A stretch of 64,000 bases of DNA from Mordavella massiliensis (GTDB lineage: Bacteria > Bacillota > Clostridia > Lachnospirales > Lachnospiraceae), in contig NZ_JACJLV010000011.1 of the NCBI RefSeq assembly GCF_016902415.1, positions 1 to 64,000 on the forward strand, given 5' to 3'. The notes under the pieces were generated by a model. It was not told the DNA's origin. It did no database searches and was given only the letters and a program-made list of their open reading frames with translations. Positions 1-64,000 of this stretch are shown in pieces. Made by a program: the position numbers and the translations under genes. How positions within the stretch are numbered: position 1 is the stretch's first letter; the number at the start of each line of letters is the position of its first letter.

Positions 1-387
1 GAAGATTTACAACAGGTACTGGGCATGTTAAAATATAGGGGCAGAAGGAAGGAGCTGCAGGGATATATACAAAAGAACGAAAAGTATTTCAGCAGTGTAG
101 ATGCGGAGACTTATCAGGCGCTGTGCAGCTTTTTGAATATGGAAAATGGGATAAAAGAGGTGGAAGCGATGCAGAAGGAGGAGCGTGTGAATATGTGTCA
201 GGCATTGGAAGAATGGTATCAGGATGCGTTAAAAGAAGGTAGAGAAGCCGGACTGGCAGAAGGCAGAGAATCTGGAGTAGCCTTGGCAAAGAAGGTTTTC
301 CGTTTGTCAGCAGAAGGCTGTACGGAGGCGGAGATTGCAGCGGAGACTGGAATATCGCCAGATGAGGTGCAGAAAATTTTGAAGTAG
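1..387 (+). CDS. Rpn / PD-(D/E)XK nuclease-transposase family protein, C-terminal part
   Basis: The reading frame is open from the first base, so the gene begins outside the window and only about 128 residues are visible. An ATG at 25 exists but has no ribosome binding site, and the frame upstream of it reads on without a stop. The fragment contains the helical region typical of the C-terminal half of Rpn-type recombination-promoting nucleases, then a repeated charged EGREAGLAEGRESG stretch and a short helix-turn-helix-like end (EIAAETGISPDEVQKIL). The nuclease core with the catalytic residues is not in view, so activity cannot be judged. These genes are usually multicopy and mobile-like in Clostridia. 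Family call is from resemblance to known C-termini. Confidence 0.7.
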   Translation, partial: EDLQQVLGMLKYRGRRKELQGYIQKNEKYFSSVDAETYQALCSFLNMENGIKEVEAMQKEERVNMCQALEEWYQDALKEGREAGLAEGRESGVALAKKVFRLSAEGCTEAEIAAETGISPDEVQKILK

Positions 388-444
388 ATTATAGATGAAC
401 AAAGATTAGAAAGGGGCTGTCGGGAAATAGATAGTCCAAAACAG

Positions 445-478
445 GGGCAGTTGTGACTCAAGCGAGTCACAACTGCCC
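445..478. repeat. Perfect 15-bp inverted repeat between convergent genes
   Basis: Arms at 445-459 and 464-478 are perfectly complementary around a 4-base loop (AAGC). The hairpin lies between the end of the Rpn-family gene and the end of the tRNA transcription unit. Neither side has a clean run of Ts, so it is not a textbook intrinsic terminator. It may be a bidirectional 3'-end structure or a repeated palindromic element. Confidence 0.6.
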
Positions 479-481
479 TTG

Positions 482-503
482 AAAAAAATCGGTATTGACC
501 GAT
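482..503 (-). terminator. Intrinsic terminator of tRNA-Thr
   Basis: On the minus strand a 6-bp stem (ATCGGT/ACCGAT, 4-base loop) is followed directly by seven Ts, about 13 bases past the tRNA 3' end. Confidence 0.75.
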
Positions 504-515
504 GTCCCTTTTTTA

Positions 516-588
516 AGCTGGAAATCGGACTTGAACCGACGACCCCTTCATTACGAGTGAAGTGCTCTACCGACTGAGCTATTCCAGC
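516..588 (-). tRNA. tRNA-Thr (anticodon CGT)
   Basis: Minus-strand cloverleaf of 73 nt. The acceptor stem is GCTGGAA/TTCCAGC. The D arm contains AGCTCAGTCGGTAGAGC, the anticodon stem is CTTCA/TGAAG around loop CTCGTAA, and the T arm has GTTCAAGTCC. Loop position 34-36 reads CGT, decoding ACG threonine codons. The discriminator base is T, as usual for Gram-positive tRNA-Thr. CCA is not encoded. A promoter lies just upstream and a terminator just downstream, so it is probably transcribed alone. Confidence 0.95.
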
Positions 589-625
589 GAAAGATAAAGC
601 GGTCTGTTTATCAACCGCAAATAAT

Positions 626-653
626 ATTATAGCGGATTTCTGGATTATTGCAA
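626..653 (-). promoter_or_regulatory. Promoter of tRNA-Thr
   Basis: Minus strand TTGCAA (648-653), 16-base spacer, TATAAT (626-631), about 38 bases upstream of the mature tRNA 5' end. Also close to the 3' end of the ABC permease gene, which reads in the same direction. Confidence 0.7.
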
Positions 654-705
654 GAACTTTTTTGAATTATAGAGAATTTGCCGGCTGATATTTGCCGGAG
701 CGGTT

Positions 706-1503
706 TTAATACCGCTTCCGGCACCAGCGTTCCAGCAGGCTGATCAGGGCGTACAGCGCCATGGCCATGATGCACAGGAGCACAATGGACATCAGGAGCC
801 AATCCATTTTAAAGACCTGGCTGGAATAGATGATCAGATATCCCAGTCCGTTTCTGGCAGCCAGAAATTCGCCGATGATCACGCCCACCAGGCAGAGGCC
901 GATGTTGACCTTCATGTTGCTGAGAATGGCAGGTACGCTGCTGGGAAGCACAACCTTTGCAAGCGCATGGAAGCGGCTGCCGCCCAGGGTGTAGATCAGC
1001 TTGATCTTTCCCGGGTCCACGGTGGTAAAGCTGGTATAAAGATTCAGGATGCTCCCGAAGATGGCTACCGACATGCCGGCCACGATGATGGTAGTCTTTG
1101 TTGCACCGAGCCATACGATCAGTAAAGGCGCCAGAGCGGATTTGGGCAGGCTGTTTAAGACCACCAGGTAAGGATCCAGGATCTCGGAAAGCTTTCTGCT
1201 GAACCACAGAGCCGTGGCGGACAGGATCCCGGTTACGGTTACAAGAAAAAAGCTCATCAGCGTCTCAAATAAGGTTACGCCGGTATGGAGAAAGATCGTG
1301 CCGTCCCGGGTCATTTCCAGAAAGCACAGGGCGATCCTGGAAGGACTGCTGAAGATAAATGAATCAATGATCCCCGCTGTTGCGGTAAACTCCCAGAGGA
1401 GAAGAAAGCCAAGGAGGATCAGGACTCTGGAAATGCAGACAATGCGCCGGTGCTTCCGGTGGAGCCGCAGATAGTTCTGCTGACTTGCGGAGAGTTCATG
1501 CAT
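706..1503 (-). CDS. ABC transporter permease, nitrate/sulfonate/taurine (SsuC/TauC) type
   Basis: Integral-membrane subunit of an importer, 265 residues, about six membrane segments, with the BPD_transp_1 fold. The cytoplasmic EAA-type coupling loop is seen as TLGGSRFHALAKVVLPSSVPAI, and the C-terminal IIGEFLAARNGLGYLI stretch is characteristic of SsuC/TauC/ThiX-like permeases. It overlaps the upstream ATPase gene by 8 bases, so the two are translationally coupled. No periplasmic-type substrate-binding protein lies in the window, so the substrate (sulfonate, thiamine pyrimidine precursor, other) cannot be assigned. No TPP riboswitch is visible upstream, which argues weakly against a thiamine-precursor role. 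Confidence 0.88.
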   Translation of the reverse strand: MHELSASQQNYLRLHRKHRRIVCISRVLILLGFLLLWEFTATAGIIDSFIFSSPSRIALCFLEMTRDGTIFLHTGVTLFETLMSFFLVTVTGILSATALWFSRKLSEILDPYLVVLNSLPKSALAPLLIVWLGATKTTIIVAGMSVAIFGSILNLYTSFTTVDPGKIKLIYTLGGSRFHALAKVVLPSSVPAILSNMKVNIGLCLVGVIIGEFLAARNGLGYLIIYSSQVFKMDWLLMSIVLLCIMAMALYALISLLERWCRKRY

Positions 1504-2263
1504 GGGAATTCAGCTCCTTCCAGATCAGTTGAAAATACGTCTTAAACTCCGGGGCGTTTCTGCGGTGTAAAGGGGTGTCGTCTTTGAGGTCAAAGACCAG
1601 GGGGATGGTCTGCAGGATGGAGGCGGGACGGCCGGAGAGGATGATCACCCGGTCCGCCAGGGAAATTGCTTCGGAAAGATCGTGGGTAACGAGGACCGCA
1701 GATTTTTCTTCCCGCCGCAGGATCTGGCCGATATCATCTCCTACATGAAGCCTGGTCTGGTAATCCAGGGCGGAAAACGGCTCATCCAGAAGCAGAAGAT
1801 CCGGTTCCAGGACCAGGGTGCGTATCAGAGCCGCCCGCTGGCGCATGCCGCCGGAGAGTTCGGAAGGTCTGGCGTTCTTGAACTGCCCGAGGCCGTAGAA
1901 GTCCAGAAGGTCGATGGCGCGCTGTCTGGTTTTTGCCGTCATCATGTGCTGGATCTCCAGTCCCAGTACGACGTTGTGATAAATGGTGCGCCATTCAAAC
2001 AGCTCGTCGTGCTGCAGCATGTAGCCGACATTGGTGGTGCTTTCCGTCACCTCTTTTCCATTGATGCGGATCCGGCCTTTTTCCGGCGTAAGCAGGCCGG
2101 CGATCAAGGACAGCAGTGTGGTCTTGCCGCAGCCGGACGGTCCCACCACGGCGATAAATTCTCCTTTTTCTACAGCAAAAGAAATGTCAGACAGGGCAGG
2201 TGTTTCCCCGTCCAGTGTATGGTAAGAATAGCAGACATGTTTCAACTCTAATACCTGGTCCAT
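1496..2263 (-). CDS. ABC transporter ATP-binding protein, SsuB/TauB type
   Basis: Energy-coupling ATPase of the same importer as the overlapping permease. Visible motifs: Walker A GPSGCGKTT, Q-loop in MLQHDELFEW, signature LSGGMRQRAALIRTL, Walker B LLLLDEPFSALD and switch His in VLVTHDLSEA. The start is placed at the ATG at 2263 because GGAGG precedes it by 8 bases. The frame stays open 29 codons further upstream, but that part lacks a ribosome binding site and family similarity. Length of 255 residues is normal for SsuB/TauB proteins. The gene overlaps the permease start by 8 bases. Confidence 0.92.
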   Translation of the reverse strand: MDQVLELKHVCYSYHTLDGETPALSDISFAVEKGEFIAVVGPSGCGKTTLLSLIAGLLTPEKGRIRINGKEVTESTTNVGYMLQHDELFEWRTIYHNVVLGLEIQHMMTAKTRQRAIDLLDFYGLGQFKNARPSELSGGMRQRAALIRTLVLEPDLLLLDEPFSALDYQTRLHVGDDIGQILRREEKSAVLVTHDLSEAISLADRVIILSGRPASILQTIPLVFDLKDDTPLHRRNAPEFKTYFQLIWKELNSHA

Positions 2264-2317
2264 AGAAACCTCCGTAAAAAGACTATATCTTATTTTATGC
2301 AGATATGGCATGTTTCG

Positions 2318-2331
2318 TGCCGGAACCGGCA
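2318..2331. promoter_or_regulatory. Short inverted repeat between divergent units, possible operator
   Basis: TGCCGG-AA-CCGGCA lies in the divergent region between the ABC importer genes (minus) and queH (plus), upstream of the queH promoter. A 6-bp-arm dyad can occur by chance, so a regulatory role is only a suggestion. Confidence 0.25.
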
Positions 2332-2350
2332 TTTTCCCGGCGGATTGCAC

Positions 2351-2379
2351 TTGTCAGAATCTGCGGAAACGGGTATAAT
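2351..2379 (+). promoter_or_regulatory. Promoter of the queH-argH-asd unit
   Basis: TTGTCA (2351-2356), 17-base spacer, TATAAT (2374-2379), about 40 bases upstream of the queH start. Closest match to a vegetative promoter in this gap. Confidence 0.7.
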
Positions 2380-2418
2380 TCAAGAGTAACGCTAGAAACC
2401 TTAAGGAGAATGAGTTGG

Positions 2419-3033
2419 ATGAATTATCAAAAAGAGCTGGATAAGCTTCTGGCGCGTCTGTCGGAAGAGGAAAAGACGCCCGGTCTTCTGCTTCACAGCT
2501 GCTGCGCGCCCTGCAGCAGTTACGTGCTGGAATATCTCAGCCAGTATTTTTGTATCACGGTTTTTTATTACAATCCCAATATTTTTCCTGAAAGTGAATA
2601 TACCAAGAGGATACTGGAACAGCAGACGCTGATCAGCCGGATGCGGGTCAAACATCCGGTGTCGTTTATCGCGGGGCCTTATGATAAGGACCGGTTCTAT
2701 CAGATGGCTGCGGGACTGGAAGATGCAAAAGAGGGCGGAGCGCGCTGTATGAAATGTTATGAGCTGCGGCTTCGGGAGGCTGCGGAAGTGGCAAAAGCCG
2801 GCGGCTTTGATTATTTCACCACCACGCTGACCATCAGTCCCTTAAAGAATGCGGCCTGGTTAAATGAGATCGGCTTAAGGCTTGCGAAGGAGTACGGCGT
2901 CAGCTATCTGGTATCGGATTTTAAGAAAAAGAACGGCTACAAACGCTCGATCGAGCTGTCAAAGGAATACGGGCTGTACCGGCAGGACTATTGTGGCTGT
3001 GAATTTTCCATGCGGGAACGAGAAAGGAAGTAG
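2419..3033 (+). CDS. queH: Epoxyqueuosine reductase QueH
   Basis: Reduces epoxyqueuosine to queuosine in tRNA wobble positions, the non-cobalamin alternative to QueG. The 204-residue protein carries the full QueH cysteine set: CCAPC at residues 28-32, CMKC in the middle and CGC near the C terminus (YCGCEF). These bind an Fe-S cluster plus a second metal in the known family structure. Start: ATG at 2419 sits 10 bases after AAGGAG; the ATG at 2410 is too close to that site. It ends 4 bases before argH, so the two are very probably co-transcribed although their functions are unrelated. Confidence 0.93.
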   Translation: MNYQKELDKLLARLSEEEKTPGLLLHSCCAPCSSYVLEYLSQYFCITVFYYNPNIFPESEYTKRILEQQTLISRMRVKHPVSFIAGPYDKDRFYQMAAGLEDAKEGGARCMKCYELRLREAAEVAKAGGFDYFTTTLTISPLKNAAWLNEIGLRLAKEYGVSYLVSDFKKKNGYKRSIELSKEYGLYRQDYCGCEFSMRERERK

Positions 3034-3037
3034 AGAG

Positions 3038-4417
3038 ATGGCACAATTATGGGGCGGCCGTTTTACCAAAGAAACGGATCAGTTAGTATATGATTTTAAC
3101 GCGTCGATCCGGTTTGACCGGAGACTGTACGCAGAGGATATCCGCGGGAGCATTGCCCATGTGATGATGCTGGCCAGGCAGAACATTCTGACCGAGGCGG
3201 AGAAAGAGGATATCATAGAAGGTCTGGAAGGGATCTTAAGCGATGTGGAAAACGGGAAACTTTCCATTTCCGAGAAATACGAAGATATCCACAGTTTTGT
3301 AGAGGCGACGCTGATCGAACGGATCGGAGAGCCGGGAAAGAAGCTGCATACCGGAAGAAGCCGCAACGACCAGGTGGCTCTGGATATGAAGATGTATGTA
3401 AGAAGCGAGGTCCGCAAGCTGGACGACCTTCTGCGGGATCTTCTGCAGGTGCTTCTGTCCACAATGGAGGAGAACCTGGAGACTTACATGCCGGGATTTA
3501 CCCATCTGCAGAAGGCGCAGCCTGTCACACTGGCCCACCATCTGGGCGCGTATTTTGAAATGTTCAAGCGGGATCATGAGAGACTCAGGGATCTTGAGAA
3601 GCGGATGAATACCTGCCCGCTGGGATCCGGGGCTCTGGCCGGGACCACTTATCCCCTGGATCGGCAGTACACGGCGTCTTTGCTTGGCTTTGACGGGCCG
3701 ACTTTGAACAGTATGGACGGTGTTTCTGACAGGGACTACATTGTGGAACTGTTGTCGGATCTGTCCCTGATCATGATGCATCTGAGCCGGTTCTCAGAAG
3801 AGGTGATCATCTGGAATTCCAATGAATATCAGTTTGTGGAGATTGATGATGCATACAGCACCGGCAGCAGTATCATGCCGCAGAAAAAGAATCCGGATAT
3901 CGCGGAACTGGTCAGAGGTAAGACGGGACGGGTCTACGGGGCGCTGAATGCGCTTCTGGTATCTATGAAAGGCATTCCGCTGGCATATAATAAAGATATG
4001 CAGGAAGACAAGGAGTGGGCGTTTGACGCCATTGACACGGCCAGACACTGCCTGACGCTGTTTACCGGCATGCTGGAAACCATGCAGTATCACAAGGACC
4101 GGATGGAAGAGAGCGCCAGACATGGATTTACCAATGCCACGGATGTGGCGGACTATCTGGTAAACCACGGCGTCGCTTTCAGGGACGCCCACGGGATCGT
4201 AGGACGGCTGGTTCTTCTGTGTATTGAGAAGAACATCGCCCTGGATGATCTTCCGCTGGAAGAGTACCGGAAGATCTCCGATGTATTTGAAGAAGACATT
4301 TATGAGGCGATCAGCCTGAAGACCTGTGTGAACCGGAGAGTGACCACAGGAGCTCCGGGAAAAGAAGCGATGGAACAGGTTCTGGAGATCTACCGGACCT
4401 ATCTGGAAGAGAATTAA
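3038..4417 (+). CDS. argH: Argininosuccinate lyase
   Basis: Last step of arginine biosynthesis: splits argininosuccinate into arginine and fumarate. It is a cytoplasmic tetramer of the fumarase/aspartase superfamily. The 459-residue length is normal. Visible landmarks are the N-terminal LWGGRF, the HTGRSRNDQVA motif and the superfamily signature GSSIMPQKKNPD (about residues 276-287, with the mobile-loop catalytic serine). The ATG at 3038 follows AAGGAAG; the frame is open far upstream into queH, but that part is only out-of-frame overlap. argG is not adjacent, so the pathway is scattered here. Confidence 0.97.
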   Translation: MAQLWGGRFTKETDQLVYDFNASIRFDRRLYAEDIRGSIAHVMMLARQNILTEAEKEDIIEGLEGILSDVENGKLSISEKYEDIHSFVEATLIERIGEPGKKLHTGRSRNDQVALDMKMYVRSEVRKLDDLLRDLLQVLLSTMEENLETYMPGFTHLQKAQPVTLAHHLGAYFEMFKRDHERLRDLEKRMNTCPLGSGALAGTTYPLDRQYTASLLGFDGPTLNSMDGVSDRDYIVELLSDLSLIMMHLSRFSEEVIIWNSNEYQFVEIDDAYSTGSSIMPQKKNPDIAELVRGKTGRVYGALNALLVSMKGIPLAYNKDMQEDKEWAFDAIDTARHCLTLFTGMLETMQYHKDRMEESARHGFTNATDVADYLVNHGVAFRDAHGIVGRLVLLCIEKNIALDDLPLEEYRKISDVFEEDIYEAISLKTCVNRRVTTGAPGKEAMEQVLEIYRTYLEEN

Positions 4418-4436
4418 GAAGAAGGAGTGAGTGCAA

Positions 4437-5522
4437 ATGGATCAGAAATTAAGAGTCGGAATTTTAGGAGCAACAGGTATGGTAGGACAGAGATTTATTT
4501 CTCTTCTGGAGAACCATCCCTGGTTTGAGGTGGTAACAGTGGCTGCGAGCCCCCGTTCCGCAGGAAAGACGTATGAGGAGGCTGTAGGCGGACGGTGGAA
4601 AATGACCACTCCGATGCCGGAGGCAGTAAAGAACCTGATCGTTCATAATGTAAATGAAGTGGAAGAAGTGGCAAAGACAGTAGACTTTGTATTCAGTGCG
4701 GTTGATATGAGCAAGGATGAGATCCGGGCCATTGAAGAGGCTTATGCAAAGACAGAGACTCCGGTGATGTCCAACAACAGCGCGCACCGCTGGACGCCGG
4801 ACGTGCCGATGGTGATCCCGGAGATCAATATCGATCATTTTGACGTGATTGCCGACCAGAAGAAGAGACTGGGAACGACCAGAGGATTTATCGCTGTAAA
4901 GCCGAACTGCTCAATCCAGAGCTATGCGCCCTGTCTGGCAGCATGGAAGGAATTCGAACCCACAGAAGTGGTTGCAACTACATATCAGGCGATCTCCGGA
5001 GCAGGCAAGACTTTTAAGGACTGGCCGGAGATGGTGGAAAATATCATCCCCTATATCGGCGGAGAAGAGGAAAAGAGCGAACAGGAGCCGCTGCGGGTGC
5101 TGGGCCATATTGAGAACGGCCAGATCGTAAAGGCACAGGGACCGAAGATCACCTGCCAGTGCGTGCGCGTTCCGGTGCTGAACGGCCATACGGCGGCAGT
5201 GTTTATCCGTTTTGCGAAAAAGCCGTCAAAAGAAGAACTGATCGAGAAACTTACCAGCTACCGGGGATTCCCGCAGGAGGCAAAGCTTCCAAGCGCGCCG
5301 GAGCAGTTCATCCGCTACATGGAAGAGGATGACCGTCCGCAGGTAAATCTGGACGTGGATTACGAACACGGCATGGGAGTTTCCATCGGACGTCTCCGGG
5401 AAGACAGCATTTACGATTATAAATTTATCGGCCTTTCCCACAATACGATCCGCGGCGCGGCCGGCGGAGCAGTCCTGTGCGCGGAGGCCCTGACAGCCAA
5501 AGGTTATATTCAGGCAAAATAG
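4437..5522 (+). CDS. asd: Aspartate-semialdehyde dehydrogenase (archaeal/fungal-type)
   Basis: Makes aspartate semialdehyde from aspartyl phosphate with NADPH, feeding lysine/diaminopimelate, threonine and methionine synthesis. The N-terminal GILGATGMVGQ is the dinucleotide-binding turn. The active-site cysteine is C158 in KPNCSIQ. The 361-residue length and the SNNSAHRW motif match the archaeal/fungal-like branch rather than the shorter classical bacterial one. ATG at 4437 is preferred over GTG at 4431 because GAAGGAG lies 9 bases before the ATG. It follows argH by 19 bases and precedes ppk by 16, giving one run of genes. Confidence 0.95.
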   Translation: MDQKLRVGILGATGMVGQRFISLLENHPWFEVVTVAASPRSAGKTYEEAVGGRWKMTTPMPEAVKNLIVHNVNEVEEVAKTVDFVFSAVDMSKDEIRAIEEAYAKTETPVMSNNSAHRWTPDVPMVIPEINIDHFDVIADQKKRLGTTRGFIAVKPNCSIQSYAPCLAAWKEFEPTEVVATTYQAISGAGKTFKDWPEMVENIIPYIGGEEEKSEQEPLRVLGHIENGQIVKAQGPKITCQCVRVPVLNGHTAAVFIRFAKKPSKEELIEKLTSYRGFPQEAKLPSAPEQFIRYMEEDDRPQVNLDVDYEHGMGVSIGRLREDSIYDYKFIGLSHNTIRGAAGGAVLCAEALTAKGYIQAK

Positions 5523-5538
5523 CCATAAAGGAGTTCAC

Positions 5539-7656
5539 ATGGGAACAGAACAAATGAATTATACACAGAACAGGGAGCTTTCCTGGCTGAAGTTTAATCA
5601 GCGGGTCCTGGAGGAAGCCAGGGATGAAACAGTACCGCTGCTGGAACGCATGAAGTTTGTGGCCATCTTTACCAGCAATCTGGATGAATTTTTCATGATC
5701 CGGGTGGGCAGTCTTTTTGACATGGCGCACACAGATGCGGATACCAGAGACAGCAGATCCGGGATGACGCCCCGGGAGCAGCTGGAGCAGATCTTTGAAG
5801 CAGCGGCGCCTCTTTATAAAGAAAGAGACAAGACCTACGCGGAGATCAAGAAGCAGTTAAGCCCATACGGCATCTGCGGGCTGGATTATAAGGAATTAGA
5901 GCAGCAGGAGAAGAAATATGTAAAAAAATATTTCAAAGAACAGATCCTGCCGGTGCTGTCTCCGCAGATCGTGGACGCGAACCATCCGTTCCCCCATCTG
6001 TTGAATAAAGAGATTTATGTAACTGCAAATCTTACCCAGAAAAACAAGGGTTCCAAGGAGGTCCACACCCTGGGCCTTGTCCCGGTTCCCCAGTTTATCT
6101 CGGATATTTTGTACCTTCCGGGACATGACATCCGTTATATCCGGATGGAAAAGGTGATCATGGAGTATCTGAACCTGGTCTTTGACCAGTATGAGGTGTC
6201 CGAGGCGAACTATATCTGCGTGACCAGAAATGCGGACATTGCGCCGGACGACGAGTCCCTGGAGGTGACGGAGGATTTCCGCTACCTGATGAAGGAGACG
6301 CTCCACAAACGGCGCCGGATGGCGGTGGTAAGGCTGGAGACTGCAGAAAAGCTGAAACCGGAGATGGAAAAGTATTTCTGTGAGAAATTTAAGATTTCTC
6401 CGAAACAGATCTTCCGTACCAGGATGCCCATGAAGCTCTCCTATATCTTTTCGATCGCGGGAGACCTGCCGGATTCCATGAAGCGGTCTTTGGTTTACCC
6501 GCCCTTTGTGCCCCAGGATTCCTGCCATGTGCAGGACGGCAGCATGATGAAGCAGATCCGTAAGAAGGATATCCTTCTGTTTTATCCATATGAGAGTATG
6601 AATCCGTTCCTGCGGCTGATCAAGGAGGCGGCTTACGATCCCAATGTACTGACTATCAAGATCACCATTTACCGTCTGGCCAGGAAGGCAAGACTGGTGG
6701 AATACCTCTGCGCCGCGGCGGAAAATGGCAAGGAGGTTACGGTTCTTATTGAACTGCGGGCCCGGTTTGATGAACAGAATAACATCGAGTGGTCGGAGCG
6801 GATGGAGGAAGCCGGTATCCGGGTGATCTATGGAATGGAGGGCTACAAGGTCCATTCCAAGATCTGTCTGATCACCAGCCGGAACCGGAACGATATCCAG
6901 TATATCACGCAGATCGGAACCGGGAATTATAATGAAAAGACAGCGGCCATGTACACAGATCTTTCGCTGATGACGGCGGATCCACAGATTGGCCGGGACG
7001 CGGCGGAATTCTTTAAAAACATGTCGATCGGCAATCTGAACGGAGTTTATCAGAACCTGATCGTGTCGCCTACGTCACTGAAGCCCAATATCCTTCGTCT
7101 GATTGATGAGGAGATTGCCAAAGGCGAGAACGGGCGGATCGTGATGAAGATGAATTCTCTGACGGATGTGGATTTCATCGAGAAGATCTCAAAGGCTTCC
7201 TGTGCAGGCGTCAAGATCGATCTGATCGTCCGGGGCATCTGCTGCATCCTTCCGGGCATTCCGGGCTATACCGAGAATATCCGGGTAATGAGCATTGTAG
7301 GAAGATATCTGGAGCATCCCAGGATCTTCTGCTTCGGGACAGGGGCAGAACAGAAGATCTACATCGGTTCCGCTGATATGATGACGCGGAATACAGAGAA
7401 GCGGGTGGAGGTGGCCTGTCCGATCCTGGACAAAGACATCCGAAACCAGATCAATCACTACATGAAAGTCATGCTCAGTGATAATGTAAAAGCCAGGGTG
7501 CTGCAAAGCGACGGCACCTACAGAAAGAAAAAGGCGTCCCAGCCCTTCATAGATTCCCAGGCAGTATTTATGGAGGAAGCGCTGCACGCAAAGAAGGAAG
7601 CTCCGGAGAAGAGGGAGAACTTCCTGCAGAAACTGGCAGGCCTTTTTCGCGGATAA
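5539..7656 (+). CDS. ppk1: Polyphosphate kinase (PPK1)
   Basis: Reversibly polymerises the gamma-phosphate of ATP into inorganic polyphosphate. The 705 residues cover the PPK1 N, head, and two phospholipase-D-like C domains. The N-terminal NRELSWLKFNQRVLEEA is diagnostic. The histidine expected to be phosphorylated is H439 in YKVHSKICLI, and the second conserved histidine is H593 in YLEHPRIFCF; both agree with the E. coli enzyme. AAGGAG precedes the ATG. Ending 19 bases before topB suggests co-transcription. No exopolyphosphatase gene is adjacent. Confidence 0.96.
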   Translation: MGTEQMNYTQNRELSWLKFNQRVLEEARDETVPLLERMKFVAIFTSNLDEFFMIRVGSLFDMAHTDADTRDSRSGMTPREQLEQIFEAAAPLYKERDKTYAEIKKQLSPYGICGLDYKELEQQEKKYVKKYFKEQILPVLSPQIVDANHPFPHLLNKEIYVTANLTQKNKGSKEVHTLGLVPVPQFISDILYLPGHDIRYIRMEKVIMEYLNLVFDQYEVSEANYICVTRNADIAPDDESLEVTEDFRYLMKETLHKRRRMAVVRLETAEKLKPEMEKYFCEKFKISPKQIFRTRMPMKLSYIFSIAGDLPDSMKRSLVYPPFVPQDSCHVQDGSMMKQIRKKDILLFYPYESMNPFLRLIKEAAYDPNVLTIKITIYRLARKARLVEYLCAAAENGKEVTVLIELRARFDEQNNIEWSERMEEAGIRVIYGMEGYKVHSKICLITSRNRNDIQYITQIGTGNYNEKTAAMYTDLSLMTADPQIGRDAAEFFKNMSIGNLNGVYQNLIVSPTSLKPNILRLIDEEIAKGENGRIVMKMNSLTDVDFIEKISKASCAGVKIDLIVRGICCILPGIPGYTENIRVMSIVGRYLEHPRIFCFGTGAEQKIYIGSADMMTRNTEKRVEVACPILDKDIRNQINHYMKVMLSDNVKARVLQSDGTYRKKKASQPFIDSQAVFMEEALHAKKEAPEKRENFLQKLAGLFRG

Positions 7657-7675
7657 AGGAGTATACAGATAATCT

Positions 7676-9703
7676 ATGGGGAAATCAGTCTACATTGCCG
7701 AAAAGCCCAGTGTGGCGCAGGAATTTGCAAAGGCATTGAAGCTAAAAACCAAAAGACAGGACGGATACCTGGAAGGAGACGACGCCATTGTGACCTGGTG
7801 CGTCGGACACCTGGTGACCATGAGTTATCCGGAAGCCTATGATCCCGGTTTGAAAAGGTGGAGTCTTACGACTCTGCCTTTTATACCGGATACCTTCCGG
7901 TATGAGGTGATCCCTGCAACGGCGAAGCAGTTCCGGATCGTTGCCGGGATCCTGAACCGGCCGGATGTGGACACCATCTATGTCTGTACTGACTCCGGGC
8001 GGGAGGGAGAGTATATCTACCGTCTGGTAGAGCAGGAGGCCGGCGTCCGGGGCAAGACCAGAAAGAGAGTCTGGATCGACTCCCAGACAGAGGAAGAGAT
8101 CCTGCGGGGCATCCGGGAAGCAAAAGACCTGAAAGAATACGACAATTTGTCTGCGTCCGCCTATCTCAGGGCCAAGGAAGACTATCTCATGGGCATTAAT
8201 TTTTCCAGACTTCTGACCCTCAAGTACGGCAACAGTATCGCGAATTACCTGAACACCAGGTATTCGGTGGTTTCTGTGGGCAGGGTTATGACCTGTGTGC
8301 TTGGCATGGTGGTGAGAAGGGAACGCCAGATCCGGGAATTTGTCCAGACGCCCTTCTACCGGGTGACCGGGCAGTTTGGAGAGGCCGGCCATACCTTTGA
8401 GGGAGAGTGGCGCGCAGTCAAAGGCTCCCGCTGGTTTGAATCCTTTGATCTTTATAAGGAAAATGGATTCAAGGAAGAGGAAAAGGCCAGGGAACTGATC
8501 CGGTATCTGACGGAGGAACCTCCGGTTACAGGAACAGTCACTGCGACAGAAAAAAAGAAAGAAAAGAAATATGCGCCGCTTCTTTTTAACCTGGCGGAGC
8601 TGCAGAATGAATGCTCCAGGAGATTTAAGATCAGCCCGGATGAGACGTTAAGGATCGTACAGGAGCTTTATGAGAAGAAGCTGGTCACCTATCCCAGAAC
8701 AGATGCCAGGGTTTTATCCTCTGCAGTGGCCAAAGAGATCCACAAAAACCTGAACGGCCTGATGAAGTATGAGCCTGCGGGTCCGTTTCTTCAGGATATC
8801 CTGGCTCTTGGCTCTTATAAAGGGCTTGCAAAGACCCGGTACGTAGACGATAAACAGATCACGGACCATTACGCCATCATTCCCACCGGGCAGGGCATCA
8901 GCGCATTAAAAGCGGTTCCCCGTCTGTCCGCGCAGGTCTATGATGTGATCGTGCGGAGATTTTTGAGCGTCTTTTATCCGCCCGCCGTGTACCAGAAGGT
9001 ATCTCTGACCGTACAGGTCCGGGGAGAATCCTTTTTCGCAAGCTTTAGAGTCCTTCTGGAGGAAGGGTATCTCAAAGCCGCAGGAAAACCGGAAGAAGAA
9101 AAAAGTGTTGACGATGCATTTTGGACCGCGATACAATCAATAAGGAAGGGAAGCACCCTTCCGGTCCAGGCCCTGGAGATCAAAGAGGGAAAAACCTCTC
9201 CGCCAAAGCGTTATAATTCAGGATCCCTGATCCTTGCCATGGAAAATGCCGGGCAGCTGATCGAGGACGAGGAACTTCGTTCCCAGATCAAAGGAAGCGG
9301 GATCGGCACCAGCGCTACCAGAGGAGAGATCTTGAAAAAGCTGTTTCATAATCAGTATCTGGCCTTGAACAAAAAGACGCAGATCGTAACACCTACCCTT
9401 CAGGGAGAGATGATCTATGACGTGGTGGATCATTCCATCCGTTCGCTTTTGAATCCGGAGCTGACAGCAAGCTGGGAAAAAGGTCTGACCTATGTGGCGG
9501 ACGGGGAGATCACCCAGGAAGAATACATGCAGAAGCTGGACCAGTTTATCATCAGCCGCACAGAGGGCGTGAAGAACCTTCACAACGAAGGGCAGCTTCG
9601 GACCTGCTATGACAAAGCGGCGGCCTATTATAAGAAACCATCTGCAGCGGGGCGGAGCGCTTCGCGCGGCAGAGGGGGAAAAAAGAAAAGGAGTGAGCAG
9701 TAG
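7676..9703 (+). CDS. topB: DNA topoisomerase III (type IA)
   Basis: ATP-independent enzyme that passes single strands to decatenate and relax negatively supercoiled DNA. The Toprim domain is at the N terminus (IAEKPSVAQEFAKAL; DSGREGEYIY). The catalytic tyrosine is Y339 in LVTYPRTDARVLS. The C terminus ends in a short basic tail (SRGRGGKKKR) with no zinc fingers. The 675-residue length fits TopB-like chromosomal copies in Firmicutes. Conjugative elements also carry type IA topoisomerases, but nothing nearby suggests one, and the neighbours are housekeeping genes. Confidence 0.92.
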   Translation: MGKSVYIAEKPSVAQEFAKALKLKTKRQDGYLEGDDAIVTWCVGHLVTMSYPEAYDPGLKRWSLTTLPFIPDTFRYEVIPATAKQFRIVAGILNRPDVDTIYVCTDSGREGEYIYRLVEQEAGVRGKTRKRVWIDSQTEEEILRGIREAKDLKEYDNLSASAYLRAKEDYLMGINFSRLLTLKYGNSIANYLNTRYSVVSVGRVMTCVLGMVVRRERQIREFVQTPFYRVTGQFGEAGHTFEGEWRAVKGSRWFESFDLYKENGFKEEEKARELIRYLTEEPPVTGTVTATEKKKEKKYAPLLFNLAELQNECSRRFKISPDETLRIVQELYEKKLVTYPRTDARVLSSAVAKEIHKNLNGLMKYEPAGPFLQDILALGSYKGLAKTRYVDDKQITDHYAIIPTGQGISALKAVPRLSAQVYDVIVRRFLSVFYPPAVYQKVSLTVQVRGESFFASFRVLLEEGYLKAAGKPEEEKSVDDAFWTAIQSIRKGSTLPVQALEIKEGKTSPPKRYNSGSLILAMENAGQLIEDEELRSQIKGSGIGTSATRGEILKKLFHNQYLALNKKTQIVTPTLQGEMIYDVVDHSIRSLLNPELTASWEKGLTYVADGEITQEEYMQKLDQFIISRTEGVKNLHNEGQLRTCYDKAAAYYKKPSAAGRSASRGRGGKKKRSEQ

Positions 9704-9706
9704 ACT

Positions 9707-10372
9707 ATGAAGGAATTAACAGTAGACGCGTTATACACCCTGGAAGAGACAATTGCAAAAGACATTTTTGCAGGGGTGGAGTATCCGTGGGAGGTACTCC
9801 CGAAGATCCATGATTTTATCCTGGAACTTGGCAGCACCCTTCCGGAAGAAGAATACGAGAAGGTTGGAGAAGATGTGTGGATCGCAAGATCAGCCAATGT
9901 ATTTCCATCCGCCTATATCCACGGGCCGGCGATCATCGGGAAGAACGCGGAGGTACGCCACTGTGCTTTTATCCGTGGAAACGCGATCGTAGGCGAAGGG
10001 GCGGTAGTCGGTAATTCCACAGAGTTGAAAAATGTGATCCTTTTTAATAAAGTACAGGTTCCACATTACAATTATGTGGGTGATTCCATTCTCGGTTATA
10101 AGGCGCATATGGGCGCAGGCTCCATTACCTCTAATGTGAAATCCGACAAAAAGCTGGTAGTGCTTAAGACCCCGGAAGGACCGATTGAGACAGGCATGAA
10201 GAAATTCGGCGCCATGTTAGGCGACGAGGTGGAGGTAGGCTGCGGCACTGTCCTGAATCCGGGAAGTGTTGTGGGAAAGAAATCCAATATTTATCCGCTT
10301 TCCAGTGTGCGCGGATTTGTGCCTGCGGAAAGCATTTACAAGAAACAGGGAGAGATTGTAGAGAAGCAGTAG
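9707..10372 (+). CDS. Left-handed beta-helix (hexapeptide repeat) protein, sugar-nucleotide acyltransferase-like
   Basis: The 221-residue protein has a helical N-terminal stretch (about 1-50), then hexapeptide repeats (for example PAIIGKNAEVRHCAFIRGNAIVG) forming a left-handed beta-helix. It resembles the C-terminal acetyltransferase half of GlmU without the uridylyltransferase half. This group is often annotated as UDP-N-acetylglucosamine pyrophosphorylase-related. The NVKSDKKLVVLKTPEG stretch resembles the loop near the acetyl-CoA site in GlmU-like enzymes. Substrate unknown. It starts 3 bases after topB stops and is followed by mgsA 18 bases later, so it is part of the same transcription unit. 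Confidence 0.75.
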   Translation: MKELTVDALYTLEETIAKDIFAGVEYPWEVLPKIHDFILELGSTLPEEEYEKVGEDVWIARSANVFPSAYIHGPAIIGKNAEVRHCAFIRGNAIVGEGAVVGNSTELKNVILFNKVQVPHYNYVGDSILGYKAHMGAGSITSNVKSDKKLVVLKTPEGPIETGMKKFGAMLGDEVEVGCGTVLNPGSVVGKKSNIYPLSSVRGFVPAESIYKKQGEIVEKQ

Positions 10373-10390
10373 CAGAAAGGACGGACGGCC

Positions 10391-10873
10391 ATGAGTGAAA
10401 TGGAATATGTAACCTTTGAGATGGAAAAAGCAAAACATATCGCGCTGGTAGCCCACGACGGAAAGAAAAAAGAGATGGTGGAATGGTGCGACAGGAACAA
10501 AGAGATCCTGAAAGGCCACTTTTTATGCGGCACCGGTACGACGGCCCGCCTGATCTCGGAGAAGACGGGACTGCCGGTGAAGGGCTATAACAGCGGTCCC
10601 TTAGGCGGCGACCAGCAGATCGGCGCCAAGATCGTGGAGGGGCAGATTGATTTTATGGTGTTTCTCTGGGATCCGCTGGAAGCACAGCCCCATGACCCGG
10701 ATGTGAAGGCCCTGCTGCGGATCGCTGTGGTCTATGATATCCCGGTGGCAAATAACCTGGCTACGGCAGATTTCCTGCTCCACTCAGAATATATGGGAAA
10801 ACCCTATGCCAGAAAGGTGCAGAATTTTAATCTGACGGTACAGCAGAGAGTGGAGAAAATGAAAGAAGAGTAA
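10391..10873 (+). CDS. mgsA: Methylglyoxal synthase
   Basis: Converts dihydroxyacetone phosphate to methylglyoxal and phosphate, a bypass that relieves phosphate starvation and sugar-phosphate stress. The 160-residue protein has the MGS-like fold with GTGTTARL (phosphate binding) and [12 protein letters not shown], in which D74 corresponds to the catalytic aspartate. [11 protein letters not shown] and [15 protein letters not shown] are also family hallmarks. Last gene of the plus-strand run that begins with queH; a strong terminator follows within 5 bases. Confidence 0.96.
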
Positions 10874-10877
10874 AAAA

Positions 10878-10913
10878 AAGAGAGGGCGTGCCAGGTCACG
10901 CGCTCTCTTTTTT
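10878..10913 (+). terminator. Intrinsic terminator after mgsA
   Basis: GC-rich stem (AAGAGAGGGCGTG with CACGCGCTCTCTT, one mismatch, 6-base loop) followed by a run of six Ts. Confidence 0.9.
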
Positions 10914-10958
10914 AGAAACATTTCTGAACAATATGGAAAATAAATATAGAAAAGAAAG

Positions 10959-10987
10959 TTGACACAGAAACGGTTCTGTGTTATATT
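10959..10987 (+). promoter_or_regulatory. Promoter of the symporter gene with a built-in operator
   Basis: TTGACA (10959-10964), 17-base spacer, TATATT (10982-10987). An inverted repeat, ACACAGAA (10962-10969) and TTCTGTGT (10974-10981) around ACGG, fills the spacer and overlaps the -35 box. The central CG resembles LacI-family operators. A repressor bound here would block RNA polymerase. No regulator gene is adjacent. Confidence 0.75.
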
Positions 10988-11005
10988 TTTGACCAGAAAC
11001 TTTCA

Positions 11006-11032
11006 CACTTTAAAGCGCAACGGTTTAAAGTG
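11006..11032. promoter_or_regulatory. Second inverted repeat in the symporter 5' leader
   Basis: Perfect 9-bp arms CACTTTAAA (11006-11014) and TTTAAAGTG (11024-11032) around nine bases. The loop and right arm contain AACGGTT (11019-11025), which also occurs in the promoter dyad exactly 50 bases upstream (10969-10975). It could be a second operator bound cooperatively, or a hairpin in the leader RNA. Confidence 0.5.
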
Positions 11033-11073
11033 CGAAAAAAACACACAACAACAAAGAAAGAAGAGGAATCGTT

Positions 11074-12603
11074 ATGACAGTTAAAATTGTATTGCTGGTA
11101 ATCTTTTTTGCAGTGATGGCAGCCGTGGGGATCTATTCCAGAAGGCATGCCATGAGCGTAGACGGATTCGTGCTGGGCGGCCGTTCGGTGGGGCCCTGGC
11201 TGACTGCTTTTGCTTATGGGACCTCTTATTTTTCTGCAGTTGTGTTTGTAGGGTATGCCGGACAGTTTGGATGGAAATACGGCCTTTCCAGTACCTGGAT
11301 CGGGATCGGGAACGCGGTGATCGGAAGTCTTCTTGCATGGGTTGTGTTAGGACGGCGCACCAAGGTGATGACGCAGCATCTGAATTCCCGGACCATGCCC
11401 GACTTTTTTGGAGAGCGCTATGGGAGCAAAGCATTAAAGACCGCGGCTTCTGCCATTGTATTTATCTTCCTGGTGCCGTATACCGCTTCCATCTACAATG
11501 GATTATCCCGGCTTTTTGAGATGGCTTTTCATGTTCCCTATGCCTGGTGCGTGGTGGGGATGGCCGTTTTTACCGGGATCTATGTGATCCTGGGAGGCTA
11601 CATGGCAACGGCCATCAATGATTTTATCCAGGGCATTATTATGCTGGCCGGCATTGTGATCGTGATCGGCGCGGTCCTTTCCGGACAGGGGGGATTTCTG
11701 GAGGCAGTGCAGAAGATGGCGCAGATCCCCAGCGATGTGCCGGTGACACTGGGACAGCCCGGAGCCTTTACCTCCTTTTTCGGGCCGGATCCGGTGAACC
11801 TGCTGGGAGTCGTGATCCTGACGTCTCTTGGAACCTGGGGACTGCCGCAGATGATCGGCAAATTTTATGCGATCAAGGATGAAAAATCCATCAATACCGG
11901 AACAGTGATCTCTACCATATTTGCAGTGGTGGTGTCCGGCGGATGCTATTTTCTGGGCGGTTTTGCAAGACTCTTTGACGATCCGGCCATTTACGATGGC
12001 TCCGGAAATGTGATCTATGACAGTATCATTCCTCATATGTTATCGGCTCTGCCGGATCTTCTGATCGGGATCGTAGTGGTGCTGGTGCTGTCCGCATCCA
12101 TGTCCACGCTGGCGTCTCTGGTGCTGACTTCCAGTTCCACACTGACGCTGGACTTTTTAAAAGAGAACCTGTGCAGGCGGATGGAGGACAGAAAGCTGAT
12201 CCGGGTCATGCAGGTCCTGATCGTGTTCTTTATCGCAGTTTCCGTACTTCTGGCGCTGAATCCTCCTGCATTTATCGCCCAGCTGATGGGGATATCCTGG
12301 GGAGCGCTGGCTGGATCCTTCCTGGCGCCTTTCCTCTACGGGCTGTACTGGAAGCGGACGACAAAAGCGGCTGTGTGGGCCAGCTTTGCGACCGGCGTGG
12401 GGATCACCACCGTCAACCTCTTTGTGCCGTTTATTGAGTCTCCGATCAACGCAGGAGCGGCGGCCATGCTGGCAGGTCTTCTGGTGGTGCCGGTGGTGAG
12501 CCTGGTGACGAAAAAGCCGGATCCGAAGATCACGGATGGTATCTTTGCATGCTATGAAGAAAAGGTAACGATCACGAAAAAACGGTCGTTGGAACAGAAT
12601 TAA
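11074..12603 (+). CDS. Sodium:solute symporter family (SSS) transporter
   Basis: Secondary transporter of 509 residues, about 13 membrane segments, expected to couple Na+ entry to uptake of a small organic solute. The N terminus has the SSS pattern GRSVGPWLTAFAYGTSYFSA, and GGYMATAINDFIQGIIM in the middle is the family signature region. The closest general resemblance is to the proline/pantothenate-type branch, but the solute cannot be read from sequence. GAAGAGGAATC precedes the ATG. The gene stands alone between its own promoter and a terminator. Its promoter dyads suggest control by a repressor that senses a specific nutrient. Confidence 0.88.
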   Translation: MTVKIVLLVIFFAVMAAVGIYSRRHAMSVDGFVLGGRSVGPWLTAFAYGTSYFSAVVFVGYAGQFGWKYGLSSTWIGIGNAVIGSLLAWVVLGRRTKVMTQHLNSRTMPDFFGERYGSKALKTAASAIVFIFLVPYTASIYNGLSRLFEMAFHVPYAWCVVGMAVFTGIYVILGGYMATAINDFIQGIIMLAGIVIVIGAVLSGQGGFLEAVQKMAQIPSDVPVTLGQPGAFTSFFGPDPVNLLGVVILTSLGTWGLPQMIGKFYAIKDEKSINTGTVISTIFAVVVSGGCYFLGGFARLFDDPAIYDGSGNVIYDSIIPHMLSALPDLLIGIVVVLVLSASMSTLASLVLTSSSTLTLDFLKENLCRRMEDRKLIRVMQVLIVFFIAVSVLLALNPPAFIAQLMGISWGALAGSFLAPFLYGLYWKRTTKAAVWASFATGVGITTVNLFVPFIESPINAGAAAMLAGLLVVPVVSLVTKKPDPKITDGIFACYEEKVTITKKRSLEQN

Positions 12604-12611
12604 TATAGATC

Positions 12612-12650
12612 AAGGAAAGTGATTAAAAACACCACTTTCCTTTTTCTTTT
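12612..12650 (+). terminator. Intrinsic terminator after the symporter gene
   Basis: Ten-bp perfect stem (AAGGAAAGTG/CACTTTCCTT, 11-base loop) running into a T-rich tract. Confidence 0.85.
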
Positions 12651-12732
12651 ATCTGTGTTAGGATAAAGAAGTGTTAAAATATGACAATAAAATTGATGAT
12701 TATTGTTTGGGATAGAAAGAGAGGTTGTGTAC

Positions 12733-14721
12733 ATGAAAAATTGCCAGAAGTATGAGAGAGGCTACTTTATGCCTCCGGAAGTTACCTATGACTGGGTGAA
12801 AAAGGAATACATCGATCATGCTCCGATCTGGTGCAGCGTTGACTTAAGAGACGGCAATCAGGCGCTGATCGAGCCCATGAGCCTGGAAGAAAAGCTGGAG
12901 TTTTTCCAGATGCTGGTAGATATCGGATTTAAGGAGATCGAAGTGGGATTCCCGGCGGCTTCTGAGACAGAGTATCAGTTTATGCGGACGCTGATCGAGA
13001 AGAACATGATCCCTGATGATGTGACGGTACAGGTGCTGACGCAGGCCAGAGAGCACATCATCAAGCGGACCTTTGAGGCGGTCAAGGGAGCGCCTCACGC
13101 GGTGATCCATCTTTATAATTCTACATCCGTGGCGCAGAGAGAGCAGGTATTCCGGAAGGATAAAGAAGAGATCAAGAAGATCGCGATCGACGGCGCGGAG
13201 CTTCTTCTGAAGCTGGCAAATGAAACGGACGGCAACTTTACCTTCCAGTACAGCCCGGAGAGTTTCCCGGGAACAGAAGTAGACTATGCGGTAGACGTGT
13301 GCAACGCGGTTCTGGACGTGTGGAAACCCACGCCGGAGAAGAAAGCCATCATCAACATTCCCACCACCGTGGAGAATGCCATGCCGCATGTATTTGCCTG
13401 TCAGCTGGAATATGTGAATAAGCATCTGAAATACAGGGACAGCGTGATCCTCTGTCTGCATCCCCACAACGACCGGGGCTGCGGCGTGGCGACGGCGGAG
13501 CTTGGCATCCTGGCCGGCGCGGAGCGTATCGAGGGAACGCTGTTTGGCAACGGAGAGCGTACCGGTAACGTGGACGTGGTAACTATGGGCATGAACATGT
13601 TCTCCCACGGCGTGGATCCGGGACTGGATTTTTCCAATATGAAAGAGATCCGGGAGACCTATGAGAGACTGACCAGGATGCATGTGGATCCCCGTCAGCC
13701 TTATGCGGGAGACCTGGTGTTCACTGCATTTTCCGGTTCCCATCAGGATGCCATCGCAAAGGGAATGGCCTGGAGAGAAGAGAAGAAGTGCGACAAGTGG
13801 ACGGTTCCGTACCTGCCCATTGATCCCCAGGATGTGGGAAGAAAATATGATTCCGACGTGATCCGCATCAACAGCCAGTCCGGAAAGGGCGGCGTAAACT
13901 ATATCCTGAAGCAGAGCCACGGCATCAATCTGCCCAAGCAGATGAGAGAAGAAGTGGGATATCTGGTCAAAGACGTATCGGATAAGGCGCATAAAGAGCT
14001 GAATCCGGAGTGGGTATATCAGATCTTCTCCGATAATTATATTAACACCAAGCCGGTGTTTCACATTGATGAATGTCATTTCAAACAGGTGGACGGCATT
14101 ACCGCAGAAGCAACCATCAATCACGGCGGTGAAAGACGGGTGATCACAGCCACCGGAAACGGACGTCTGGACGCAGTCAGCAACGCCATCAAGCAGTATT
14201 TTAATATCAGTTATGAACTGACCTTCTATGAGGAGCATTCTCTGACCAAGGGATCTTCCTCCAAGGCGGTGGCTTACGTGGGCGTGATCTGCAAGGGCAA
14301 GACCTTCTGGGGCACAGGCATTGACCCGGATATCATCAAGGCTTCCATAGAAGCGCTGACCGTGGCGGTCAACAAGATCGACGAGATCGGCAGCGCCAAG
14401 GCCTGCAAGGACGAAAGAATGCTGGAGATCATGAATTATATCCAGGCCAATTACATTGACGTTACTCTGGATGACCTGGCCGAGAGATTCTATCTCTCCA
14501 AGCCTTACATTTCCAAATACATCAAAGAAAAGTCCGGCATGACTTTTGGGGAGTTGGTTAAGAAGATCCGCATGAAAAAGGCCAAGGCCCTGTTAAAGAG
14601 CAGCAATATGACGGTAGAAAATATCGCTCTGACGGTAGGATACCAGAATGTGGAGCATTTCAACCGCCTGTTCAAAAAAGCTTATCAAATGACTCCGATG
14701 CAATATCGGAATCAGAAATAA
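12733..14721 (+). CDS. leuA: 2-isopropylmalate synthase (long type) fused to an AraC-type DNA-binding domain
   Basis: Condenses acetyl-CoA with 2-oxoisovalerate, the first committed step of leucine synthesis. The HMGL-like TIM barrel is about residues 32-320, with DLRDGNQ at 38-43 and the metal-binding HPHND at 243-247. The start [18 protein letters not shown] marks the long actinobacterial/yeast-like LeuA type. The LeuA regulatory dimer domain is about 440-555. Residues 563-662 are an extra AraC/XylS-type double helix-turn-helix ([20 protein letters not shown] and later [20 protein letters not shown]). The ATG at 12733 has AGAGAGG 8 bases upstream; a TTG 30 bases earlier does not. leuB/C/D are not adjacent, and no T-box leader is visible. 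Confidence 0.93.
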
Positions 14722-14753
14722 TAAAATGTCAAAAGAAAAGAGGTTGTAGTACA

Positions 14754-15989
14754 ATGATTATTTGTGCAAAGTATCTGATGACCGGGGACGGCAAGACCGT
14801 TCTCGAAGACAAGGCAGTTCTGACAAAGGACGGCAAGATTGAGAAGATCGCGTCCAAAGAGGAACTGACAAAGGCGTATCCTGAGGAGGAAGTCAAGGAT
14901 TACGGGGAAGCCACCCTTCTTCCGGGACTGTGCGACATGCACGCCCATCTGGGATATTATTATTCCCAGCCGGATACCTTTAACTATGGTCCGCAGCTGA
15001 TCATGCTGTATGCGCTGCAGCATGCGCAGTCCGCATTTGAACGGGGCATCACGTCTGTGCGTGATATGTCTTCCGCCCACGGTGTGTGCAAGAACTTAAA
15101 GCTTGCAGCGGAAAAAGGATTTGTAAAGATCCCAAGGATCACCCACACCGATACCGGTATCTGCATGACCGGCGGCCATGCATGGGACGAAGTGGAAGAA
15201 GTGGACGGACCATGGGAAGTAAGAAAAGAGATCCGCAAGCAGGTGCGTGACGGCGCGGAATGGGTGAAAGTGCTGACCACTCACCGTTCCCATATTCCGG
15301 AACTGACTCAGGAAGAGCTGAACGCGGCAGTTGACGAATGCCACAGAAGAGGCATCAAGTGCGGCGTACATGCAGGAACCAATCCGGGGATCCAGATGTG
15401 TATTGACGCCGGATTTGACACCATTGAGCATGCCACCTTTATGACTCTGGACCATGCAAAACAGATGGCGGAAAAGGGCATTGCCTGGACGCCAACCATT
15501 ATGGCATATACTTTATTATATGATATCTGCAAAGAGAACCTGGAGAAAAATGCAGGCAAGCCGGTCAACGATCCGGTGATGCAAAAAGAGATGAAGGATT
15601 ACCAGTATTTCGAGCCGGCTTATAAGGCATACAGGGATCATTTCAAAGAATTTTATGATACCGGAGTTACCGTGATCGCCGGAACCGACATGGTTATGTA
15701 TCAGTCTCCGTTCCTGCCGCTTCCAAGAGAGCTGCAGTACATGGTAGAGTACGGCATCACACCGGCGCAGGCGATCCAGACAGCCACCTCCAACCCGGCC
15801 AAAGTCCTTGGCGTGGAAAACGAGAGAGGACTGGTCAAAGAAGGACTGGATGCAGACCTTCTGGTAGTCGGCGGCGACTTAAGCAAAGACATTACCTGCT
15901 TAAACGATGTGAAACTGGTAACTCTGGGCGGCGAGAGAGTCTTTGAGGACGGCATCCGCTACGTGGGAACCCACAACATGTTTATGTAG
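14754..15989 (+). CDS. Metal-dependent amidohydrolase family protein
   Basis: The 411-residue protein has the imidazolonepropionase/prolidase-like layout: a small beta-sandwich built from both ends and a TIM barrel with a metal site. Metal ligands are visible as DMHAH (H63, H65), the later GVHAG and IEHATF histidines, and the aspartate in AGTDMVM. Members hydrolyse cyclic amides, Xaa-Pro dipeptides or related C-N bonds; the substrate here is not recognisable. It follows leuA by 32 bases with GAGG upstream and is probably co-transcribed with it and with the small membrane protein gene downstream. Confidence 0.85.
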   Translation: MIICAKYLMTGDGKTVLEDKAVLTKDGKIEKIASKEELTKAYPEEEVKDYGEATLLPGLCDMHAHLGYYYSQPDTFNYGPQLIMLYALQHAQSAFERGITSVRDMSSAHGVCKNLKLAAEKGFVKIPRITHTDTGICMTGGHAWDEVEEVDGPWEVRKEIRKQVRDGAEWVKVLTTHRSHIPELTQEELNAAVDECHRRGIKCGVHAGTNPGIQMCIDAGFDTIEHATFMTLDHAKQMAEKGIAWTPTIMAYTLLYDICKENLEKNAGKPVNDPVMQKEMKDYQYFEPAYKAYRDHFKEFYDTGVTVIAGTDMVMYQSPFLPLPRELQYMVEYGITPAQAIQTATSNPAKVLGVENERGLVKEGLDADLLVVGGDLSKDITCLNDVKLVTLGGERVFEDGIRYVGTHNMFM

Positions 15990-16007
15990 CAGGAGGAACC
16001 ACAGAGT

Positions 16008-16370
16008 ATGATGTTGATCGCAGGAGTTATCGTAGGGGCCATGTTCCTGATGGGCGGCGCCTACCGGCTGATGGAAAACAAAAAAACCGGCGGGGGAACC
16101 CGGATGTATGCGCTGATCACCTATGCCGGACTGGCGGCAGTGGTCGTGTGTACCATGGAACTTCTCAAGCCCTTCCTTACCTTTATCCCGCAGGAATATC
16201 TGACACTGTTCGTATTCGCCATAGATATCGCGGTGCTGATCCTGGGCGGGGACACGATCCTGAAGCCTGAATTTGAAGATGGCGGAGGGAAGAAGAAAGA
16301 TAATCACCTCTCCGAATACCGGGACAGACAGAATTCCTACCGGCCGAAGAATAAGAAAAAGAAAAAATAA
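16008..16370 (+). CDS. Small membrane protein of unknown function
   Basis: 120 residues with about three hydrophobic segments (start to ~20, ~32-52, ~62-82) and a long hydrophilic C-terminal tail that ends in a lysine-rich stretch. I do not recognise the family. It begins 18 bases after the amidohydrolase gene behind AGGAGGAACC and so belongs to that operon. The product would be a membrane-anchored protein with a basic cytoplasmic tail. A long palindrome follows directly. Confidence 0.7.
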   Translation: MMLIAGVIVGAMFLMGGAYRLMENKKTGGGTRMYALITYAGLAAVVVCTMELLKPFLTFIPQEYLTLFVFAIDIAVLILGGDTILKPEFEDGGGKKKDNHLSEYRDRQNSYRPKNKKKKK

Positions 16371-16383
16371 ATGTGAACAAATT

Positions 16384-16430
16384 GTGACAGGGGACGTAGA
16401 CCTTTTGCAAAGGTCTACGTCCCCTGTCAC
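16384..16430. repeat. Long palindrome, family A copy 1, at a convergent gene junction
   Basis: Perfect 22-bp arms (16384-16405 and 16409-16430, 23 if the flanking T/A pair is counted) around TGC. It separates two convergent genes with only a few bases to spare on the right. The inner 33 bases, from GGGACGTAGACC to its complement, recur at 54919-54951. There is no U-tract on either side. Likely acts as a bidirectional 3'-end hairpin. Confidence 0.85.
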
Positions 16431-16431
16431 A

Positions 16432-17184
16432 TTATAGTTTCGTTGTATACTCAAATACTTTCTGATAAAATCCTTCGCCTAATTCCTGACGGAGCAATGT
16501 GTCCAGTATTTTTCCGTCTTTGAGGAGGACCACCCGTTTACTCAGGCTGGCAAAGTATGGGTCGTGGGTGACCATGATGATGGTCTTGTGCATGTCTTCG
16601 TTGATTTCTTTCAGGGCGTCCATGACGATCTGGCCGGAGCGGGAGTCCAGGTTTCCGGTTGGCTCGTCTGCCAGGATCAGTTCCGGGTCGTTGATGAGGG
16701 CGCGGCAGATGGCGGCCCGCTGTTTTTCGCCGCCGGACAGTTCGTAGGGCGCTTTCAGAAGGAGATGGTCGATGCCGAAGCGTCCGGCAAGTTCTGCGAC
16801 TTTGTCTTTCATTACCTGGGAATCGGCTTTGTCAAGGATCATGGGCAGGAGGATATTATTCCGGACGTTCAGGCTGTCCAGAAGGTAGAAGTCCTGGAAG
16901 ACGAAACCGATCCTGCGTCTGCGGATGTCGGCAAGTTCGTCTTTCCAGAGTTCTTCTGTGTCCATGCCGTCAAAATAGATGGCGCCTGCGGTGGGACGCT
17001 CGATCATGCCCAGAAGCTTTAAAAATGTGCTTTTCCCGCACCCGGATTTTCCCATGATGGCGACAAATTCTCCTTTTTTCACTTCAAAATCAATGTCTTT
17101 CAGAACGTGGATGGTGCTGGTCTGTGCAGATGCACCGGTCATAGTATAGTTTCGGATCAAATGTTCGGTTTTTAAAATACACAT
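16432..17184 (-). CDS. ABC transporter ATP-binding protein, BceA/MacB/LolD type
   Basis: The 250-residue ATPase partners the FtsX-type permease gene 27 bases upstream on the same strand. Motifs: Walker A GKSGCGKST, Q-loop FVFQDFYLL, signature LSGGEKQRAAICRAL, Walker B LILADEPTGNLD and switch region IIMVTHDPYFA. The DEPTGNLD form and the adjacent large permease indicate a type VII (mechanotransmission) ABC system, typical for antimicrobial-peptide resistance or lipoprotein/peptide handling. Stop codon lies within two bases of the palindrome on the left. No BceRS-type two-component genes are adjacent. Confidence 0.93.
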   Translation of the reverse strand: MCILKTEHLIRNYTMTGASAQTSTIHVLKDIDFEVKKGEFVAIMGKSGCGKSTFLKLLGMIERPTAGAIYFDGMDTEELWKDELADIRRRRIGFVFQDFYLLDSLNVRNNILLPMILDKADSQVMKDKVAELAGRFGIDHLLLKAPYELSGGEKQRAAICRALINDPELILADEPTGNLDSRSGQIVMDALKEINEDMHKTIIMVTHDPYFASLSKRVVLLKDGKILDTLLRQELGEGFYQKVFEYTTKL

Positions 17185-17211
17185 GGAAGATACCTCTCTT
17201 TATTTGAAATA

Positions 17212-19761
17212 TTACCGGTTGTTCTTTCGGATTTTCTTTCGCATCTGATGTACCAGCCAGCCGGTCCACAGAAGCTGGAGAATGAGATATAAAAGGCCGA
17301 TCACGCCGGCGCTTGCCAGATAATCCCGGATCTGACCGGTACTGTACATACGGATATCAAAGGTCAGGATGTGGAAAAGGACGGCTCCTGCGACGCTGAT
17401 GATGAGCGGCGGGAGAGTGAATCCCCACATTTCTTTTCCAATGGTGCGCATCTGTTCTTTCTCCGGCATGCCGGTAAAGGAAAACAGCCGGTAACGGTTC
17501 AGGATATCTTCCGTATCATAGGAGAATTTTACGTAAGCCAGGAACAGGGCGCAGGTGGTAAACATCAGGAATACAAATCCGTACAGCGCGATTTTGGAAT
17601 AACGCTCGGAAATGATGTCGTTGACCAGCTGATTCTTTCCGTAATAAACCCGGATATCCATGTCCACTTGTTCATCATCGGCATGGGTGGTGCGAAGCGG
17701 CAAAAGGGCCTGATCGATCCTGCTGTAGTTTTCCGGAGCGCAGGTTACCAGGCAGAGACTGGAAGGTCCGCCCGGGGATGCCTCGGCACATTGCCGGAAC
17801 ATTTCGTCAGATAACACCATCAGGTTCTCCTGAGCGCCCCGCTGCAGCATGCCGGTAAGGATGCTGATCTCATAGCTCTTTACAGACCAGGATTCCCAGT
17901 CCGAAGGATCCTGGGGCCGTCCAAGCTTCATATTTACGGAATCATAGGACGCGCGGTTTACACTGGGATCCTGCATGGAAGCGCCGGAGGTCATGTCCAG
18001 TTTTCTGCGGGCAAAGGAGCTGTCCTGCTGGATCACGGCGTGGATCTCGTGGTCTCCCAGATCAAGATCATCCGGTTCGGCAAGTCCGTGAGCCTTATAA
18101 AGGTCCCGGTAGGTGCTTTCTGAGATTCCCACGTACTGTCCGGGAGGAGCATAGGTCACGATGGAAGCCATAAAGTCCCAGGAAGTTCCGGAGGGAACCG
18201 TCATCCTGACCATGGGATACTCAAGGACATCCGCCTCATACTCGGCGGACAGCCGGTCAATGGTATCCTGGTCATCCTGATATGCCATCACTACAAAATC
18301 ATAGGGCAGAAGATCTTCTGCAGGCGCAGCGATCAGATTGCTTCCCAGATTAAATAAATAAAGATTTAAGGCAAAAAAATGGGCGGCTGTCAAAAGGAAG
18401 AGATAGCGCACATTTTTCCGGAACCGGTACTGCCAGGGAATCTGGGGCAGCACCTGCTTAAAATAGCGGCGGTCCGACGCGGACGTCCATTTCAGAAGCA
18501 GGGAAGCCAGGCTGTTCAAAAGGCAGTATATGCCCAGAAGGAAGAGGACTGCGTTCAGAATGCTGACTTCTTCATAGCCGGTAATACTGCTGTGTATGAG
18601 ATCGACGCCAAGGAGGGTCAGCAGGATCAGCCATCTCCATTTCTGCGGGATTTTTTCTTTTTGTACGGATCTGATAGCGCCAAAGGCATTCCGGATCTGC
18701 AGGTAAGATTCGTAATTGATGGCGGTCGCAAAAAGAAGGATGATGCAGTAGGCGATGATGGCAATGATATAGACGTCAGGGCCCAGGGAGCTGATCACGG
18801 CATAGCCGTCCGGTTCTTTTGCCAGGATGAAGCGCAGGCCGAAAAGACCGGCGGTGCCAAGGATCATTCCGCAGGCAAGAGAGATCAGAAGGCTGGTGAC
18901 ATATTCCGCCATGATCATAAAAGATAATGTGGCAGAACGGATCCCCAGGACGCTGAACATCCGGTAATCGCTCATCCGGCTTTTAATGTAATAAGAGAAG
19001 ACAAAGGCTGTCATAAATATGCCGGTAAACAGGATCAGTCCGATGGAGCGGTACAGGATCTGCTGAAGCCCGGTGCCAAGGACCACATCTTCCGCAGAGT
19101 GGATATCTGTCAGCATGCGGTTCATTCCAGAGGCCACAGTCAGGAAAGCAGAGCAGAGAATGCCGCATAAGATAAACAGGATGTAATTCTTCCAGTTATA
19201 TTTAAAATTCGTGCGGATCACGCGGACAAAGTCCGGCGGATATTTTCCGGGGAAATAAAGACGGCGCTTCCGCTCGGCGCGTTCTTCCCGTTCCCGCTGT
19301 TTTAGCATCCGGTAATTGCGGTTGATCTCGCTGCTCTGCTCCAGATAGGTGAATATCATAAATTCTATCAGCATCACCAGTCCGCAAAACGGCAGGGCAA
19401 AACCACTTTCGTGGCCCTGGAAGGTCATATAGGCGCAGATATAAACAAAATATAAGAAATACGAAATGTATCCCAGAAGCCGGACTTTTTTCTTCAGGAT
19501 CAGCAGGATCCCATAGATCACGTACAGGATCAGCGACAGGGCGGCTACGTAGGTCATGGCCAGAGTGGCGAAGGCTGCGGTATCTCCGGAATCTACAAAA
19601 GCTTCAATGCCTCCTGCGGAAAAAATGGCAAAAAAAAGCTCCGGCAGAGTCAGCGTGTTTCCACGGATCACTGCCCAGGGAGCAAAAAGTGCAAGACCTG
19701 CGGAGATGAGAACGCACAGGATAGAAAATGGTCTGGCATGGATTTTATTTTCTGGTTTCAC
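17212..19761 (-). CDS. FtsX-like ABC transporter permease (BceB-like)
   Basis: About 849 residues and roughly ten membrane segments. Several N-terminal segments precede a first FtsX-like core near IRTNFKYNWKNYILFI. A large extracytoplasmic domain (about residues 460-720) follows, then three C-terminal membrane helices. This is the layout of BceB/MacB-like permeases that sense or detoxify cell-wall-active peptides. The start is placed at GTG 19761 because GGGGG lies 10 bases before it; an ATG 60 bases further upstream has no ribosome binding site. Operon partner of the ATPase downstream. Its ligand cannot be inferred. Confidence 0.85.
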   Translation of the reverse strand: MKPENKIHARPFSILCVLISAGLALFAPWAVIRGNTLTLPELFFAIFSAGGIEAFVDSGDTAAFATLAMTYVAALSLILYVIYGILLILKKKVRLLGYISYFLYFVYICAYMTFQGHESGFALPFCGLVMLIEFMIFTYLEQSSEINRNYRMLKQREREERAERKRRLYFPGKYPPDFVRVIRTNFKYNWKNYILFILCGILCSAFLTVASGMNRMLTDIHSAEDVVLGTGLQQILYRSIGLILFTGIFMTAFVFSYYIKSRMSDYRMFSVLGIRSATLSFMIMAEYVTSLLISLACGMILGTAGLFGLRFILAKEPDGYAVISSLGPDVYIIAIIAYCIILLFATAINYESYLQIRNAFGAIRSVQKEKIPQKWRWLILLTLLGVDLIHSSITGYEEVSILNAVLFLLGIYCLLNSLASLLLKWTSASDRRYFKQVLPQIPWQYRFRKNVRYLFLLTAAHFFALNLYLFNLGSNLIAAPAEDLLPYDFVVMAYQDDQDTIDRLSAEYEADVLEYPMVRMTVPSGTSWDFMASIVTYAPPGQYVGISESTYRDLYKAHGLAEPDDLDLGDHEIHAVIQQDSSFARRKLDMTSGASMQDPSVNRASYDSVNMKLGRPQDPSDWESWSVKSYEISILTGMLQRGAQENLMVLSDEMFRQCAEASPGGPSSLCLVTCAPENYSRIDQALLPLRTTHADDEQVDMDIRVYYGKNQLVNDIISERYSKIALYGFVFLMFTTCALFLAYVKFSYDTEDILNRYRLFSFTGMPEKEQMRTIGKEMWGFTLPPLIISVAGAVLFHILTFDIRMYSTGQIRDYLASAGVIGLLYLILQLLWTGWLVHQMRKKIRKNNR

Positions 19762-19865
19762 GTTAGAATTTCCCCCTTTTTCATCTCCCGCTATTATAAC
19801 ACTTTTTGTGTGAAAATACAATGAAACCAGATGGAATTTCGTGGAAAATCCGGAAGATTTCGGAT

Positions 19866-19899
19866 GAAAAAGAAGACCCCGGCTTTCATAAAGCCGGGG
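19866..19899 (-). terminator. Terminator after the first aminopeptidase P gene
   Basis: Minus-strand stem CCCCGGCTT/AAGCCGGGG with a 5-base loop followed by a T-rich tract (TCTTCTTTTTC), about 12 bases past the stop codon. Confidence 0.85.
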
Positions 19900-19910
19900 C
19901 CTGTCTTATC

Positions 19911-21698
19911 CTAGATCGCTCTTGTGTATTCTTTGAGCCATTCTCTTTCTTCATCGGTCAGATGCGGGCCGATCTTTTCATAAACGTCTTTGTGGTAATT
20001 GTTCAGCCACTCACGCTCGTCTTTACTCATTTCTTCCGGATCGATGCCGTCCAGGTCGATAGGAGCGAAGGTGATCGTTTCAAAATACATGAACTGTCCG
20101 TACTTGTTCTGCACGCCTTTTCTTACGATAAATTCGTTTTCAATACGGATACCGAACTGGCCGTCCTCGTAGATGCCTGGTTCGTCTGTGATGACCATGC
20201 CTTCCTCCAGCTGATGGTGTTCGTTCTTGCTGGGAACGATGTACCAGCGGAAGCCTGTAGGCGGTTCATGTACGTTTCCAAGATATCCGACGCCGTGACC
20301 GGTACCGCACTGGAAATCCAGATCCAGATCCCAGATCGGTCCTCTGGCCAGGATGTCAAGATTGTATCCGTAGCATCCATAGAGGAATCTTGCCCGGGAC
20401 AGACGCATCATGGCGCGGACCACTGCGGTGAAGTATTTCTTCATCTGCTGGTCAACAGAGCCAAGGACAAAGGTTCTGGTGATGTCAGTGGAACCCTGGT
20501 AGTATCCGCCACCTGTATCATTTAAGAAGAAAGCTCCTTCTTTTAACTCTACGTCGCTTTCCGGAGACGGAGAGTAGTGCATCATGGCCGCGTGATCGGC
20601 AAATGCGCACAGAGGCTCGAAGCTGTCGCGGATGTATCCGTCCTGAGCAGCGCGCAGGCTGGTCAGCTTGTCTGCGGCGGAAAGTTCTGTGATCTTTTCT
20701 TTATCAAATCTTGTTTTTACCCAGTACATGAATTTGGTGATCGCTATGCCGTCTTTGATATGGGCTTCTTTGATGTTTTCCAGCTCTACCGGATTCTTCA
20801 TGGCTTTCATAAGGATCTCGGGGTTGGCTGCCTCTACGGTCTTGCAGGGGATGTTCTTAAACAGCGCATAGTTCATCTTCATGGGGTCGATCATAGCGGT
20901 CAGAGACGGATCCAGCTTCTTGACATCCTCATAAATATCATTGTAAGGATGGATGTGAACATTGTTCTTTGCAAATTCCGCCAGGATCTGATCATTTAAT
21001 TTCCGCTCGTCCACATACAGTTCCACGCTGTCCATGGTCACGATGGAATAGGAGAGGAGAAGCGGGAAGAATTCAATATCGTCGCCTCTTACATTTAAGA
21101 GCCAGCAGGTGTCGTCCAGGGATGCGATGATATGGATGTCCGCGCCTGCTTCTTTCATCTTTTCACGGACTCTTGCAAGTTTGGAAGCAGTGCTTTCTCC
21201 GGAATACTTTTCTTCCAGGAAGAAGGCCGGCTTCTCGGAAAGAGGCGGACGGTCCTCCCAGATCTCGTCGATCAGGTCTTCGGAATAGTTGATCTTGATG
21301 TTCTTTGGTGTCAGAGCCTCTTCAAATTCCTCGCCCTCGCCCATGGACATGACACGTCCGTCAAAACCGACGGTTCCGCCTTCCGGAACAACATCTGCCA
21401 GAAATTCTGTGACGGACGGGGTGTCGCCTACAAACATCTTCATCAGACGGATGCCGCTGCCTTCCAGTTCGTTTGTCGCCTGGAAGAAGTAACGTCCGTC
21501 GGTCCACAGACCACCGTCATCCTTTGTGATGACTGCGGTTCCGTAAGATCCGCTGAACCCGCTGATGAATTTTCTTGCCTTAAAGTGTTCGCCGACATAC
21601 TCGCTCTGATGAAAATCAGCGGTGGGGACCACATAGGCGTCCATGCCTTTCTCAGCCATGAGAGCACGGAGCTTCTCTACTCTTTTTGCTGTACTCAT
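19911..21698 (-). CDS. Aminopeptidase P family protein (M24B, Xaa-Pro aminopeptidase), paralogue 1
   Basis: Removes an N-terminal residue that precedes proline. The 595-residue length is the long three-domain form with two creatinase-like N-terminal domains and a C-terminal pita-bread domain. Dinuclear metal ligands are visible: two aspartates in NDTGGGYYQGSTDITRTF, histidine in GTGHGVGY, glutamates in TDEPGIYEDG and RIENEF. ATG at 21698 follows GGAGG; the upstream open stretch lacks similarity. It lies directly downstream of a peptide transporter gene, so imported proline-containing peptides are a plausible substrate. A close paralogue is at 57.6-59.4 kb. Confidence 0.94.
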   Translation of the reverse strand: MSTAKRVEKLRALMAEKGMDAYVVPTADFHQSEYVGEHFKARKFISGFSGSYGTAVITKDDGGLWTDGRYFFQATNELEGSGIRLMKMFVGDTPSVTEFLADVVPEGGTVGFDGRVMSMGEGEEFEEALTPKNIKINYSEDLIDEIWEDRPPLSEKPAFFLEEKYSGESTASKLARVREKMKEAGADIHIIASLDDTCWLLNVRGDDIEFFPLLLSYSIVTMDSVELYVDERKLNDQILAEFAKNNVHIHPYNDIYEDVKKLDPSLTAMIDPMKMNYALFKNIPCKTVEAANPEILMKAMKNPVELENIKEAHIKDGIAITKFMYWVKTRFDKEKITELSAADKLTSLRAAQDGYIRDSFEPLCAFADHAAMMHYSPSPESDVELKEGAFFLNDTGGGYYQGSTDITRTFVLGSVDQQMKKYFTAVVRAMMRLSRARFLYGCYGYNLDILARGPIWDLDLDFQCGTGHGVGYLGNVHEPPTGFRWYIVPSKNEHHQLEEGMVITDEPGIYEDGQFGIRIENEFIVRKGVQNKYGQFMYFETITFAPIDLDGIDPEEMSKDEREWLNNYHKDVYEKIGPHLTDEEREWLKEYTRAI

Positions 21699-21736
21699 AT
21701 AGAAAGACCTCCTTATGTAAATATAGTTTATGAGTG

Positions 21737-21768
21737 AAAAAGCGACTGCATTGCTGCAATCGCTTTTT
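21737..21768 (-). terminator. Terminator between the POT transporter and aminopeptidase P genes
   Basis: Stem AAAAAGCGA-C-TGCA / TGCA-A-TCGCTTTTT with one mismatch and a TTGC loop; A-run on one side and T-run on the other make it bidirectional in form. It would end or attenuate transcription from the transporter into the peptidase gene. Confidence 0.75.
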
Positions 21769-21786
21769 CGTAAGCTATGAATAAAA

Positions 21787-23157
21787 TTATTCTGCTTTTT
21801 CCATTTCATCCAATTTGCCGCTGCATGCCCACAGGATGATACCCAGGACGATCATGATAGCAGCAAGTCCGCCGTAACCAACAGTGAAGCTGATGGTCTT
21901 TAACCAGTCGTACAGAGCCGGATAAATCTGCTGTGCGATAAATACCGCGATTGGCCAGAAGCCAAGCAGAAGACCAAGAACCTTAGCCGGAGCCAGCTTG
22001 GATACGAAAGAGTTTCCAAGCGGGGAGAATACCATCTCACCTACGGACATCAACAGACATACAAGTGCAAGCCAGAATACGGAGCACTGTCCGTTGGCTG
22101 ATGCGATCATATCAGCAACAACCATTACGATGTAGGAGATACCTACCAGGATGATACCAAGAGCTGTCTTCTTGAACATGCTCAGGTCGCCCTGCGGTCT
22201 CTTAGCCAGCTTGTCCCAAAGAACAGCCAGTGTAGGACCAAGAATGATACATACCAGTGCGTTTACGGAGTCGAACCAGGAAGTCGGGATCGTGAAGGAT
22301 CCGATCTGCCAGTTTGCAAGGTTCATGTAGTCTGCACCATCGCCCCATCCGAAGCGGTAGTATGCCGGCATGTAAGCCATGTACCACAGCATCCAGAACA
22401 GTGCGGAGAACAGAGTTACAAGAATGATAGCAATGATTCGTTTCCAGTCACCGGAGGTAAGAGGAGCGCTTTCGCCCTTCTCTTTTGCAGCAGTACCAGC
22501 TGTTTCGAAATCACGCTGGTCAGCCTTGAACGGTTTCTTACCGGCATCGCCAAGAGCTCTTCCGTTAGCGATGAACCAGATGGCATCGATGAACAGGAAG
22601 ATTGCACAGATCAAGAATACAGTGTTGAAGCTGGTCTTGATTCCGAACAGGCCTGTGGTAGCCAGCATAGCGATGAAAGTAGTACCACAGAAGGAACCGA
22701 TGTTTACGAAGGAGTACTGAATACTGAATGCAGAGTTCAGTTCCTCAGCGTCATGGAACAGAAGTCCGTTGATACCGGAAAGGTTACCCTTGAATAAACC
22801 AGTACCTACAGATACCAGGATGATCATTGCCCATACAAGAGCAAGAGAATCAGCCTTCCATGTACACAGGTATCCAAGTCCCATGAGAATCATTCCGACA
22901 GGAACACAGATTCTCGGGCTGATCCAGTGGTCGGCAATGTAACCGCCAAAGATCGGTGTGATGTACGTCCACGCTACGAAAGAAGCGCTCATTGCAGCAC
23001 CCTGGGTATCGGAAAGTCCAAGACCGCCGGAAGCTGCTTCGGTTGCGATCCAGATGGCCAACAGATATTTCACTGTGTAGAACGCAAGACGCTCAAATGT
23101 GAATCCAAGCGCACAAACGTAAAAGCCAAATGGTCTTTTGTGTTTTACGTTTTCCAT
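21787..23157 (-). CDS. POT-family (proton-dependent) oligopeptide transporter
   Basis: Major-facilitator-type di-/tripeptide:H+ symporter, 456 residues with about 12-14 membrane helices. The N terminus shows the ExxER-like motif (FERLAFYT), followed by GLFKGNLSGING and FSIQYSFVNIGSF, which match the two POT/PTR2 signature regions. The first motif is altered: the expected ExxERF acid residue spacing is reduced to FER, which may change proton coupling. It has its own promoter in the divergent region and is followed on the same strand by an aminopeptidase P gene, suggesting peptide uptake and breakdown as a unit. Confidence 0.88.
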   Translation of the reverse strand: MENVKHKRPFGFYVCALGFTFERLAFYTVKYLLAIWIATEAASGGLGLSDTQGAAMSASFVAWTYITPIFGGYIADHWISPRICVPVGMILMGLGYLCTWKADSLALVWAMIILVSVGTGLFKGNLSGINGLLFHDAEELNSAFSIQYSFVNIGSFCGTTFIAMLATTGLFGIKTSFNTVFLICAIFLFIDAIWFIANGRALGDAGKKPFKADQRDFETAGTAAKEKGESAPLTSGDWKRIIAIILVTLFSALFWMLWYMAYMPAYYRFGWGDGADYMNLANWQIGSFTIPTSWFDSVNALVCIILGPTLAVLWDKLAKRPQGDLSMFKKTALGIILVGISYIVMVVADMIASANGQCSVFWLALVCLLMSVGEMVFSPLGNSFVSKLAPAKVLGLLLGFWPIAVFIAQQIYPALYDWLKTISFTVGYGGLAAIMIVLGIILWACSGKLDEMEKAE

Positions 23158-23249
23158 TTTTTATCCCTCCAATTAATATAGTGAAAAATGAAAACGAGAA
23201 TCTGAACGCAAATAAAGTTTTCCCCCTGCGTATCAAATTCAACATGAGA

Positions 23250-23278
23250 ACTATAGCACAATTTAGACTAAAGTACAA
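23250..23278 (-). promoter_or_regulatory. Promoter of the POT transporter gene
   Basis: Minus strand TTGTAC (23273-23278), 17-base spacer, TATAGT (23250-23255), about 95 bases upstream of the start codon. Confidence 0.65.
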
Positions 23279-23329
23279 TGCGAATTTAAGATTTTGTTAA
23301 TATTTTTTTTAGAATCCGTTCTGTTTTTC

Positions 23330-23358
23330 TTGCGGATTGGAAAAGATACCTATATAAT
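23330..23358 (+). promoter_or_regulatory. Promoter of the sodium-pump decarboxylase operon
   Basis: TTGCGG (23330-23335), 17-base spacer, TATAAT (23353-23358), about 90 bases upstream of the first gene. The rest of the 290-base divergent gap holds the opposing promoter and AT-rich sequence with no further feature I can support. Confidence 0.65.
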
Positions 23359-23449
23359 ATAAATTGGCAGAAATTTTGGTTGCATTTTCTGGATTAACGG
23401 AAAAGTAGTGATCAGATTTAAAATATTTATATAATGGAGGGAAAGACAT

Positions 23450-24886
23450 ATGGGCAACATGTCAACGGAAAAGGCTGCATTCAGACGGGTCAGAGGTCTT
23501 CTGGATGCGGGAAGCTTTGTTGAGATCGGCGGCGCGGTGACAGCCAGGGCAACTGATTTTAACATGCCGGACAAAGAGACTCCGGCAGACGGCGTGATCA
23601 CCGGTTACGGTGTGATCGACGGCAATCTGGTTTATGTTTACAGCCAGGACGCTTCTGTTTTAAACGGAGCGGTGGGAGAGATGCATGCAAAGAAGATTGC
23701 CAGGATCTATGATATGGCCATGAAGATGGGAGCGCCTGTTGTCGGGCTGATCGACTGTGCGGGCTTAAGGCTTCAGGAGGCTTCAGATGCTCTGGAGGCG
23801 TTTGGCATGCTTTACCAGAAGCAGGCGCTGGCTTCCGGTGTGATCCCGCAGATCACGGCGATCTTTGGATCCTGCGGCGGCGGACTTTCCGTGGTGCCGG
23901 GCCTGACAGATTTTACCTTTATGGAAGAAAAGGGAAAACTGTTTGTGAATTCCCCCAATGCGCTTCCGGGAAATGAGATTTCAAGATGTGATACTTCTTC
24001 CGCGGCATTCCAGAGCGAGCATACCGGACTGGTGGACGGGACAGGCACAGAGGAAGAGATCTTATCCCAGATCCGGGAGCTGATCCTGATGCTTCCCTGC
24101 AATAATGAGGAAGATGTTTCCTACGAAGACTGTAGCGATGATCTGAACCGTGTGTGCGGCGGGATCGAGAATGCGGCGGAAGACGCTGCGATCGTGCTTT
24201 CCCAGATTTCTGACGACGGCGTCTTTTTTGAGACAAAGAGACAGTTTGCAAGGGATATGGTGACCGGGTTTATCAAGCTGAACGGTATGACCGTGGGAGC
24301 AGTGGCAAACCGCAGCAAGGTCTATGACGAGAATGCAGAGGTTGTGGAAGCGTTTGACGGATCTTTGTCAGCAGACGGCGCGCAGAAGGCGGCGGAGTTT
24401 GTGACTTTCTGTGATGCATTTCATATTCCGGTGCTGACGATTACGAATGTGGAAGGCTTTGCGGCCAGTGATTATGACGAGAAGCATCTGGCAAAGGCAG
24501 CCGCAAAGCTGACCTATGCATTTGCAAACGCCACGGTGCCCAAAGTAAATGTGATCACCCGGAAAGCGTTTGGTTCCGCCTATGTGGCGATGAACAGCAA
24601 GTCTGTGGGAGCGGATATGGTTTATGCATGGAAGGGATCCCAGATCGGTATGATGGACGCCACCCTGGCTGCAAAGATCATGTATGCAGGCGAGGATATG
24701 GCAGTGATAAGGGAAAAGGCTTCCGAATACGACAGACTGCAGAACAGTCCGGTATCTGCCGCGTCCAGAGGCTATGTGGATACCATCATCGAGCCGGCAG
24801 ACACCAGAAAATATGTGATCGGAGCGTTTGAGATGCTGTTTACCAAGCGGGAAGAACGTCCGGCAAAAATGCATGGAACAGTTTAG
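23450..24886 (+). CDS. Acyl-CoA carboxyltransferase subunit (MmdA / PccB / transcarboxylase 12S type)
   Basis: Moves a carboxyl group between an acyl-CoA and biotin. The 478-residue protein has the two crotonase-like halves of the family; GSCGGGLSVVPGLTDFTFM in the N-terminal half and VTRKAFGSAYVAMNSKSVGAD-like sequence in the C-terminal half line the CoA and biotin sites. It is somewhat shorter than typical MmdA (about 510). GGAGGG precedes the ATG. First gene of a five-gene operon. Its acyl-CoA (methylmalonyl-, malonyl-, glutaconyl- or acetyl-CoA) cannot be fixed by eye. Confidence 0.88.
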   Translation: MGNMSTEKAAFRRVRGLLDAGSFVEIGGAVTARATDFNMPDKETPADGVITGYGVIDGNLVYVYSQDASVLNGAVGEMHAKKIARIYDMAMKMGAPVVGLIDCAGLRLQEASDALEAFGMLYQKQALASGVIPQITAIFGSCGGGLSVVPGLTDFTFMEEKGKLFVNSPNALPGNEISRCDTSSAAFQSEHTGLVDGTGTEEEILSQIRELILMLPCNNEEDVSYEDCSDDLNRVCGGIENAAEDAAIVLSQISDDGVFFETKRQFARDMVTGFIKLNGMTVGAVANRSKVYDENAEVVEAFDGSLSADGAQKAAEFVTFCDAFHIPVLTITNVEGFAASDYDEKHLAKAAAKLTYAFANATVPKVNVITRKAFGSAYVAMNSKSVGADMVYAWKGSQIGMMDATLAAKIMYAGEDMAVIREKASEYDRLQNSPVSAASRGYVDTIIEPADTRKYVIGAFEMLFTKREERPAKMHGTV

Positions 24887-24899
24887 AGAGGTGAGGCAA

Positions 24900-25685
24900 G
24901 TGAAAAAGAGATTGAGTGTTTTGCTATGTACGGTAATGACTGCATTTCTGGTCACGGCCTGCACGTCTGCTGATACCATGGAGTATGACAAAGACATGCT
25001 GGAAGAGTCTACGGAGGTACTGATCCAGTACTGTGCCGGGGCGGATGAGACGGTGACAGAGCAGTGGAAGTCTTTATCGGATTACGCGCTGGAGTACCAG
25101 CTGATGCAGTCGGGGCTTCCGTTTACGCCGGAAGGATTTATCGGGGCTCTGGACGCATGGCCGGCTGCCATTGACGAGTGCGGCGAATACATGGGTCACG
25201 GAGATTTTGCCATTACGACAGAAGGAGACGAGATCCATGTAACGGCCATGGGCGAATTCGCGGAACGGGATGCAGAGATCGAAGTGGTATATGACGCGGA
25301 TTCCCGTCTGGATTCGCTGAATGTATCTGCGCAGTACAGTATGGGAGAGATCCTGGAGAAAGCGGGACTTAATACCATCCTTGGAATGGGAACGGTATTT
25401 GTGGTGCTGATCTTTATCTCCATCATCATTTCTCTTATGAAATATATACCGGCTCTTGGTAATTTCTTTACAAAGAAGCCGAAAAAAGAGGAAGCCGGGG
25501 ATGCTTCCGCCATAGAAGCTGTGGAGCCGGCCGCGTCAGAGAGCGCCGGAACAGAAGATCTTCTGGCGGATGAAGAACTGGTGGCCGTGATCGCGGCTGC
25601 GATCGCCGCGGCGGAAGGCGCGGGAACCGATGGATTTGTGGTGCGCAGTATCAGGCGCAGACCGTCAAATAAATGGAAAGCATAG
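24900..25685 (+). CDS. OadG-family subunit with an N-terminal lipoprotein-like extracytoplasmic domain
   Basis: Gamma-type subunit that assembles the sodium-pump decarboxylase. The GTG start at 24900 follows GAGGTGAG. Residues 1-20 look like a lipoprotein signal, with lipobox VTAC and lipidated Cys21. Residues 22-155 form an acidic soluble domain. A membrane helix spans about 162-186 (LGMGTVFVVLIFISII). The C-terminal part is Ala/Glu-rich and ends in FVVRSIRRRPSNKW, which matches the OadG C-terminal consensus. Classical OadG is only about 80-120 residues and begins at the membrane helix, so the first 155 residues are an addition. Confidence 0.82.
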   Translation: MKKRLSVLLCTVMTAFLVTACTSADTMEYDKDMLEESTEVLIQYCAGADETVTEQWKSLSDYALEYQLMQSGLPFTPEGFIGALDAWPAAIDECGEYMGHGDFAITTEGDEIHVTAMGEFAERDAEIEVVYDADSRLDSLNVSAQYSMGEILEKAGLNTILGMGTVFVVLIFISIIISLMKYIPALGNFFTKKPKKEEAGDASAIEAVEPAASESAGTEDLLADEELVAVIAAAIAAAEGAGTDGFVVRSIRRRPSNKWKA

Positions 25686-25705
25686 GAAACAGGAGGATAG
25701 AAACC

Positions 25706-26074
25706 ATGAAAAATTATACGATTACAGTGAATGGAAATGTATACGATGTGACAGTTGAGGAAAAGGGAGCGGCTCCGGCAGCGCCGGTAAAAGCTGCGGC
25801 ACCTAAGGCGGCTCCGAAGGCAGCGCCGGCGCCCAAGGCGGCTCCGGCAAGTGCGGCGGGAGCCATCGAGGTGAAAGCAGGAGCAGCCGGAAAGGTATTT
25901 AAGATCGAGGCGGGCGTTGGCACCAGCGTAAAGAGAGGCGACGCAGTCGTGATCATTGAAGCGATGAAGATGGAGATCCCAGTCGTTGCACCGGAAGACG
26001 GAACCGTTGCAAGCATCAATGTGGCAGTCGGAGACGCGATCGAGGCCGGCGCAGTGCTTGCTACCTTAAATTAG
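25706..26074 (+). CDS. Biotin carboxyl carrier subunit of the decarboxylase (transcarboxylase 1.3S type)
   Basis: Small 122-residue carrier that swings carboxybiotin between the carboxyltransferases and the membrane subunit. Residues 1-20 are a conserved beta start, residues 21-52 an Ala/Pro/Lys hinge (repeated KAAPK units), and 54-122 the biotinyl domain. The biotinylated residue is K88 in EAMKME. ATG at 25706 has AGGAGG upstream; the slightly earlier in-frame ATG lies in the end of the oadG gene. Third gene of the operon. Confidence 0.93.
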   Translation: MKNYTITVNGNVYDVTVEEKGAAPAAPVKAAAPKAAPKAAPAPKAAPASAAGAIEVKAGAAGKVFKIEAGVGTSVKRGDAVVIIEAMKMEIPVVAPEDGTVASINVAVGDAIEAGAVLATLN

Positions 26075-26114
26075 GTTTGGAAGATCCGAACCGAGTACGA
26101 CTGGAGGTTAAAAA

Positions 26115-27266
26115 ATGGAATATATTACAACGACATTGGCAAACCTCGTGCATCAGACTGCGTTTTTCAGTCTCACCTGGGGCAATCTGATCATGATCGG
26201 TGTTGCGTGTTTTTTCCTGTTTCTGGCGATCCGGCATGGATTTGAACCGCTCCTTCTGGTTCCCATCGCATTCGGAATGCTGCTGGTAAACATTTATCCG
26301 GATATTATGCTGCGCCCGGAAGATGCCGCGAACGGCACGGGCGGGCTGTTGTATTATTTTTATGTACTGGATGAGTGGTCCATTTTCCCGTCCCTGATCT
26401 TCCTGGGCGTGGGAGCGATGACAGACTTTGGACCACTGATCGCAAACCCCAAGAGTTTCCTTCTGGGCGCGGCTGCACAGTTTGGTATCTTTGTCGCCTA
26501 TCTTGGCGCTATGGCCATGGGATTTTCCGACAAGGCGGCTGCGGCGATCTCCATCATCGGAGGAGCCGACGGACCGACGTCCATCTTCCTTGCGGGAAAA
26601 CTGTCCCAGACAGCCATCATGGGACCGATCGCTGTGGCGGCATATTCCTATATGTCACTGGTGCCCATTATCCAGCCGCCGATCATGAAGCTTCTGACTA
26701 CGGAAAAAGAGCGGAAGATCAAGATGGAGCAGCTGCGGCCGGTATCAAAGCTGGAGCGGATCCTCTTCCCCATCATCGTTACCATCGTTGTCTGCGTGAT
26801 CCTTCCTACGACCGCGCCTCTGGTGGGTATGCTGATGCTGGGCAACCTGTTCCGGGAGTCCGGCGTGGTAAGGCAGCTGACAGAGACGGCTTCCAATGCG
26901 CTGATGTATATCGTAGTCATCCTGCTTGGAACTTCGGTGGGGGCCACGACCAGCGCGGAGGCCTTCCTGAACTGGGATACGCTTAAGATCGTATTTCTGG
27001 GTCTCATCGCCTTTATGTTCGGTACGGCGGCAGGCGTGCTGCTCGGCAAGGTGATGTGTGTTCTGACCCATGGAAAGGTGAATCCGCTGATCGGATCTGC
27101 GGGTGTATCCGCCGTTCCTATGGCAGCCAGAGTGTCACAGAAGGTAGGGGCGGAAGCGGATCCTACCAACTTCCTTCTGATGCATGCCATGGGCCCCAAT
27201 GTTGCGGGAGTAATCGGTACGGCAGTTGCGGCCGGAACCTTTATGGCTATTTTCGGAGTGATGTAA
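26115..27266 (+). CDS. oadB: Sodium-ion-translocating decarboxylase beta subunit (OadB/GcdB/MmdB)
   Basis: Membrane subunit that decarboxylates carboxybiotin and exports Na+. The 383 residues contain about 9-11 hydrophobic segments. The conserved GGADGPT (149-155) includes D152, equivalent to the Na+-binding aspartate of OadB. The later [18 protein letters not shown] stretch is the second conserved membrane signature. Found behind GGAGG, 40 bases after the biotin carrier gene. The presence of this subunit shows the complex is an ion pump and not just a soluble carboxylase or transcarboxylase. Confidence 0.94.
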
Positions 27267-27289
27267 GAATAAAGATGGAGGAATAGACA

Positions 27290-28705
27290 ATGGCAGAGAT
27301 AGAAAAGAAACCAATTAAAATTACAGAGACCGTCCTTCGGGACGCGCATCAGTCTCTGATCGCCACCCGTATGACGACGGAGCAGATGCTTCCCATCGTG
27401 GAGAAAATGGATCAGGTAGGTTATCACTCCGTAGAATGCTGGGGCGGTGCGACTTTTGACGCTTCCTTGCGTTTCCTGAAGGAAGATCCCTGGGACCGTC
27501 TGCGCAAGTTCCGGGATGGTTTTAAGAATACAAAGCTGCAGATGCTGTTCCGCGGCCAGAATATTCTGGGATACCGTCCCTATGCAGACGACGTGGTAGA
27601 ATATTTCGTAAAAAAATCCGTGGCAAACGGAATTGATATCATCCGTATCTTTGACTGCCTCAATGATCTTAGAAATCTGAAGACGGCGGTCAAGGCGGCC
27701 AATCAGGAAAAGGCAGAGGCCCAGGTGGCGCTTTCCTATACACTGGGCGATGCTTATACCCTGGACTACTGGGTGGATAAGGCAAAGAAGATCGAGGAGA
27801 TGGGAGCTTCTTCTATCTGTATCAAAGATATGGCAGGCCTTCTCCTTCCCTACACGGCCACAGAACTGGTAGGCGCACTGAAAGAAGCGGTAGATCTTCC
27901 GATCCAGCTTCATACCCACTACACCTCCGGCGTGGCTTCCATGACGTATTTAAAAGCCGTTGAAGCAGGGGTGGATGTGATCGACACCGCCATGTCTCCC
28001 TTTGCGCTGGGAACCTCTCAGCCGGCTACCGAGGTTATGGTGGAGACCTTTAAGGGAACGCCTTATGACACTGGCCTGGATCAGAAGCTGCTGTCCGAGA
28101 TCGCGGATTATTTCCGGCCGATCCGGGATGAAGCGCTTGAGACCGGCCTTCTGAATCCCAAGAACCTGGGCGTAAACATCAAAACACTGTTGTATCAGGT
28201 GCCGGGCGGCATGCTGTCCAACCTGACCTCCCAGTTAAAGGAGCAGAACGCAGAAGACCGGTACTACGAAGTGCTGGAGGAAGTTCCAAGAGTCCGCAAA
28301 GACCTGGGCGAGCCGCCGCTTGTCACACCGTCCTCCCAGATCGTGGGAACACAGGCCGTGATGAACGTGCTGATGGGCGAGCGCTACAAGGTGGCGACCA
28401 AGGAGACCAAAGACATCTTAAGCGGAAAATACGGAGAAACCGTAAAACCGTTTAACGAAGAAGTGAAGAAAAAAGTGCTGGGAGACGATGCTGAGGTCAT
28501 CACCTGCAGGCCTGCAGACCTGATCCCGGATGAGATGGACACCCTTCGAAAAGAATGCGAACAGTACGCACAGCAGGACGAAGACGTATTGTCCTACGCA
28601 CTGTTCCCGCAGGTGGCCACAGACTACTTCAAGTATCGGCAGGCACAGCAGACAAAAGTCGACGAAACCATCGCCGATACAGAAAACGGAAACTATCCGG
28701 TGTAA
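27290..28705 (+). CDS. Oxaloacetate/pyruvate carboxyltransferase subunit (OadA / PycB / transcarboxylase 5S type)
   Basis: Carboxyltransferase that takes a carboxyl group from oxaloacetate (or gives one to pyruvate) through biotin. The 471 residues form an HMGL-like TIM barrel with a metal site: TETVLRDAHQS (D18), the SICIKDMAG lysine and LHTHYTSG histidines. The C-terminal conserved domain is present (about 310-440), but the biotinyl domain seen in full-length OadA is missing; the separate carrier gene supplies it. Last gene of the operon, followed by a palindrome. It coexists with an acyl-CoA carboxyltransferase in the same operon, which is discussed as a finding. Confidence 0.92.
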   Translation: MAEIEKKPIKITETVLRDAHQSLIATRMTTEQMLPIVEKMDQVGYHSVECWGGATFDASLRFLKEDPWDRLRKFRDGFKNTKLQMLFRGQNILGYRPYADDVVEYFVKKSVANGIDIIRIFDCLNDLRNLKTAVKAANQEKAEAQVALSYTLGDAYTLDYWVDKAKKIEEMGASSICIKDMAGLLLPYTATELVGALKEAVDLPIQLHTHYTSGVASMTYLKAVEAGVDVIDTAMSPFALGTSQPATEVMVETFKGTPYDTGLDQKLLSEIADYFRPIRDEALETGLLNPKNLGVNIKTLLYQVPGGMLSNLTSQLKEQNAEDRYYEVLEEVPRVRKDLGEPPLVTPSSQIVGTQAVMNVLMGERYKVATKETKDILSGKYGETVKPFNEEVKKKVLGDDAEVITCRPADLIPDEMDTLRKECEQYAQQDEDVLSYALFPQVATDYFKYRQAQQTKVDETIADTENGNYPV

Positions 28706-28721
28706 GAAACGATTTTATTGC

Positions 28722-28757
28722 TGGGGACGGGGGATTTCTGGAAATCCCCCGTCCCCA
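28722..28757. repeat. Long palindrome, family B copy 1
   Basis: Perfect 17-bp arms (28722-28738 and 28741-28757) around TG. The core GGGGACGGGGGATTT and its complement recur at 57577-57610. Located 17 bases past the oadA-like stop and before the RpiR promoter; there is no U-tract. Confidence 0.85.
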
Positions 28758-28765
28758 TTTGCTGC

Positions 28766-28794
28766 TTGAATATTCGGCCGCCAGGATTTATAAT
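28766..28794 (+). promoter_or_regulatory. Promoter of the RpiR regulator gene
   Basis: TTGAAT (28766-28771), 17-base spacer, TATAAT (28789-28794), about 38 bases before the start codon. Confidence 0.75.
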
Positions 28795-28832
28795 GGAGAG
28801 GATTTTAGAGGAGAAAAGGATAGGTTTGTGTC

Positions 28833-29759
28833 ATGGGAAGCAAAAACGAGTTACTTCAAAAAATTGACGAGAGGTATCTTGGGTTCAGCAAGGGCCAGAA
28901 GAAGCTGGCTGACTTTATCCGGGAGGAATATGATAAGGCGGCGTTTCTGACGGCGGCCAGGATGGGGGAAGAAGTGGGCGTCAGCGAGTCCACGGTGGTC
29001 CGCTTTGCAACGGCTCTTGGCTATCATGGATACCCGGATTTTCAAAAGGCGCTTGGCGAGATGGTGCGGACAAAGCTGAATTCCATCCAGCGGATGGAGG
29101 TTACCTACGGGCGGATCAGCCAGGGGGAGATCCTGGAGACGGTCCTTCAGTCTGATATTGAAAAGATCAAACTGACCATGTCGGCGATCGACCACGATGC
29201 GTTTGAACTGGCGGTAGAGACGCTTCTTAAGGCAAGGAAGATTTATGTGATCGGAATCCGAAGCTGTGCGCCGCTGGCGCATTTTCTGAGTTTTTACCTG
29301 AATCTGATCTGTGATGATGTGACTGCGGTCAGCACCAACAGTTCCAGTGAGATCTTTGAACAGCTGATCCGTATCGGCGAGGATGACGTGATCATCGGGA
29401 TCAGTTTTCCGAGATATTCCATGCGGACCCTGAAGGCCCTGGAGTTTGCCAGCAGCCGCAAGGCCAAGGTGATTACGCTGACAGACAGCATTCATTCGCC
29501 GATGAATCTGTATTCTTCCTGCAACCTGATCGCAAGAAGCGATATGGCGTCCATTGTGGACTCCCTGGTGGCGCCGTTAAGTGTGGTCAACGCCCTGGTG
29601 GTAGCCCTGTGCATGAAAAAGCAGGATGAAGTCATCACCAGACTGGAGACGCTGGAGAAGATCTGGGACGAGTATCAGGTGTACAGCAAAGACGAGATGA
29701 ACCTGGTAGGAGACAGTGTGGAAATGAATGGCGTGAAGGAAGAGGAGGACCATGAGTAA
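28833..29759 (+). CDS. MurR/RpiR family transcriptional regulator
   Basis: DNA-binding regulator that senses a phosphosugar-like ligand. Residues 1-75 form the RpiR helix-turn-helix domain (FIREEYDKAAFLTAARMGEE, then VSESTVVRFATALGYHGYPDF). Residues about 120-255 are a SIS domain (IYVIGIRSCAPLAHFL; DVIIGISFPRYS). The 308-residue length is slightly above the usual 280-290 owing to an acidic tail. No sugar-catabolic genes are next to it. The downstream gene overlaps by 8 bases and encodes a flavoprotein, so its target may be elsewhere. Confidence 0.92.
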   Translation: MGSKNELLQKIDERYLGFSKGQKKLADFIREEYDKAAFLTAARMGEEVGVSESTVVRFATALGYHGYPDFQKALGEMVRTKLNSIQRMEVTYGRISQGEILETVLQSDIEKIKLTMSAIDHDAFELAVETLLKARKIYVIGIRSCAPLAHFLSFYLNLICDDVTAVSTNSSSEIFEQLIRIGEDDVIIGISFPRYSMRTLKALEFASSRKAKVITLTDSIHSPMNLYSSCNLIARSDMASIVDSLVAPLSVVNALVVALCMKKQDEVITRLETLEKIWDEYQVYSKDEMNLVGDSVEMNGVKEEEDHE

Positions 29760-30987
29760 AGTCTTGATCGCAGGCGGCGGGGCCGCCGGAATGTATGCGG
29801 CAGTCACGGCCGCAGCGCTGGGACATAAAGTGGAGCTGTTTGAAAAAAACGACCGGCTGGGAAGGAAGCTTTTTATAACCGGAAAAGGCCGGTGCAACCT
29901 GACCAACGCCTGCGATATGGAGGGGCTTTTCGACGCGGTAGTGACCAATTCCAAATTTTTATACAGCAGCTTTTACGGCTGCACCAATCAGGATGTGATC
30001 GACTTTTTCGAACATGCGGGGGTCCGGACAAAGATCGAACGGGGCGAGCGCGTATTCCCGGCTTCTGATCATTCTTCGGATGTGATCCGGGCACTGGAAA
30101 GAGAACTGGAGAAAAATGGTGTGAAGATCCGGACAAACTGCCCGGTAAAAAAGGTCCGCATTTCAGAGGAGCAGGTGTTTTTAGGATATGAACTGGAAAA
30201 CGGTTCTTTTGTGGAAGGAGACGCCGGGATCGTCGCCACAGGCGGACTTTCCTATCCGTCTACAGGATCTACGGGAGACGGGCTGCGGTTTGCAAAAGAA
30301 CTGGGCCATCAGGTGACAGAGTGCCTGCCGGCGCTGGTGCCCATGGAATGCAAAGAACCCTGGGCGGCAGAGCTGCAGGGGCTGTCTCTTCGGAATGTCC
30401 GGGCCAGGATCCTGGACGGGAAAAAAGTTCTGTATGAAGAGTTCGGGGAAATGTTATTTACCCATTACGGGGTCAGCGGGCCATTAATGCTGACAGCCAG
30501 CAGTTTTGTGGGAAAGCGGCTTAAGAAAAAGGAACTGACTCTGGAAATCGATCTGAAACCGGCGCTTACGGATGAGCAGCTGGATCACCGGATCCTGCGG
30601 GATTTTGAAGAAAATAAGAACCGGCAGTTTAAAAATGCTCTGGGAAAATTATTTCCTGCGAAGCTGATCCCGGTCATGGTTTTTTTAAGTGGGATCGATC
30701 CGGAGAAAAAGGTCAATGAGGTGACCAGGGAAGAACGGCAGGCCTTTGTCCGCCTGATCCGTCATCTTCCCCTGACGCTGACCGGCCTTCGGGATTACCG
30801 GGAAGCGATCATCACCAAAGGCGGGGTCAGTGTAAAAGAAGTGGATCCGGGCACCATGGAATCAAAGCTGGTGAAAGGTCTGTATTTTGCGGGAGAAGTG
30901 CTGGACCTGGATGCGGTAACGGGCGGGTTTAACCTGCAGATCGCCTGGTCCACCGGCTGTGCGGCCGGACGGGGGATCCCGGTATAG
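29752..30987 (+). CDS. NAD(P)/FAD-dependent oxidoreductase, HI0933/YhiN family
   Basis: Flavoprotein of 411 residues. FAD-binding signature at the N terminus is VLIAGGGAAGMYAAVTAAALGHKVELFE, followed by KLFITGKGRCNLTN, a hallmark of this family. The C terminus has GLYFAGEVLDLDAVTGGFNLQIAWSTG, the second FAD contact. Biochemical function of the family is not settled (aminoacetone oxidase-like activity has been discussed). The start overlaps the RpiR gene by 8 bases, and cmk follows 45 bases later. Confidence 0.9.
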   Translation: MSKVLIAGGGAAGMYAAVTAAALGHKVELFEKNDRLGRKLFITGKGRCNLTNACDMEGLFDAVVTNSKFLYSSFYGCTNQDVIDFFEHAGVRTKIERGERVFPASDHSSDVIRALERELEKNGVKIRTNCPVKKVRISEEQVFLGYELENGSFVEGDAGIVATGGLSYPSTGSTGDGLRFAKELGHQVTECLPALVPMECKEPWAAELQGLSLRNVRARILDGKKVLYEEFGEMLFTHYGVSGPLMLTASSFVGKRLKKKELTLEIDLKPALTDEQLDHRILRDFEENKNRQFKNALGKLFPAKLIPVMVFLSGIDPEKKVNEVTREERQAFVRLIRHLPLTLTGLRDYREAIITKGGVSVKEVDPGTMESKLVKGLYFAGEVLDLDAVTGGFNLQIAWSTGCAAGRGIPV

Positions 30988-31032
30988 AACAGCCGCAGAC
31001 ATTACATATAGAAGAGGAAAAGAGGACAGAAC

Positions 31033-31710
31033 ATGGGATTTAATGTAGCGATCGACGGGCCGGCAGGAGCCGGAAAAAGTACAATAGCAAAGCTGGTGGC
31101 AGAAAAGGAGCAGTTTATCTATGTGGATACCGGAGCCATGTACCGGGGGCTTGCCGTCTATTTTCTGGATCACGGGGTTTCCCCGGAGAACGAAGGAGAA
31201 CTGGAAAATGCCTGTGAAAAGATAAAGATGGATATCCGCTATGAGAACAAGGTGCAGCAGGTTTATGTGAACGGAGAAAATATTACCGGAAGACTCCGGG
31301 AAGAGGCCGTTGGCAATATGGCTTCTGTGTGCGCGGCAGTACCGGTGGTCCGGGAAAAGCTCCTGGAACTGCAAAGAGAACTTGCGGCGGCCCAGGATGT
31401 GATCATGGACGGCAGGGATATCGGCACCTGTGTGCTTCCGCAGGCAGACTTGAAAATATTCCTTACAGCCAGCGTGGAAACCCGGGCCAGGCGGAGATAT
31501 CTGGAATTAAAGGAAAAAGGCGTCGCATGTGATCTGGAAGAGATCGCAGCCGACATAAGAGAGAGGGACGAGCGGGATTCCACCCGTAAGACCGCTCCTT
31601 TAAAACAGGCGGCAGATGCGGTTCTGATCGACAGTTCAGATCTCTCGATCGAAGAAGTGGTGGCAGTGATCGCATCCCTGTGCAGAGAGAAGAGAAAAAC
31701 CCCGAATTGA
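31033..31710 (+). CDS. cmk: Cytidylate kinase
   Basis: Phosphorylates CMP and dCMP to the diphosphates. The 225 residues start with DGPAGAGKSTIAKLVA (P-loop) and contain YVDTGAMYRG and MDGRDIGTCVLPQA, both CMP-site motifs. RERDERDSTRKTAPL is the lid/C-terminal signature. In related Clostridia the next gene is ispH followed by or fused to rpsA; here only a fragment of ispH remains downstream. RBS GAAAAGAGGA precedes the ATG. Confidence 0.96.
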   Translation: MGFNVAIDGPAGAGKSTIAKLVAEKEQFIYVDTGAMYRGLAVYFLDHGVSPENEGELENACEKIKMDIRYENKVQQVYVNGENITGRLREEAVGNMASVCAAVPVVREKLLELQRELAAAQDVIMDGRDIGTCVLPQADLKIFLTASVETRARRRYLELKEKGVACDLEEIAADIRERDERDSTRKTAPLKQAADAVLIDSSDLSIEEVVAVIASLCREKRKTPN

Positions 31711-31728
31711 AAAAAAACAAAGATTTTG

Positions 31729-31757
31729 TTGAAATAATCTACAAAAAGGGGTATGAT
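31729..31757 (+). promoter_or_regulatory. Promoter upstream of the ispH remnant and rpsA
   Basis: TTGAAA (31729-31734), 17-base spacer, TATGAT (31752-31757), in the 227-base gap after cmk. It would drive rpsA on its own, with an approximately 170-base leader that contains the ispH remnant. Confidence 0.65.
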
Positions 31758-31794
31758 ATAGTTGTTTTAAACAAAATCTGTAATGCGAGAAAAG

Positions 31795-31957
31795 GAAGGC
31801 AGTAAGGCCTGTGAGAATACGTACTTATATACAGACACTTGACGATTTGGATATGAATCAATTAAGGTCCGTGGAAACAGTAGGTATTACAGCAGGGGCA
31901 TCCACGCCCAAGAAAATAATTGAGGAGGTTCAAAGCAATGTCAGATTTAACTTTTGA
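31795..31957 (+). pseudogene. ispH: Frameshifted C-terminal remnant of ispH (HMB-PP reductase)
   Basis: Two frames together encode the C-terminal end of IspH. Codons at 31795-31824 give EGSKACENTY, the region of the last conserved Fe-S cysteine. One extra base (about 31825) then shifts the frame, and 31826-31957 gives YIQTLDDLD, then SVETVGITAGASTPKKIIEE, the highly conserved IspH C terminus, ending in a stop that overlaps the rpsA start by 20 bases. A weaker match (ICNARK) continues upstream to about 31776 after another one-base shift. The other roughly 230 residues of IspH are absent. The rpsA ribosome binding site lies inside the remnant, which may explain why this end is preserved. Confidence 0.82.
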
Positions 31958-33035
31958 ACAGATGTTAGAGGAGTCTTTTAAGACTATCAGAAACGGCGAG
32001 GTCGTAGACGGTACCGTCATCGACGTGAAGCCGGATGAGATCATTTTAAATATAGGATACAAGGCAGACGGTATCATCACAAGAAGTGAGTATACCAATG
32101 ATTCGAATGCAGATCTGACCACGATGGTGTCTGTAGGAGATACTTTAACAGCAAAGGTGCTGAAGGTGAATGACGGAGAAGGCCAGGTGCTTCTGACCTA
32201 CAAGCGTCTGCTGGCTGAGAAAGGCAACGAGAGACTCAAAGAGGCTTATGAGAATCATGAAGTGCTGAAAGCTCCGGTTACCCAGATCCTGGGCGGCGGT
32301 TTAAGCGTAGTCGTAGACGAGGCCAGAGTCTTTATTCCTGCAAGTCTGGTATCTGATACTTATGAGAAAGATCTTAGCAAATACCAAGATCAGGAGATCG
32401 AGTTTGTGATCAGCGAGTTCAACCCAAGAAGAAACCGCGTGATCGGCGACAGAAGACAGCTTCTGGTTGCAGAAAGAGCAGAGAAGCAGAGAGAACTGTT
32501 CGCAAAACTGCAGGTTGGCGACAGGATCGAAGGAACCGTTAAGAACGTAACAGATTTCGGCGCGTTCATCGACCTTGGCGGAGTAGACGGCCTGCTTCAC
32601 ATTTCCGAGATGTCCTGGGGACGGATCGAAAATCCGAAGAAGGTATTCAAGGTTGGCGAGCAGCTGGAAGTCCTGATCAAGGATATCCACGATACCAAGA
32701 TCGCATTAAGCCTGAAGTTCCCGGAGACCAATCCGTGGGCAAATGCAGAAGAGAAGTATGCGCCCGGAACAGTGATCGAAGGCAAAGTGGCAAGAATGAC
32801 AGATTTTGGCGCTTTTGTAGAGCTGGCGCCCGGCGTGGACGCACTTCTCCATGTATCCCAGATCTCCAAGGCTCATGTAGACAAGCCGTCTGACGTACTG
32901 AGCGTGGGACAGGAGATCACCGCTAAGATCGTAGATCTGAATGTGGATGAGAAAAAGATCAGCTTGAGCATGAAAGCACTTGAGAAAAATACGGAAGAAG
33001 CAGCAGAGCAGCATGAAGCAGAGGAAGAAGAATAA
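31938..33035 (+). CDS. rpsA: 30S ribosomal protein S1 (four S1 domains)
   Basis: RNA-binding protein with S1 domains at about residues 20-90, 108-178, 195-262 and 278-348, then an acidic tail (EEAAEQHEAEEEE). Domain 3 contains the classical GTVKNVTDFGAFIDLGGVDG. The 365-residue length fits Firmicute S1-like proteins, which have fewer domains than E. coli S1. ATG at 31938 follows GAGGAGG. In many Clostridia the protein is fused to or sits directly after IspH; here it follows a decayed ispH fragment. Its own promoter and terminator are present. Confidence 0.93.
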   Translation: MSDLTFEQMLEESFKTIRNGEVVDGTVIDVKPDEIILNIGYKADGIITRSEYTNDSNADLTTMVSVGDTLTAKVLKVNDGEGQVLLTYKRLLAEKGNERLKEAYENHEVLKAPVTQILGGGLSVVVDEARVFIPASLVSDTYEKDLSKYQDQEIEFVISEFNPRRNRVIGDRRQLLVAERAEKQRELFAKLQVGDRIEGTVKNVTDFGAFIDLGGVDGLLHISEMSWGRIENPKKVFKVGEQLEVLIKDIHDTKIALSLKFPETNPWANAEEKYAPGTVIEGKVARMTDFGAFVELAPGVDALLHVSQISKAHVDKPSDVLSVGQEITAKIVDLNVDEKKISLSMKALEKNTEEAAEQHEAEEEE

Positions 33036-33093
33036 TCAGTCTGATTTTGTAACAAAACATATTTACAATTTCTATAAGTGCAATAGAGAGAAT

Positions 33094-33124
33094 AGATAGA
33101 GGCATCAGTGCCTCTATCTTTTTT
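33094..33124 (+). terminator. Intrinsic terminator after rpsA
   Basis: Perfect 11-bp stem AGATAGAGGCA/TGCCTCTATCT with a TCAG loop, followed by six Ts. Confidence 0.92.
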
Positions 33125-33183
33125 GTGTGTTAAAAAACAGACAAGATGTTTGTGGAAATATACAAAGAAAAACCACGAATTAC

Positions 33184-33212
33184 TGGAAAATCTGTGGATT
33201 TTCTTGTATGAT
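33184..33212 (+). promoter_or_regulatory. Promoter of the rnf operon
   Basis: TGGAAA (33184-33189), 17-base spacer, TATGAT (33207-33212), about 37 bases upstream of rnfC. The -35 match is weak and the -10 match is good. Confidence 0.55.
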
Positions 33213-33248
33213 AGAAAATAGAGTAAAAAGGAAGGAAGGATTAAAGGG

Positions 33249-34568
33249 ATGGCATTGTTAACATTTAAAGGTGGAATTCATCCTGACGACGGCAAAGAGC
33301 TGGCGAAGCATAAAGAGATCGTTGAGCTGAAGCCGAAGGGGGATCTTGTCTACCCGGTATCCCAGCACATCGGCGCGCCCGCAAAGCCGGTTGTGGAAAA
33401 GGGAGATCATGTTTTGAAAGGGCAGATGATCGCAGAAGCAGGCGGTTTTGTGTCTGCTCCTGTTTATGCGTCTGTTTCCGGGACAGTGAAATCCATTGCC
33501 CCGCACCTGAACCCTACGGGCGGAACAGTCAACAGTATCATCGTGGAGAACGATGGAGAATATGAAGAAGTAGAATATCCGGAGGTAAAGCCTCTGGAGG
33601 AGATGACAAAAGAAGAGATTCTGGAGACCATTGGAAATGCCGGTATCGTCGGCATGGGCGGCGCCGGATTCCCGACCAGAGTCAAGCTCTCTCCAAAGGA
33701 GCCGGACAAGATCGACTATGTGATCGCAAACTGTGCAGAATGTGAGCCTTATATCACGGCAGACTACCGCACCATGCTGGAGATGCCGGAGAAGCTGGTG
33801 GGCGGTATGAAGATCGTCCTGAAGCTTTTTGATAACGCGAAGGGAATCTTCGGCGTGGAGGACAATAAGCCGGATTGTATCGCAAAGCTGAAAGAACTGA
33901 CCAAGGACGAGCCGAGAATGGAAGTCCTGGCCTTAAAGACCAAGTATCCTCAGGGCGGTGAGCGTCAGCTCATTTACGCCACTACCGGACGGGCGATCAA
34001 TTCCGCCATGCTTCCGGCAGACGCAGGATGTGTGGTAGACAACGTGGCTACGATGGTCAGCATCTACCAGGCGGTAGCGGAAGGAAAGCCTTCCATGGAG
34101 CGTATCGTGACGGTAAGCGGCGACGCGGTCAATGAACCGGGCAACTTCAAGGTGCCTTTTGGCATCAGTCATGCGGAACTGGTAGAGGCGGCAGGCGGTT
34201 TCAAGACGGAACCGGAAAAGCTGATCTCCGGCGGACCGATGATGGGATTTGCCATGGTATCACTGGATGTGCCGGTGACAAAAACGTCTTCTTCCATCCT
34301 TGGATTTACAAAGGATGAGGTGGCAAAGTTTGAACCGACGGCATGTATCAACTGCGGACGCTGCGTAGAAGCCTGTCCGAGCCGGCTGATCCCGTCCAGA
34401 CTGGCAGATTACGCAGAGCATCATGATGAAGAGAAGTTCGTGGCGCACGAAGGGCTTGAATGTATGGAGTGCGGCTCCTGCAGTTATGTCTGCCCGGCGA
34501 AGCGCCAGCTGAAGCAGGCGATCGGTTCTATGAGAAAGATTGCACTTGCAAACCGCAAGAAAAAATAA
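33249..34568 (+). CDS. rnfC: Rnf electron transport complex subunit C
   Basis: Peripheral subunit that holds NADH- and FMN-binding elements plus two [4Fe-4S] clusters. The 439 residues show the N-terminal RnfC barrel-sandwich (GGIHPDDGKELAKHKEI), the nucleotide-binding GNAGIVGMGGAGFPT, and two ferredoxin motifs near the C terminus: CINCGRCVEACP and CMECGSCSYVCP. First gene of a complete six-gene operon with small gaps, in the order C-D-G-E-A-B used by Clostridia. Confidence 0.97.
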   Translation: MALLTFKGGIHPDDGKELAKHKEIVELKPKGDLVYPVSQHIGAPAKPVVEKGDHVLKGQMIAEAGGFVSAPVYASVSGTVKSIAPHLNPTGGTVNSIIVENDGEYEEVEYPEVKPLEEMTKEEILETIGNAGIVGMGGAGFPTRVKLSPKEPDKIDYVIANCAECEPYITADYRTMLEMPEKLVGGMKIVLKLFDNAKGIFGVEDNKPDCIAKLKELTKDEPRMEVLALKTKYPQGGERQLIYATTGRAINSAMLPADAGCVVDNVATMVSIYQAVAEGKPSMERIVTVSGDAVNEPGNFKVPFGISHAELVEAAGGFKTEPEKLISGGPMMGFAMVSLDVPVTKTSSSILGFTKDEVAKFEPTACINCGRCVEACPSRLIPSRLADYAEHHDEEKFVAHEGLECMECGSCSYVCPAKRQLKQAIGSMRKIALANRKKK

Positions 34569-34601
34569 GAAAAAGAATGAAGAGGAAGAGGTGAACCAAA
34601 C

Positions 34602-35558
34602 GTGAGTGAGATCAAATTAAAAGTATCGTCTTCACCACATATCCGTTCCAAAATAACCTCAGGCAATATTATGCTCATGGTAACCATCGCACTGTTGCCG
34701 TCAGCCGTTTTTGGGGTATGGAACTTCGGACTGTCAGCGCTTATTATGCTGATCAGCACAGTAGCCGCCGCGGTCCTGACTGAGTACATCTATGAAAAAC
34801 TGATGCATAAAAAAGTAACAGTAGGAGATTTCAGTGCTGTTGTAACAGGTCTTCTGCTGGGACTGAACATGCCGCCTTCAGCTCCCTGGTGGATGGGCGC
34901 TCTGGGAAGTGTGTTCGGTATCCTGATCGTAAAGCAGCTTTTCGGAGGACTGGGACAGAACTTTATGAACCCGGCTCTTGGAGCAAGATGCTTCCTGCTT
35001 TTATCTTTTACCGGTCCGATGACCAGCTTCGTCTATGACGGAGTGACAGGTCCGACTCCCCTTGCCTATGTGAAGGAAGGAGCCATGGACCAGATCAATA
35101 CGCTGGATATGATGATCGGTACGATCCCCGGAACCATCGGTGAGACCTCCGTGATCGCCATCATCATCGGAGCGATCTTCCTGATCCTGATGGGAGTGAT
35201 CGACCTTCGGATCCCCGGCACCTACATTGTAACCTTCGTGATCTTTGTCGGGATCTTCGGCCATGTGGCACATCCGGAGATCGGATTTTTCGATCCCCAG
35301 TACATCACCGCTCACCTGTGCGGCGGCGGTCTGATGCTGGGCGCGTGGTTTATGGCAACAGATTATGTTACCTCCCCGATCACGCCGAGAGGGCAGATCG
35401 TATATGGTATCATACTTGGCGTTCTGACCGGACTGTTCCGTATCTTCGGCGGATCCGCAGAAGGCGTTTCCTACGCGATCATCATCAGTAACCTTCTGGT
35501 TCCGCTGATCGAGAAGGTTACTCTTCCAAAACCATTTGGTAAAGGAGGAGAAAAATAA
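34602..35558 (+). CDS. rnfD: Rnf complex subunit D
   Basis: Membrane subunit that carries covalent FMN and takes part in Na+/H+ translocation. 318 residues, about nine membrane segments, GTG start at 34602. The flavinylation motif lies at DGVTGPTPLA, so the expected FMN-threonine is T152. The motif reads TGPT rather than the usual S/T-G-A-T. Its stop codon overlaps the rnfG start by one base. Confidence 0.95.
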   Translation: MSEIKLKVSSSPHIRSKITSGNIMLMVTIALLPSAVFGVWNFGLSALIMLISTVAAAVLTEYIYEKLMHKKVTVGDFSAVVTGLLLGLNMPPSAPWWMGALGSVFGILIVKQLFGGLGQNFMNPALGARCFLLLSFTGPMTSFVYDGVTGPTPLAYVKEGAMDQINTLDMMIGTIPGTIGETSVIAIIIGAIFLILMGVIDLRIPGTYIVTFVIFVGIFGHVAHPEIGFFDPQYITAHLCGGGLMLGAWFMATDYVTSPITPRGQIVYGIILGVLTGLFRIFGGSAEGVSYAIIISNLLVPLIEKVTLPKPFGKGGEK

Positions 35559-36142
35559 TGAATAAGATCATCAAAAATACTATCATACTTACGGTGATCA
35601 CGCTGGTTTCCGGTCTCTTACTGGGATTGGCTTATGAGGTCACCAAAGATCCCATCGCCCAGTCTGAGGAAAATGCGAAAAGAGAGGCATGGCAGGCAGT
35701 ATTCCCGGATGCTTCCGAAGATGCGTTTGAGCAGATAGATGTGGACCAGGATATTGCGGCTTCCGTGATAAAGGATCTGGGAATCTCCGCAACGATCGAT
35801 GAAGTCTGCACTGTGGACGGCGGAGACACCGGATATGTGATCACTGCTACAGACGGCGAAGGCTACGGCGGAGATATCCAGGTGACTGTGGGGATCACGG
35901 CAGACGGAACCGTCAGCGGCGTATCCTTCCTGTCCATCAGCGAAACTGCCGGCCTTGGCATGAAGGCGACGGAGCCCTCCTTCTATGAGCAGTATGTAGG
36001 CGTACAGGCAGAGCAGTTCTATGTATCAAAAGACGGCGGCCAGGGCGAGCCGATTGACGCGTTAAGCGGAGCCACCATCACAACCAGGGCAGTGACCGGC
36101 GCGGTAAATGCGGCGCTTGGTTATTTCCAGAATGCGTTTTAG
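35558..36142 (+). CDS. rnfG: Rnf complex subunit G
   Basis: Single-span subunit (helix about 8-26) with a large extracytoplasmic FMN-binding domain. The covalent FMN motif SGAT is at residues 170-173 (DALSGATITT), with T173 the expected acceptor, modified by ApbE, whose gene lies at the end of this cluster. The stretch SISETAGLGMKATEPSF is the other conserved part of the domain. 194 residues, normal length. Confidence 0.95.
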   Translation: MNKIIKNTIILTVITLVSGLLLGLAYEVTKDPIAQSEENAKREAWQAVFPDASEDAFEQIDVDQDIAASVIKDLGISATIDEVCTVDGGDTGYVITATDGEGYGGDIQVTVGITADGTVSGVSFLSISETAGLGMKATEPSFYEQYVGVQAEQFYVSKDGGQGEPIDALSGATITTRAVTGAVNAALGYFQNAF

Positions 36143-36153
36143 GAGGTGCTTCG

Positions 36154-36870
36154 ATGAATTCATGTTTTGAAAGATTAAAAAATGGTTTGATAGATGAGAA
36201 CCCGATCTTCGTTCTCCTGTTAGGTATGTGTCCCACGCTTGCGGTCACAACCTCAGCAGTGAACGGTGTCGGCATGGGACTTTCTACAACAGCGGTTCTG
36301 GTTATGTCCAATATGCTGATCTCCATGCTGCGTAAGATCATTCCGGATTCTGTCCGGATGCCGGCCTTTATCGTGGTCGTTGCTTCTTTCGTAACGATCG
36401 TGGACTTCCTGATGGAAGGTTTTACACCGGCTCTTTATGATTCACTGGGATTATATATCCCGCTGATCGTTGTAAACTGTATCATTCTTGGACGTGCAGA
36501 GAGCTATGCTTCCAAGAATCCGGTGCTTCCGTCCATCTTTGACGGCCTTGGCATGGGACTTGGATTTACCGTGGCTCTGATCGCCATCGGTCTGGTCCGC
36601 GAGATCATCGGTGCAGGCCAGGCGTTCGGCTATCAGCTTCTGCCGCTTGCAGATGAAGCTGCAGGAAAAGGCGGATACGTTCCGGTGACCATCTTTATCC
36701 TGGCGCCCGGTGCATTCCTGGTACTGGCTGTGCTGGCTGCGATCCAGAACAAGGTAAAGATCAATCTGGAAAAGAAGGGCAAGGATGCTTCCAAGATCCA
36801 GTCCGGATGCGGCGGCGACTGCGCGGCCTGCGGCGGATGTGCATCTACGTCCGGTAATGGGAAAGAATAG
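36154..36870 (+). CDS. rnfE: Rnf complex subunit E with a Cys-rich C-terminal tail
   Basis: Membrane subunit, about six helices, paired with RnfA in the inverted-topology RnfA/E core that holds a shared iron centre. The core motifs NPIFVLLLGMCPTLAVTT and YIPLIVVNCIILGRAE are intact. The 238-residue protein ends in a hydrophilic tail (about 210-238) with the pattern C-x3-C-x2-C-x2-C (CGGDCAACGGC). Most RnfE proteins stop near the last membrane helix. AGGAGG upstream of the ATG; rnfA follows 11 bases later. Confidence 0.95.
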   Translation: MNSCFERLKNGLIDENPIFVLLLGMCPTLAVTTSAVNGVGMGLSTTAVLVMSNMLISMLRKIIPDSVRMPAFIVVVASFVTIVDFLMEGFTPALYDSLGLYIPLIVVNCIILGRAESYASKNPVLPSIFDGLGMGLGFTVALIAIGLVREIIGAGQAFGYQLLPLADEAAGKGGYVPVTIFILAPGAFLVLAVLAAIQNKVKINLEKKGKDASKIQSGCGGDCAACGGCASTSGNGKE

Positions 36871-36881
36871 GAGGAGGAAAA

Positions 36882-37457
36882 ATGGGAGATTTGATTTTAA
36901 TTGCAGTCGGTTCTGCACTTGTAAGTAATGTCGTGCTCAGCCAGTTCCTCGGAATCTGTTCCTTCCTTGGCGTATCCAAAAAGACAGAGACCGCCGTTGG
37001 AATGGGCGGAGCGGTTATCTTTGTTATCACGCTGGCATCCCTGGTGGCCGGACTGTTGTATCAGTTTATTTTACAGCCTCTGGGATTTGATTATCTGAAT
37101 ACGATCGTATTTATCCTGGTCATTGCGGCCCTGGTACAGATCGTAGAAATGTTCCTGAAAAAATTTGTTCCGTCTCTTTACAATGCGCTGGGCGTTTATC
37201 TGCCGCTGATCACCACCAACTGTGCGGTGCTTGGCGTGGCGCTGAACAACGTGCAGGATGAATACAACATCCTGGAGAGCGTGGTAAACGGATTTGCCAC
37301 AGGCGTCGGCTATCTGATCGCTATCGTGCTGCTGGCAGGCATCCGTGAAAAAATGGAATACAATGACATTCCGGAATCCTTTAAGGGAATACCGATCGTG
37401 CTGGTAACATCTACGCTGATGGCGATCGCGTTCTTTGGATTCTCCGGACTGATATAG
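36882..37457 (+). CDS. rnfA: Rnf complex subunit A
   Basis: Six-helix membrane subunit of 191 residues, partner of RnfE. Conserved VLSQFLGICSFLGVS at the N terminus contains the cysteine that helps bind the intramembrane iron cluster, and YLPLITTNCAVLGVAL holds the second conserved cysteine. Length and motifs are normal. GGAGGAGG lies before the start; rnfB follows after 13 bases. Confidence 0.96.
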   Translation: MGDLILIAVGSALVSNVVLSQFLGICSFLGVSKKTETAVGMGGAVIFVITLASLVAGLLYQFILQPLGFDYLNTIVFILVIAALVQIVEMFLKKFVPSLYNALGVYLPLITTNCAVLGVALNNVQDEYNILESVVNGFATGVGYLIAIVLLAGIREKMEYNDIPESFKGIPIVLVTSTLMAIAFFGFSGLI

Positions 37458-37470
37458 GAGGAAGAGAAGT

Positions 37471-38262
37471 ATGAGTATAACAGGTATTATTCTGGCTGCA
37501 GTCATTGTAGGCGGTACCGGATTATTCATCGGTATTTTCCTCGGACTGGCAGACAAGAAGTTTGCGGTAGAAATTGATGAAAGAGAAGAACAGATCCTGG
37601 GCGTGCTGCCGGGAAATAACTGCGGCGGCTGCGGCTATCCGGGATGTTCCGGTCTGGCGGCTGCCATCGCGGCCGGAGAAGCGCCGGTGAACGCCTGCCC
37701 GGTAGGCGGAGCGCCGGTAGCGGCAAAGGTTGGAGAGATCATGGGCGTTGACGCCGGAGAGCAGGTAAAGGAAGTGGCATTTGTCAAATGTGCCGGAACC
37801 TGCGAGGTGGCAAAACAGACCTATGAGTATGAAGGACTTCATGACTGTATCATGATCAATATGATGCAGACAAACGGACCCAAAGGCTGCAAGTACGGCT
37901 GTCTTGGCGAGGGCTCCTGTGTACAGGCCTGTCAGTTTGACGCGATCCACGTAGTGGACGGCGTGGCAGTTGTAGATAAGGACGCCTGCAAGGCCTGCGG
38001 CAAATGTATTGACGTCTGCCCGAGACATCTGATCGAACTGGTACCTTATGAGCAGAAACATCTGGTACAGTGCAGTTCCAAAGATAAGGGCAAAGACGTA
38101 ATGAGCGTCTGCTCCGTGGGATGTATCGGATGTAAGATGTGCGAGAAGGTCTGCCAGTTTGACGCAGTTAAAGTGGTAGATAATATTGCTCACATCGATC
38201 CTGAGAAATGTACCGGATGCGGCGCCTGCGCTGAAAAGTGTCCGAAGAAGATCATTATGTAA
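37471..38262 (+). CDS. rnfB: Rnf complex subunit B
   Basis: Ferredoxin-interacting subunit, probable entry point for electrons. 263 residues: an N-terminal membrane helix (about 3-25), a 4Fe-4S domain CGGCGYPGC with a later cysteine in CP, and a chain of ferredoxin motifs in the C-terminal half (CKYGC-x5-CVQAC, CKACGKCIDVCP, CIGCKMCEKVC, CTGCGACAEKCP). This many clusters is typical of clostridial RnfB. Last rnf structural gene. Confidence 0.96.
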   Translation: MSITGIILAAVIVGGTGLFIGIFLGLADKKFAVEIDEREEQILGVLPGNNCGGCGYPGCSGLAAAIAAGEAPVNACPVGGAPVAAKVGEIMGVDAGEQVKEVAFVKCAGTCEVAKQTYEYEGLHDCIMINMMQTNGPKGCKYGCLGEGSCVQACQFDAIHVVDGVAVVDKDACKACGKCIDVCPRHLIELVPYEQKHLVQCSSKDKGKDVMSVCSVGCIGCKMCEKVCQFDAVKVVDNIAHIDPEKCTGCGACAEKCPKKIIM

Positions 38263-38297
38263 ATATCGGAAAGAGAATGGAGAGGGGGTTCCCGTTT

Positions 38298-38765
38298 ATG
38301 AATGAGAATCTTGATAACAAGTACAGCCCGGAAAATGCGGAGCATACAGAGAATGCAGAGAACCGGCAGTATACAGATCCCAATGCCGGGGCAGAGCAGA
38401 ACCAGTATCAGGGAAATTATTACTATGACGCTGGTCCGGATCCGGCAAATCAGCAGTATCAGCAGAACTATCAGTATCAGCAGCCCTATCAGCAGTATCA
38501 GCAGAACTATCAGCCCGGATATGATCCGGGAATGGATCAGAAGCCGCTGAGTATGGGAGAGTGGATCCTGACGATCCTGGTTATGATGATCCCCTGTGTG
38601 GGCCTGATCCTTTATCTGATCTGGGCTTTTGGAAAAACGGGAAATGTGAACCGCAGAAACTACTGCCGGGCTTATCTGATCATCTATGTAGTGATCCTTG
38701 CGATCTCCATCGCTTTTATGGCGATTTTCGGGGCCGCAGTATTTTCCGTAGGAACAACCTATTAG
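38298..38765 (+). CDS. Q/Y-rich small membrane protein downstream of rnfB
   Basis: 155 residues. The first ~85 are hydrophilic and low-complexity, with repeated QYQQNYQ-like units and acidic/Asn-rich sequence. Two membrane helices follow at about 88-111 and 125-148. Family not recognised beyond general similarity to small two-helix membrane proteins with disordered Pro/Gln/Tyr N-termini found in Gram-positive bacteria. ATG at 38298 has AGAGGGGG upstream; an ATG at 38277 is possible. It begins 35 bases after rnfB and ends before a terminator, so it is probably co-transcribed with rnf. Confidence 0.7.
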   Translation: MNENLDNKYSPENAEHTENAENRQYTDPNAGAEQNQYQGNYYYDAGPDPANQQYQQNYQYQQPYQQYQQNYQPGYDPGMDQKPLSMGEWILTILVMMIPCVGLILYLIWAFGKTGNVNRRNYCRAYLIIYVVILAISIAFMAIFGAAVFSVGTTY

Positions 38766-38786
38766 AAACAAAAATAAGAACCCAAA

Positions 38787-38864
38787 AAGAGACATCCTGT
38801 ATCATGGGTGAGGGTAATGAAAGTGCCTTTTATTTTTACCATGATCCGGAATGTCTCTTCTTTT
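38787..38864. terminator. Bidirectional terminator between the rnf unit and apbE
   Basis: Nested hairpin: AAGAGACAT (38787-38795) with ATGTCTCTT (38851-38859), and inside it ATCATGG (38801-38807) with CCATGAT (38839-38845). A T-run follows on the plus strand (CTTTTTT) and an A-run precedes it, so it can serve both convergent genes. Confidence 0.75.
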
Positions 38865-38880
38865 TTATTATAACAGATAA

Positions 38881-39867
38881 TTATTGTTTGTGTTGAAAAT
38901 TTTTTGAGTAGTGGATCTCATTATCATTTGTGATAAATACGGCGTCTACATTGTCCAGCTGGTTCACCAGGTTCATGCCTTTTTCATAGCCGAGCAGGAA
39001 GCAGGTGGTGCTTAATGCGTCTGCGGTCAGCGAAGAATCGGTAATAATGGACACACTGTAGAGACTGTTCTCACAGGGGGATCCGGTTGCAGGATCCAGA
39101 ATGTGATGGTAGATCTTTCCATCCTGTTCAAAATACCGCTGGTAGATGCCGGAGGTTACGATCGACTTATTGGAAAGCTTTACGGAAGTAATAGGCGTTC
39201 CGCTTTCGTCAAAGGGTTTCTGGATCCCGATGTTGTAATCGGTGCCATCCGGCTTGGAGCCCATGGCTACGATATTTCCTCCAAGATCGATCATGGCGTG
39301 GTCAATGCCTTCCTCTTCCAGATAATCTCTGACCCGGTCGGCAATGTAGCCTTTGGCGATGGCGCCCACGTCCAGTTTGGCCTGCGGATCCAGGAGCCGG
39401 ACAGTATTGTCCCGGATCAGGATATTTTCATAGTTGACATGGCTTACCGCATCTGCGATGGCGGCAGCGTCAGGAACGGCCGGCGCATCGGACTTAAAAT
39501 CCCAGAGCGCGGATACAGAACCGATGGTAATATCAAAGGCGCCGTCTGACATCTCGCTGTAATAGATGCCTTTCTGGATCAGCTTGATGGTCTCCTTGGA
39601 AACCTCTACGGCCGCGCCTCCCGCATTGTTGATCATAGAGATCTCGCTGTTTTCATTGGTTCTGGAAAACATGGCGTCATATTTTTTACAGAGCTCTTCG
39701 CACCCTTTCAGGACGGATTCATCTGCTGCGTCATAGATCCGGATATTCACTACCGTATCAAACAAAGTATCCGTATAGACCTGATCCCGTTTGGCGGACA
39801 GGCCGGAACAGCCGGACAGCAGGAGCGCAGAGGCGGCGAGCAGTGCTGTTATCTTCTTGTATCCCAT
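38881..39867 (-). CDS. apbE: FAD:protein FMN transferase (ApbE), lipoprotein
   Basis: Attaches FMN from FAD to threonines of extracytoplasmic flavoproteins such as RnfG and RnfD. 328 residues with a lipoprotein signal (ALLLSGC, lipidated Cys about residue 18), so it is anchored outside the membrane, where its substrates are. Motifs: DGAFDITIGS in the N-terminal half, KLDVGAIAKGYIADRV and the Mg-binding TADALSTTCFLLG. ATG at 39867 follows GAGGTG. Convergent to the rnf operon and divergent from the NusG-domain gene. Confidence 0.94.
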   Translation of the reverse strand: MGYKKITALLAASALLLSGCSGLSAKRDQVYTDTLFDTVVNIRIYDAADESVLKGCEELCKKYDAMFSRTNENSEISMINNAGGAAVEVSKETIKLIQKGIYYSEMSDGAFDITIGSVSALWDFKSDAPAVPDAAAIADAVSHVNYENILIRDNTVRLLDPQAKLDVGAIAKGYIADRVRDYLEEEGIDHAMIDLGGNIVAMGSKPDGTDYNIGIQKPFDESGTPITSVKLSNKSIVTSGIYQRYFEQDGKIYHHILDPATGSPCENSLYSVSIITDSSLTADALSTTCFLLGYEKGMNLVNQLDNVDAVFITNDNEIHYSKNFQHKQ

Positions 39868-39898
39868 AATACACCTCATTTTTATTTTTATCATTGCT

Positions 39899-39927
39899 AT
39901 TATAGCATGACATATAGTTGAAGGCAA
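39899..39927 (-). promoter_or_regulatory. Promoter of apbE
   Basis: Minus strand TTGCCT (39922-39927), 17-base spacer, TATAAT (39899-39904). Its -35 overlaps the -35 of the divergent promoter by two bases. Confidence 0.65.
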
Positions 39928-39946
39928 AGATTTGTTGTGTTAAAAT
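39918..39946 (+). promoter_or_regulatory. Promoter of the NusG-domain/HepT-like genes
   Basis: TTGAAG (39918-39923), 17-base spacer, TAAAAT (39941-39946), about 31 bases upstream of the start codon. Overlaps the divergent apbE promoter, so both genes may be regulated together or compete for polymerase. Confidence 0.6.
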
Positions 39947-39977
39947 AGTGGCTAGAGAAAAAATGAGGTACATGCGC

Positions 39978-40349
39978 ATGAAGATAAACTTAGAAAAAAA
40001 AGATAAACGACTGATCGTGGTGATCGTCTGTATCGCCTTTCTGGCGCTGCTTGCCCATCTGGTCATCGGCACGGACGGAGCGGGGAAAGTGACGGTAAAA
40101 GTGAACGGAGAGTTAAAAGGAACTTACAGTCTTGCAGAAGATCAGGAGATTGAGATCAACGGGGGAACGAACATCCTGCAGATCAAAAATGGAAGGGCGG
40201 ATATGACAGAGGCAGACTGCCCGGATCAGCTCTGCGTGAATCAGAGGGCGGTTTCCCGGCAGGGGGAAAGCATCATCTGTCTTCCCAATAAGGTGATCGT
40301 AGAAGTGGAGAGCAGCGAGAGCAGTGAACTGGACGCTGTGACCAACTAG
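39978..40349 (+). CDS. NusG domain II-containing protein (membrane-anchored)
   Basis: 124 residues: one membrane helix (about 12-31) then a small soluble beta domain. The ADCPDQLCVNQ motif followed by IICLPNKVIVEV is the hallmark of the NusG_II family. Such proteins are common next to apbE and rnf-like or extracellular-electron-transfer genes in Firmicutes, although their precise role is not known to me. ATG at 39978 is preferred because GAGGT lies 8 bases before it; earlier in-frame ATGs are too close. Confidence 0.85.
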   Translation: MKINLEKKDKRLIVVIVCIAFLALLAHLVIGTDGAGKVTVKVNGELKGTYSLAEDQEIEINGGTNILQIKNGRADMTEADCPDQLCVNQRAVSRQGESIICLPNKVIVEVESSESSELDAVTN

Positions 40350-40363
40350 GAGGAAGAAGAAGG

Positions 40364-40855
40364 TTGAAGAGCAGAGTTGCTTATTTTGGCGTGTTTACGG
40401 CGCTTGCGCTGATATTCAGCTATGTGGAATCCCTGATTCCCTTTCAGATGGGGATCCCGGGGGTAAAGCTGGGACTTGCGAACCTGATCATCGTAGTGGC
40501 TCTCTATAAGATGGATCTGAGAGAAACCTATCTGTTGTCGGTGACCAGGGTCGTGCTGTCTGGCTTTTTATTTGGAAATTATTTCAGTATCATCTATAGT
40601 CTGGCCGGAGGCCTTCTCAGCCTGACTGTCATGGCATGTTTAAAGAAGCGGGGCGGGTTCAGCGTGATGGGGATCAGCGTTGCCGGCGGCGTGTTTCATA
40701 ATGTCGGGCAGCTTGTGGTGGCAATGCTGGTGGTCGAGACTTACAGTGTCATGTATTATCTTCCGGTGCTTCTGATCGCCGGACTGGTCACAGGATTTCT
40801 GATCGGGCTTGTTTCCAATGAGATGATAAAAAGACTGGTAAATATACAGATGTAG
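40364..40855 (+). CDS. Gx transporter / heptaprenyl diphosphate synthase component I-like membrane protein
   Basis: 163 residues with about five membrane helices and little else. The pattern FSYVESLIPFQMGIPGVKLGLANL matches the Hpre_diP_synt_I family, originally named from a prenyltransferase subunit but structurally like ECF-type S components. It begins with TTG at 40364 behind AGGAGGAAG. It forms a unit with the NusG-domain gene, an arrangement often seen near rnf/apbE. Actual substrate or role is not established. Confidence 0.82.
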   Translation: MKSRVAYFGVFTALALIFSYVESLIPFQMGIPGVKLGLANLIIVVALYKMDLRETYLLSVTRVVLSGFLFGNYFSIIYSLAGGLLSLTVMACLKKRGGFSVMGISVAGGVFHNVGQLVVAMLVVETYSVMYYLPVLLIAGLVTGFLIGLVSNEMIKRLVNIQM

Positions 40856-40863
40856 GAGGAGCT

Positions 40864-41478
40864 ATGATTTCATATATCAGGGGTACCCTTGCGGCTTTTG
40901 AAGAGGATAAAGTGATCGTGGATGTGGGAGGCGTCGGTTACGGGATCTATATGTCCGGGCAGGATATGGGCCGTCTTCCGGGCGTCGGAAGCGAGGTAAA
41001 GATCCACACGTATCTGAATGTGAAAGAGGACGCGATGCAGCTATATGGCTTTCTGACACGGGACGCCCTGCAGGTGTTCCGTCTGCTGATCGGAGTCAGC
41101 GGCATCGGGCCTAAAGGAGGGCTTGGCATTCTTTCTGCCCTGACGCCGGATGATCTGCGGTTTGCGGTGATGGCAGGGGATGTAAAAGCGATCTCTGCAG
41201 CGCCGGGGATCGGGAAGAAGACGGCAGAGAAGCTGATCCTGGAATTAAAGGATAAACTGCATCTGGAAGATGCTCTGGAGCATGCAGTCATGGAGGATTC
41301 CGGTCCGGCAGCGGCTCCGGGACATATGGGAGACGCGCAGACGGACGCAGTCCAGGCGTTGGTGGCGTTGGGCTATGGCAGCACCGAGGCGTTAAAGGCG
41401 GTGCGCCAGGTAGAGTGGACCGACGGGATGGACGCAGAAGACCTGTTGAAGCAGGCTTTGAAATACATGGTATTTTAG
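40864..41478 (+). CDS. ruvA: Holliday junction branch migration protein RuvA
   Basis: Binds four-way junctions and loads RuvB. 204 residues: N-terminal OB fold (MISYIRGTLAAFEEDKVIVD), the two helix-hairpin-helix motifs (VSGIGPKGGLGILS and APGIGKKTAEKLILELK) and the C-terminal RuvB-contact domain (VQALVALGYGSTEALKAV). Starts 9 bases after the HepT-like gene and is followed by ruvB after 14 bases; no ruvC is adjacent, as usual in Firmicutes. Confidence 0.97.
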   Translation: MISYIRGTLAAFEEDKVIVDVGGVGYGIYMSGQDMGRLPGVGSEVKIHTYLNVKEDAMQLYGFLTRDALQVFRLLIGVSGIGPKGGLGILSALTPDDLRFAVMAGDVKAISAAPGIGKKTAEKLILELKDKLHLEDALEHAVMEDSGPAAAPGHMGDAQTDAVQALVALGYGSTEALKAVRQVEWTDGMDAEDLLKQALKYMVF

Positions 41479-41492
41479 CATAAGGAGCAGGT

Positions 41493-42500
41493 ATGGGCAG
41501 ACGAATCATTACAACAGAAAATCTGGAAGAAGACAGTAAGATAGAAAATCATCTCCGGCCCCAGCTTCTGCAGGATTACGTGGGGCAGGAAAAGACCAAA
41601 GAGACGCTGAAGATCTACATTGAAGCCGCAAAGGCAAGAAATGAGGTGCTGGACCACGTGTTGTTTTACGGGCCTCCGGGGCTTGGAAAGACCACGCTTG
41701 CCGGGATCATTGCCAATGAGATGCAGGTGAATATGAAGATCACCTCCGGGCCGGCGATTGAAAAGCCGGGGGAGATGGCGGCGATCCTGAATAATCTGCA
41801 GGAGGGCGACGTCCTCTTTGTGGATGAGATCCACCGGCTGAACCGGCAGGTGGAGGAGGTCTTGTATCCGGCCATGGAAGACTATGCCATCGACATTATG
41901 ATCGGCAAAGGAGCCAGCGCCCGGTCGATCCGGCTGGACCTGCCAAAGTTTACGCTGGTGGGAGCCACCACCCGGGCGGGCATGCTGACAGCGCCTCTTA
42001 GGGACCGTTTTGGTGTGGTCAACCGGATGGAATACTATACGGTGGAGGAATTAAAGACCATTATCCTGAGATCGGCGAAGGTGCTGGAAGTAGGGATTGA
42101 CGACCGGGGAGCCGAGAGCCTGGCCAGACGGTCCAGGGGAACACCGAGACTGGCCAACCGTCTGTTAAAGAGGGTGCGGGATTTTGCGCAGGTCCGGTTT
42201 GACGGCCACATTACCAAAGAGGTGGCGGATTATGCGCTGGATCTTCTGGACGTGGATAAAGAGGGGCTGGATCAGACAGACCGGGATCTTCTCCTTGCCA
42301 TGATCGAGAAATTTGGCGGCGGACCGGTGGGACTTGACACTCTTTCGGCTGCGCTTGGCGAGGATGCAGGCACCATAGAAGACGTTCTGGAGCCTTACCT
42401 TCTGAAGAACGGTTTTATCCAGAGAACGCCAAGGGGAAGGGTTGTGACAGACCATGCATACCGGCATCTGGGAATTTCCCGCGAAAAAGATGAAAAATAG
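41493..42500 (+). CDS. ruvB: Holliday junction branch migration helicase RuvB
   Basis: AAA+ motor of RuvAB. 335 residues with [12 protein letters not shown] at the start, Walker [10 protein letters not shown], Walker [11 protein letters not shown], sensor 1 [10 protein letters not shown] followed by arginine finger LRDRFG, and the C-terminal winged helix that ends in RTPRGRVVT. All normal for the family. Downstream is a separate promoter for zapA. Confidence 0.98.
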
Positions 42501-42529
42501 TTGGTTTTTACGAAGGTTTAGTTTATAAT
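42501..42529 (+). promoter_or_regulatory. Promoter of zapA
   Basis: TTGGTT (42501-42506), 17-base spacer, TATAAT (42524-42529), 36 bases before the zapA start. Confidence 0.7.
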
Positions 42530-42565
42530 AGGTATCAAGATTACGAAAGTTCGAGGAGGCTATTC

Positions 42566-42979
42566 ATGGCATCATCAAAAAACTATACGGAAGTACTGAT
42601 CGGAGGAAAGGTGTTTACACTCAGCGGATTTGAGAGCGAAGAGTATCTGCAGAAGGTGTCTACTTACCTCAATCATAAAATCGAAGAGTGCTCAAGCAGC
42701 GAGGGTTACCGCAAGCAGAGCGCAGAGACCAGAAGTATCCTGCTGGCCCTGAATATTGCAGACGATTACTTTAAGGCCAAGAAGCAGGGAGGCACTCTGG
42801 AGAGCGACATTGAGACAAAGGATAAGGAGATGTATGATCTGAAACATGAACTGATCTCCGTCCAGATCAAACTGGAAAATGCAGAAAAGGCAATGGACAA
42901 GCTGAAAGAAGAGAATAAAGATCTTCAGATGAAGATCGTTCAGCTTGAGACCGAGATTAAGAATAATCGTAAAAAATAG
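42566..42979 (+). CDS. zapA: Cell division protein ZapA
   Basis: Small FtsZ-ring bundling protein. 137 residues: the N-terminal ZapA domain (EVLIGGKVFTLSGFESEEYLQKV) and a long C-terminal coiled coil (about 75-133) rich in Glu/Lys/Leu heptads. It is longer than B. subtilis ZapA (85 residues) because of the extended coil, a common form in Lachnospiraceae. Own promoter and terminator. Confidence 0.88.
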   Translation: MASSKNYTEVLIGGKVFTLSGFESEEYLQKVSTYLNHKIEECSSSEGYRKQSAETRSILLALNIADDYFKAKKQGGTLESDIETKDKEMYDLKHELISVQIKLENAEKAMDKLKEENKDLQMKIVQLETEIKNNRKK

Positions 42980-43001
42980 GCTGTCTGTGGACAGCCTTTT
43001 T
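42978..43001 (+). terminator. Intrinsic terminator overlapping the zapA stop codon
   Basis: Stem AGGCTGTC/GACAGCCT with a TGTG loop followed by five Ts. The first stem bases lie within or next to the stop codon. Confidence 0.88.
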
Positions 43002-43030
43002 CAATCATGGCGAAAATACGGGAGTAGGAT

Positions 43031-45187
43031 ATGAGAAAACGCGATGTGGAGATCCTGGCACCGGCCGGATCTTTTGAGTGTCTGAAGGCCGCGGTCTGTG
43101 CCGGGGCGGATGCAGTGTATGTGGGCGGGAGCCGGTTTGGGGCCCGGGCCTACGCAGATAATTTTAAAGAAGCAGAATTGCTGGAGGCGCTGGACTATGT
43201 GCATCTGCACGGGCGCAAACTCTATCTGACGGTCAATACGCTTTTAAAGGAGCAGGAGATCGGTGACCTTGCAGGCTTTCTCCTGCCTTATTACCGGCAG
43301 GGTCTGGACGGTGTGATCGTACAGGACTTTGGGGCTGGGGAGCAGATCCGGAACTGTTTCCCGGATCTGGAGCTTCACGCCAGTACGCAGATGACTGTGA
43401 CGGGCGCGGCGGGCGCCGCATTTTTAAAGGAACACGGGTATGTGCGGGTGGTTCCGGCAAGGGAACTGTCTCTGGAAGAGATCCGGCATATCAAAGAGGA
43501 GACCGGGATGGAGGTGGAGTGCTTTGTCCACGGGGCGCTCTGTTACTGTTATTCCGGACAGTGCCTTTTGAGCAGTATGATCGGCGGACGAAGCGGCAAC
43601 CGGGGGCAATGCGCCCAGCCCTGCCGCCTGCCCTACAGCGTGGAAGGGGGAAGGAGCGGGGATCTGTTAAGTCTGAAGGATCTTTGTACCATAGATCTTC
43701 TGCCGGAACTTCTGAAGGCAGGCATCGATTCTTTTAAGATCGAAGGCCGGATGAAGCAGCCAGATTATGTATACCGGGTAACGGAGATCTACCGGAAGTA
43801 TGCAAGCCTCTGCTTGCAGGGAAAAGAGGATCCGGTGTCGGAAGAGGACAGAAACCACCTGTTCCGGGCATATCAGAGGAGGGGATATACACAGGGATAT
43901 TATCTCCGGCATAACGGAAAAGACATGATCTCCTTAAAAAGACCGGCAGTCCGGGAAGAGGAAGAAGGCGGGCTTCCGGAATGGAAAATACAAGAAAAAA
44001 TTAATGGGAAATTCATAATTTCTCCAGGGAAACGTGTTAAACTGATACTGGAATGCAAAGATGTGCGTGCCGAGTGTGAAGGTCCTGTGCCGGAACAAGC
44101 AAAAAAACAGCCGCTTACAGCTGACAGGGTGGAAAAGCAGCTGCGAAAGACCGGCCAGACGCCGTTTGTGTTTGAGCATCTTGAGATTCAGATGGACGGG
44201 GATTTCTTCCTGCCAATGCAGGCAGTCAATGAACTTCGAAGAGAAGGGCTTCAGGATCTAGAGGACAGGATCCTGCAAACATACCGGAGAGACCCGGAGG
44301 CCGGAGAAGTGATCCCGGCAGAAGAAGACGTTCTTCTTACATCCTGCAGTGCAAAGGAAGAAAAAGATCCTGGAACCCCGGAGACGGTTCTTTCTGTCAG
44401 CGTGCAGAGCGCAGGGCAGTTTACCGAGGCGGCCGCTATGGAAGGGGTCGGAAGGATCTATGTGGACAGCCGGATCGGAAACCGTCCCGTTGTGCGAAGT
44501 GTGATGGAAAAGACCAGCGGGGAACGGGAGTATTACCTTGCGATGCCTTATATTTTCCGGGAAGACGTGGAAAAGGTTTTTGAAGAGGAATATGGAGAAA
44601 GCCTGGAAGCCTTTGACGGTGTGCTGATCCGGAACCTGGAAAGCCTTATGTGGCTTCGGAAAAAAGGCTATACAAAACCTGTCCGGGGGGATTATAATCT
44701 CTATGTATGCAACCGGGAAAGCCGAAAGTTCCTGCACAGACAGGGGCTTGCATCTGTTACCGCCTCTGTGGAGCTTCATGAACGGGAGCTGGCACAGCTT
44801 GGGATCCGGGGAGAGACGATGATCGTCTACGGTTTCCAGCCGGTGATGGTGACGGCAAACTGTATCCGCAAGACCACAGGCGGATGTGAGAAAAAAAGCG
44901 GATACCTGTATCTTTCTGACCGGTACAGGAAAAAGTTTGCAGTCAGGAACTGTTGTGAATATTGTTATAATATCATATATAATTCTGCCCCGTTATTTCT
45001 TGCGGATCAGGCGGACAAGATCCGGAGTCTTAACCCCGGAGAGGTGCGGCTTGATTTTTGCACAGAAAGTGCGGAAGAAGTAAGAGAGATCACCGGACAA
45101 TACCGGAGAGCCTTTCTGGAAGGGAAACCTGTGAAGACCCCGGAGACGGAGTTTACCAGAGGACATTTTAAGCGGGGCGTAAAGTAG
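43031..45187 (+). CDS. Peptidase U32 family protein (with DUF3656-like C-terminal region)
   Basis: 718 residues. The N-terminal U32 domain shows ILAPAGSFECLKAAVCAGAD and the diagnostic CFVHGALCYCYSGQCLLSS followed by GGRSGNRGQCAQPCRLPY. Family members are annotated as collagenase-like peptidases, but several act in tRNA or rRNA hydroxylation (TrhP, RlhA) with clustered cysteines binding Fe-S. The central part (about 380-450) matches the DUF3656-type insert. The C-terminal cysteines (CIRKTTGGC, NCCEYCYN) fit the Fe-S/RNA-hydroxylation view more than a protease. Precise reaction not assigned. It is followed closely by the FtsW-type gene. Confidence 0.9.
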   Translation: MRKRDVEILAPAGSFECLKAAVCAGADAVYVGGSRFGARAYADNFKEAELLEALDYVHLHGRKLYLTVNTLLKEQEIGDLAGFLLPYYRQGLDGVIVQDFGAGEQIRNCFPDLELHASTQMTVTGAAGAAFLKEHGYVRVVPARELSLEEIRHIKEETGMEVECFVHGALCYCYSGQCLLSSMIGGRSGNRGQCAQPCRLPYSVEGGRSGDLLSLKDLCTIDLLPELLKAGIDSFKIEGRMKQPDYVYRVTEIYRKYASLCLQGKEDPVSEEDRNHLFRAYQRRGYTQGYYLRHNGKDMISLKRPAVREEEEGGLPEWKIQEKINGKFIISPGKRVKLILECKDVRAECEGPVPEQAKKQPLTADRVEKQLRKTGQTPFVFEHLEIQMDGDFFLPMQAVNELRREGLQDLEDRILQTYRRDPEAGEVIPAEEDVLLTSCSAKEEKDPGTPETVLSVSVQSAGQFTEAAAMEGVGRIYVDSRIGNRPVVRSVMEKTSGEREYYLAMPYIFREDVEKVFEEEYGESLEAFDGVLIRNLESLMWLRKKGYTKPVRGDYNLYVCNRESRKFLHRQGLASVTASVELHERELAQLGIRGETMIVYGFQPVMVTANCIRKTTGGCEKKSGYLYLSDRYRKKFAVRNCCEYCYNIIYNSAPLFLADQADKIRSLNPGEVRLDFCTESAEEVREITGQYRRAFLEGKPVKTPETEFTRGHFKRGVK

Positions 45188-45195
45188 GTGAAAGA

Positions 45196-46668
45196 TTGGT
45201 CAATATTATCGTTGAAGTATCAAAATATCTGATGATCATACTGATGACAGTATATACGTATCTGTGTTTCAGCATCTTCGGATTTTCTGATCCCGACCGG
45301 AAGAAGCGGCTGCTCAGGAAGCAGAATGTGCTGATGTTTGCCATTCATCTGGTGGCGTTTATGGTCATGTATCTTAAGACAGAGGATATCCGGATGCTGG
45401 CATTTTATCTGATGCAGGTGGTACTGTTTGGGGCTACTATCCTTCTGTATACGAACATTTATCCCAGAGTGTCCAGACTGGTGGTCAACAATATGTGCAT
45501 GCTGTTGTGCGCCGGCATGATCATGCTGACCCGGCTGGATTATGAGAAGGCGGTGAAGCAGTACGTGATCGCCGCAGGCGCGATCGCTATCAGCCTGGTG
45601 GTGCCGGTGATTATCCGGAAATTTAAGCTGTTATCCGAGTGGAGAACTTTTTATGCGGCAGCCGGACTTTTTTCGCTGGCTATCGTAGTGGTGATCGGGC
45701 GGGTGTCCTATGGCGCCATGCTGGGATTCTCCATCGGCGGGATCAATATCCAGCCCTCGGAGCTTGTGAAGATCATTTTCGTGTTTTTTGTGGCGTCCAG
45801 CTTCAAACGGTCCCTGGAGTTCCGCAATATCGTGATTACAACAGCGGTCGCGGCGTTCCATGTACTGATCCTGGTGGTATCCAAAGACCTGGGCGCAGCG
45901 CTGATCATTTTCATTGTTTACCTGGCCATGCTGTATGTGGCGACCAGACAGCCTCTGTATGTGGTGGCGGGCCTGGGCGCAGGAAGCGCGGCGTCTGTAG
46001 CTGCGTATTATCTCTTTAGCCACGTCAGGACCCGTGTGATCGTGTGGAAGGATCCGTTTGCCGCTTACGACAACGGAGGCTACCAGGTGGCCCAGTCCCT
46101 CTTTGCCATCGGGACCGGCGGCTGGTTCGGGCTGGGACTATTCCAGGGAGAACCGGAAACGATCCCCGTGGCGGCAGAGGATTTTATCTTTTCTGCGATC
46201 GCGGAAGAGATGGGGATTATTTTCGCGCTGTGCATCATTCTGGTATGCGTCAGCTGTTATATCATGTTTTTAAATATTGCCATGCAGCTTCACAGCATGT
46301 TTTATAAGATGGTGGCGCTGGGGCTTGGAACCTGTTATATCTTCCAGGTATTTCTTACGATCGGCGGCGTGACGAAGTTTATTCCGTCTACGGGAGTGAC
46401 CCTTCCGCTGGTGAGCTACGGCGGAAGCTCTCTTGTCAGTACGCTGATCATGTTTGCGATCATTCAGGGACTTTATATTTTAAGAGAGGACGAGGAAGAG
46501 ACTATTGAAAGAAAGAAAAAGGAAAAGCTACGAGCAGCTCGAAGCGGACAGGAAGCTCCAAAGAAAAGAAGAAAGGCAGCAGATGTCCCGGAAAGAGCGC
46601 AAGGAAGCGGCCAGAAGAGACAAAAAGAAGTTAAAAGAAAAACGGGCAAGGAACAAAGAGTTCGCTAG
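45196..46668 (+). CDS. FtsW/RodA/SpoVE family peptidoglycan glycosyltransferase
   Basis: SEDS protein that polymerises glycan strands from lipid II together with a class B PBP. 490 residues, about ten helices. Conserved GGINIQPSELVKIIFVFF and the PLVSYGGSSLVSTL motif at the end of the membrane part are present; VSKDLGAALIIFIVYLAML also fits. TTG start behind AGGTGA. The cytoplasmic C-terminal tail (about 430-490) is very basic, and its coding region overlaps the start of the downstream PBP gene in another frame. Whether it acts in division, elongation or sporulation cannot be decided here. Confidence 0.9.
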   Translation: MVNIIVEVSKYLMIILMTVYTYLCFSIFGFSDPDRKKRLLRKQNVLMFAIHLVAFMVMYLKTEDIRMLAFYLMQVVLFGATILLYTNIYPRVSRLVVNNMCMLLCAGMIMLTRLDYEKAVKQYVIAAGAIAISLVVPVIIRKFKLLSEWRTFYAAAGLFSLAIVVVIGRVSYGAMLGFSIGGINIQPSELVKIIFVFFVASSFKRSLEFRNIVITTAVAAFHVLILVVSKDLGAALIIFIVYLAMLYVATRQPLYVVAGLGAGSAASVAAYYLFSHVRTRVIVWKDPFAAYDNGGYQVAQSLFAIGTGGWFGLGLFQGEPETIPVAAEDFIFSAIAEEMGIIFALCIILVCVSCYIMFLNIAMQLHSMFYKMVALGLGTCYIFQVFLTIGGVTKFIPSTGVTLPLVSYGGSSLVSTLIMFAIIQGLYILREDEEETIERKKKEKLRAARSGQEAPKKRRKAADVPERAQGSGQKRQKEVKRKTGKEQRVR

Positions 46669-48037
46669 AGTCACTTATTTCTTTGTCGCGCTGTTTCTGG
46701 TGATGATGGGATATATCGTGTATTTCCAGGTAAAGGAGAGCCGTGACGTCATAAGGAGTCCGTACAATGCAAGGCAGGATTCTTATGCGGACCGGGTTGT
46801 GCGGGGAGACATCACAGACCGGAACGGGAAGGTGCTGGCCCATTCGGAAGTTCAGCCGGACGGCACGGAAGTACGGCAATATCCTTACGGCAGCGACTTT
46901 GCCCATGTGGTCGGATACAGTTCCCAGGGAAAGTCCGGACTGGAATCAGAGATGAATTTTGAACTGCTGACTTCCAACGCCTTTTTCCTGGAAAAGATCC
47001 GGAATGAATTTCAGGACGAGAAAAATATCGGGGATACGGTGGTGACGACCCTGGATGCGGATCTTCAGCAGGCGGCGTCTGCGGCCCTTGGCGGTTATAA
47101 GGGAGCGGTGGTTGTGATGGAACCGTCTACCGGCAAGATCCTGGCCATGGTGTCCAAGCCGGATTATGATCCCAATGGCGTTGCAGCCAACTGGGAGACG
47201 CTGAATTCCGATCCGGACAGCGCGCTTTTAAACCGTGCGACGCAGGGGTTGTATGCGCCGGGCTCCACTTTTAAACTGGTGACAGCCCTGGAGTATATGC
47301 GTGAAAATGCCTCGTACGACAGTTACAGTTATACCTGTACGGGATCGATCCAGCAGGAGGATACGGTGATCCGCTGTTATAACGGCCATGTACACGGGAC
47401 CGTGGATTTCCGGGACAGCCTGGCTTATTCCTGCAACACATCGTTTTGTAATATCGGATTGTCGCTGGATGTGGGCGGTTTCCGGGATACGGCGGAAGAT
47501 CTCTTATTTAATAAAAAACTGCCTTCCGTCCTGCCCTACAGTAAGAGCAGTTTCACACTGGATGGGTCCGGAACAGCGGCAGACCGTATGATGACAGCGA
47601 TGGGACAGGGCAAGACCCAGGTCAGCCCCTACCACATGGCGCTCATCACCAGCGCCATTGCCAACGGCGGCGTGCTGATGAAGCCGTATCTGGTGGATTC
47701 GGTTACGAATTATACCGGTACGGAGATCGATAAAAATATGCCGGAAGAATACCGGACCCTGCTGTCATCAGCAGAGGCGGCGGCCCTGAAGGATTATATG
47801 ACCAGCGTGGTGCAGTATGGAACAGCGACCGCATTGAGCGGTCAGGCCTATACGGCCGCCGGCAAGACCGGCACTGCGGAGTACAGCTCCGACAAGGAGA
47901 AAGACCACTCCTGGTTTGTGGGAATGAGTAATGTGGACAATCCGGAACTGGTGATCAGTGTGATCATTGAAAGCTCTGACGGATCGGCGCGGGCGGTAGA
48001 CGTGGCAAAGCAGGTATTTGACACCTACTATTATTAG
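46583..48037 (+). CDS. Class B penicillin-binding protein (FtsI/PbpA-type transpeptidase)
   Basis: D,D-transpeptidase partner of the preceding SEDS protein. Active-site motifs: STFK (in YAPGSTFKLVT), SCN (YSCNTSFCN) and KTGTAE. One N-terminal membrane helix lies at about 30-50 after a highly basic leader. Start uncertain: ATG at 46583 has GAAAGG 6 bases upstream, giving 484 residues; a TTG at 46505 with GGAAG upstream would give 510. Either way the gene overlaps the end of the FtsW-type gene by 86-164 bases in a different frame. Short class B type without PASTA domains. Confidence 0.9.
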   Translation: MSRKERKEAARRDKKKLKEKRARNKEFARVTYFFVALFLVMMGYIVYFQVKESRDVIRSPYNARQDSYADRVVRGDITDRNGKVLAHSEVQPDGTEVRQYPYGSDFAHVVGYSSQGKSGLESEMNFELLTSNAFFLEKIRNEFQDEKNIGDTVVTTLDADLQQAASAALGGYKGAVVVMEPSTGKILAMVSKPDYDPNGVAANWETLNSDPDSALLNRATQGLYAPGSTFKLVTALEYMRENASYDSYSYTCTGSIQQEDTVIRCYNGHVHGTVDFRDSLAYSCNTSFCNIGLSLDVGGFRDTAEDLLFNKKLPSVLPYSKSSFTLDGSGTAADRMMTAMGQGKTQVSPYHMALITSAIANGGVLMKPYLVDSVTNYTGTEIDKNMPEEYRTLLSSAEAAALKDYMTSVVQYGTATALSGQAYTAAGKTGTAEYSSDKEKDHSWFVGMSNVDNPELVISVIIESSDGSARAVDVAKQVFDTYYY

Positions 48038-48077
48038 AAGGCCGGATGGTTTCAGACGGCCGGAAAAGGAGCCGGAT

Positions 48078-48401
48078 ATGCGGTATTATAAACATCTTTA
48101 TCTTTCGGAAGGCCTGAAGAAAAAGAAAGAGAAGGTTATCCGGAAGCTGGAAAACAACAAAGTACAGATAGAGGTCTATCTCATTACGGTTCCGGAACAG
48201 GGGGAAAACCAGCTGGAGATCCTCAATTCCGCTCTGTTTTTGCAGCCCTCTTTCCCGAAAAAAGAGTATTTTGTCGCAGGGATCGCAAAAGGTTACGAAG
48301 AAGCGCTGGAATTAGTGGAAGAAATGACAAAGGAAGTGTATAATGAGACAAAGGGAGCAGATATCCGTTCCTACATATTAAGAAAAGAACAGGAAGACTA
48401 A
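48078..48401 (+). CDS. Conserved small protein of unknown function
   Basis: 107 residues, no membrane segment, mixed alpha/beta pattern with charged surface (KKKKEKVIRKLENNKVQIEV; GIAKGYEEALELVEEM). I do not recognise a domain. AAAAGGA lies 7 bases before the ATG. It sits between the PBP gene and a DUF2953 gene (which begins two bases after its stop), so it belongs to that operon. Likely cytoplasmic. Confidence 0.75.
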   Translation: MRYYKHLYLSEGLKKKKEKVIRKLENNKVQIEVYLITVPEQGENQLEILNSALFLQPSFPKKEYFVAGIAKGYEEALELVEEMTKEVYNETKGADIRSYILRKEQED

Positions 48402-48402
48402 G

Positions 48403-49443
48403 ATGCTGCATATTTTGTTGTTGGTGTTAAAAATAATCGGAATCATAATTGCAGTGATACTGGGGATACTGGTATTGCTGATCCTTATTATCTTACTGGT
48501 TCCGGTCCGGTACCAGGGAGAGGCCGCGGCAGACGGTACCTGGAAGGGGATCTGTGCAAAGATAAAGGTTCACTGGTTCTTTCATCTCATCGCTTTCTCG
48601 GCGGAATATAAGGACGAAGCATTTTTCTGGAGACTTAGAATTGCCTGGAAGAAGATGGGGACGGACAGTGAGGACGTGCAGGAGCCTGTGGCAGACGAAA
48701 AGACAGAGATAAGGAAGGAGCCTGCAGTAGAAGAGAAGACAGAAATAAAACAGGAATCTGCAGTAGAAGAGAAGACAGAAGTAAGGCAGGAACCTGCAGT
48801 AGAAGAGCAGGCGGAATATAAAGAAAAGGAAGAGGTGAGCGCGGATGAAGCGGGTACAGAGGATCGACTGGAGAAAGAAGAAAAAACAGATACGAAGACT
48901 GAAGAAAATGTGGAAAGGCTTTTGCAGGAGCCTGAAAAAAATGAAGAAGAATCCCAAATACCGCCGGCGGATGAAGAGACTCCGTTCTTATTTGAAAAAA
49001 TAGCGGGCAGGCTGCGCGCATTTTTCCAAAAGATCAAATATACATTTCAGCGTTTATGTGGTAAAATAAAGACGTTGTCAGAAAAGAAAGAGAAAGTGAA
49101 GGAATTTCTGACAGACGAGGTACACCGCAGAGCATTTCAAAAGACAAAAACAGAGTTTTCCCGTCTGATGAGACGGATCCGGCCAAAGAAACTGAAGGGT
49201 ACGGTCCATTACGGGTTTGAAGATCCTTACCATACCGGACAGGTTCTGGCGGCTCTGGGAGTTGCGTATCCATGGCTCGGGGAAGCGGTGTCCGTATACC
49301 CGGACTTCGAGAAACGGATCCTTCAGGGAGATCTCTATGTGAAGGGAACGGTCCGGGCGCTGTATGTAGTTTTGTTGATCTGGAAACTTGTATGGTGTAA
49401 GGATGTGCGTACGACTTATCATCATATCCGGAGTTTTGAGTGA
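48403..49443 (+). CDS. DUF2953 domain-containing membrane protein
   Basis: 346 residues. A membrane helix at about 5-28 is followed by VPVRYQGEAAADG, the start of the DUF2953 region. A long acidic disordered insert (about 85-200) includes four 12-residue repeats. The rest of DUF2953 comes at about 260-346 (GTVHYGFEDPYHTGQVLAAL; RTTYHHIRSFE). In Clostridia the gene regularly precedes gerW/ytfJ, and sporulation involvement is presumed; no activity is known. Its stop codon is 17 bases before the GerW start. Confidence 0.85.
   Translation: MLHILLLVLKIIGIIIAVILGILVLLILIILLVPVRYQGEAAADGTWKGICAKIKVHWFFHLIAFSAEYKDEAFFWRLRIAWKKMGTDSEDVQEPVADEKTEIRKEPAVEEKTEIKQESAVEEKTEVRQEPAVEEQAEYKEKEEVSADEAGTEDRLEKEEKTDTKTEENVERLLQEPEKNEEESQIPPADEETPFLFEKIAGRLRAFFQKIKYTFQRLCGKIKTLSEKKEKVKEFLTDEVHRRAFQKTKTEFSRLMRRIRPKKLKGTVHYGFEDPYHTGQVLAALGVAYPWLGEAVSVYPDFEKRILQGDLYVKGTVRALYVVLLIWKLVWCKDVRTTYHHIRSFE
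48682..48825 (+). repeat. Four tandem 36-bp repeats inside the DUF2953 gene
   Basis: Units at 48682, 48718, 48754 and 48790, each 12 codons, giving variations of EPAVEEKTEIKQ. The middle two differ at only a few bases, the outer ones more. In-frame length changes would not disrupt the protein, so copy number may vary between strains. Confidence 0.9.
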
Positions 49444-49460
49444 TAGAGGAGGATTGGAAA

Positions 49461-49850
49461 ATGGCAGACAATAATTTTAAAGGGACAGTGGATGCTCTGT
49501 TTCAGGGGATCGACGGCGTGGTTTCTTCCAAAACAGTAGTCGGAGATGCGATCCATATCGGAGAGACGATCATTCTTCCGCTGGTGGATGTGTCATTTGC
49601 CGTGGGAGCCGGCGCGTTTAACGCAGAGAAGAAGGAGCGGGGGGCCGGAGGAATCGGCGGAAAGATGACGCCCTGCGCGGTGCTTGTGATCCAGGGCGGA
49701 CATACAAAGCTGGTTAATATTAAGAATCAGGACACGATCACCAAGATCCTGGATATGGTGCCGGATGTGATCGACAAATTTTCATCCGGAAAAGACAGCA
49801 AGATGACGGAAGAAGATGTGATGGATATCCTGGACGACGCAGACATATAA
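49461..49850 (+). CDS. gerW: GerW family sporulation protein (YtfJ)
   Basis: 129 residues. Family features are the central GETIILPLVDVSFAVGAGAF and the Gly-rich GAGGIGGKMTPCAVLVIQGG. In Bacillus the family protein is needed for proper spore germination. ATG at 49461 with GAGGAGG upstream is chosen over a GTG at 49440 that overlaps the preceding stop. Its place right after the DUF2953 gene is conserved in spore formers and supports the assignment. Confidence 0.92.
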   Translation: MADNNFKGTVDALFQGIDGVVSSKTVVGDAIHIGETIILPLVDVSFAVGAGAFNAEKKERGAGGIGGKMTPCAVLVIQGGHTKLVNIKNQDTITKILDMVPDVIDKFSSGKDSKMTEEDVMDILDDADI

Positions 49851-49869
49851 TAGAAAAAAAGGCGGAGGC

Positions 49870-50013
49870 ATGAACTTGAAGCGGGTTGTCGGATTTGCCC
49901 TGTTCTGGGTAGCAGTGGGGATCATTCTCGCGCTGTTTTTGCCAAATACATTTGTGGAAGTGTTATGTGTCTTGCTCTGTATCCTTGCAGGGTACAATCT
50001 GTTTTTCTGCTGA
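49870..50013 (+). CDS. Small two-helix membrane protein (47 residues)
   Basis: Short frame directly after gerW. Almost the whole protein is hydrophobic: one helix about 6-24 (GFALFWVAVGIILALFL) and a second about 28-46, with a KR pair at the N terminus and a Cys at the very end. GGCGGAGG lies immediately before the ATG, which is too close for that start; a TTG two codons later (49876) has ideal spacing and may be the real start. No family recognised. Coding is supported by position, hydrophobic pattern and RBS only. Confidence 0.6.
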   Translation: MNLKRVVGFALFWVAVGIILALFLPNTFVEVLCVLLCILAGYNLFFC

Positions 50014-50048
50014 CCGGAATATTTTCGGAGATTTCAGAAAAATAGTAC

Positions 50049-50077
50049 TTGCTTTTGCAGGATATATCTGTTAGAAT
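50049..50077 (+). promoter_or_regulatory. Promoter of rpmB
   Basis: TTGCTT (50049-50054), 17-base spacer, TAGAAT (50072-50077), 55 bases before the start. Confidence 0.65.
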
Positions 50078-50132
50078 ACTATTGTTGTGAGTCTGGAGAA
50101 CAGATGAATACCGAGTGTTAGGAGGTGCAGTC

Positions 50133-50321
50133 ATGGCAAAATGTGCTATTTGTGAAAAGGGTGCTCACTTTGGAAACAATGTCAGCCACTCTAATAGAAA
50201 AACACCAAAGATGTGGAAATCAAACGTAAAATCAGTTCGTGTAAAGACGGAGAACGGTGGTACAAAGAAGATGTATGTTTGTACTTCTTGCCTGAGATCC
50301 GGAAAAGTAGAGCGTGCTTAA
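50133..50321 (+). CDS. rpmB: 50S ribosomal protein L28
   Basis: 62 residues. MAKCAICEKGAHFGNNVSHS and the C-terminal MYVCTSCLRSGKVERA carry the CxxC pairs of the zinc-binding (C+) form of L28. ATG at 50133 follows TAGGAGGTG. Single gene with its own promoter and terminator, upstream of the asp23-yloV-recG unit as in many Firmicutes. Confidence 0.96.
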   Translation: MAKCAICEKGAHFGNNVSHSNRKTPKMWKSNVKSVRVKTENGGTKKMYVCTSCLRSGKVERA

Positions 50322-50337
50322 GTTGACGGAATAAAAG

Positions 50338-50367
50338 TCCAGGTTCTGTATGAGCCTGGATTTTTTT
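50338..50367 (+). terminator. Intrinsic terminator after rpmB
   Basis: Stem TCCAGGTTC/GAGCCTGGA (one T-G wobble, 5-base loop) followed by seven Ts. Confidence 0.9.
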
Positions 50368-50380
50368 GGTGCAATCCATA

Positions 50381-50409
50381 TTGTAAAACAGAGGGAATAA
50401 GTGTATAAT
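50381..50409 (+). promoter_or_regulatory. Promoter of asp23-yloV
   Basis: TTGTAA (50381-50386), 17-base spacer, TATAAT (50404-50409), about 51 bases before the asp23 start. Confidence 0.75.
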
Positions 50410-50460
50410 AACTTTAATTATGGTTTGTGTTTTCAGGCACAAAAGACGGAGGTTTGAAAT

Positions 50461-50820
50461 ATGAAAGGATGCATGAGTACGGATTTGGGTATTATAACAA
50501 TTGACCAGGAAGTGATCGCAAAATATGCCGGAACAGTTGCGGTAGAATGCTTTGGGATCGTGGGAATGGCCGCGGTAAATATGAAGGACGGGCTGGTTCA
50601 TCTGCTTCGTAAGGAGAGCCTGACCAAAGGGATCCATGTGTCGATATCAGATGAGAACCACATCACCATCGACTTCCATATAATCGTTGCCTATGGCGTG
50701 AGCATCTCGGCAGTGACCGATAATCTGATCAGCAATGTCAAATACCGTGTAGAGGAATTTTCCGGAATGCCGGTGGATAAGATCAATATCTACATTGAGG
50801 GCGTCAGAGTCATCGATTAG
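50461..50820 (+). CDS. Asp23/Gls24 family envelope-stress protein (YloU type)
   Basis: 119 residues of the Asp23 fold. GIITIDQEVIAKYAGTVAVECFGIVGMA at the N terminus and DKINIYIEGVRVID at the C terminus are typical. Related proteins help in cell-envelope homeostasis and are often found upstream of yloV. CGGAGG lies before the ATG; yloV starts 19 bases after the stop, so they form one unit. Confidence 0.92.
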   Translation: MKGCMSTDLGIITIDQEVIAKYAGTVAVECFGIVGMAAVNMKDGLVHLLRKESLTKGIHVSISDENHITIDFHIIVAYGVSISAVTDNLISNVKYRVEEFSGMPVDKINIYIEGVRVID

Positions 50821-50839
50821 TTAAGGAGGAACATAAGAA

Positions 50840-52525
50840 GTGGCTACGAAAACTATAAATGCAGATATGCTTGCCAGAATGTTTCTGGCAGGCGCTCAGA
50901 ATATCGAAGCAAATAAAGAAACGATCAATGAACTGAATGTATTTCCTGTTCCGGACGGAGACACAGGAACGAATATGTCGCTTACGATCATGTCGGCCGC
51001 AAAGGAAGTAATGGGACTTCCGGACCGGAATATGAAGGATCTGGCAAAAGCGATCTCTTCCGGTTCTCTGCGCGGCGCAAGAGGTAACTCAGGCGTGATC
51101 TTATCCCAGCTTCTGAGAGGATTTACAAAGGCGATCCGCGAGGAGCAGGAGATTGACACCGCTCTTCTGGCAGCAGCCTGCCAGCGCGCGAGAGATACAG
51201 CCTACAAGGCAGTTATGAAGCCGAAGGAAGGAACGATCCTTACCGTTGCAAGCGGGATCGCGGAGAAGGCTGCCCAGATGGCAGAGGAAACGGACGATCT
51301 GGAGGTATTTATCCCGGCTGTCCTTGCTTATGCAGAGGAAGTTCTGGAGAAGACTCCTGAGATGCTTCCGGTATTAAAGGAAGCGGGAGTGGTAGATTCC
51401 GGCGGACAGGGTCTGATCGAAGTGATCAAAGGCGCGTATGCCGCTTTCCAGGGAAAAGAAATCGACCTGCAGGCCATTGCTCCTGCTACAGGCAGCGCAG
51501 TGACTAAAATCAATATGCAGGATACCGCAGATATCAAGTTCGGATACTGTACGGAATTTATCATCCTGACGGAAAAAGAATTTACCGATGAGGATGAGCA
51601 TGCATTTAAGGAATACCTTTCTTCTATCGGAGATTCCATTGTCTGCGTGGCGGATGATGATGTGGTAAAGGTGCATGTACACACCAATGACCCGGGTCTT
51701 GCGATCCAGAAAGCGCTGACCTTTGGACAGCTTTCCCGGATGAAGATCGATAATATGCGGGAAGAACATCAGGAAAAACTGATCCGTGACGCGGAAAAAG
51801 TAGCGGCACAGCAGGCTGCGGACGACGCGAAGAAAGAGCAGGAGAAAAAGGCGTCCGAGCCCCGCAAAGCCATGGGATTTATCACAGTCTCCATCGGGCA
51901 GGGATTAAACGAGATCTTTAACGAGTTGGGAGCCGATTACATCATTGAGGGCGGACAGACCATGAACCCCAGCACAGAGGACATGTTGAACGCCATTGAC
52001 CAGGTAAATGCAGACACCATTTTCATTCTGCCAAATAATAAAAATATCGTGCTGGCGGCGAACCAGGCGAAGGCGCTGGTGAAGGAAAAAGAGATCATTG
52101 TGATCCCTACGAAGACAGTTCCGCAGGGAATCACCGCGATCATCAATTTCATGCCGGACGCAGATGCGGCAGCCAATGAGGAAGCCATGCTGGAGGCCAT
52201 CCAGAATGTGAAGACCGGACAGGTGACCTATGCAGTCCGTGATACCCATGTGGATGACAAGGAGATCCACGAGGGAGATATCATGGGAATCGGCGACAAG
52301 GGCATCCTTGCTGTCGGAACAGAAGTAGAGGAGACGGCAAAGGAGATGCTGGCTCTTCTGGTGGATGAGGATTCCGAGCTGATCAGCCTGTATTACGGCG
52401 AGGAAGTATCTGAAGAGGATGCGCAGAAGTTTACCGCTGAGGTGGAAGAACTGTATCCGGATGTGGATGTGGACGCTCACTTTGGAGGACAGCCGATTTA
52501 TTATTATGTGCTGGCGGTAGAATAA
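50840..52525 (+). CDS. DAK2 domain protein YloV (FakA-like fatty acid kinase)
   Basis: 561 residues. The N-terminal DegV/Dak2 nucleotide-binding domain has FPVPDGDTGTNMSLT and GSLRGARGNSGVILSQLLRG. The C-terminal half is the FakA-type tail with NNKNIVLAANQA. FakA phosphorylates fatty acids presented by a FakB (DegV) protein for lipid synthesis; whether this copy does so is inferred from family. GTG start behind AAGGAGG. A terminator follows, so recG may need its own promoter or readthrough. Confidence 0.92.
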   Translation: MATKTINADMLARMFLAGAQNIEANKETINELNVFPVPDGDTGTNMSLTIMSAAKEVMGLPDRNMKDLAKAISSGSLRGARGNSGVILSQLLRGFTKAIREEQEIDTALLAAACQRARDTAYKAVMKPKEGTILTVASGIAEKAAQMAEETDDLEVFIPAVLAYAEEVLEKTPEMLPVLKEAGVVDSGGQGLIEVIKGAYAAFQGKEIDLQAIAPATGSAVTKINMQDTADIKFGYCTEFIILTEKEFTDEDEHAFKEYLSSIGDSIVCVADDDVVKVHVHTNDPGLAIQKALTFGQLSRMKIDNMREEHQEKLIRDAEKVAAQQAADDAKKEQEKKASEPRKAMGFITVSIGQGLNEIFNELGADYIIEGGQTMNPSTEDMLNAIDQVNADTIFILPNNKNIVLAANQAKALVKEKEIIVIPTKTVPQGITAIINFMPDADAAANEEAMLEAIQNVKTGQVTYAVRDTHVDDKEIHEGDIMGIGDKGILAVGTEVEETAKEMLALLVDEDSELISLYYGEEVSEEDAQKFTAEVEELYPDVDVDAHFGGQPIYYYVLAVE

Positions 52526-52548
52526 AGTCTGTTTATTGCAGAAAAACA

Positions 52549-52578
52549 GGGGACGGAGAAGACATCCGTCCCTTTTTT
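52549..52578 (+). terminator. Intrinsic terminator after yloV
   Basis: Stem GGGACGGA/TCCGTCCC with a 7-base loop, then six Ts, 18 bases before recG. The stem begins with the same GGGGACGG string seen in the long palindromes. Confidence 0.88.
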
Positions 52579-52595
52579 AGGTAAAGGAAGGAACA

Positions 52596-54626
52596 ATGAT
52601 TGAAAAGTCCAGTATCAGTGAATTAAAGGGGATCGGAGAAAAGACCAGCCGGCTGTTTGGTAAGCTTGGGATTACGACAGTCGGGGATCTGATCCGGTAT
52701 TATCCCAGAGGATATGACGTATATGAAGATCCGGTGCCCATTGGCAGTCTGGAAGAGGGAAAGGTGCAGACAGTGACGGGCGTGATCTACGGAAGAGTGC
52801 AGGTGTCTGGAAGCCGGAAACTGCAGGTTACTTCCATGACGGTAAAGGACCTGACCGGAACTTTGAAGGTGATCTGGTTTCGGATGCCGTTTTTGCGGAA
52901 TACGTTTGCCGGCGGCGGACAGGTGACCCTCCGGGGACGTGTGGTGAGCCGCAGACAGGTGCTGACCATGGAGCATCCGGAGATCTTTTATCCCAGTGAA
53001 AAGTACGAAGAAAAAAAGGACAGTCTGCAGCCGGTGTATGCGCTGACTGCCGGACTTTCTAATCATACGGTGGGGAAGGCGGTGCAGCAGGCTCTCGGGG
53101 AACTGCGGCTGTCAAAGGAGACGCTGCCGGAAGAGATCCGTTTGAAATACGGGCTGGCGGAGTATAATTTTGCCCTGCGGGGGATTCATTTTCCGGAAGA
53201 TAAGCAGGTGTTCTACCAGGCAAGAGAACGGCTGGTGTTCGAGGAATTTCTGGAATTTATCCTGGCGCTCAGAAAGCTTCGGGATAAAAATGAAAGAGCG
53301 GTCAACGAGTATGTGATCCCGGAGAATCCGCAGGTGGAGGAACTGATCCGCAGGCTTCCCTTTGAACTGACCGGCGCGCAGAAGAAAGTGTGGCAGGAGA
53401 TTTCCGCGGATATGGCTTCCGATACCGTGATGTCCCGGCTGGTCCAGGGAGACGTGGGATCCGGAAAGACGATCGTGGCGGTTCTTGCCCTGTTGTCTGT
53501 GGCGCTTGAAGGCATGCAGGGGGCCATCATGGCGCCCACGGAGGTGCTGGCAAGACAACATTTCGCCAATATCACAAAGCTGCTTGCAGAGCATCAGATT
53601 CCTGTGAAGGCGGAACTTCTGACCGGATCGATGACAGCGAAAGAAAAACGGCGCGCCTATGACCGGATCGAATGCGGGTATGCAAAGATTATCGTGGGAA
53701 CCCACGCCCTGATCCAGGGAGCCGTAAATTACGATCAGCTGGCGCTGGTGGTGACAGATGAGCAGCACAGATTCGGGGTCCGGCAAAGAGAAGCATTTGC
53801 GAAAAAGGGAGGCGTTCCGCATGTACTGGTCATGAGCGCAACACCCATCCCCCGGACACTGGCGATCATATTATATGGCGATCTGGATATTTCCGTGATC
53901 GATGAACTGCCGGCCAACCGGCTGCCCATCAAAAACTGTGTGGTAGACACCGGCTACCGGGCTACGGCATACCATTTTATGAAAAAGCAGATCAGCGAGG
54001 GGCGGCAGTGCTACATTATCTGTCCCATGGTCGAGGAAAGCGAACATCTGGAAGTAGAAAATGTACTGGACTATTCGGCCATGCTTCAGGAAGAGATGGG
54101 CAGCGGCATTGTTGTGGGCTGTCTGCACGGAAAAATGAAGCAGGCCGAGAAAGATGAGATCATGGAGCAGTTCGCAAGAAACGAGATCCAGATCCTGGTG
54201 TCCACCACTGTAATCGAGGTAGGCATTGACGTGGCCAATGCCACGGTTATGATGATCGAAAACGCAGAACGCTTTGGACTGGCCCAGCTTCATCAGCTCC
54301 GTGGACGGGTGGGCCGCGGAAAACACCAGTCCTACTGCATTTTCATGACCGGATTAAAAGCAAAAGAAACCAAAGAGCGGCTGGACATTTTAAATAAATC
54401 CAATGACGGATTCAAGATCGCCAGCGAAGACTTAAGACTTCGCGGACCGGGCGATCTGTTCGGCATCCGCCAGAGCGGACTAATGGATTTCCGCCTGGGC
54501 GATGTGTACCAGGATGCCAAAATCCTTCAGAAAGCGAACGAAGCCGCAGATCTTCTGATCCAGGAAAACAGCGAATGGCTGCAAAAAATTCCAGAATATG
54601 AATCAACTGCCAGTGTAATAATTTAA
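52596..54626 (+). CDS. recG: ATP-dependent DNA helicase RecG
   Basis: Remodels stalled replication forks and Holliday junctions. 676 residues: N-terminal wedge/OB domain (residues about 1-200), helicase motif I GDVGSGKT, motif II DEQH (VTDEQHRFGVRQREA), motif III MSATPIPRTLA, motif VI QLRGRVGRGKHQSYC. The C-terminal RecG hook is present (LRLRGPGDLFGIRQSG). AAGGAAGG is upstream. Conserved position after yloV in Firmicutes. Confidence 0.97.
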   Translation: MIEKSSISELKGIGEKTSRLFGKLGITTVGDLIRYYPRGYDVYEDPVPIGSLEEGKVQTVTGVIYGRVQVSGSRKLQVTSMTVKDLTGTLKVIWFRMPFLRNTFAGGGQVTLRGRVVSRRQVLTMEHPEIFYPSEKYEEKKDSLQPVYALTAGLSNHTVGKAVQQALGELRLSKETLPEEIRLKYGLAEYNFALRGIHFPEDKQVFYQARERLVFEEFLEFILALRKLRDKNERAVNEYVIPENPQVEELIRRLPFELTGAQKKVWQEISADMASDTVMSRLVQGDVGSGKTIVAVLALLSVALEGMQGAIMAPTEVLARQHFANITKLLAEHQIPVKAELLTGSMTAKEKRRAYDRIECGYAKIIVGTHALIQGAVNYDQLALVVTDEQHRFGVRQREAFAKKGGVPHVLVMSATPIPRTLAIILYGDLDISVIDELPANRLPIKNCVVDTGYRATAYHFMKKQISEGRQCYIICPMVEESEHLEVENVLDYSAMLQEEMGSGIVVGCLHGKMKQAEKDEIMEQFARNEIQILVSTTVIEVGIDVANATVMMIENAERFGLAQLHQLRGRVGRGKHQSYCIFMTGLKAKETKERLDILNKSNDGFKIASEDLRLRGPGDLFGIRQSGLMDFRLGDVYQDAKILQKANEAADLLIQENSEWLQKIPEYESTASVII

Positions 54627-54697
54627 AACCTCCATATACTATGGTTGTAACAAAACGAAAGTGAAGTTACAAAGCTGTAAAAAGGAGGAGTATAATC

Positions 54698-54904
54698 ATG
54701 ACAAATCGTTCATCTAACAGAACAGCAGTGCCTGAGGCAAAAGGCGCATTAGACAAATTTAAGTATGAGGTTGCAAACGAGCTGGGTGTGCCGCTCAGTG
54801 AGGGCTACAACGGAGACCTGACCTCCAGACAGAACGGATCTGTAGGCGGGTATATGGTGAAAAAGATGATCGAGGAACAGGAAAAACAGATGGCAGGGAA
54901 ATAA
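54698..54904 (+). CDS. Alpha/beta-type small acid-soluble spore protein (SASP)
   Basis: 68 residues that coat and protect spore DNA. KFKYEVANELGVPLSEGYNGDLTSRQNGSVGG is the alpha/beta SASP consensus, including the germination-protease cut site region (KYEVANE) and the second conserved motif GDLTSRQNG with VGGYMVKKMIE. AAAGGAGG upstream. Expected to be made late in the forespore; I could not settle on a sigma-G promoter in the 70 bases upstream. A palindrome separates it from the convergent gene. Confidence 0.96.
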   Translation: MTNRSSNRTAVPEAKGALDKFKYEVANELGVPLSEGYNGDLTSRQNGSVGGYMVKKMIEEQEKQMAGK

Positions 54905-54912
54905 CAAGGTAA

Positions 54913-54957
54913 CAATTTGGGACGTAGACCTTTTGCAAAGGTCTACGTCCCAAATTG
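54913..54957. repeat. Long palindrome, family A copy 2, at a convergent gene junction
   Basis: Perfect 21-bp arms (54913-54933 and 54937-54957) around TGC. The inner 33 bases equal the inner part of the copy at 16384-16430, while the outer 6 bp of each arm are different (CAATTT/AAATTG here) yet still pair. No U-tract. Confidence 0.85.
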
Positions 54958-55003
54958 CGTTTTGCCCTGTACCTAATTGAAAATCAGGGTGTACCCGATT
55001 GAA

Positions 55004-55798
55004 TTACATGTCATATTCTGCAGAATGCGGCCGGTTTCTGTGCGCCCCGATAATATAGAGAACGGGGAATATGAGAAACAGAAGAGCTACTCCGGAAGCG
55101 AAGAGTGTCAGATGCAGGAGAAATGTTTCGCCCGAGGCTGTTGTCAAGTTTTCAATGAGCCGCTTAATGTAGAACAGAATGTCTAATACCAGCATTCCGA
55201 TGCCCCAGCGCATGGCCAGATAGGATTTTGTTACGTTATTCGCATATTTGTATGCCCGGGTGCCGGCCATGAGATAAAGGACTGCAATAAAGGTGTTAAT
55301 GATGGAGGCGATGAATTCAGAGGTTAAAATTCCGGCTGTTCCGGTGGAGAACAGATGAACGGCCCCATCTATGAGGGATAAGGTCAGGACAAGAAGCGAA
55401 CTGATCAGACCCATTGCACCGACAATCTGGTAATAGCAGCCGGCGATGCGCAGAAGTTTCCGCCCGCCGGGGCTTTTGATCCCGCCGATGGAAAAAATAA
55501 TGTCATCGCAGAAATCCCGGGGCTTTTTTCCAAGGGAGGATTGAAGAGAGGACCCGCGCGTTTGCGCCTCCAGCGCCATACCAAGAAGATCCCGCCTGAT
55601 GGTTTCTATTTCAAGATCCTGTAATGGGAAGGTGCGTACATATTTCATCATTTTGTGAAGCTGTTTTCTGTTTTCTTTGGTCAGAGACTGCTCATCCTGA
55701 AAATTACTGGCTTCCAGATAGTCAGCCTGGCAGGTCTGTGCCTGATTTTCCGGGGTGAGGTTTGGATTTGTGTTGTGAATTTGAGTCTGTGCGTTCAT
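55004..55798 (-). CDS. Multi-helix membrane protein with HAAS-like N-terminal region
   Basis: 264 residues. A hydrophilic N-terminal part (about 1-115) includes a helical region resembling HAAS/DUF1700 domains found in PadR-controlled membrane proteins. It is followed by about four to five membrane helices (for example AMGLISSLLVLTLSLI). It lies three bases downstream of a PadR-type regulator on the same strand, the usual pair for this protein class. No catalytic motif seen. Function unknown; probably a target of, or partner in, PadR-controlled envelope stress response. Confidence 0.75.
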   Translation of the reverse strand: MNAQTQIHNTNPNLTPENQAQTCQADYLEASNFQDEQSLTKENRKQLHKMMKYVRTFPLQDLEIETIRRDLLGMALEAQTRGSSLQSSLGKKPRDFCDDIIFSIGGIKSPGGRKLLRIAGCYYQIVGAMGLISSLLVLTLSLIDGAVHLFSTGTAGILTSEFIASIINTFIAVLYLMAGTRAYKYANNVTKSYLAMRWGIGMLVLDILFYIKRLIENLTTASGETFLLHLTLFASGVALLFLIFPVLYIIGAHRNRPHSAEYDM

Positions 55799-55801
55799 AG
55801 A

Positions 55802-56128
55802 TCATTCCTCCAATCGAAATATTTGGTTGACCGAAGCTTCTATCTGTTTCCAGTTTTCGGTAAACTCTTGCAGGTATTCAAAGCCGTCCGGGGTAAGAGA
55901 ATAGTATTTCCGGCTTGGCCCAAGCGGGGAAGGTCGAAATTCGGAACGGATGATCCCCTTTTTTTCCAGGCGTACCAGGAGAGGATAGATCGTTCCTTCT
56001 TTGATGTCCTGAAAGCCGTTCTGTTCCAGCCGTTCCACCAGTTCGTAGCCATAAGTGGTTTCTTCTGAAAGAAATTTTAAGATGCAGCCTTCCAGCGTGC
56101 CTCGCATTAATTGAGATTTATCATACAT
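55802..56128 (-). CDS. PadR family transcriptional regulator
   Basis: 108 residues, the short PadR type made of the winged helix plus one C-terminal helix. Signature MRGTLEGCILKFLSEETTYGYEL and GTIYPLLVRLEKKGIIRSE with PSRKYYSLTPDG are diagnostic. These dimers repress their own operon and respond to small hydrophobic or phenolic molecules or antibiotics. The promoter upstream carries two inverted copies of an 11-base motif, consistent with autoregulation. Forms an operon with the membrane protein gene downstream. Confidence 0.94.
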   Translation of the reverse strand: MYDKSQLMRGTLEGCILKFLSEETTYGYELVERLEQNGFQDIKEGTIYPLLVRLEKKGIIRSEFRPSPLGPSRKYYSLTPDGFEYLQEFTENWKQIEASVNQIFRLEE

Positions 56129-56148
56129 ATGCTGCGCTCACCTTCTTT

Positions 56149-56209
56149 ACTACTATGTGATACCTAATAGTTCTTGACTATATTGTACCACATAGTAGTG
56201 AGGTGTCAA
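56149..56209 (-). promoter_or_regulatory. Autoregulated PadR promoter with paired operator half-sites
   Basis: Minus-strand TTGACA (complement 56204-56209), 16-base spacer, TACAAT (56182-56187). ACTACTATGTG occurs at 56149-56159 and in inverted form (CACATAGTAGT) at 56189-56199. The second copy lies in the spacer and the first lies downstream of the -10. ATGT/ACAT inside the arms is typical for PadR operators. Confidence 0.75.
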
Positions 56210-56314
56210 GAGAAAAAGATAAAAATGAAATACATTTTATGTGCGAGGTATATTTTGAAAGGAAGACCACTAAAATGGTAGTAATAGTCGGAGAATCGTG
56301 AGGAAAACCGGATC

Positions 56315-57571
56315 GTGAAAAAAATAGTGGCCGTATGTTTGTGTCTGTTGTTTCTGGTGCAGTCTGCGCCGGAGATTTTTGCCGCAGAAGTGGCAGAGGA
56401 GCAGGAGAATACCGGGAATGCAGGGGAAAGCGAAGAAGACGTAAGGGGAGAAAATGCGGGGGAAAACGAAGAAGACGTAAGGGGAGAAAGCGGTCTGGAA
56501 ATCAGCGCGCCTTCGGCAATTTTAATGGAAGCGTCTACCGGTCAGGTGGTTTATGAAAAGAATCCGGACGAGGAACGCCCGCCGGCCAGCGTAACAAAGA
56601 TCATGACATTGCTTCTGATTTTTGACGCTTTGAAAACCGGACAGATCAGCCTGGAAGATACGGTGACCACATCCGAATATGCGGCGTCCATGGGCGGTTC
56701 ACAGGTATTTCTGGAACCGGGAGAAACACAGACAGTGGATACGCTAATCAAATGTATCGCAGTGGCCAGCGCCAATGACGCCTGCGTGGCCATGGCAGAG
56801 CACATCGCGGGAAGCGAAGAAGAGTTTGTAAATCAAATGAATGAGCGGGCAAAAGAACTGGGAATGGATCATACACATTTTGTAAATTGTAATGGACTGG
56901 ACGCAGACGGACACCTGACAACTGCCAGAGACATCAGCCTGATGTCCCGGGAACTGATCCGTCTATATCCACAGATCCGGGATTATGCAATGATCTGGAT
57001 GGAAAATATCACCCATACCACGAAAAAAGGCAGTTCAGAATTCGGTCTGACAAACACCAACAAACTGGTCCGTCACTATGAATACACAACAGGACTGAAA
57101 ACAGGATCCACCAGCCAGGCGGGATTCTGCATTTCTGCAACGGCAGAAAAAAACGGGATGGAACTGATCGCTGTAATCATGGCGGCGGAAACCAGCAGAG
57201 ACCGGACAAAGGACGCGATCGCGCTTTTAAACTACGGGTTTGGGAAATGCAGCGTTTATAAAGAAGAAAAAAACGAAAAAACCGCAGAGATCCCGGTTAA
57301 AAATGGAGTGAAAGAAAAAGCGGCAACTGCACAGGAAGAACTATTTACTTATGTAGATATGGAAGGATCGGATCTGTCGAAGATAGAGCGAAAGGTTCAG
57401 ATGAAAAAAGCATTGAAGGCCCCGGTAAAACAGGGGCAGGAGGCCGGGAAAGCAGTCTATTATCTGGAAGGGAAAGAAATCGGAAGCCGCAGGATATTAA
57501 CAACAGAGGCGGTAGAAAAGATGAAATACACAGACGCTGTGGAAAAAGTTGTGGATAACTTCCTGCCATAG
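56315..57571 (+). CDS. D-alanyl-D-alanine carboxypeptidase (DacF-like), paralogue 1
   Basis: Trims the terminal D-Ala from peptidoglycan peptides, outside the cell. 418 residues: a signal peptide (about 1-23), an acidic Glu/Gly-rich linker (24-60) with two perfect-length 12-residue repeats, and the serine peptidase S11 domain. Active-site motifs are SVTK (in PASVTKIMTLL), SAN (VASANDACVAMA) and KTG (LKTGSTSQ). The C-terminal PBP5-C domain follows (about 320-410). GTG start behind GAGGAAAACC. A second copy of the family is at 61.9 kb; the repeated linker is only in this one. Confidence 0.93.
   Translation: MKKIVAVCLCLLFLVQSAPEIFAAEVAEEQENTGNAGESEEDVRGENAGENEEDVRGESGLEISAPSAILMEASTGQVVYEKNPDEERPPASVTKIMTLLLIFDALKTGQISLEDTVTTSEYAASMGGSQVFLEPGETQTVDTLIKCIAVASANDACVAMAEHIAGSEEEFVNQMNERAKELGMDHTHFVNCNGLDADGHLTTARDISLMSRELIRLYPQIRDYAMIWMENITHTTKKGSSEFGLTNTNKLVRHYEYTTGLKTGSTSQAGFCISATAEKNGMELIAVIMAAETSRDRTKDAIALLNYGFGKCSVYKEEKNEKTAEIPVKNGVKEKAATAQEELFTYVDMEGSDLSKIERKVQMKKALKAPVKQGQEAGKAVYYLEGKEIGSRRILTTEAVEKMKYTDAVEKVVDNFLP
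56417..56488 (+). repeat. Two tandem 36-bp repeats in the linker of a carboxypeptidase gene
   Basis: Units at 56417-56452 and 56453-56488 both encode NAGE(S/N)EEDVRGE and differ at three or so bases. The unit length (36 bp) is the same as in the DUF2953 gene repeats, though the sequence is different. Confidence 0.85.
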
Positions 57572-57615
57572 CAAACGGGGACGGGGGATTTCTGAAAATC
57601 CCCCGTCCCCGTTTG
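57572..57615. repeat. Long palindrome, family B copy 2, at a convergent gene junction
   Basis: Perfect 20-bp arms (57572-57591 and 57596-57615) around CTGA. The core GGGGACGGGGGATTT and complement equal the copy at 28722-28757; the outer CAAAC/GTTTG pairs are unique to this copy. It sits one base past the carboxypeptidase stop and 11 bases from the end of the convergent peptidase gene. Confidence 0.85.
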
Positions 57616-57625
57616 ATTCGTTTGA

Positions 57626-59419
57626 TTAGATGGCGCGTGTGTATTCTTTCAGCCACTCGCGTTCTTCGTCATTCAGATGAGGTGCAACTACTTCGTATAC
57701 TTTTGCATGGTAAGCATTCAGCTGTTCCTTGTCTTCGGCGGTCATCATTTCCGGAAGGATTGCATCCAGATCGATCGGCACATAAGTGATCGGCTCAAAG
57801 TAGAGGAACTGGCCGTATTCGGTCTTTTCTCCCTTGCGGACCACCAGCTCGTTTTCTGTGCGGACGCCGTGAGAGCCTTCGATGTAGATTCCCGGTTCGT
57901 CGGTGATGACAAGGCCCGGCATCAGCGGCTGTTTCTCATGTGCGCGCACGGTGCAGCGGAAACCGCAGGGTGCTTCGTGGATGTTCATCAGGTAGCCGAC
58001 GCCGTGTCCGGTACCATGATTGAAGTTCTTGCCCCGCTTCCATGCAGGCATTCTTGCCAGGACATCCAGATTGTAGCCGGAGGTTCCTTCCAGGAATACT
58101 GCATTTGCCAGGTGCATGTTACATAGCAGCACGGTGGTGAAATCTTCTTTCATTTCCTGTGTCAGATTTCCGAAGGCGAAAGTTCTGGTGATGTCGGTGG
58201 AACCTTCCATATAGCCGCCGCCTGTATCGGTCAGGAACAGTCCGTCTGTTACGACCGGAATGTTGGTCTCTGGAGTTGCCGCATAGTGGACAATGGCGCC
58301 GTGTTCGCCGGAACCACAGATGGGTTCAAAGCTCTGCCACAGGTAGCCTTCCTGCTCCTTACGGAACTCGTCCAGTTTTTCTGCCGCGCTGATCTCGGTG
58401 ATAGGCGGATTGACTTTCCCTACATTTTTCTTCAGCCAGTACATGAATCTGGTCACTGCGACACCATCTTTGACGTGGGCATTGATAATGTTCTTTAATT
58501 CCACATCATTTTTGGTTGCCTTCATGATAACAGTGGGGTTCATCTCATCGATGATCTTTGCTGTTTTCGGCAGATTGTTGTACAGCGCATAATTCAGACG
58601 CGCGGAATCCACCAGGATGGAAGCATCGGCCGGAAGTTCCTTTACGTCTTCGTAAATTGCGTTGTACGGGCGCAGCTGGATGTGATTCTTTGCAAGGTTT
58701 TCTTTCATTTCTGCTGTCAGCTTGCGCTCGTCAATGTAGAGATTCATGCTGTCCATGGTGATCACAGCATAGGAGAGGAGCAGCGGGAAGAATTCAATAT
58801 CATTTCCGCGCAGATTTGTGATCCAGCATACGTCGTCAAGGGCCGCGATCACGTGAACGTCTGCTCCCGCCTCTTTCATTGCCTCGCGGACTCTTGCAAG
58901 CTTGGAGGCAGTGCTTTCGCCGGTGTATTCCTCGGAAAGTGCAAATGCAGGTTCTTCGGAAAGAGCCGGACGGTCTTCCCAGATCTGGTCGATCAGATCC
59001 TCTGTGTAATGGATCTGTCCGTTTTTCTTTTTCGCAATCTCTTCAAATTCCAGGCCTGTGCCCATGGCAACCACACGTCCGTCAAAAGCAAGAGCGCAGC
59101 CTTCCGGAAGAGTATTTTCCAGGTACTCCAGTGTTGTCGGAACACCCGGCTCGCCCATCTTAAAAAGCTTAACACCGCTTCCGCTTAACTGCTGCTCCGC
59201 CTGGATGAAGTATCTTCCGTCTGTCCAGAGGCCCGCTTCATCTTTGGTGATAATGGCAGTTCCGGCAGATCCGGTAAAGCCTGTGATGAATGCTCTCGCT
59301 TTAAAATGTTCCCCAACATACTCACTCTGGTGGTTGTCATCTGTGGGAACCACATAGGCATCGTAACCTTTTTCTGCCATCAGAGCGCGGAGAGCGCTGA
59401 TTCTTTCAGGTACATTCAT
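57626..59419 (-). CDS. Aminopeptidase P family protein (M24B), paralogue 2
   Basis: 597 residues, same three-domain long form as the copy at 19.9-21.7 kb, and clearly its paralogue: both begin RALMAEKG(Y/M)DAYVVPT and both end EEREWLKEYTRAI. Metal ligands are present in TDTGGGYMEGSTDITRTF, GTGHGVGYL, TDEPGIYIEG and RTENELVV. GGAGG precedes the ATG. It stands alone, convergent to a carboxypeptidase gene. Two copies in 40 kb suggest different peptide specificities or expression conditions. Confidence 0.93.
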   Translation of the reverse strand: MNVPERISALRALMAEKGYDAYVVPTDDNHQSEYVGEHFKARAFITGFTGSAGTAIITKDEAGLWTDGRYFIQAEQQLSGSGVKLFKMGEPGVPTTLEYLENTLPEGCALAFDGRVVAMGTGLEFEEIAKKKNGQIHYTEDLIDQIWEDRPALSEEPAFALSEEYTGESTASKLARVREAMKEAGADVHVIAALDDVCWITNLRGNDIEFFPLLLSYAVITMDSMNLYIDERKLTAEMKENLAKNHIQLRPYNAIYEDVKELPADASILVDSARLNYALYNNLPKTAKIIDEMNPTVIMKATKNDVELKNIINAHVKDGVAVTRFMYWLKKNVGKVNPPITEISAAEKLDEFRKEQEGYLWQSFEPICGSGEHGAIVHYAATPETNIPVVTDGLFLTDTGGGYMEGSTDITRTFAFGNLTQEMKEDFTTVLLCNMHLANAVFLEGTSGYNLDVLARMPAWKRGKNFNHGTGHGVGYLMNIHEAPCGFRCTVRAHEKQPLMPGLVITDEPGIYIEGSHGVRTENELVVRKGEKTEYGQFLYFEPITYVPIDLDAILPEMMTAEDKEQLNAYHAKVYEVVAPHLNDEEREWLKEYTRAI

Positions 59420-59473
59420 GGTAAAACCTCCTTCAAAAAAACTATATTTACCGTATTGATTTTAACATATCTG

Positions 59474-59503
59474 TTTACAAATGAACAGGAATAATTATAT
59501 AAT
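59474..59503 (+). promoter_or_regulatory. Promoter of the metallophosphoesterase gene
   Basis: TTTACA (59474-59479), 18-base spacer, TATAAT (59498-59503), about 33 bases before the start. The 117-base gap must also hold the divergent peptidase promoter, which I could not pin down. Confidence 0.6.
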
Positions 59504-59536
59504 TGACCTGAATTTAAGAGGAGAAAACGGTTAGCA

Positions 59537-60421
59537 ATGCTGATGATTGTTCTGGGCATCCTGTGCTTGATCTTTTTTATCGAAAATATAAGAGAACTTC
59601 GGACGTTCCGGGTGAAAACCTACCGGATTGTTTCCCATAAATTAAATGGAATGCAAAAGAAGCGGATTGTTTTTCTAAGCGATCTTCACAATTGCAGTTA
59701 CGGAAAGAAAAATGGAAGGCTGCTGGCTGCAGTGCGTAGAGCACGTCCGGATCTGATCCTAATCGGAGGAGATATGCTGGTGCGTAAAAACGGCAGTTCG
59801 TATGCAGGCATCCTGCCGTTCCTTTGCAGACTTCCGCGGATCTGTCCGGTCTACTATGCAAATGGAAATCATGAACAAAAATTAAAAGAAGAGACAGACC
59901 GGTACGATCAGTCTTATGCGGCTTATAAAAAGGCTCTGGAAGATGCCGGGATCATTTTCCTGGAAAATGAGGCGGTGATCTGGAGGCCGGACGGCGTCCG
60001 TATCCGGATCAGCGGTCTGGAGATCCCGCTTTCTGCTTATGAGAAGTTTGGGAAGCGGGGCCTGTCTGTGCGCCAGATTGAGGACCGAATCGGAAGAGCA
60101 GATCCTTCGTATCAGATCCTGCTGGCCCATCATCCGGCTTATGTGCGGCAATATGAGGAATGGGGAGCCAATCTGATCCTTTCCGGCCATCTGCACGGCG
60201 GCCTTATAGAACTGCCGGGGATCGGCGGCGTGATGTCTCCGGATTTCCGTCCCTTTCCTGCCTACTGCGGCGGGATCTACCGGGATCCGACGGCGGATGT
60301 GGTGGTAAGCAGAGGCCTGGGCGTCCACTCAGTGCCCATCCGGTTCCTGGATCCTGCGGAAGTAGTGGTGCTGGAACTGGAGGGAGCCGATGAGCCGGAA
60401 TTCCAGGAGGATATGGAATAA
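59537..60421 (+). CDS. Membrane-anchored metallophosphoesterase (YkuE-like)
   Basis: 294 residues: an N-terminal membrane helix (about 2-17) then a calcineurin-type phosphoesterase. Metal-site motifs appear in order: FLSDLHNCSYG, LIGGDML, ANGNHEQ, LLAHHP and LSGHLHGGLIELPG. This is the layout of YkuE/YaeI-like enzymes, some of which act on lipid A precursors or phospholipids; substrate here unknown. RBS is not ideal (AGGAG lies about 13 bases upstream of the first ATG). Alone between two promoters. Confidence 0.88.
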   Translation: MLMIVLGILCLIFFIENIRELRTFRVKTYRIVSHKLNGMQKKRIVFLSDLHNCSYGKKNGRLLAAVRRARPDLILIGGDMLVRKNGSSYAGILPFLCRLPRICPVYYANGNHEQKLKEETDRYDQSYAAYKKALEDAGIIFLENEAVIWRPDGVRIRISGLEIPLSAYEKFGKRGLSVRQIEDRIGRADPSYQILLAHHPAYVRQYEEWGANLILSGHLHGGLIELPGIGGVMSPDFRPFPAYCGGIYRDPTADVVVSRGLGVHSVPIRFLDPAEVVVLELEGADEPEFQEDME

Positions 60422-60424
60422 ATC

Positions 60425-60453
60425 TTGTGAAATAAAGAAATATCTTATATAAT
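60425..60453 (+). promoter_or_regulatory. Promoter of the scpA-scpB-dacF unit
   Basis: TTGTGA (60425-60430), 17-base spacer, TATAAT (60448-60453), 43 bases before scpA. Confidence 0.75.
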
Positions 60454-60496
60454 AATACAGTTACGATAAAGATTTGCAGTGATAAGAGGGGAACAT

Positions 60497-61246
60497 ATGG
60501 GTATTCCGGTTAAGCTGCAGGTGTTCGAAGGACCTTTGGACCTGCTGCTTCATCTGATCGATAAAAATAAAATAGACATTTATGATATCCCGATCGTAGA
60601 GATCACCAATCAATATATGGATTATATCCGCGCCATGGAAAAAGAAGACTTGAATGTCATGAGTGAATTTCTGGTCATGGCGGCGACGCTTCTGGATATC
60701 AAATGTAAGATGCTGCTCCCCAGGGAAGAGCAGGAAGAGGAGGAAGAAGACCCCAGACAGGAACTGGTGGAACAACTTCTGGAATATAAGATGTATAAAT
60801 ACATGTCTTATGAACTCAGAGACCGGGAACTGGAAGGGGAGCAGGTGCTTTACAAAGAACCCACGATCCCGGAGGAAGTGCAGAGCTATGTGGAGCCTGT
60901 GGATCTGGAAGAACTGCTGGGAGATCTCACACTGGCAAAGCTGAACCGCATTTTCCAGGACGTGATGAAGCGGCAGGTAGAAAAGATTGACCCGGTCCGC
61001 AGTAAGTTCGGCAAGATCGAGAAGGAAGAGGTGACCCTTCCGGAAAAACTGGACTATGTCAGCGCATATGCCAGGACACACAAGAGGTTCAGCTTCCGGG
61101 AGCTTCTTTCCAGACAGAAGTCAAAAACCCAGCTGGTGGTAACATTTCTGGCTATTTTGCAGCTGATGAAGGAAGGAACGATCACCATCCGCCAGGAGCA
61201 GCCGTTTGAAGATATTATGATCGATTCCAATGTACAGGAATCCTGA
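60497..61246 (+). CDS. scpA: Segregation and condensation protein A (kleisin)
   Basis: Kleisin subunit of the SMC-ScpAB condensin. 249 residues: N-terminal LQVFEGPLDLLLHLIDKNKIDIYDIPI, the conserved FLVMAATLLDIKCKMLLP, an acidic mid-part (QEEEEEDPRQ), and a C-terminal winged helix (VVTFLAILQLMKEGTITI). ATG at 60497 follows AGAGGGG. ScpB follows after 12 bases. Normal length. Confidence 0.96.
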   Translation: MGIPVKLQVFEGPLDLLLHLIDKNKIDIYDIPIVEITNQYMDYIRAMEKEDLNVMSEFLVMAATLLDIKCKMLLPREEQEEEEEDPRQELVEQLLEYKMYKYMSYELRDRELEGEQVLYKEPTIPEEVQSYVEPVDLEELLGDLTLAKLNRIFQDVMKRQVEKIDPVRSKFGKIEKEEVTLPEKLDYVSAYARTHKRFSFRELLSRQKSKTQLVVTFLAILQLMKEGTITIRQEQPFEDIMIDSNVQES

Positions 61247-61258
61247 TGGAAAGGTAGT

Positions 61259-61837
61259 ATGAATACAGTGGAGATAAAAAAACTGGAAGGAATTATTGAA
61301 GCGATTTTATTTGCCATGGGAGATTCCGTGGAACTTAGTAAACTTGCGGCGGCAATTGAACATGATGAAGAAACCACCCGCAGGATCCTGCATCAGATGA
61401 TGGACCGCTATGATCAGGAGGACCGCGGAGTCCGGATCATTGAGTTGGAGGACGCATTTCAGATGTGTACCAAAAGGGAAATGTATGAATATCTGATCCG
61501 TGTGGCAAAGCAGCCAAAGAGATACGTGCTGACGGACGTTCTGCTGGAGACGTTGTCTATCATTGCCTATAAACAGCCGGTGACCAAGCTGGAGATCGAG
61601 AAGATCCGGGGCGTAAAGTCCGACCACGCGGTAAATAAACTGGTGGAATATGATCTGGTGTGTGAGACGGGACGTCTGGACGCGCCGGGGAAACCGATTC
61701 TGTTCGGCACCACCGAGGAATTTCTGCGCCGGTTCAGTATCCAGTCTGCGGATGATCTGCCGGCCCTGAATCCGGACCAGGTGGAGTCCTTTAAGGAGGA
61801 AGCAGAAGAAGAGGCGCAGCTGAAGCTGGATATCTAG
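61259..61837 (+). CDS. scpB: Segregation and condensation protein B
   Basis: Partner of ScpA; forms a dimer that embraces the kleisin. 192 residues with two winged helices: IIEAILFAMGDSVELSKLAAAI and VLLETLSIIAYKQPVTKLEIEKIRGVKSD. The C terminus ends in an acidic tail. Upstream AAAGG gives a short RBS. 66 bases later the dacF copy 2 gene starts. Confidence 0.95.
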   Translation: MNTVEIKKLEGIIEAILFAMGDSVELSKLAAAIEHDEETTRRILHQMMDRYDQEDRGVRIIELEDAFQMCTKREMYEYLIRVAKQPKRYVLTDVLLETLSIIAYKQPVTKLEIEKIRGVKSDHAVNKLVEYDLVCETGRLDAPGKPILFGTTEEFLRRFSIQSADDLPALNPDQVESFKEEAEEEAQLKLDI

Positions 61838-61903
61838 TCTCAGGCATAGCGGCAGGAAAGAACGCATATACATAAAGTAAAGTGTGTTTGGGAAGAGGCT
61901 GCT

Positions 61904-63136
61904 ATGAATTGGAAAAAATATATGGCAGGCATTGCCGGGATGCTTTTCCTCCTGACCGGGATCATCCGGATACCGGTTCAGGCAGAAGAAACGTCCGGGG
62001 AGCCGGAAAATCTATACGCCCGGTCAGCGGTACTTATGGATGCTGACAGCGGGCGTGTTTTATTTGGAAAAGAAGAACAGGTGGTCCGCCCGATGGCCAG
62101 TACCACCAAGATCATGACCTGCATTCTTGCGCTGGAAGAGATGGAAGAAGGAGAGACCGGGACGGTAAGCGCCAATGCGGCCGGGCAGCCCAAAGTCCGG
62201 CTGGGTGTAAAGGAAGGGGAGGAATACCGGCTGGAAGATCTTCTCTACGCGCTGATGCTGGAGTCCTATAATGACAGCGCCGTGGTGATCGCTGAGAGCC
62301 TTTCGGGAAGCGTAGAGGAATTCGCGGACCAGATGAATGAAAAAGCCCGGGAGATCGGATGCCGGGATACTCATTTTATCACGCCAAACGGACTGGACGC
62401 AGAGGATGCGGAAGGGGTCCATGCCACTACGGCAGAAGATCTGGCCCTTATCCTTCGCTACTGTATCCGGGAATCTCCGGAAAAAGAAGCGTTCCTTGCG
62501 GTTACACAGACGAGGGATTATACCTTTACGGACGTATCCGGCAAGAGAAGCTTTTCCTGCCAGAATCACAATGCCTTTCTGGATATGATGGAAGGCGCGC
62601 TCACCGGCAAGACCGGATTTACCGCAGACGCGGGCTACTGCTATGTGGGGGCCTTAAGTCAGGATGACAGGACGTTTATCGTGGCCCTTCTTGGCTGCGG
62701 CTGGCCAGGCCACAAGAATTATAAATGGGAAGACACCAGGAAGCTGATGGAATACGGACTTGCAAATTATGCGTACAGGAAGATCGGGACAGACGATATG
62801 AAAGCCGGGCAGGAAGACTCTTTGAAAATACCGGTAGAAAACGGCGCAGATCCGGAAGATCCATACAAAAGAGGCACGGTTGTGCGTGCGTCTGCCAAGG
62901 ATCCGGAGTCTTTCCGGCTGCTGATGCGTAAAGACGAAAAGGTGGAATGCAGGACAGAGATCCCGGACGCACTGGCTGCGCCGGTAAAAAGAGGCGACCA
63001 GGTGGGAAAGATCTGCTTTCTTCTTGACGGGAAAGAAGTGGGAAGCTGTAAACTGACGGCCAGGGAGAGTGTGGAGGCATATGATCTGGGGACAGTCTAT
63101 CATGCCCTGTTTCCCGAATTTCTTCTGGGACAATAG
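61904..63136 (+). CDS. D-alanyl-D-alanine carboxypeptidase (DacF-like), paralogue 2
   Basis: 410 residues, secreted peptidoglycan carboxypeptidase. Signal peptide about 1-27 (GMLFLLTGIIRIPVQAEE). Active-site motifs STTK (ASTTKIMTCI), SYN (ESYNDSAVVIAE) and KTG (GKTGFTADAGYC). The PBP5-C-like C-terminal domain covers about 300-395. The scpA-scpB-dacF order is conserved in Lachnospiraceae and fits DacF involved in spore cortex or vegetative wall trimming. GAGG is upstream. Confidence 0.93.
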   Translation: MNWKKYMAGIAGMLFLLTGIIRIPVQAEETSGEPENLYARSAVLMDADSGRVLFGKEEQVVRPMASTTKIMTCILALEEMEEGETGTVSANAAGQPKVRLGVKEGEEYRLEDLLYALMLESYNDSAVVIAESLSGSVEEFADQMNEKAREIGCRDTHFITPNGLDAEDAEGVHATTAEDLALILRYCIRESPEKEAFLAVTQTRDYTFTDVSGKRSFSCQNHNAFLDMMEGALTGKTGFTADAGYCYVGALSQDDRTFIVALLGCGWPGHKNYKWEDTRKLMEYGLANYAYRKIGTDDMKAGQEDSLKIPVENGADPEDPYKRGTVVRASAKDPESFRLLMRKDEKVECRTEIPDALAAPVKRGDQVGKICFLLDGKEVGSCKLTARESVEAYDLGTVYHALFPEFLLGQ

Positions 63137-63179
63137 AAAAGATAAATGCTGCCAGGCTGTCTTTACATCACAGGAGAAT

Positions 63180-63230
63180 ATGAGTAAAATAAAAGCATCA
63201 TTAAAAAGAGGAATACTGGGAGCAGGATAA
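63180..63230 (+). CDS. Possible 16-residue leader peptide upstream of the YbaK-type gene
   Basis: ATG with AGGAG three bases upstream, followed by a 16-codon frame encoding a basic, slightly amphipathic peptide (MSKIKASLKRGILGAG), stop at 63230, only 13 bases before the next start. The RBS spacing is short and nothing else supports translation. Could equally be chance. Confidence 0.25.
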   Translation: MSKIKASLKRGILGAG

Positions 63231-63243
63231 AGGAGGAACGAAA

Positions 63244-63711
63244 ATGTCCATAGAAAATGTCAGAGCATATTTTCGCCAGTTTGGCATGGAAGACCGGGTG
63301 ATGGAGAAGGAACACTCCAGCGCTACGGTTGAGGCGGCGGCCGAGGCGCTTGGCTGTGAACCGCAGAGGATCGCCAAGACGCTGTCATTTGAGACGCCGG
63401 AGCGGGTGATCCTGGTGGTGGCAGCCGGTGACCGGAAGATTGACAATAAAAAATACAGAGAGCAGTTTGGATGCAAGGCAAAGATGCTCAAATTTGATGA
63501 AGTGGAAGAGCGGGTAGGACATGCGGCAGGAGGCGTCTGCCCGTTTGCGGTCCGCGAAGGGGTACAGGTGTATCTGGATGAGTCCCTGAAGCGGTTTGAA
63601 ACGGTATTTCCGGCAGCAGGAAGCGGCAACAGCATGATCGAGCTGACCATACCGGAGCTGGAGAAATACAGTGGATTCTCATCCTGGGTGGATGTCTGCA
63701 AGGAAGGATAG
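63244..63711 (+). CDS. YbaK/EbsC-family aminoacyl-tRNA deacylase-like protein
   Basis: 155 residues of the YbaK/ProX fold, whose members hydrolyse mischarged tRNA (for example Cys- or Ala-tRNA-Pro) or prevent mistranslation. Visible: EHSSATVEAAAEALGCEPQRIAKTLSF, the conserved lysine in RIAKTLSF, GDRKIDNKKYR and the C-terminal GGVCPFAV with GSGNSMIELT. GGAGG before the ATG. It sits between dacF and recA; no functional link is evident. Confidence 0.88.
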   Translation: MSIENVRAYFRQFGMEDRVMEKEHSSATVEAAAEALGCEPQRIAKTLSFETPERVILVVAAGDRKIDNKKYREQFGCKAKMLKFDEVEERVGHAAGGVCPFAVREGVQVYLDESLKRFETVFPAAGSGNSMIELTIPELEKYSGFSSWVDVCKEG

Positions 63712-63731
63712 ATGGATGTAGATGTACAGGG

Positions 63732-63758
63732 AAGGGATCTGGCAGGAGCGGATCCCTT
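63732..63758 (+). terminator. Weak hairpin after the YbaK-type gene
   Basis: Stem AAGGGATC/GATCCCTT with an 11-base loop, followed by TTACATTT, a poor T tract. May terminate the preceding gene inefficiently. Confidence 0.4.
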
Positions 63759-63881
63759 TACATTTCCGGAAAGATAAGGTATACTGAAAAAAGAATCAGA
63801 AAAAAACAGATCTGTTTTCGTTTCTATTTCTGTATCAGCCATTCGGCAAAGAGTTTACCCAAAAGATTTTCAGAGAAAGAC

Positions 63882-63910
63882 TTGACAAGAAAAGGCAAGT
63901 ATACTACTAT
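63882..63910 (+). promoter_or_regulatory. Promoter of recA
   Basis: TTGACA (63882-63887), 17-base spacer, TACTAT (63905-63910). The LexA site lies 15 bases downstream of the -10, a classic place to block initiation or clearance. Confidence 0.8.
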
Positions 63911-63924
63911 ATTGACTAAAGGAA

Positions 63925-63938
63925 CGAACATTCGTTCG
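63925..63938. promoter_or_regulatory. LexA (SOS) box of recA
   Basis: CGAAC-ATTC-GTTCG, a perfect match to the Gram-positive DinR/LexA consensus CGAAC-N4-GTTCG, 22 bases before the recA start codon. Predicts DNA-damage induction through LexA cleavage. Confidence 0.92.
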
Positions 63939-63960
63939 ATATGAAGAAGGAGAAGTTATC

Positions 63961-64000
63961 ATGGCAGGTAATGAAGATAAGAAGAAGGCGCTTGACGCCG
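63961..64000 (+). CDS. recA: RecA recombinase, N-terminal start (runs out of the window)
   Basis: Only the first 13 codons are visible (MAGNEDKKKALDA), which match the usual N terminus of clostridial RecA (NxDKKKALxA). AAGGAG lies 9 bases upstream of the ATG, and a perfect LexA box and strong promoter precede it. The assignment rests on this short start plus the SOS operator; the body of the gene is outside the window. Confidence 0.8.
   Translation, partial: MAGNEDKKKALDA

Follow-up and report, generated by a model that had tools for sequence, protein, structure and literature searches.

Remnants of a dead ispH gene hold a candidate promoter and leader of rpsA in a Lachnospiraceae genome

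Intragenic sigma-70 promoters are a known kind of regulatory element. The promoter-like sequence described here resembles them in having two hexamers and a 17-bp spacer inside a preceding gene, from where it could drive the following one, and differs in that its position is conserved across many genera and that it has outlasted its host gene. Autogenous leaders of ribosomal protein genes (r-leaders) form a second such kind, with 20 candidates described in PMC7247131, which contains none of the terms bS1, rpsA, ispH and lytB. The rpsA leader discussed below shares with r-leaders the character of a conserved, probably structured RNA located directly 5' of a ribosomal protein gene and including its ribosome-binding site; unlike them, it lies within enzyme coding sequence and has no match in Rfam, and its binding by S1 is putative. 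The same two genes, ispH and rpsA, are joined in the IspH-RPS1 fusion proteins of anaerobic Firmicutes (PMC4746011), whereas at our locus the genes are separate and ispH is dead. The function of the ispH-rpsA pairing is left open in the excerpted text of that paper, which does not use the words promoter or operon. Finally, Mycoplasma tullyi and Mycoplasmoides gallisepticum are reported, in the excerpt of PMC10663253, to lack IspH only. They are alike in carrying MEP genes with ispH missing, but their genomes are below 1 Mb, compared with 2.6 Mb and a visible ispH pseudogene here. An rpsA element embedded in ispH was found neither in Rfam nor in any paper among the matches listed from the open-licence literature (titles and abstract openings), although intragenic promoters and ribosomal-protein leaders are each of a known kind.

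Two pieces of a dead ispH between cmk and rpsA

The window, that is, the whole 64-kb stretch of DNA analysed, covers 64 kb from the start of a 67.3-kb contig in a draft genome of 2.61 Mb (G000; 141 contigs, completeness 99.87%, contamination 0.17%); the features of the cmk-rpsA region given below are on the forward strand. The gap of interest is bounded upstream by an intact cmk, encoding cytidylate kinase (31033-31710; Pfam Cytidylate_kin, 1.5e-75), whose best named relatives are Lachnospiraceae and Roseburia records at 59-68% identity, and downstream by an intact rpsA, encoding ribosomal protein S1 (31938-33035; four S1 domains, 2.5e-63), whose start overlaps the 3' end of the old ispH. Gene order is collinear with G001, a genome of the same genus, for 12/12 window genes compared (25673-37454), and dN/dS of rpsA against G001 is 0.021. 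Comparison of the gap with close relatives, which the initial annotation had proposed, reveals an intact ispH there in both G001 and G002, the second genome of the genus, again with cmk as the upstream neighbour.

In the window the gap consists of two pieces of dead ispH, at ~31716-31802 and 31803-31957. The first covers codons ~175-203 in a broken frame, its ends placed approximately by alignment to relatives and by a match to a profile of nine IspH sequences (31707-31808, codons 170-203, with one stop, E 3.7e-5). The second covers codons ~236-285 and the stop, with an open frame at 31826-31957, and now forms the rpsA leader. It matches Pfam LYTB positions 227-266 at 31823-31942 (E 3.1e-9 in the whole genome, 2e-10 alone) and the nine-IspH profile at 31823-31951 (E 2.5e-14). 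The sequence of the 3' piece is VGITAGASTPKKIIEEVQ; that of the 5' piece, which lies in a different frame, is KDFVEIIYKKGYDIVVLNKICNARKGRQ. Thus the decayed 3' end of ispH that had been noticed between cmk and rpsA is real, but it survives as two pieces and not as one. Against G001 and G002, codons 1-~174 (~0.55 kb) are gone, a second deletion has removed 95 bp in codons ~204-235, and one base has been inserted near 31825, where a one-base shift had already been suspected; both pieces also carry many substitutions, and piece 1, compared with four relatives along 76 of its bases, is 74-89% identical at the nucleotide level. The missing part therefore amounts to ~205 residues in two blocks, in place of the first ~230 residues supposed at the outset.

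The remnant is far from a functional enzyme gene. The full LYTB domain spans 267 profile positions, of which the window has 227-266, plus codons 170-203 in another frame. Three cysteines are invariant among the nine IspH sequences, C12, C99 and C196, which we take to be the cluster ligands; C12 and C99 lay in the deleted sequence, and C196 is left in the broken frame, within the NKICNA motif of the upstream piece. The cysteine in ACENTY, previously read as the last Fe-S cysteine, is not among these three. Nor is the locus a fusion of the IspH-RPS1 type, the remnant frame stopping at 31957 and rpsA beginning at 31938 in a different frame.

The interval between the HI0933-like gene and cmk is 45 bp in the window (30988-31032) and ~645 bp in G001; a frame of ~200 amino acids lies just 5' of cmk in G001 and G002 (L002:172-789, L003:190-792) and is missing from the window, which reflects either a further deletion here or an insertion in the relatives. 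In locus L044, the cmk match (5001-5654) and ispH (~8228) are ~2.5 kb apart, with ispH and rpsA still adjoining.

Constraint and promoter-like hexamers in intact ispH genes

Intact genes were drawn from 38 loci (L002-L031, the best 30 of 58 matches, and L043-L050), all of which have an ispH hit except L050. Excluding L008, L017, L048 and L049 as distant, and L044 as a near-copy of L043, leaves a codon set of 32 genes: 27 from the window's family, one (L023) from another family of the order, and four from named records. In these genes, nucleotide-level constraint is observed chiefly at two places. The ratio of synonymous identity to that expected from codon usage, computed over windows of 12 codons, stays at 0.96-1.37 as far as codon 168, rises to 1.42-1.74 in codons 163-198 (the promoter block), returns to 0.94-1.21 in codons 193-240 and reaches 1.26-2.31 in codons 235-282, which hold the rpsA leader and ribosome-binding site. 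The kept remnant pieces fall within both constrained blocks. A random 25-codon piece equals the kept promoter piece in constraint at 18/210 positions, and the deleted codons 199-235 rank 47/248 from the least constrained; the match of the deletions to the blocks is therefore only suggestive.

The promoter block contains a candidate -35 element, TTGAAA (31729-31734), followed after 17 bp by a candidate -10 element, TATGAT (31752-31757). The pattern TTGAAA/TTGCAA-17-TAnnAT is present at one place, always with a spacing of 17, in 32/32 intact ispH genes compared, in the window, and in G388, a genome of another genus of the family with a dead ispH of its own; hexamers of sigma-70 type, 16-18 bp apart and at a conserved position, are thus found in every one of them. 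Among the 32 genes the -35 element is TTGAAA in 31 and TTGCAA in one, and the -10 element is TATGAT in 24, TACAAT in five, TATAAT in two and TATTAT in one. In the remaining sequence of these genes, ~29 kb with the S1 portions of two fusions counted in, the strict 17-base pattern has 19 matches. The -10 element shifts from TATGAT to TACAAT or TATAAT where the encoded residues go from Tyr-Asp to Tyr-Asn, preserving TAnnAT, and such a change appears to be what a promoter allows. Of the five loci left out of the codon set, L044 has the promoter, inspection by eye showed none at that place in L008, L048 or L049, and in L017 it was not located. The initial annotation saw the promoter-like sequence (31729-31757) as standing in place of lost residues. 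The alignments indicate otherwise: it corresponds to ispH codons ~179-188, is present in relatives, and is old coding sequence and not new.

Two kinds of fused gene carry comparable signals. The fusions L018 and L027, from the window's family, keep the promoter, the leader core, AAGGAGG or GAGGAGG, and an in-frame ATG as in unfused genes, and they might therefore yield free S1 as well. The Candidatus Merdivicinus IspH-S1 fusions L048 and L049 have TTGACA-17-CATAAT, AAGGAGG and an in-frame ATG inside the fused gene; judging by these motifs, they may yield free S1 from within the fusion.

The rpsA leader and the fate of the locus

The ribosome-binding site of rpsA, GAGGAGG (31922-31928), lies within old ispH codons, and its AGGAGGT is invariant in the 33 sequences of the leader alignment (A1). 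The leader core of the window is identical in 86/87 nt to those of L002 (G001), L003 (G002), L043 and L044, and in 84 to that of L026, while codons 1-162 of L002, L003, L043 and L026 show 61-72% identity in five of the six pairs compared. Piece 2 is 96% identical to its counterparts in G001 and G002, compared with 85 and 82% for the stretch of rpsA compared (81% against L043). Both hexamers are preserved in the window, as are the leader core and the ribosome-binding site.

The leader is probably structured, as judged from helices that were taken from single folds and tested separately by slides, shuffles and resampling. Helix P1 is predicted to pair 31816-31824 with 31880-31888 (GTAGGTATT), and hairpin P2 is predicted at 31896-31909, as GGGC-N6-GCCC here and GGGG-N6-CCCC in most relatives. 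P1, formed by AATACTTAC and GTAGGTATT, has nine pairs, or eight that flank a mismatch, and is seen in 5/6 single folds; P2 of the GGGG-N6-CCCC type is seen in 6/6. Four of the six folds have weak z-scores (-0.97 to -1.77). In the window, 8/9 P1 pairs form; here and in the nearest relatives a G-G mismatch takes the place of the ninth, and P2 is displaced by one position. Over P1, P2 and a short outer helix (16 pairs, 33 sequences), 93.8% of cells pair, against 40.5-53.2% when the strands are slid. Shuffling the 3' letters among sequences leaves pairing at 93.0%, because most columns hardly vary, and 6/500 shuffles reach the observed value. In a synonymous resampling of the 32 genes, paired cells number 267/288 in P1 against a resampled mean of 197, 123/128 in P2 against 105, and 91/96 in the outer helix against 83. 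All nine P1 pairs form in 19/32 genes and all four P2 pairs in 27/32. The z-score of P1, 12.2 against -2.1 to 4.4 for eight slid decoys, is inflated by shared ancestry and by the choice of helices after folding. Covariation is weak, with 1/16 named pairs changed on both sides, in five cells, and RNAalifold on the A1 alignment returned no useful consensus structure (eight pairs, none covarying). A search of Rfam with window positions 31500-32100 gave only Ysr224, at 13.9 bits and E 3.2 against a gathering score of 70, and thus no family; among 10 relatives there was no match at the gathering score.

The reading that we consider very probable is that the last third of intact ispH in Lachnospiraceae also supplies rpsA with a promoter and a leader, and that this part has outlived the enzyme gene in the window. 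In relatives, the same bases encode IspH residues and would in addition specify a start of rpsA transcription and a 5' leader with the ribosome-binding site. Two deletions and a frameshift killed ispH here, leaving a promoter piece and a leader piece, so that rpsA would retain its own promoter (31729-31757) and a leader of ~175 nt. Transcription would most likely start near 31764 from the embedded promoter, and the ~175-nt leader would fold into P1 and P2 just 5' of the ribosome-binding site. Synthesis of S1 would in this way be set apart from cmk-ispH read-through, and control through the leader would most likely consist of feedback by S1 or of control of access to the start site. We infer that the promoter is active and drives rpsA, that S1 synthesis is regulated through the leader, and that selection, not chance, kept both in this genome. 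The earlier proposal that ispH was lost by deletion and its 3' end kept for rpsA is the best-supported reading, with the extension that a piece holding the internal promoter was kept too and that intact genes show nucleotide-level constraint at both places.

Alternatively, the two deletions may simply have left a remnant, whose 3' end stays because it carries the ribosome-binding site of rpsA, with the promoter piece having no role. The modest retention statistics (18/210) would agree with such chance survival, as would the second dead ispH: in G388, identity to the consensus is 0.75 in the leader and 0.70 in both the promoter block and the middle, without any excess in the promoter block. Selection on the blocks is for these reasons best shown by the intact genes and not by the two dead ones. 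Chance survival, however, accounts neither for the synonymous constraint nor for the promoter at a fixed place in 32/32 intact genes, and both hexamers are untouched in the window though the flanking piece 1 has diverged to 74-89%; we regard it as improbable. If the embedded promoter and leader are indeed in dual use, this natural deletion and the intact-gene comparison point to part of an essential enzyme gene being selected for a role besides its protein product, the control of S1. Dual use would also give a concrete reason for the adjacency or fusion of ispH and rpsA in Clostridia.

IspH and isoprenoid supply

The loss of ispH raises the matter of isoprenoid supply, for which the initial annotation offered three outcomes: an ispH elsewhere, a replacement enzyme, or no MEP pathway. 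The assembly contains no other ispH beyond the two remnant pieces, by either the Pfam model or the nine-IspH profile, which includes a Bacilli-type IspH and was searched at E up to 10. The absence of the pathway does not fit, because the genome encodes complete Dxs, Dxr, IspE, IspF and IspG, each above its NCBIfam cut-off, as is farnesyl diphosphate synthase (ispA); uppS is also intact. A replacement enzyme for IspH may exist. The mevalonate route was searched for by its GHMP kinases, of which the genome has two matches only, ispE and one that we read as galactokinase; the GHMP-family mevalonate kinase, phosphomevalonate kinase and decarboxylase are thus not seen in it. Against G001, dN/dS is 0.067 for dxs, 0.063 for dxr, 0.044 for ispG, 0.099 for ispF and 0.101 for ispE, within the range of neighbouring genes, although dS mostly exceeds 1 for the MEP genes, so that a recent relaxation would stay hidden.

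A census of ispH in 396 genomes of the family with at least 95% completeness, G000 included, found some match in 393, with a best E of 4.3e-50 or below in 391. The five outliers are G000, G388 (2.1e-5) and three genomes with no match (G083, G088 and G376). The pattern of the leader core is absent from these three as well, suggesting a gap at the locus, and they are not counted as further losses, being probably gaps. In nine genomes searched with this pattern, the leader was found in four (G000, G328, G347 and G370); the search missed G214 and G388, the leader of the latter being recognisable by alignment.

A working ispH, moved or acquired, may lie in an unassembled stretch, the old copy having decayed later, and we give this close to an even chance. 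The assembly is in 141 contigs, and the three census genomes with neither an ispH match nor the leader core pattern indicate that gaps may hide the locus. The dN/dS values of the other MEP genes tested (0.044-0.101, within the neighbours' range) speak for such a copy, as does the view in the excerpt of PMC10663253 that IspH is otherwise indispensable. A completeness of 99.87% speaks against it, as does the permissive search at E up to 10, whose profile includes a Bacilli-type IspH and which recovers the remnants only.

True loss is plausible too, though we would place it short of even. The cell would then have no IspH and would either import its isoprenoid units or rely on an unrelated HMBPP reductase, with the loss of ispH as the first step of MEP decay. 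Two genomes argue for it: G388, of the same family, carries dead copies of dxs, ispF, ispG and ispH beside an intact ispA, and G055, of the same order, has ispA-type and uppS genes without dxr, ispG, ispH or a GHMP kinase match. Loss of known IPP synthesis therefore seems to occur near the window's lineage. Against true loss stand the complete and conserved Dxs, Dxr, IspE, IspF and IspG, and we know of no import route for isoprenoid units. The combined claim is more tentative still, namely that IspH is truly lost with Dxs to IspG kept and no sign of a mevalonate route among the GHMP kinases searched, that isoprenoid import or a novel HMBPP reductase makes up for it, and that an S1 regulatory RNA once held in enzyme codons is now a stand-alone leader. 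A survey of 4,400 species describes IspG and IspH as evolutionarily rigid, with no promising bypass candidate in the excerpted text (PMC10663253). Were the combined claim true, an IspH-less bacterium of Lachnospiraceae type with 2.6 Mb would be an exception to the rule that IspH is never bypassed. The window's genome, G388 and G055 offer cases for a direct test of isoprenoid supply without IspH or a known IPP pathway. That an assembly error produced the remnant from an intact ispH is hardly credible even in a draft of 141 contigs, since the pieces carry many substitutions on top of a frameshift and two deletions, and a misjoin is unlikely because 12/12 compared genes keep the order of G001.

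The second dead ispH belongs to a smaller genome. G388 (1.4 Mb) has its ispH broken by stops along the length (L081, G388:C3:23500-31500), and dxs, ispG and ispF are broken as well, with ispA open (L082, L096 and L098), so that this is a MEP pathway in decay. It keeps TTGCAA-17-TATAAT, all nine P1 pairs, GGGG..CCCC and GAGGAGG. G055 (1.6 Mb, 99% complete; L063 and L094) has uppS and a polyprenyl synthase, with no known IPP source seen alongside the absences listed above. In G057, another genome of the order, ispH and dxr are likewise missing; its GHMP kinases number four. G002 has a second ispH (L051:10582-11496, G002:C51), which was considered as a spare copy and rejected: it is 32% identical to the native gene and lies close to the end of a contig, and the genome shows 7% contamination. 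It is probably foreign sequence of Bacilli-type appearance.
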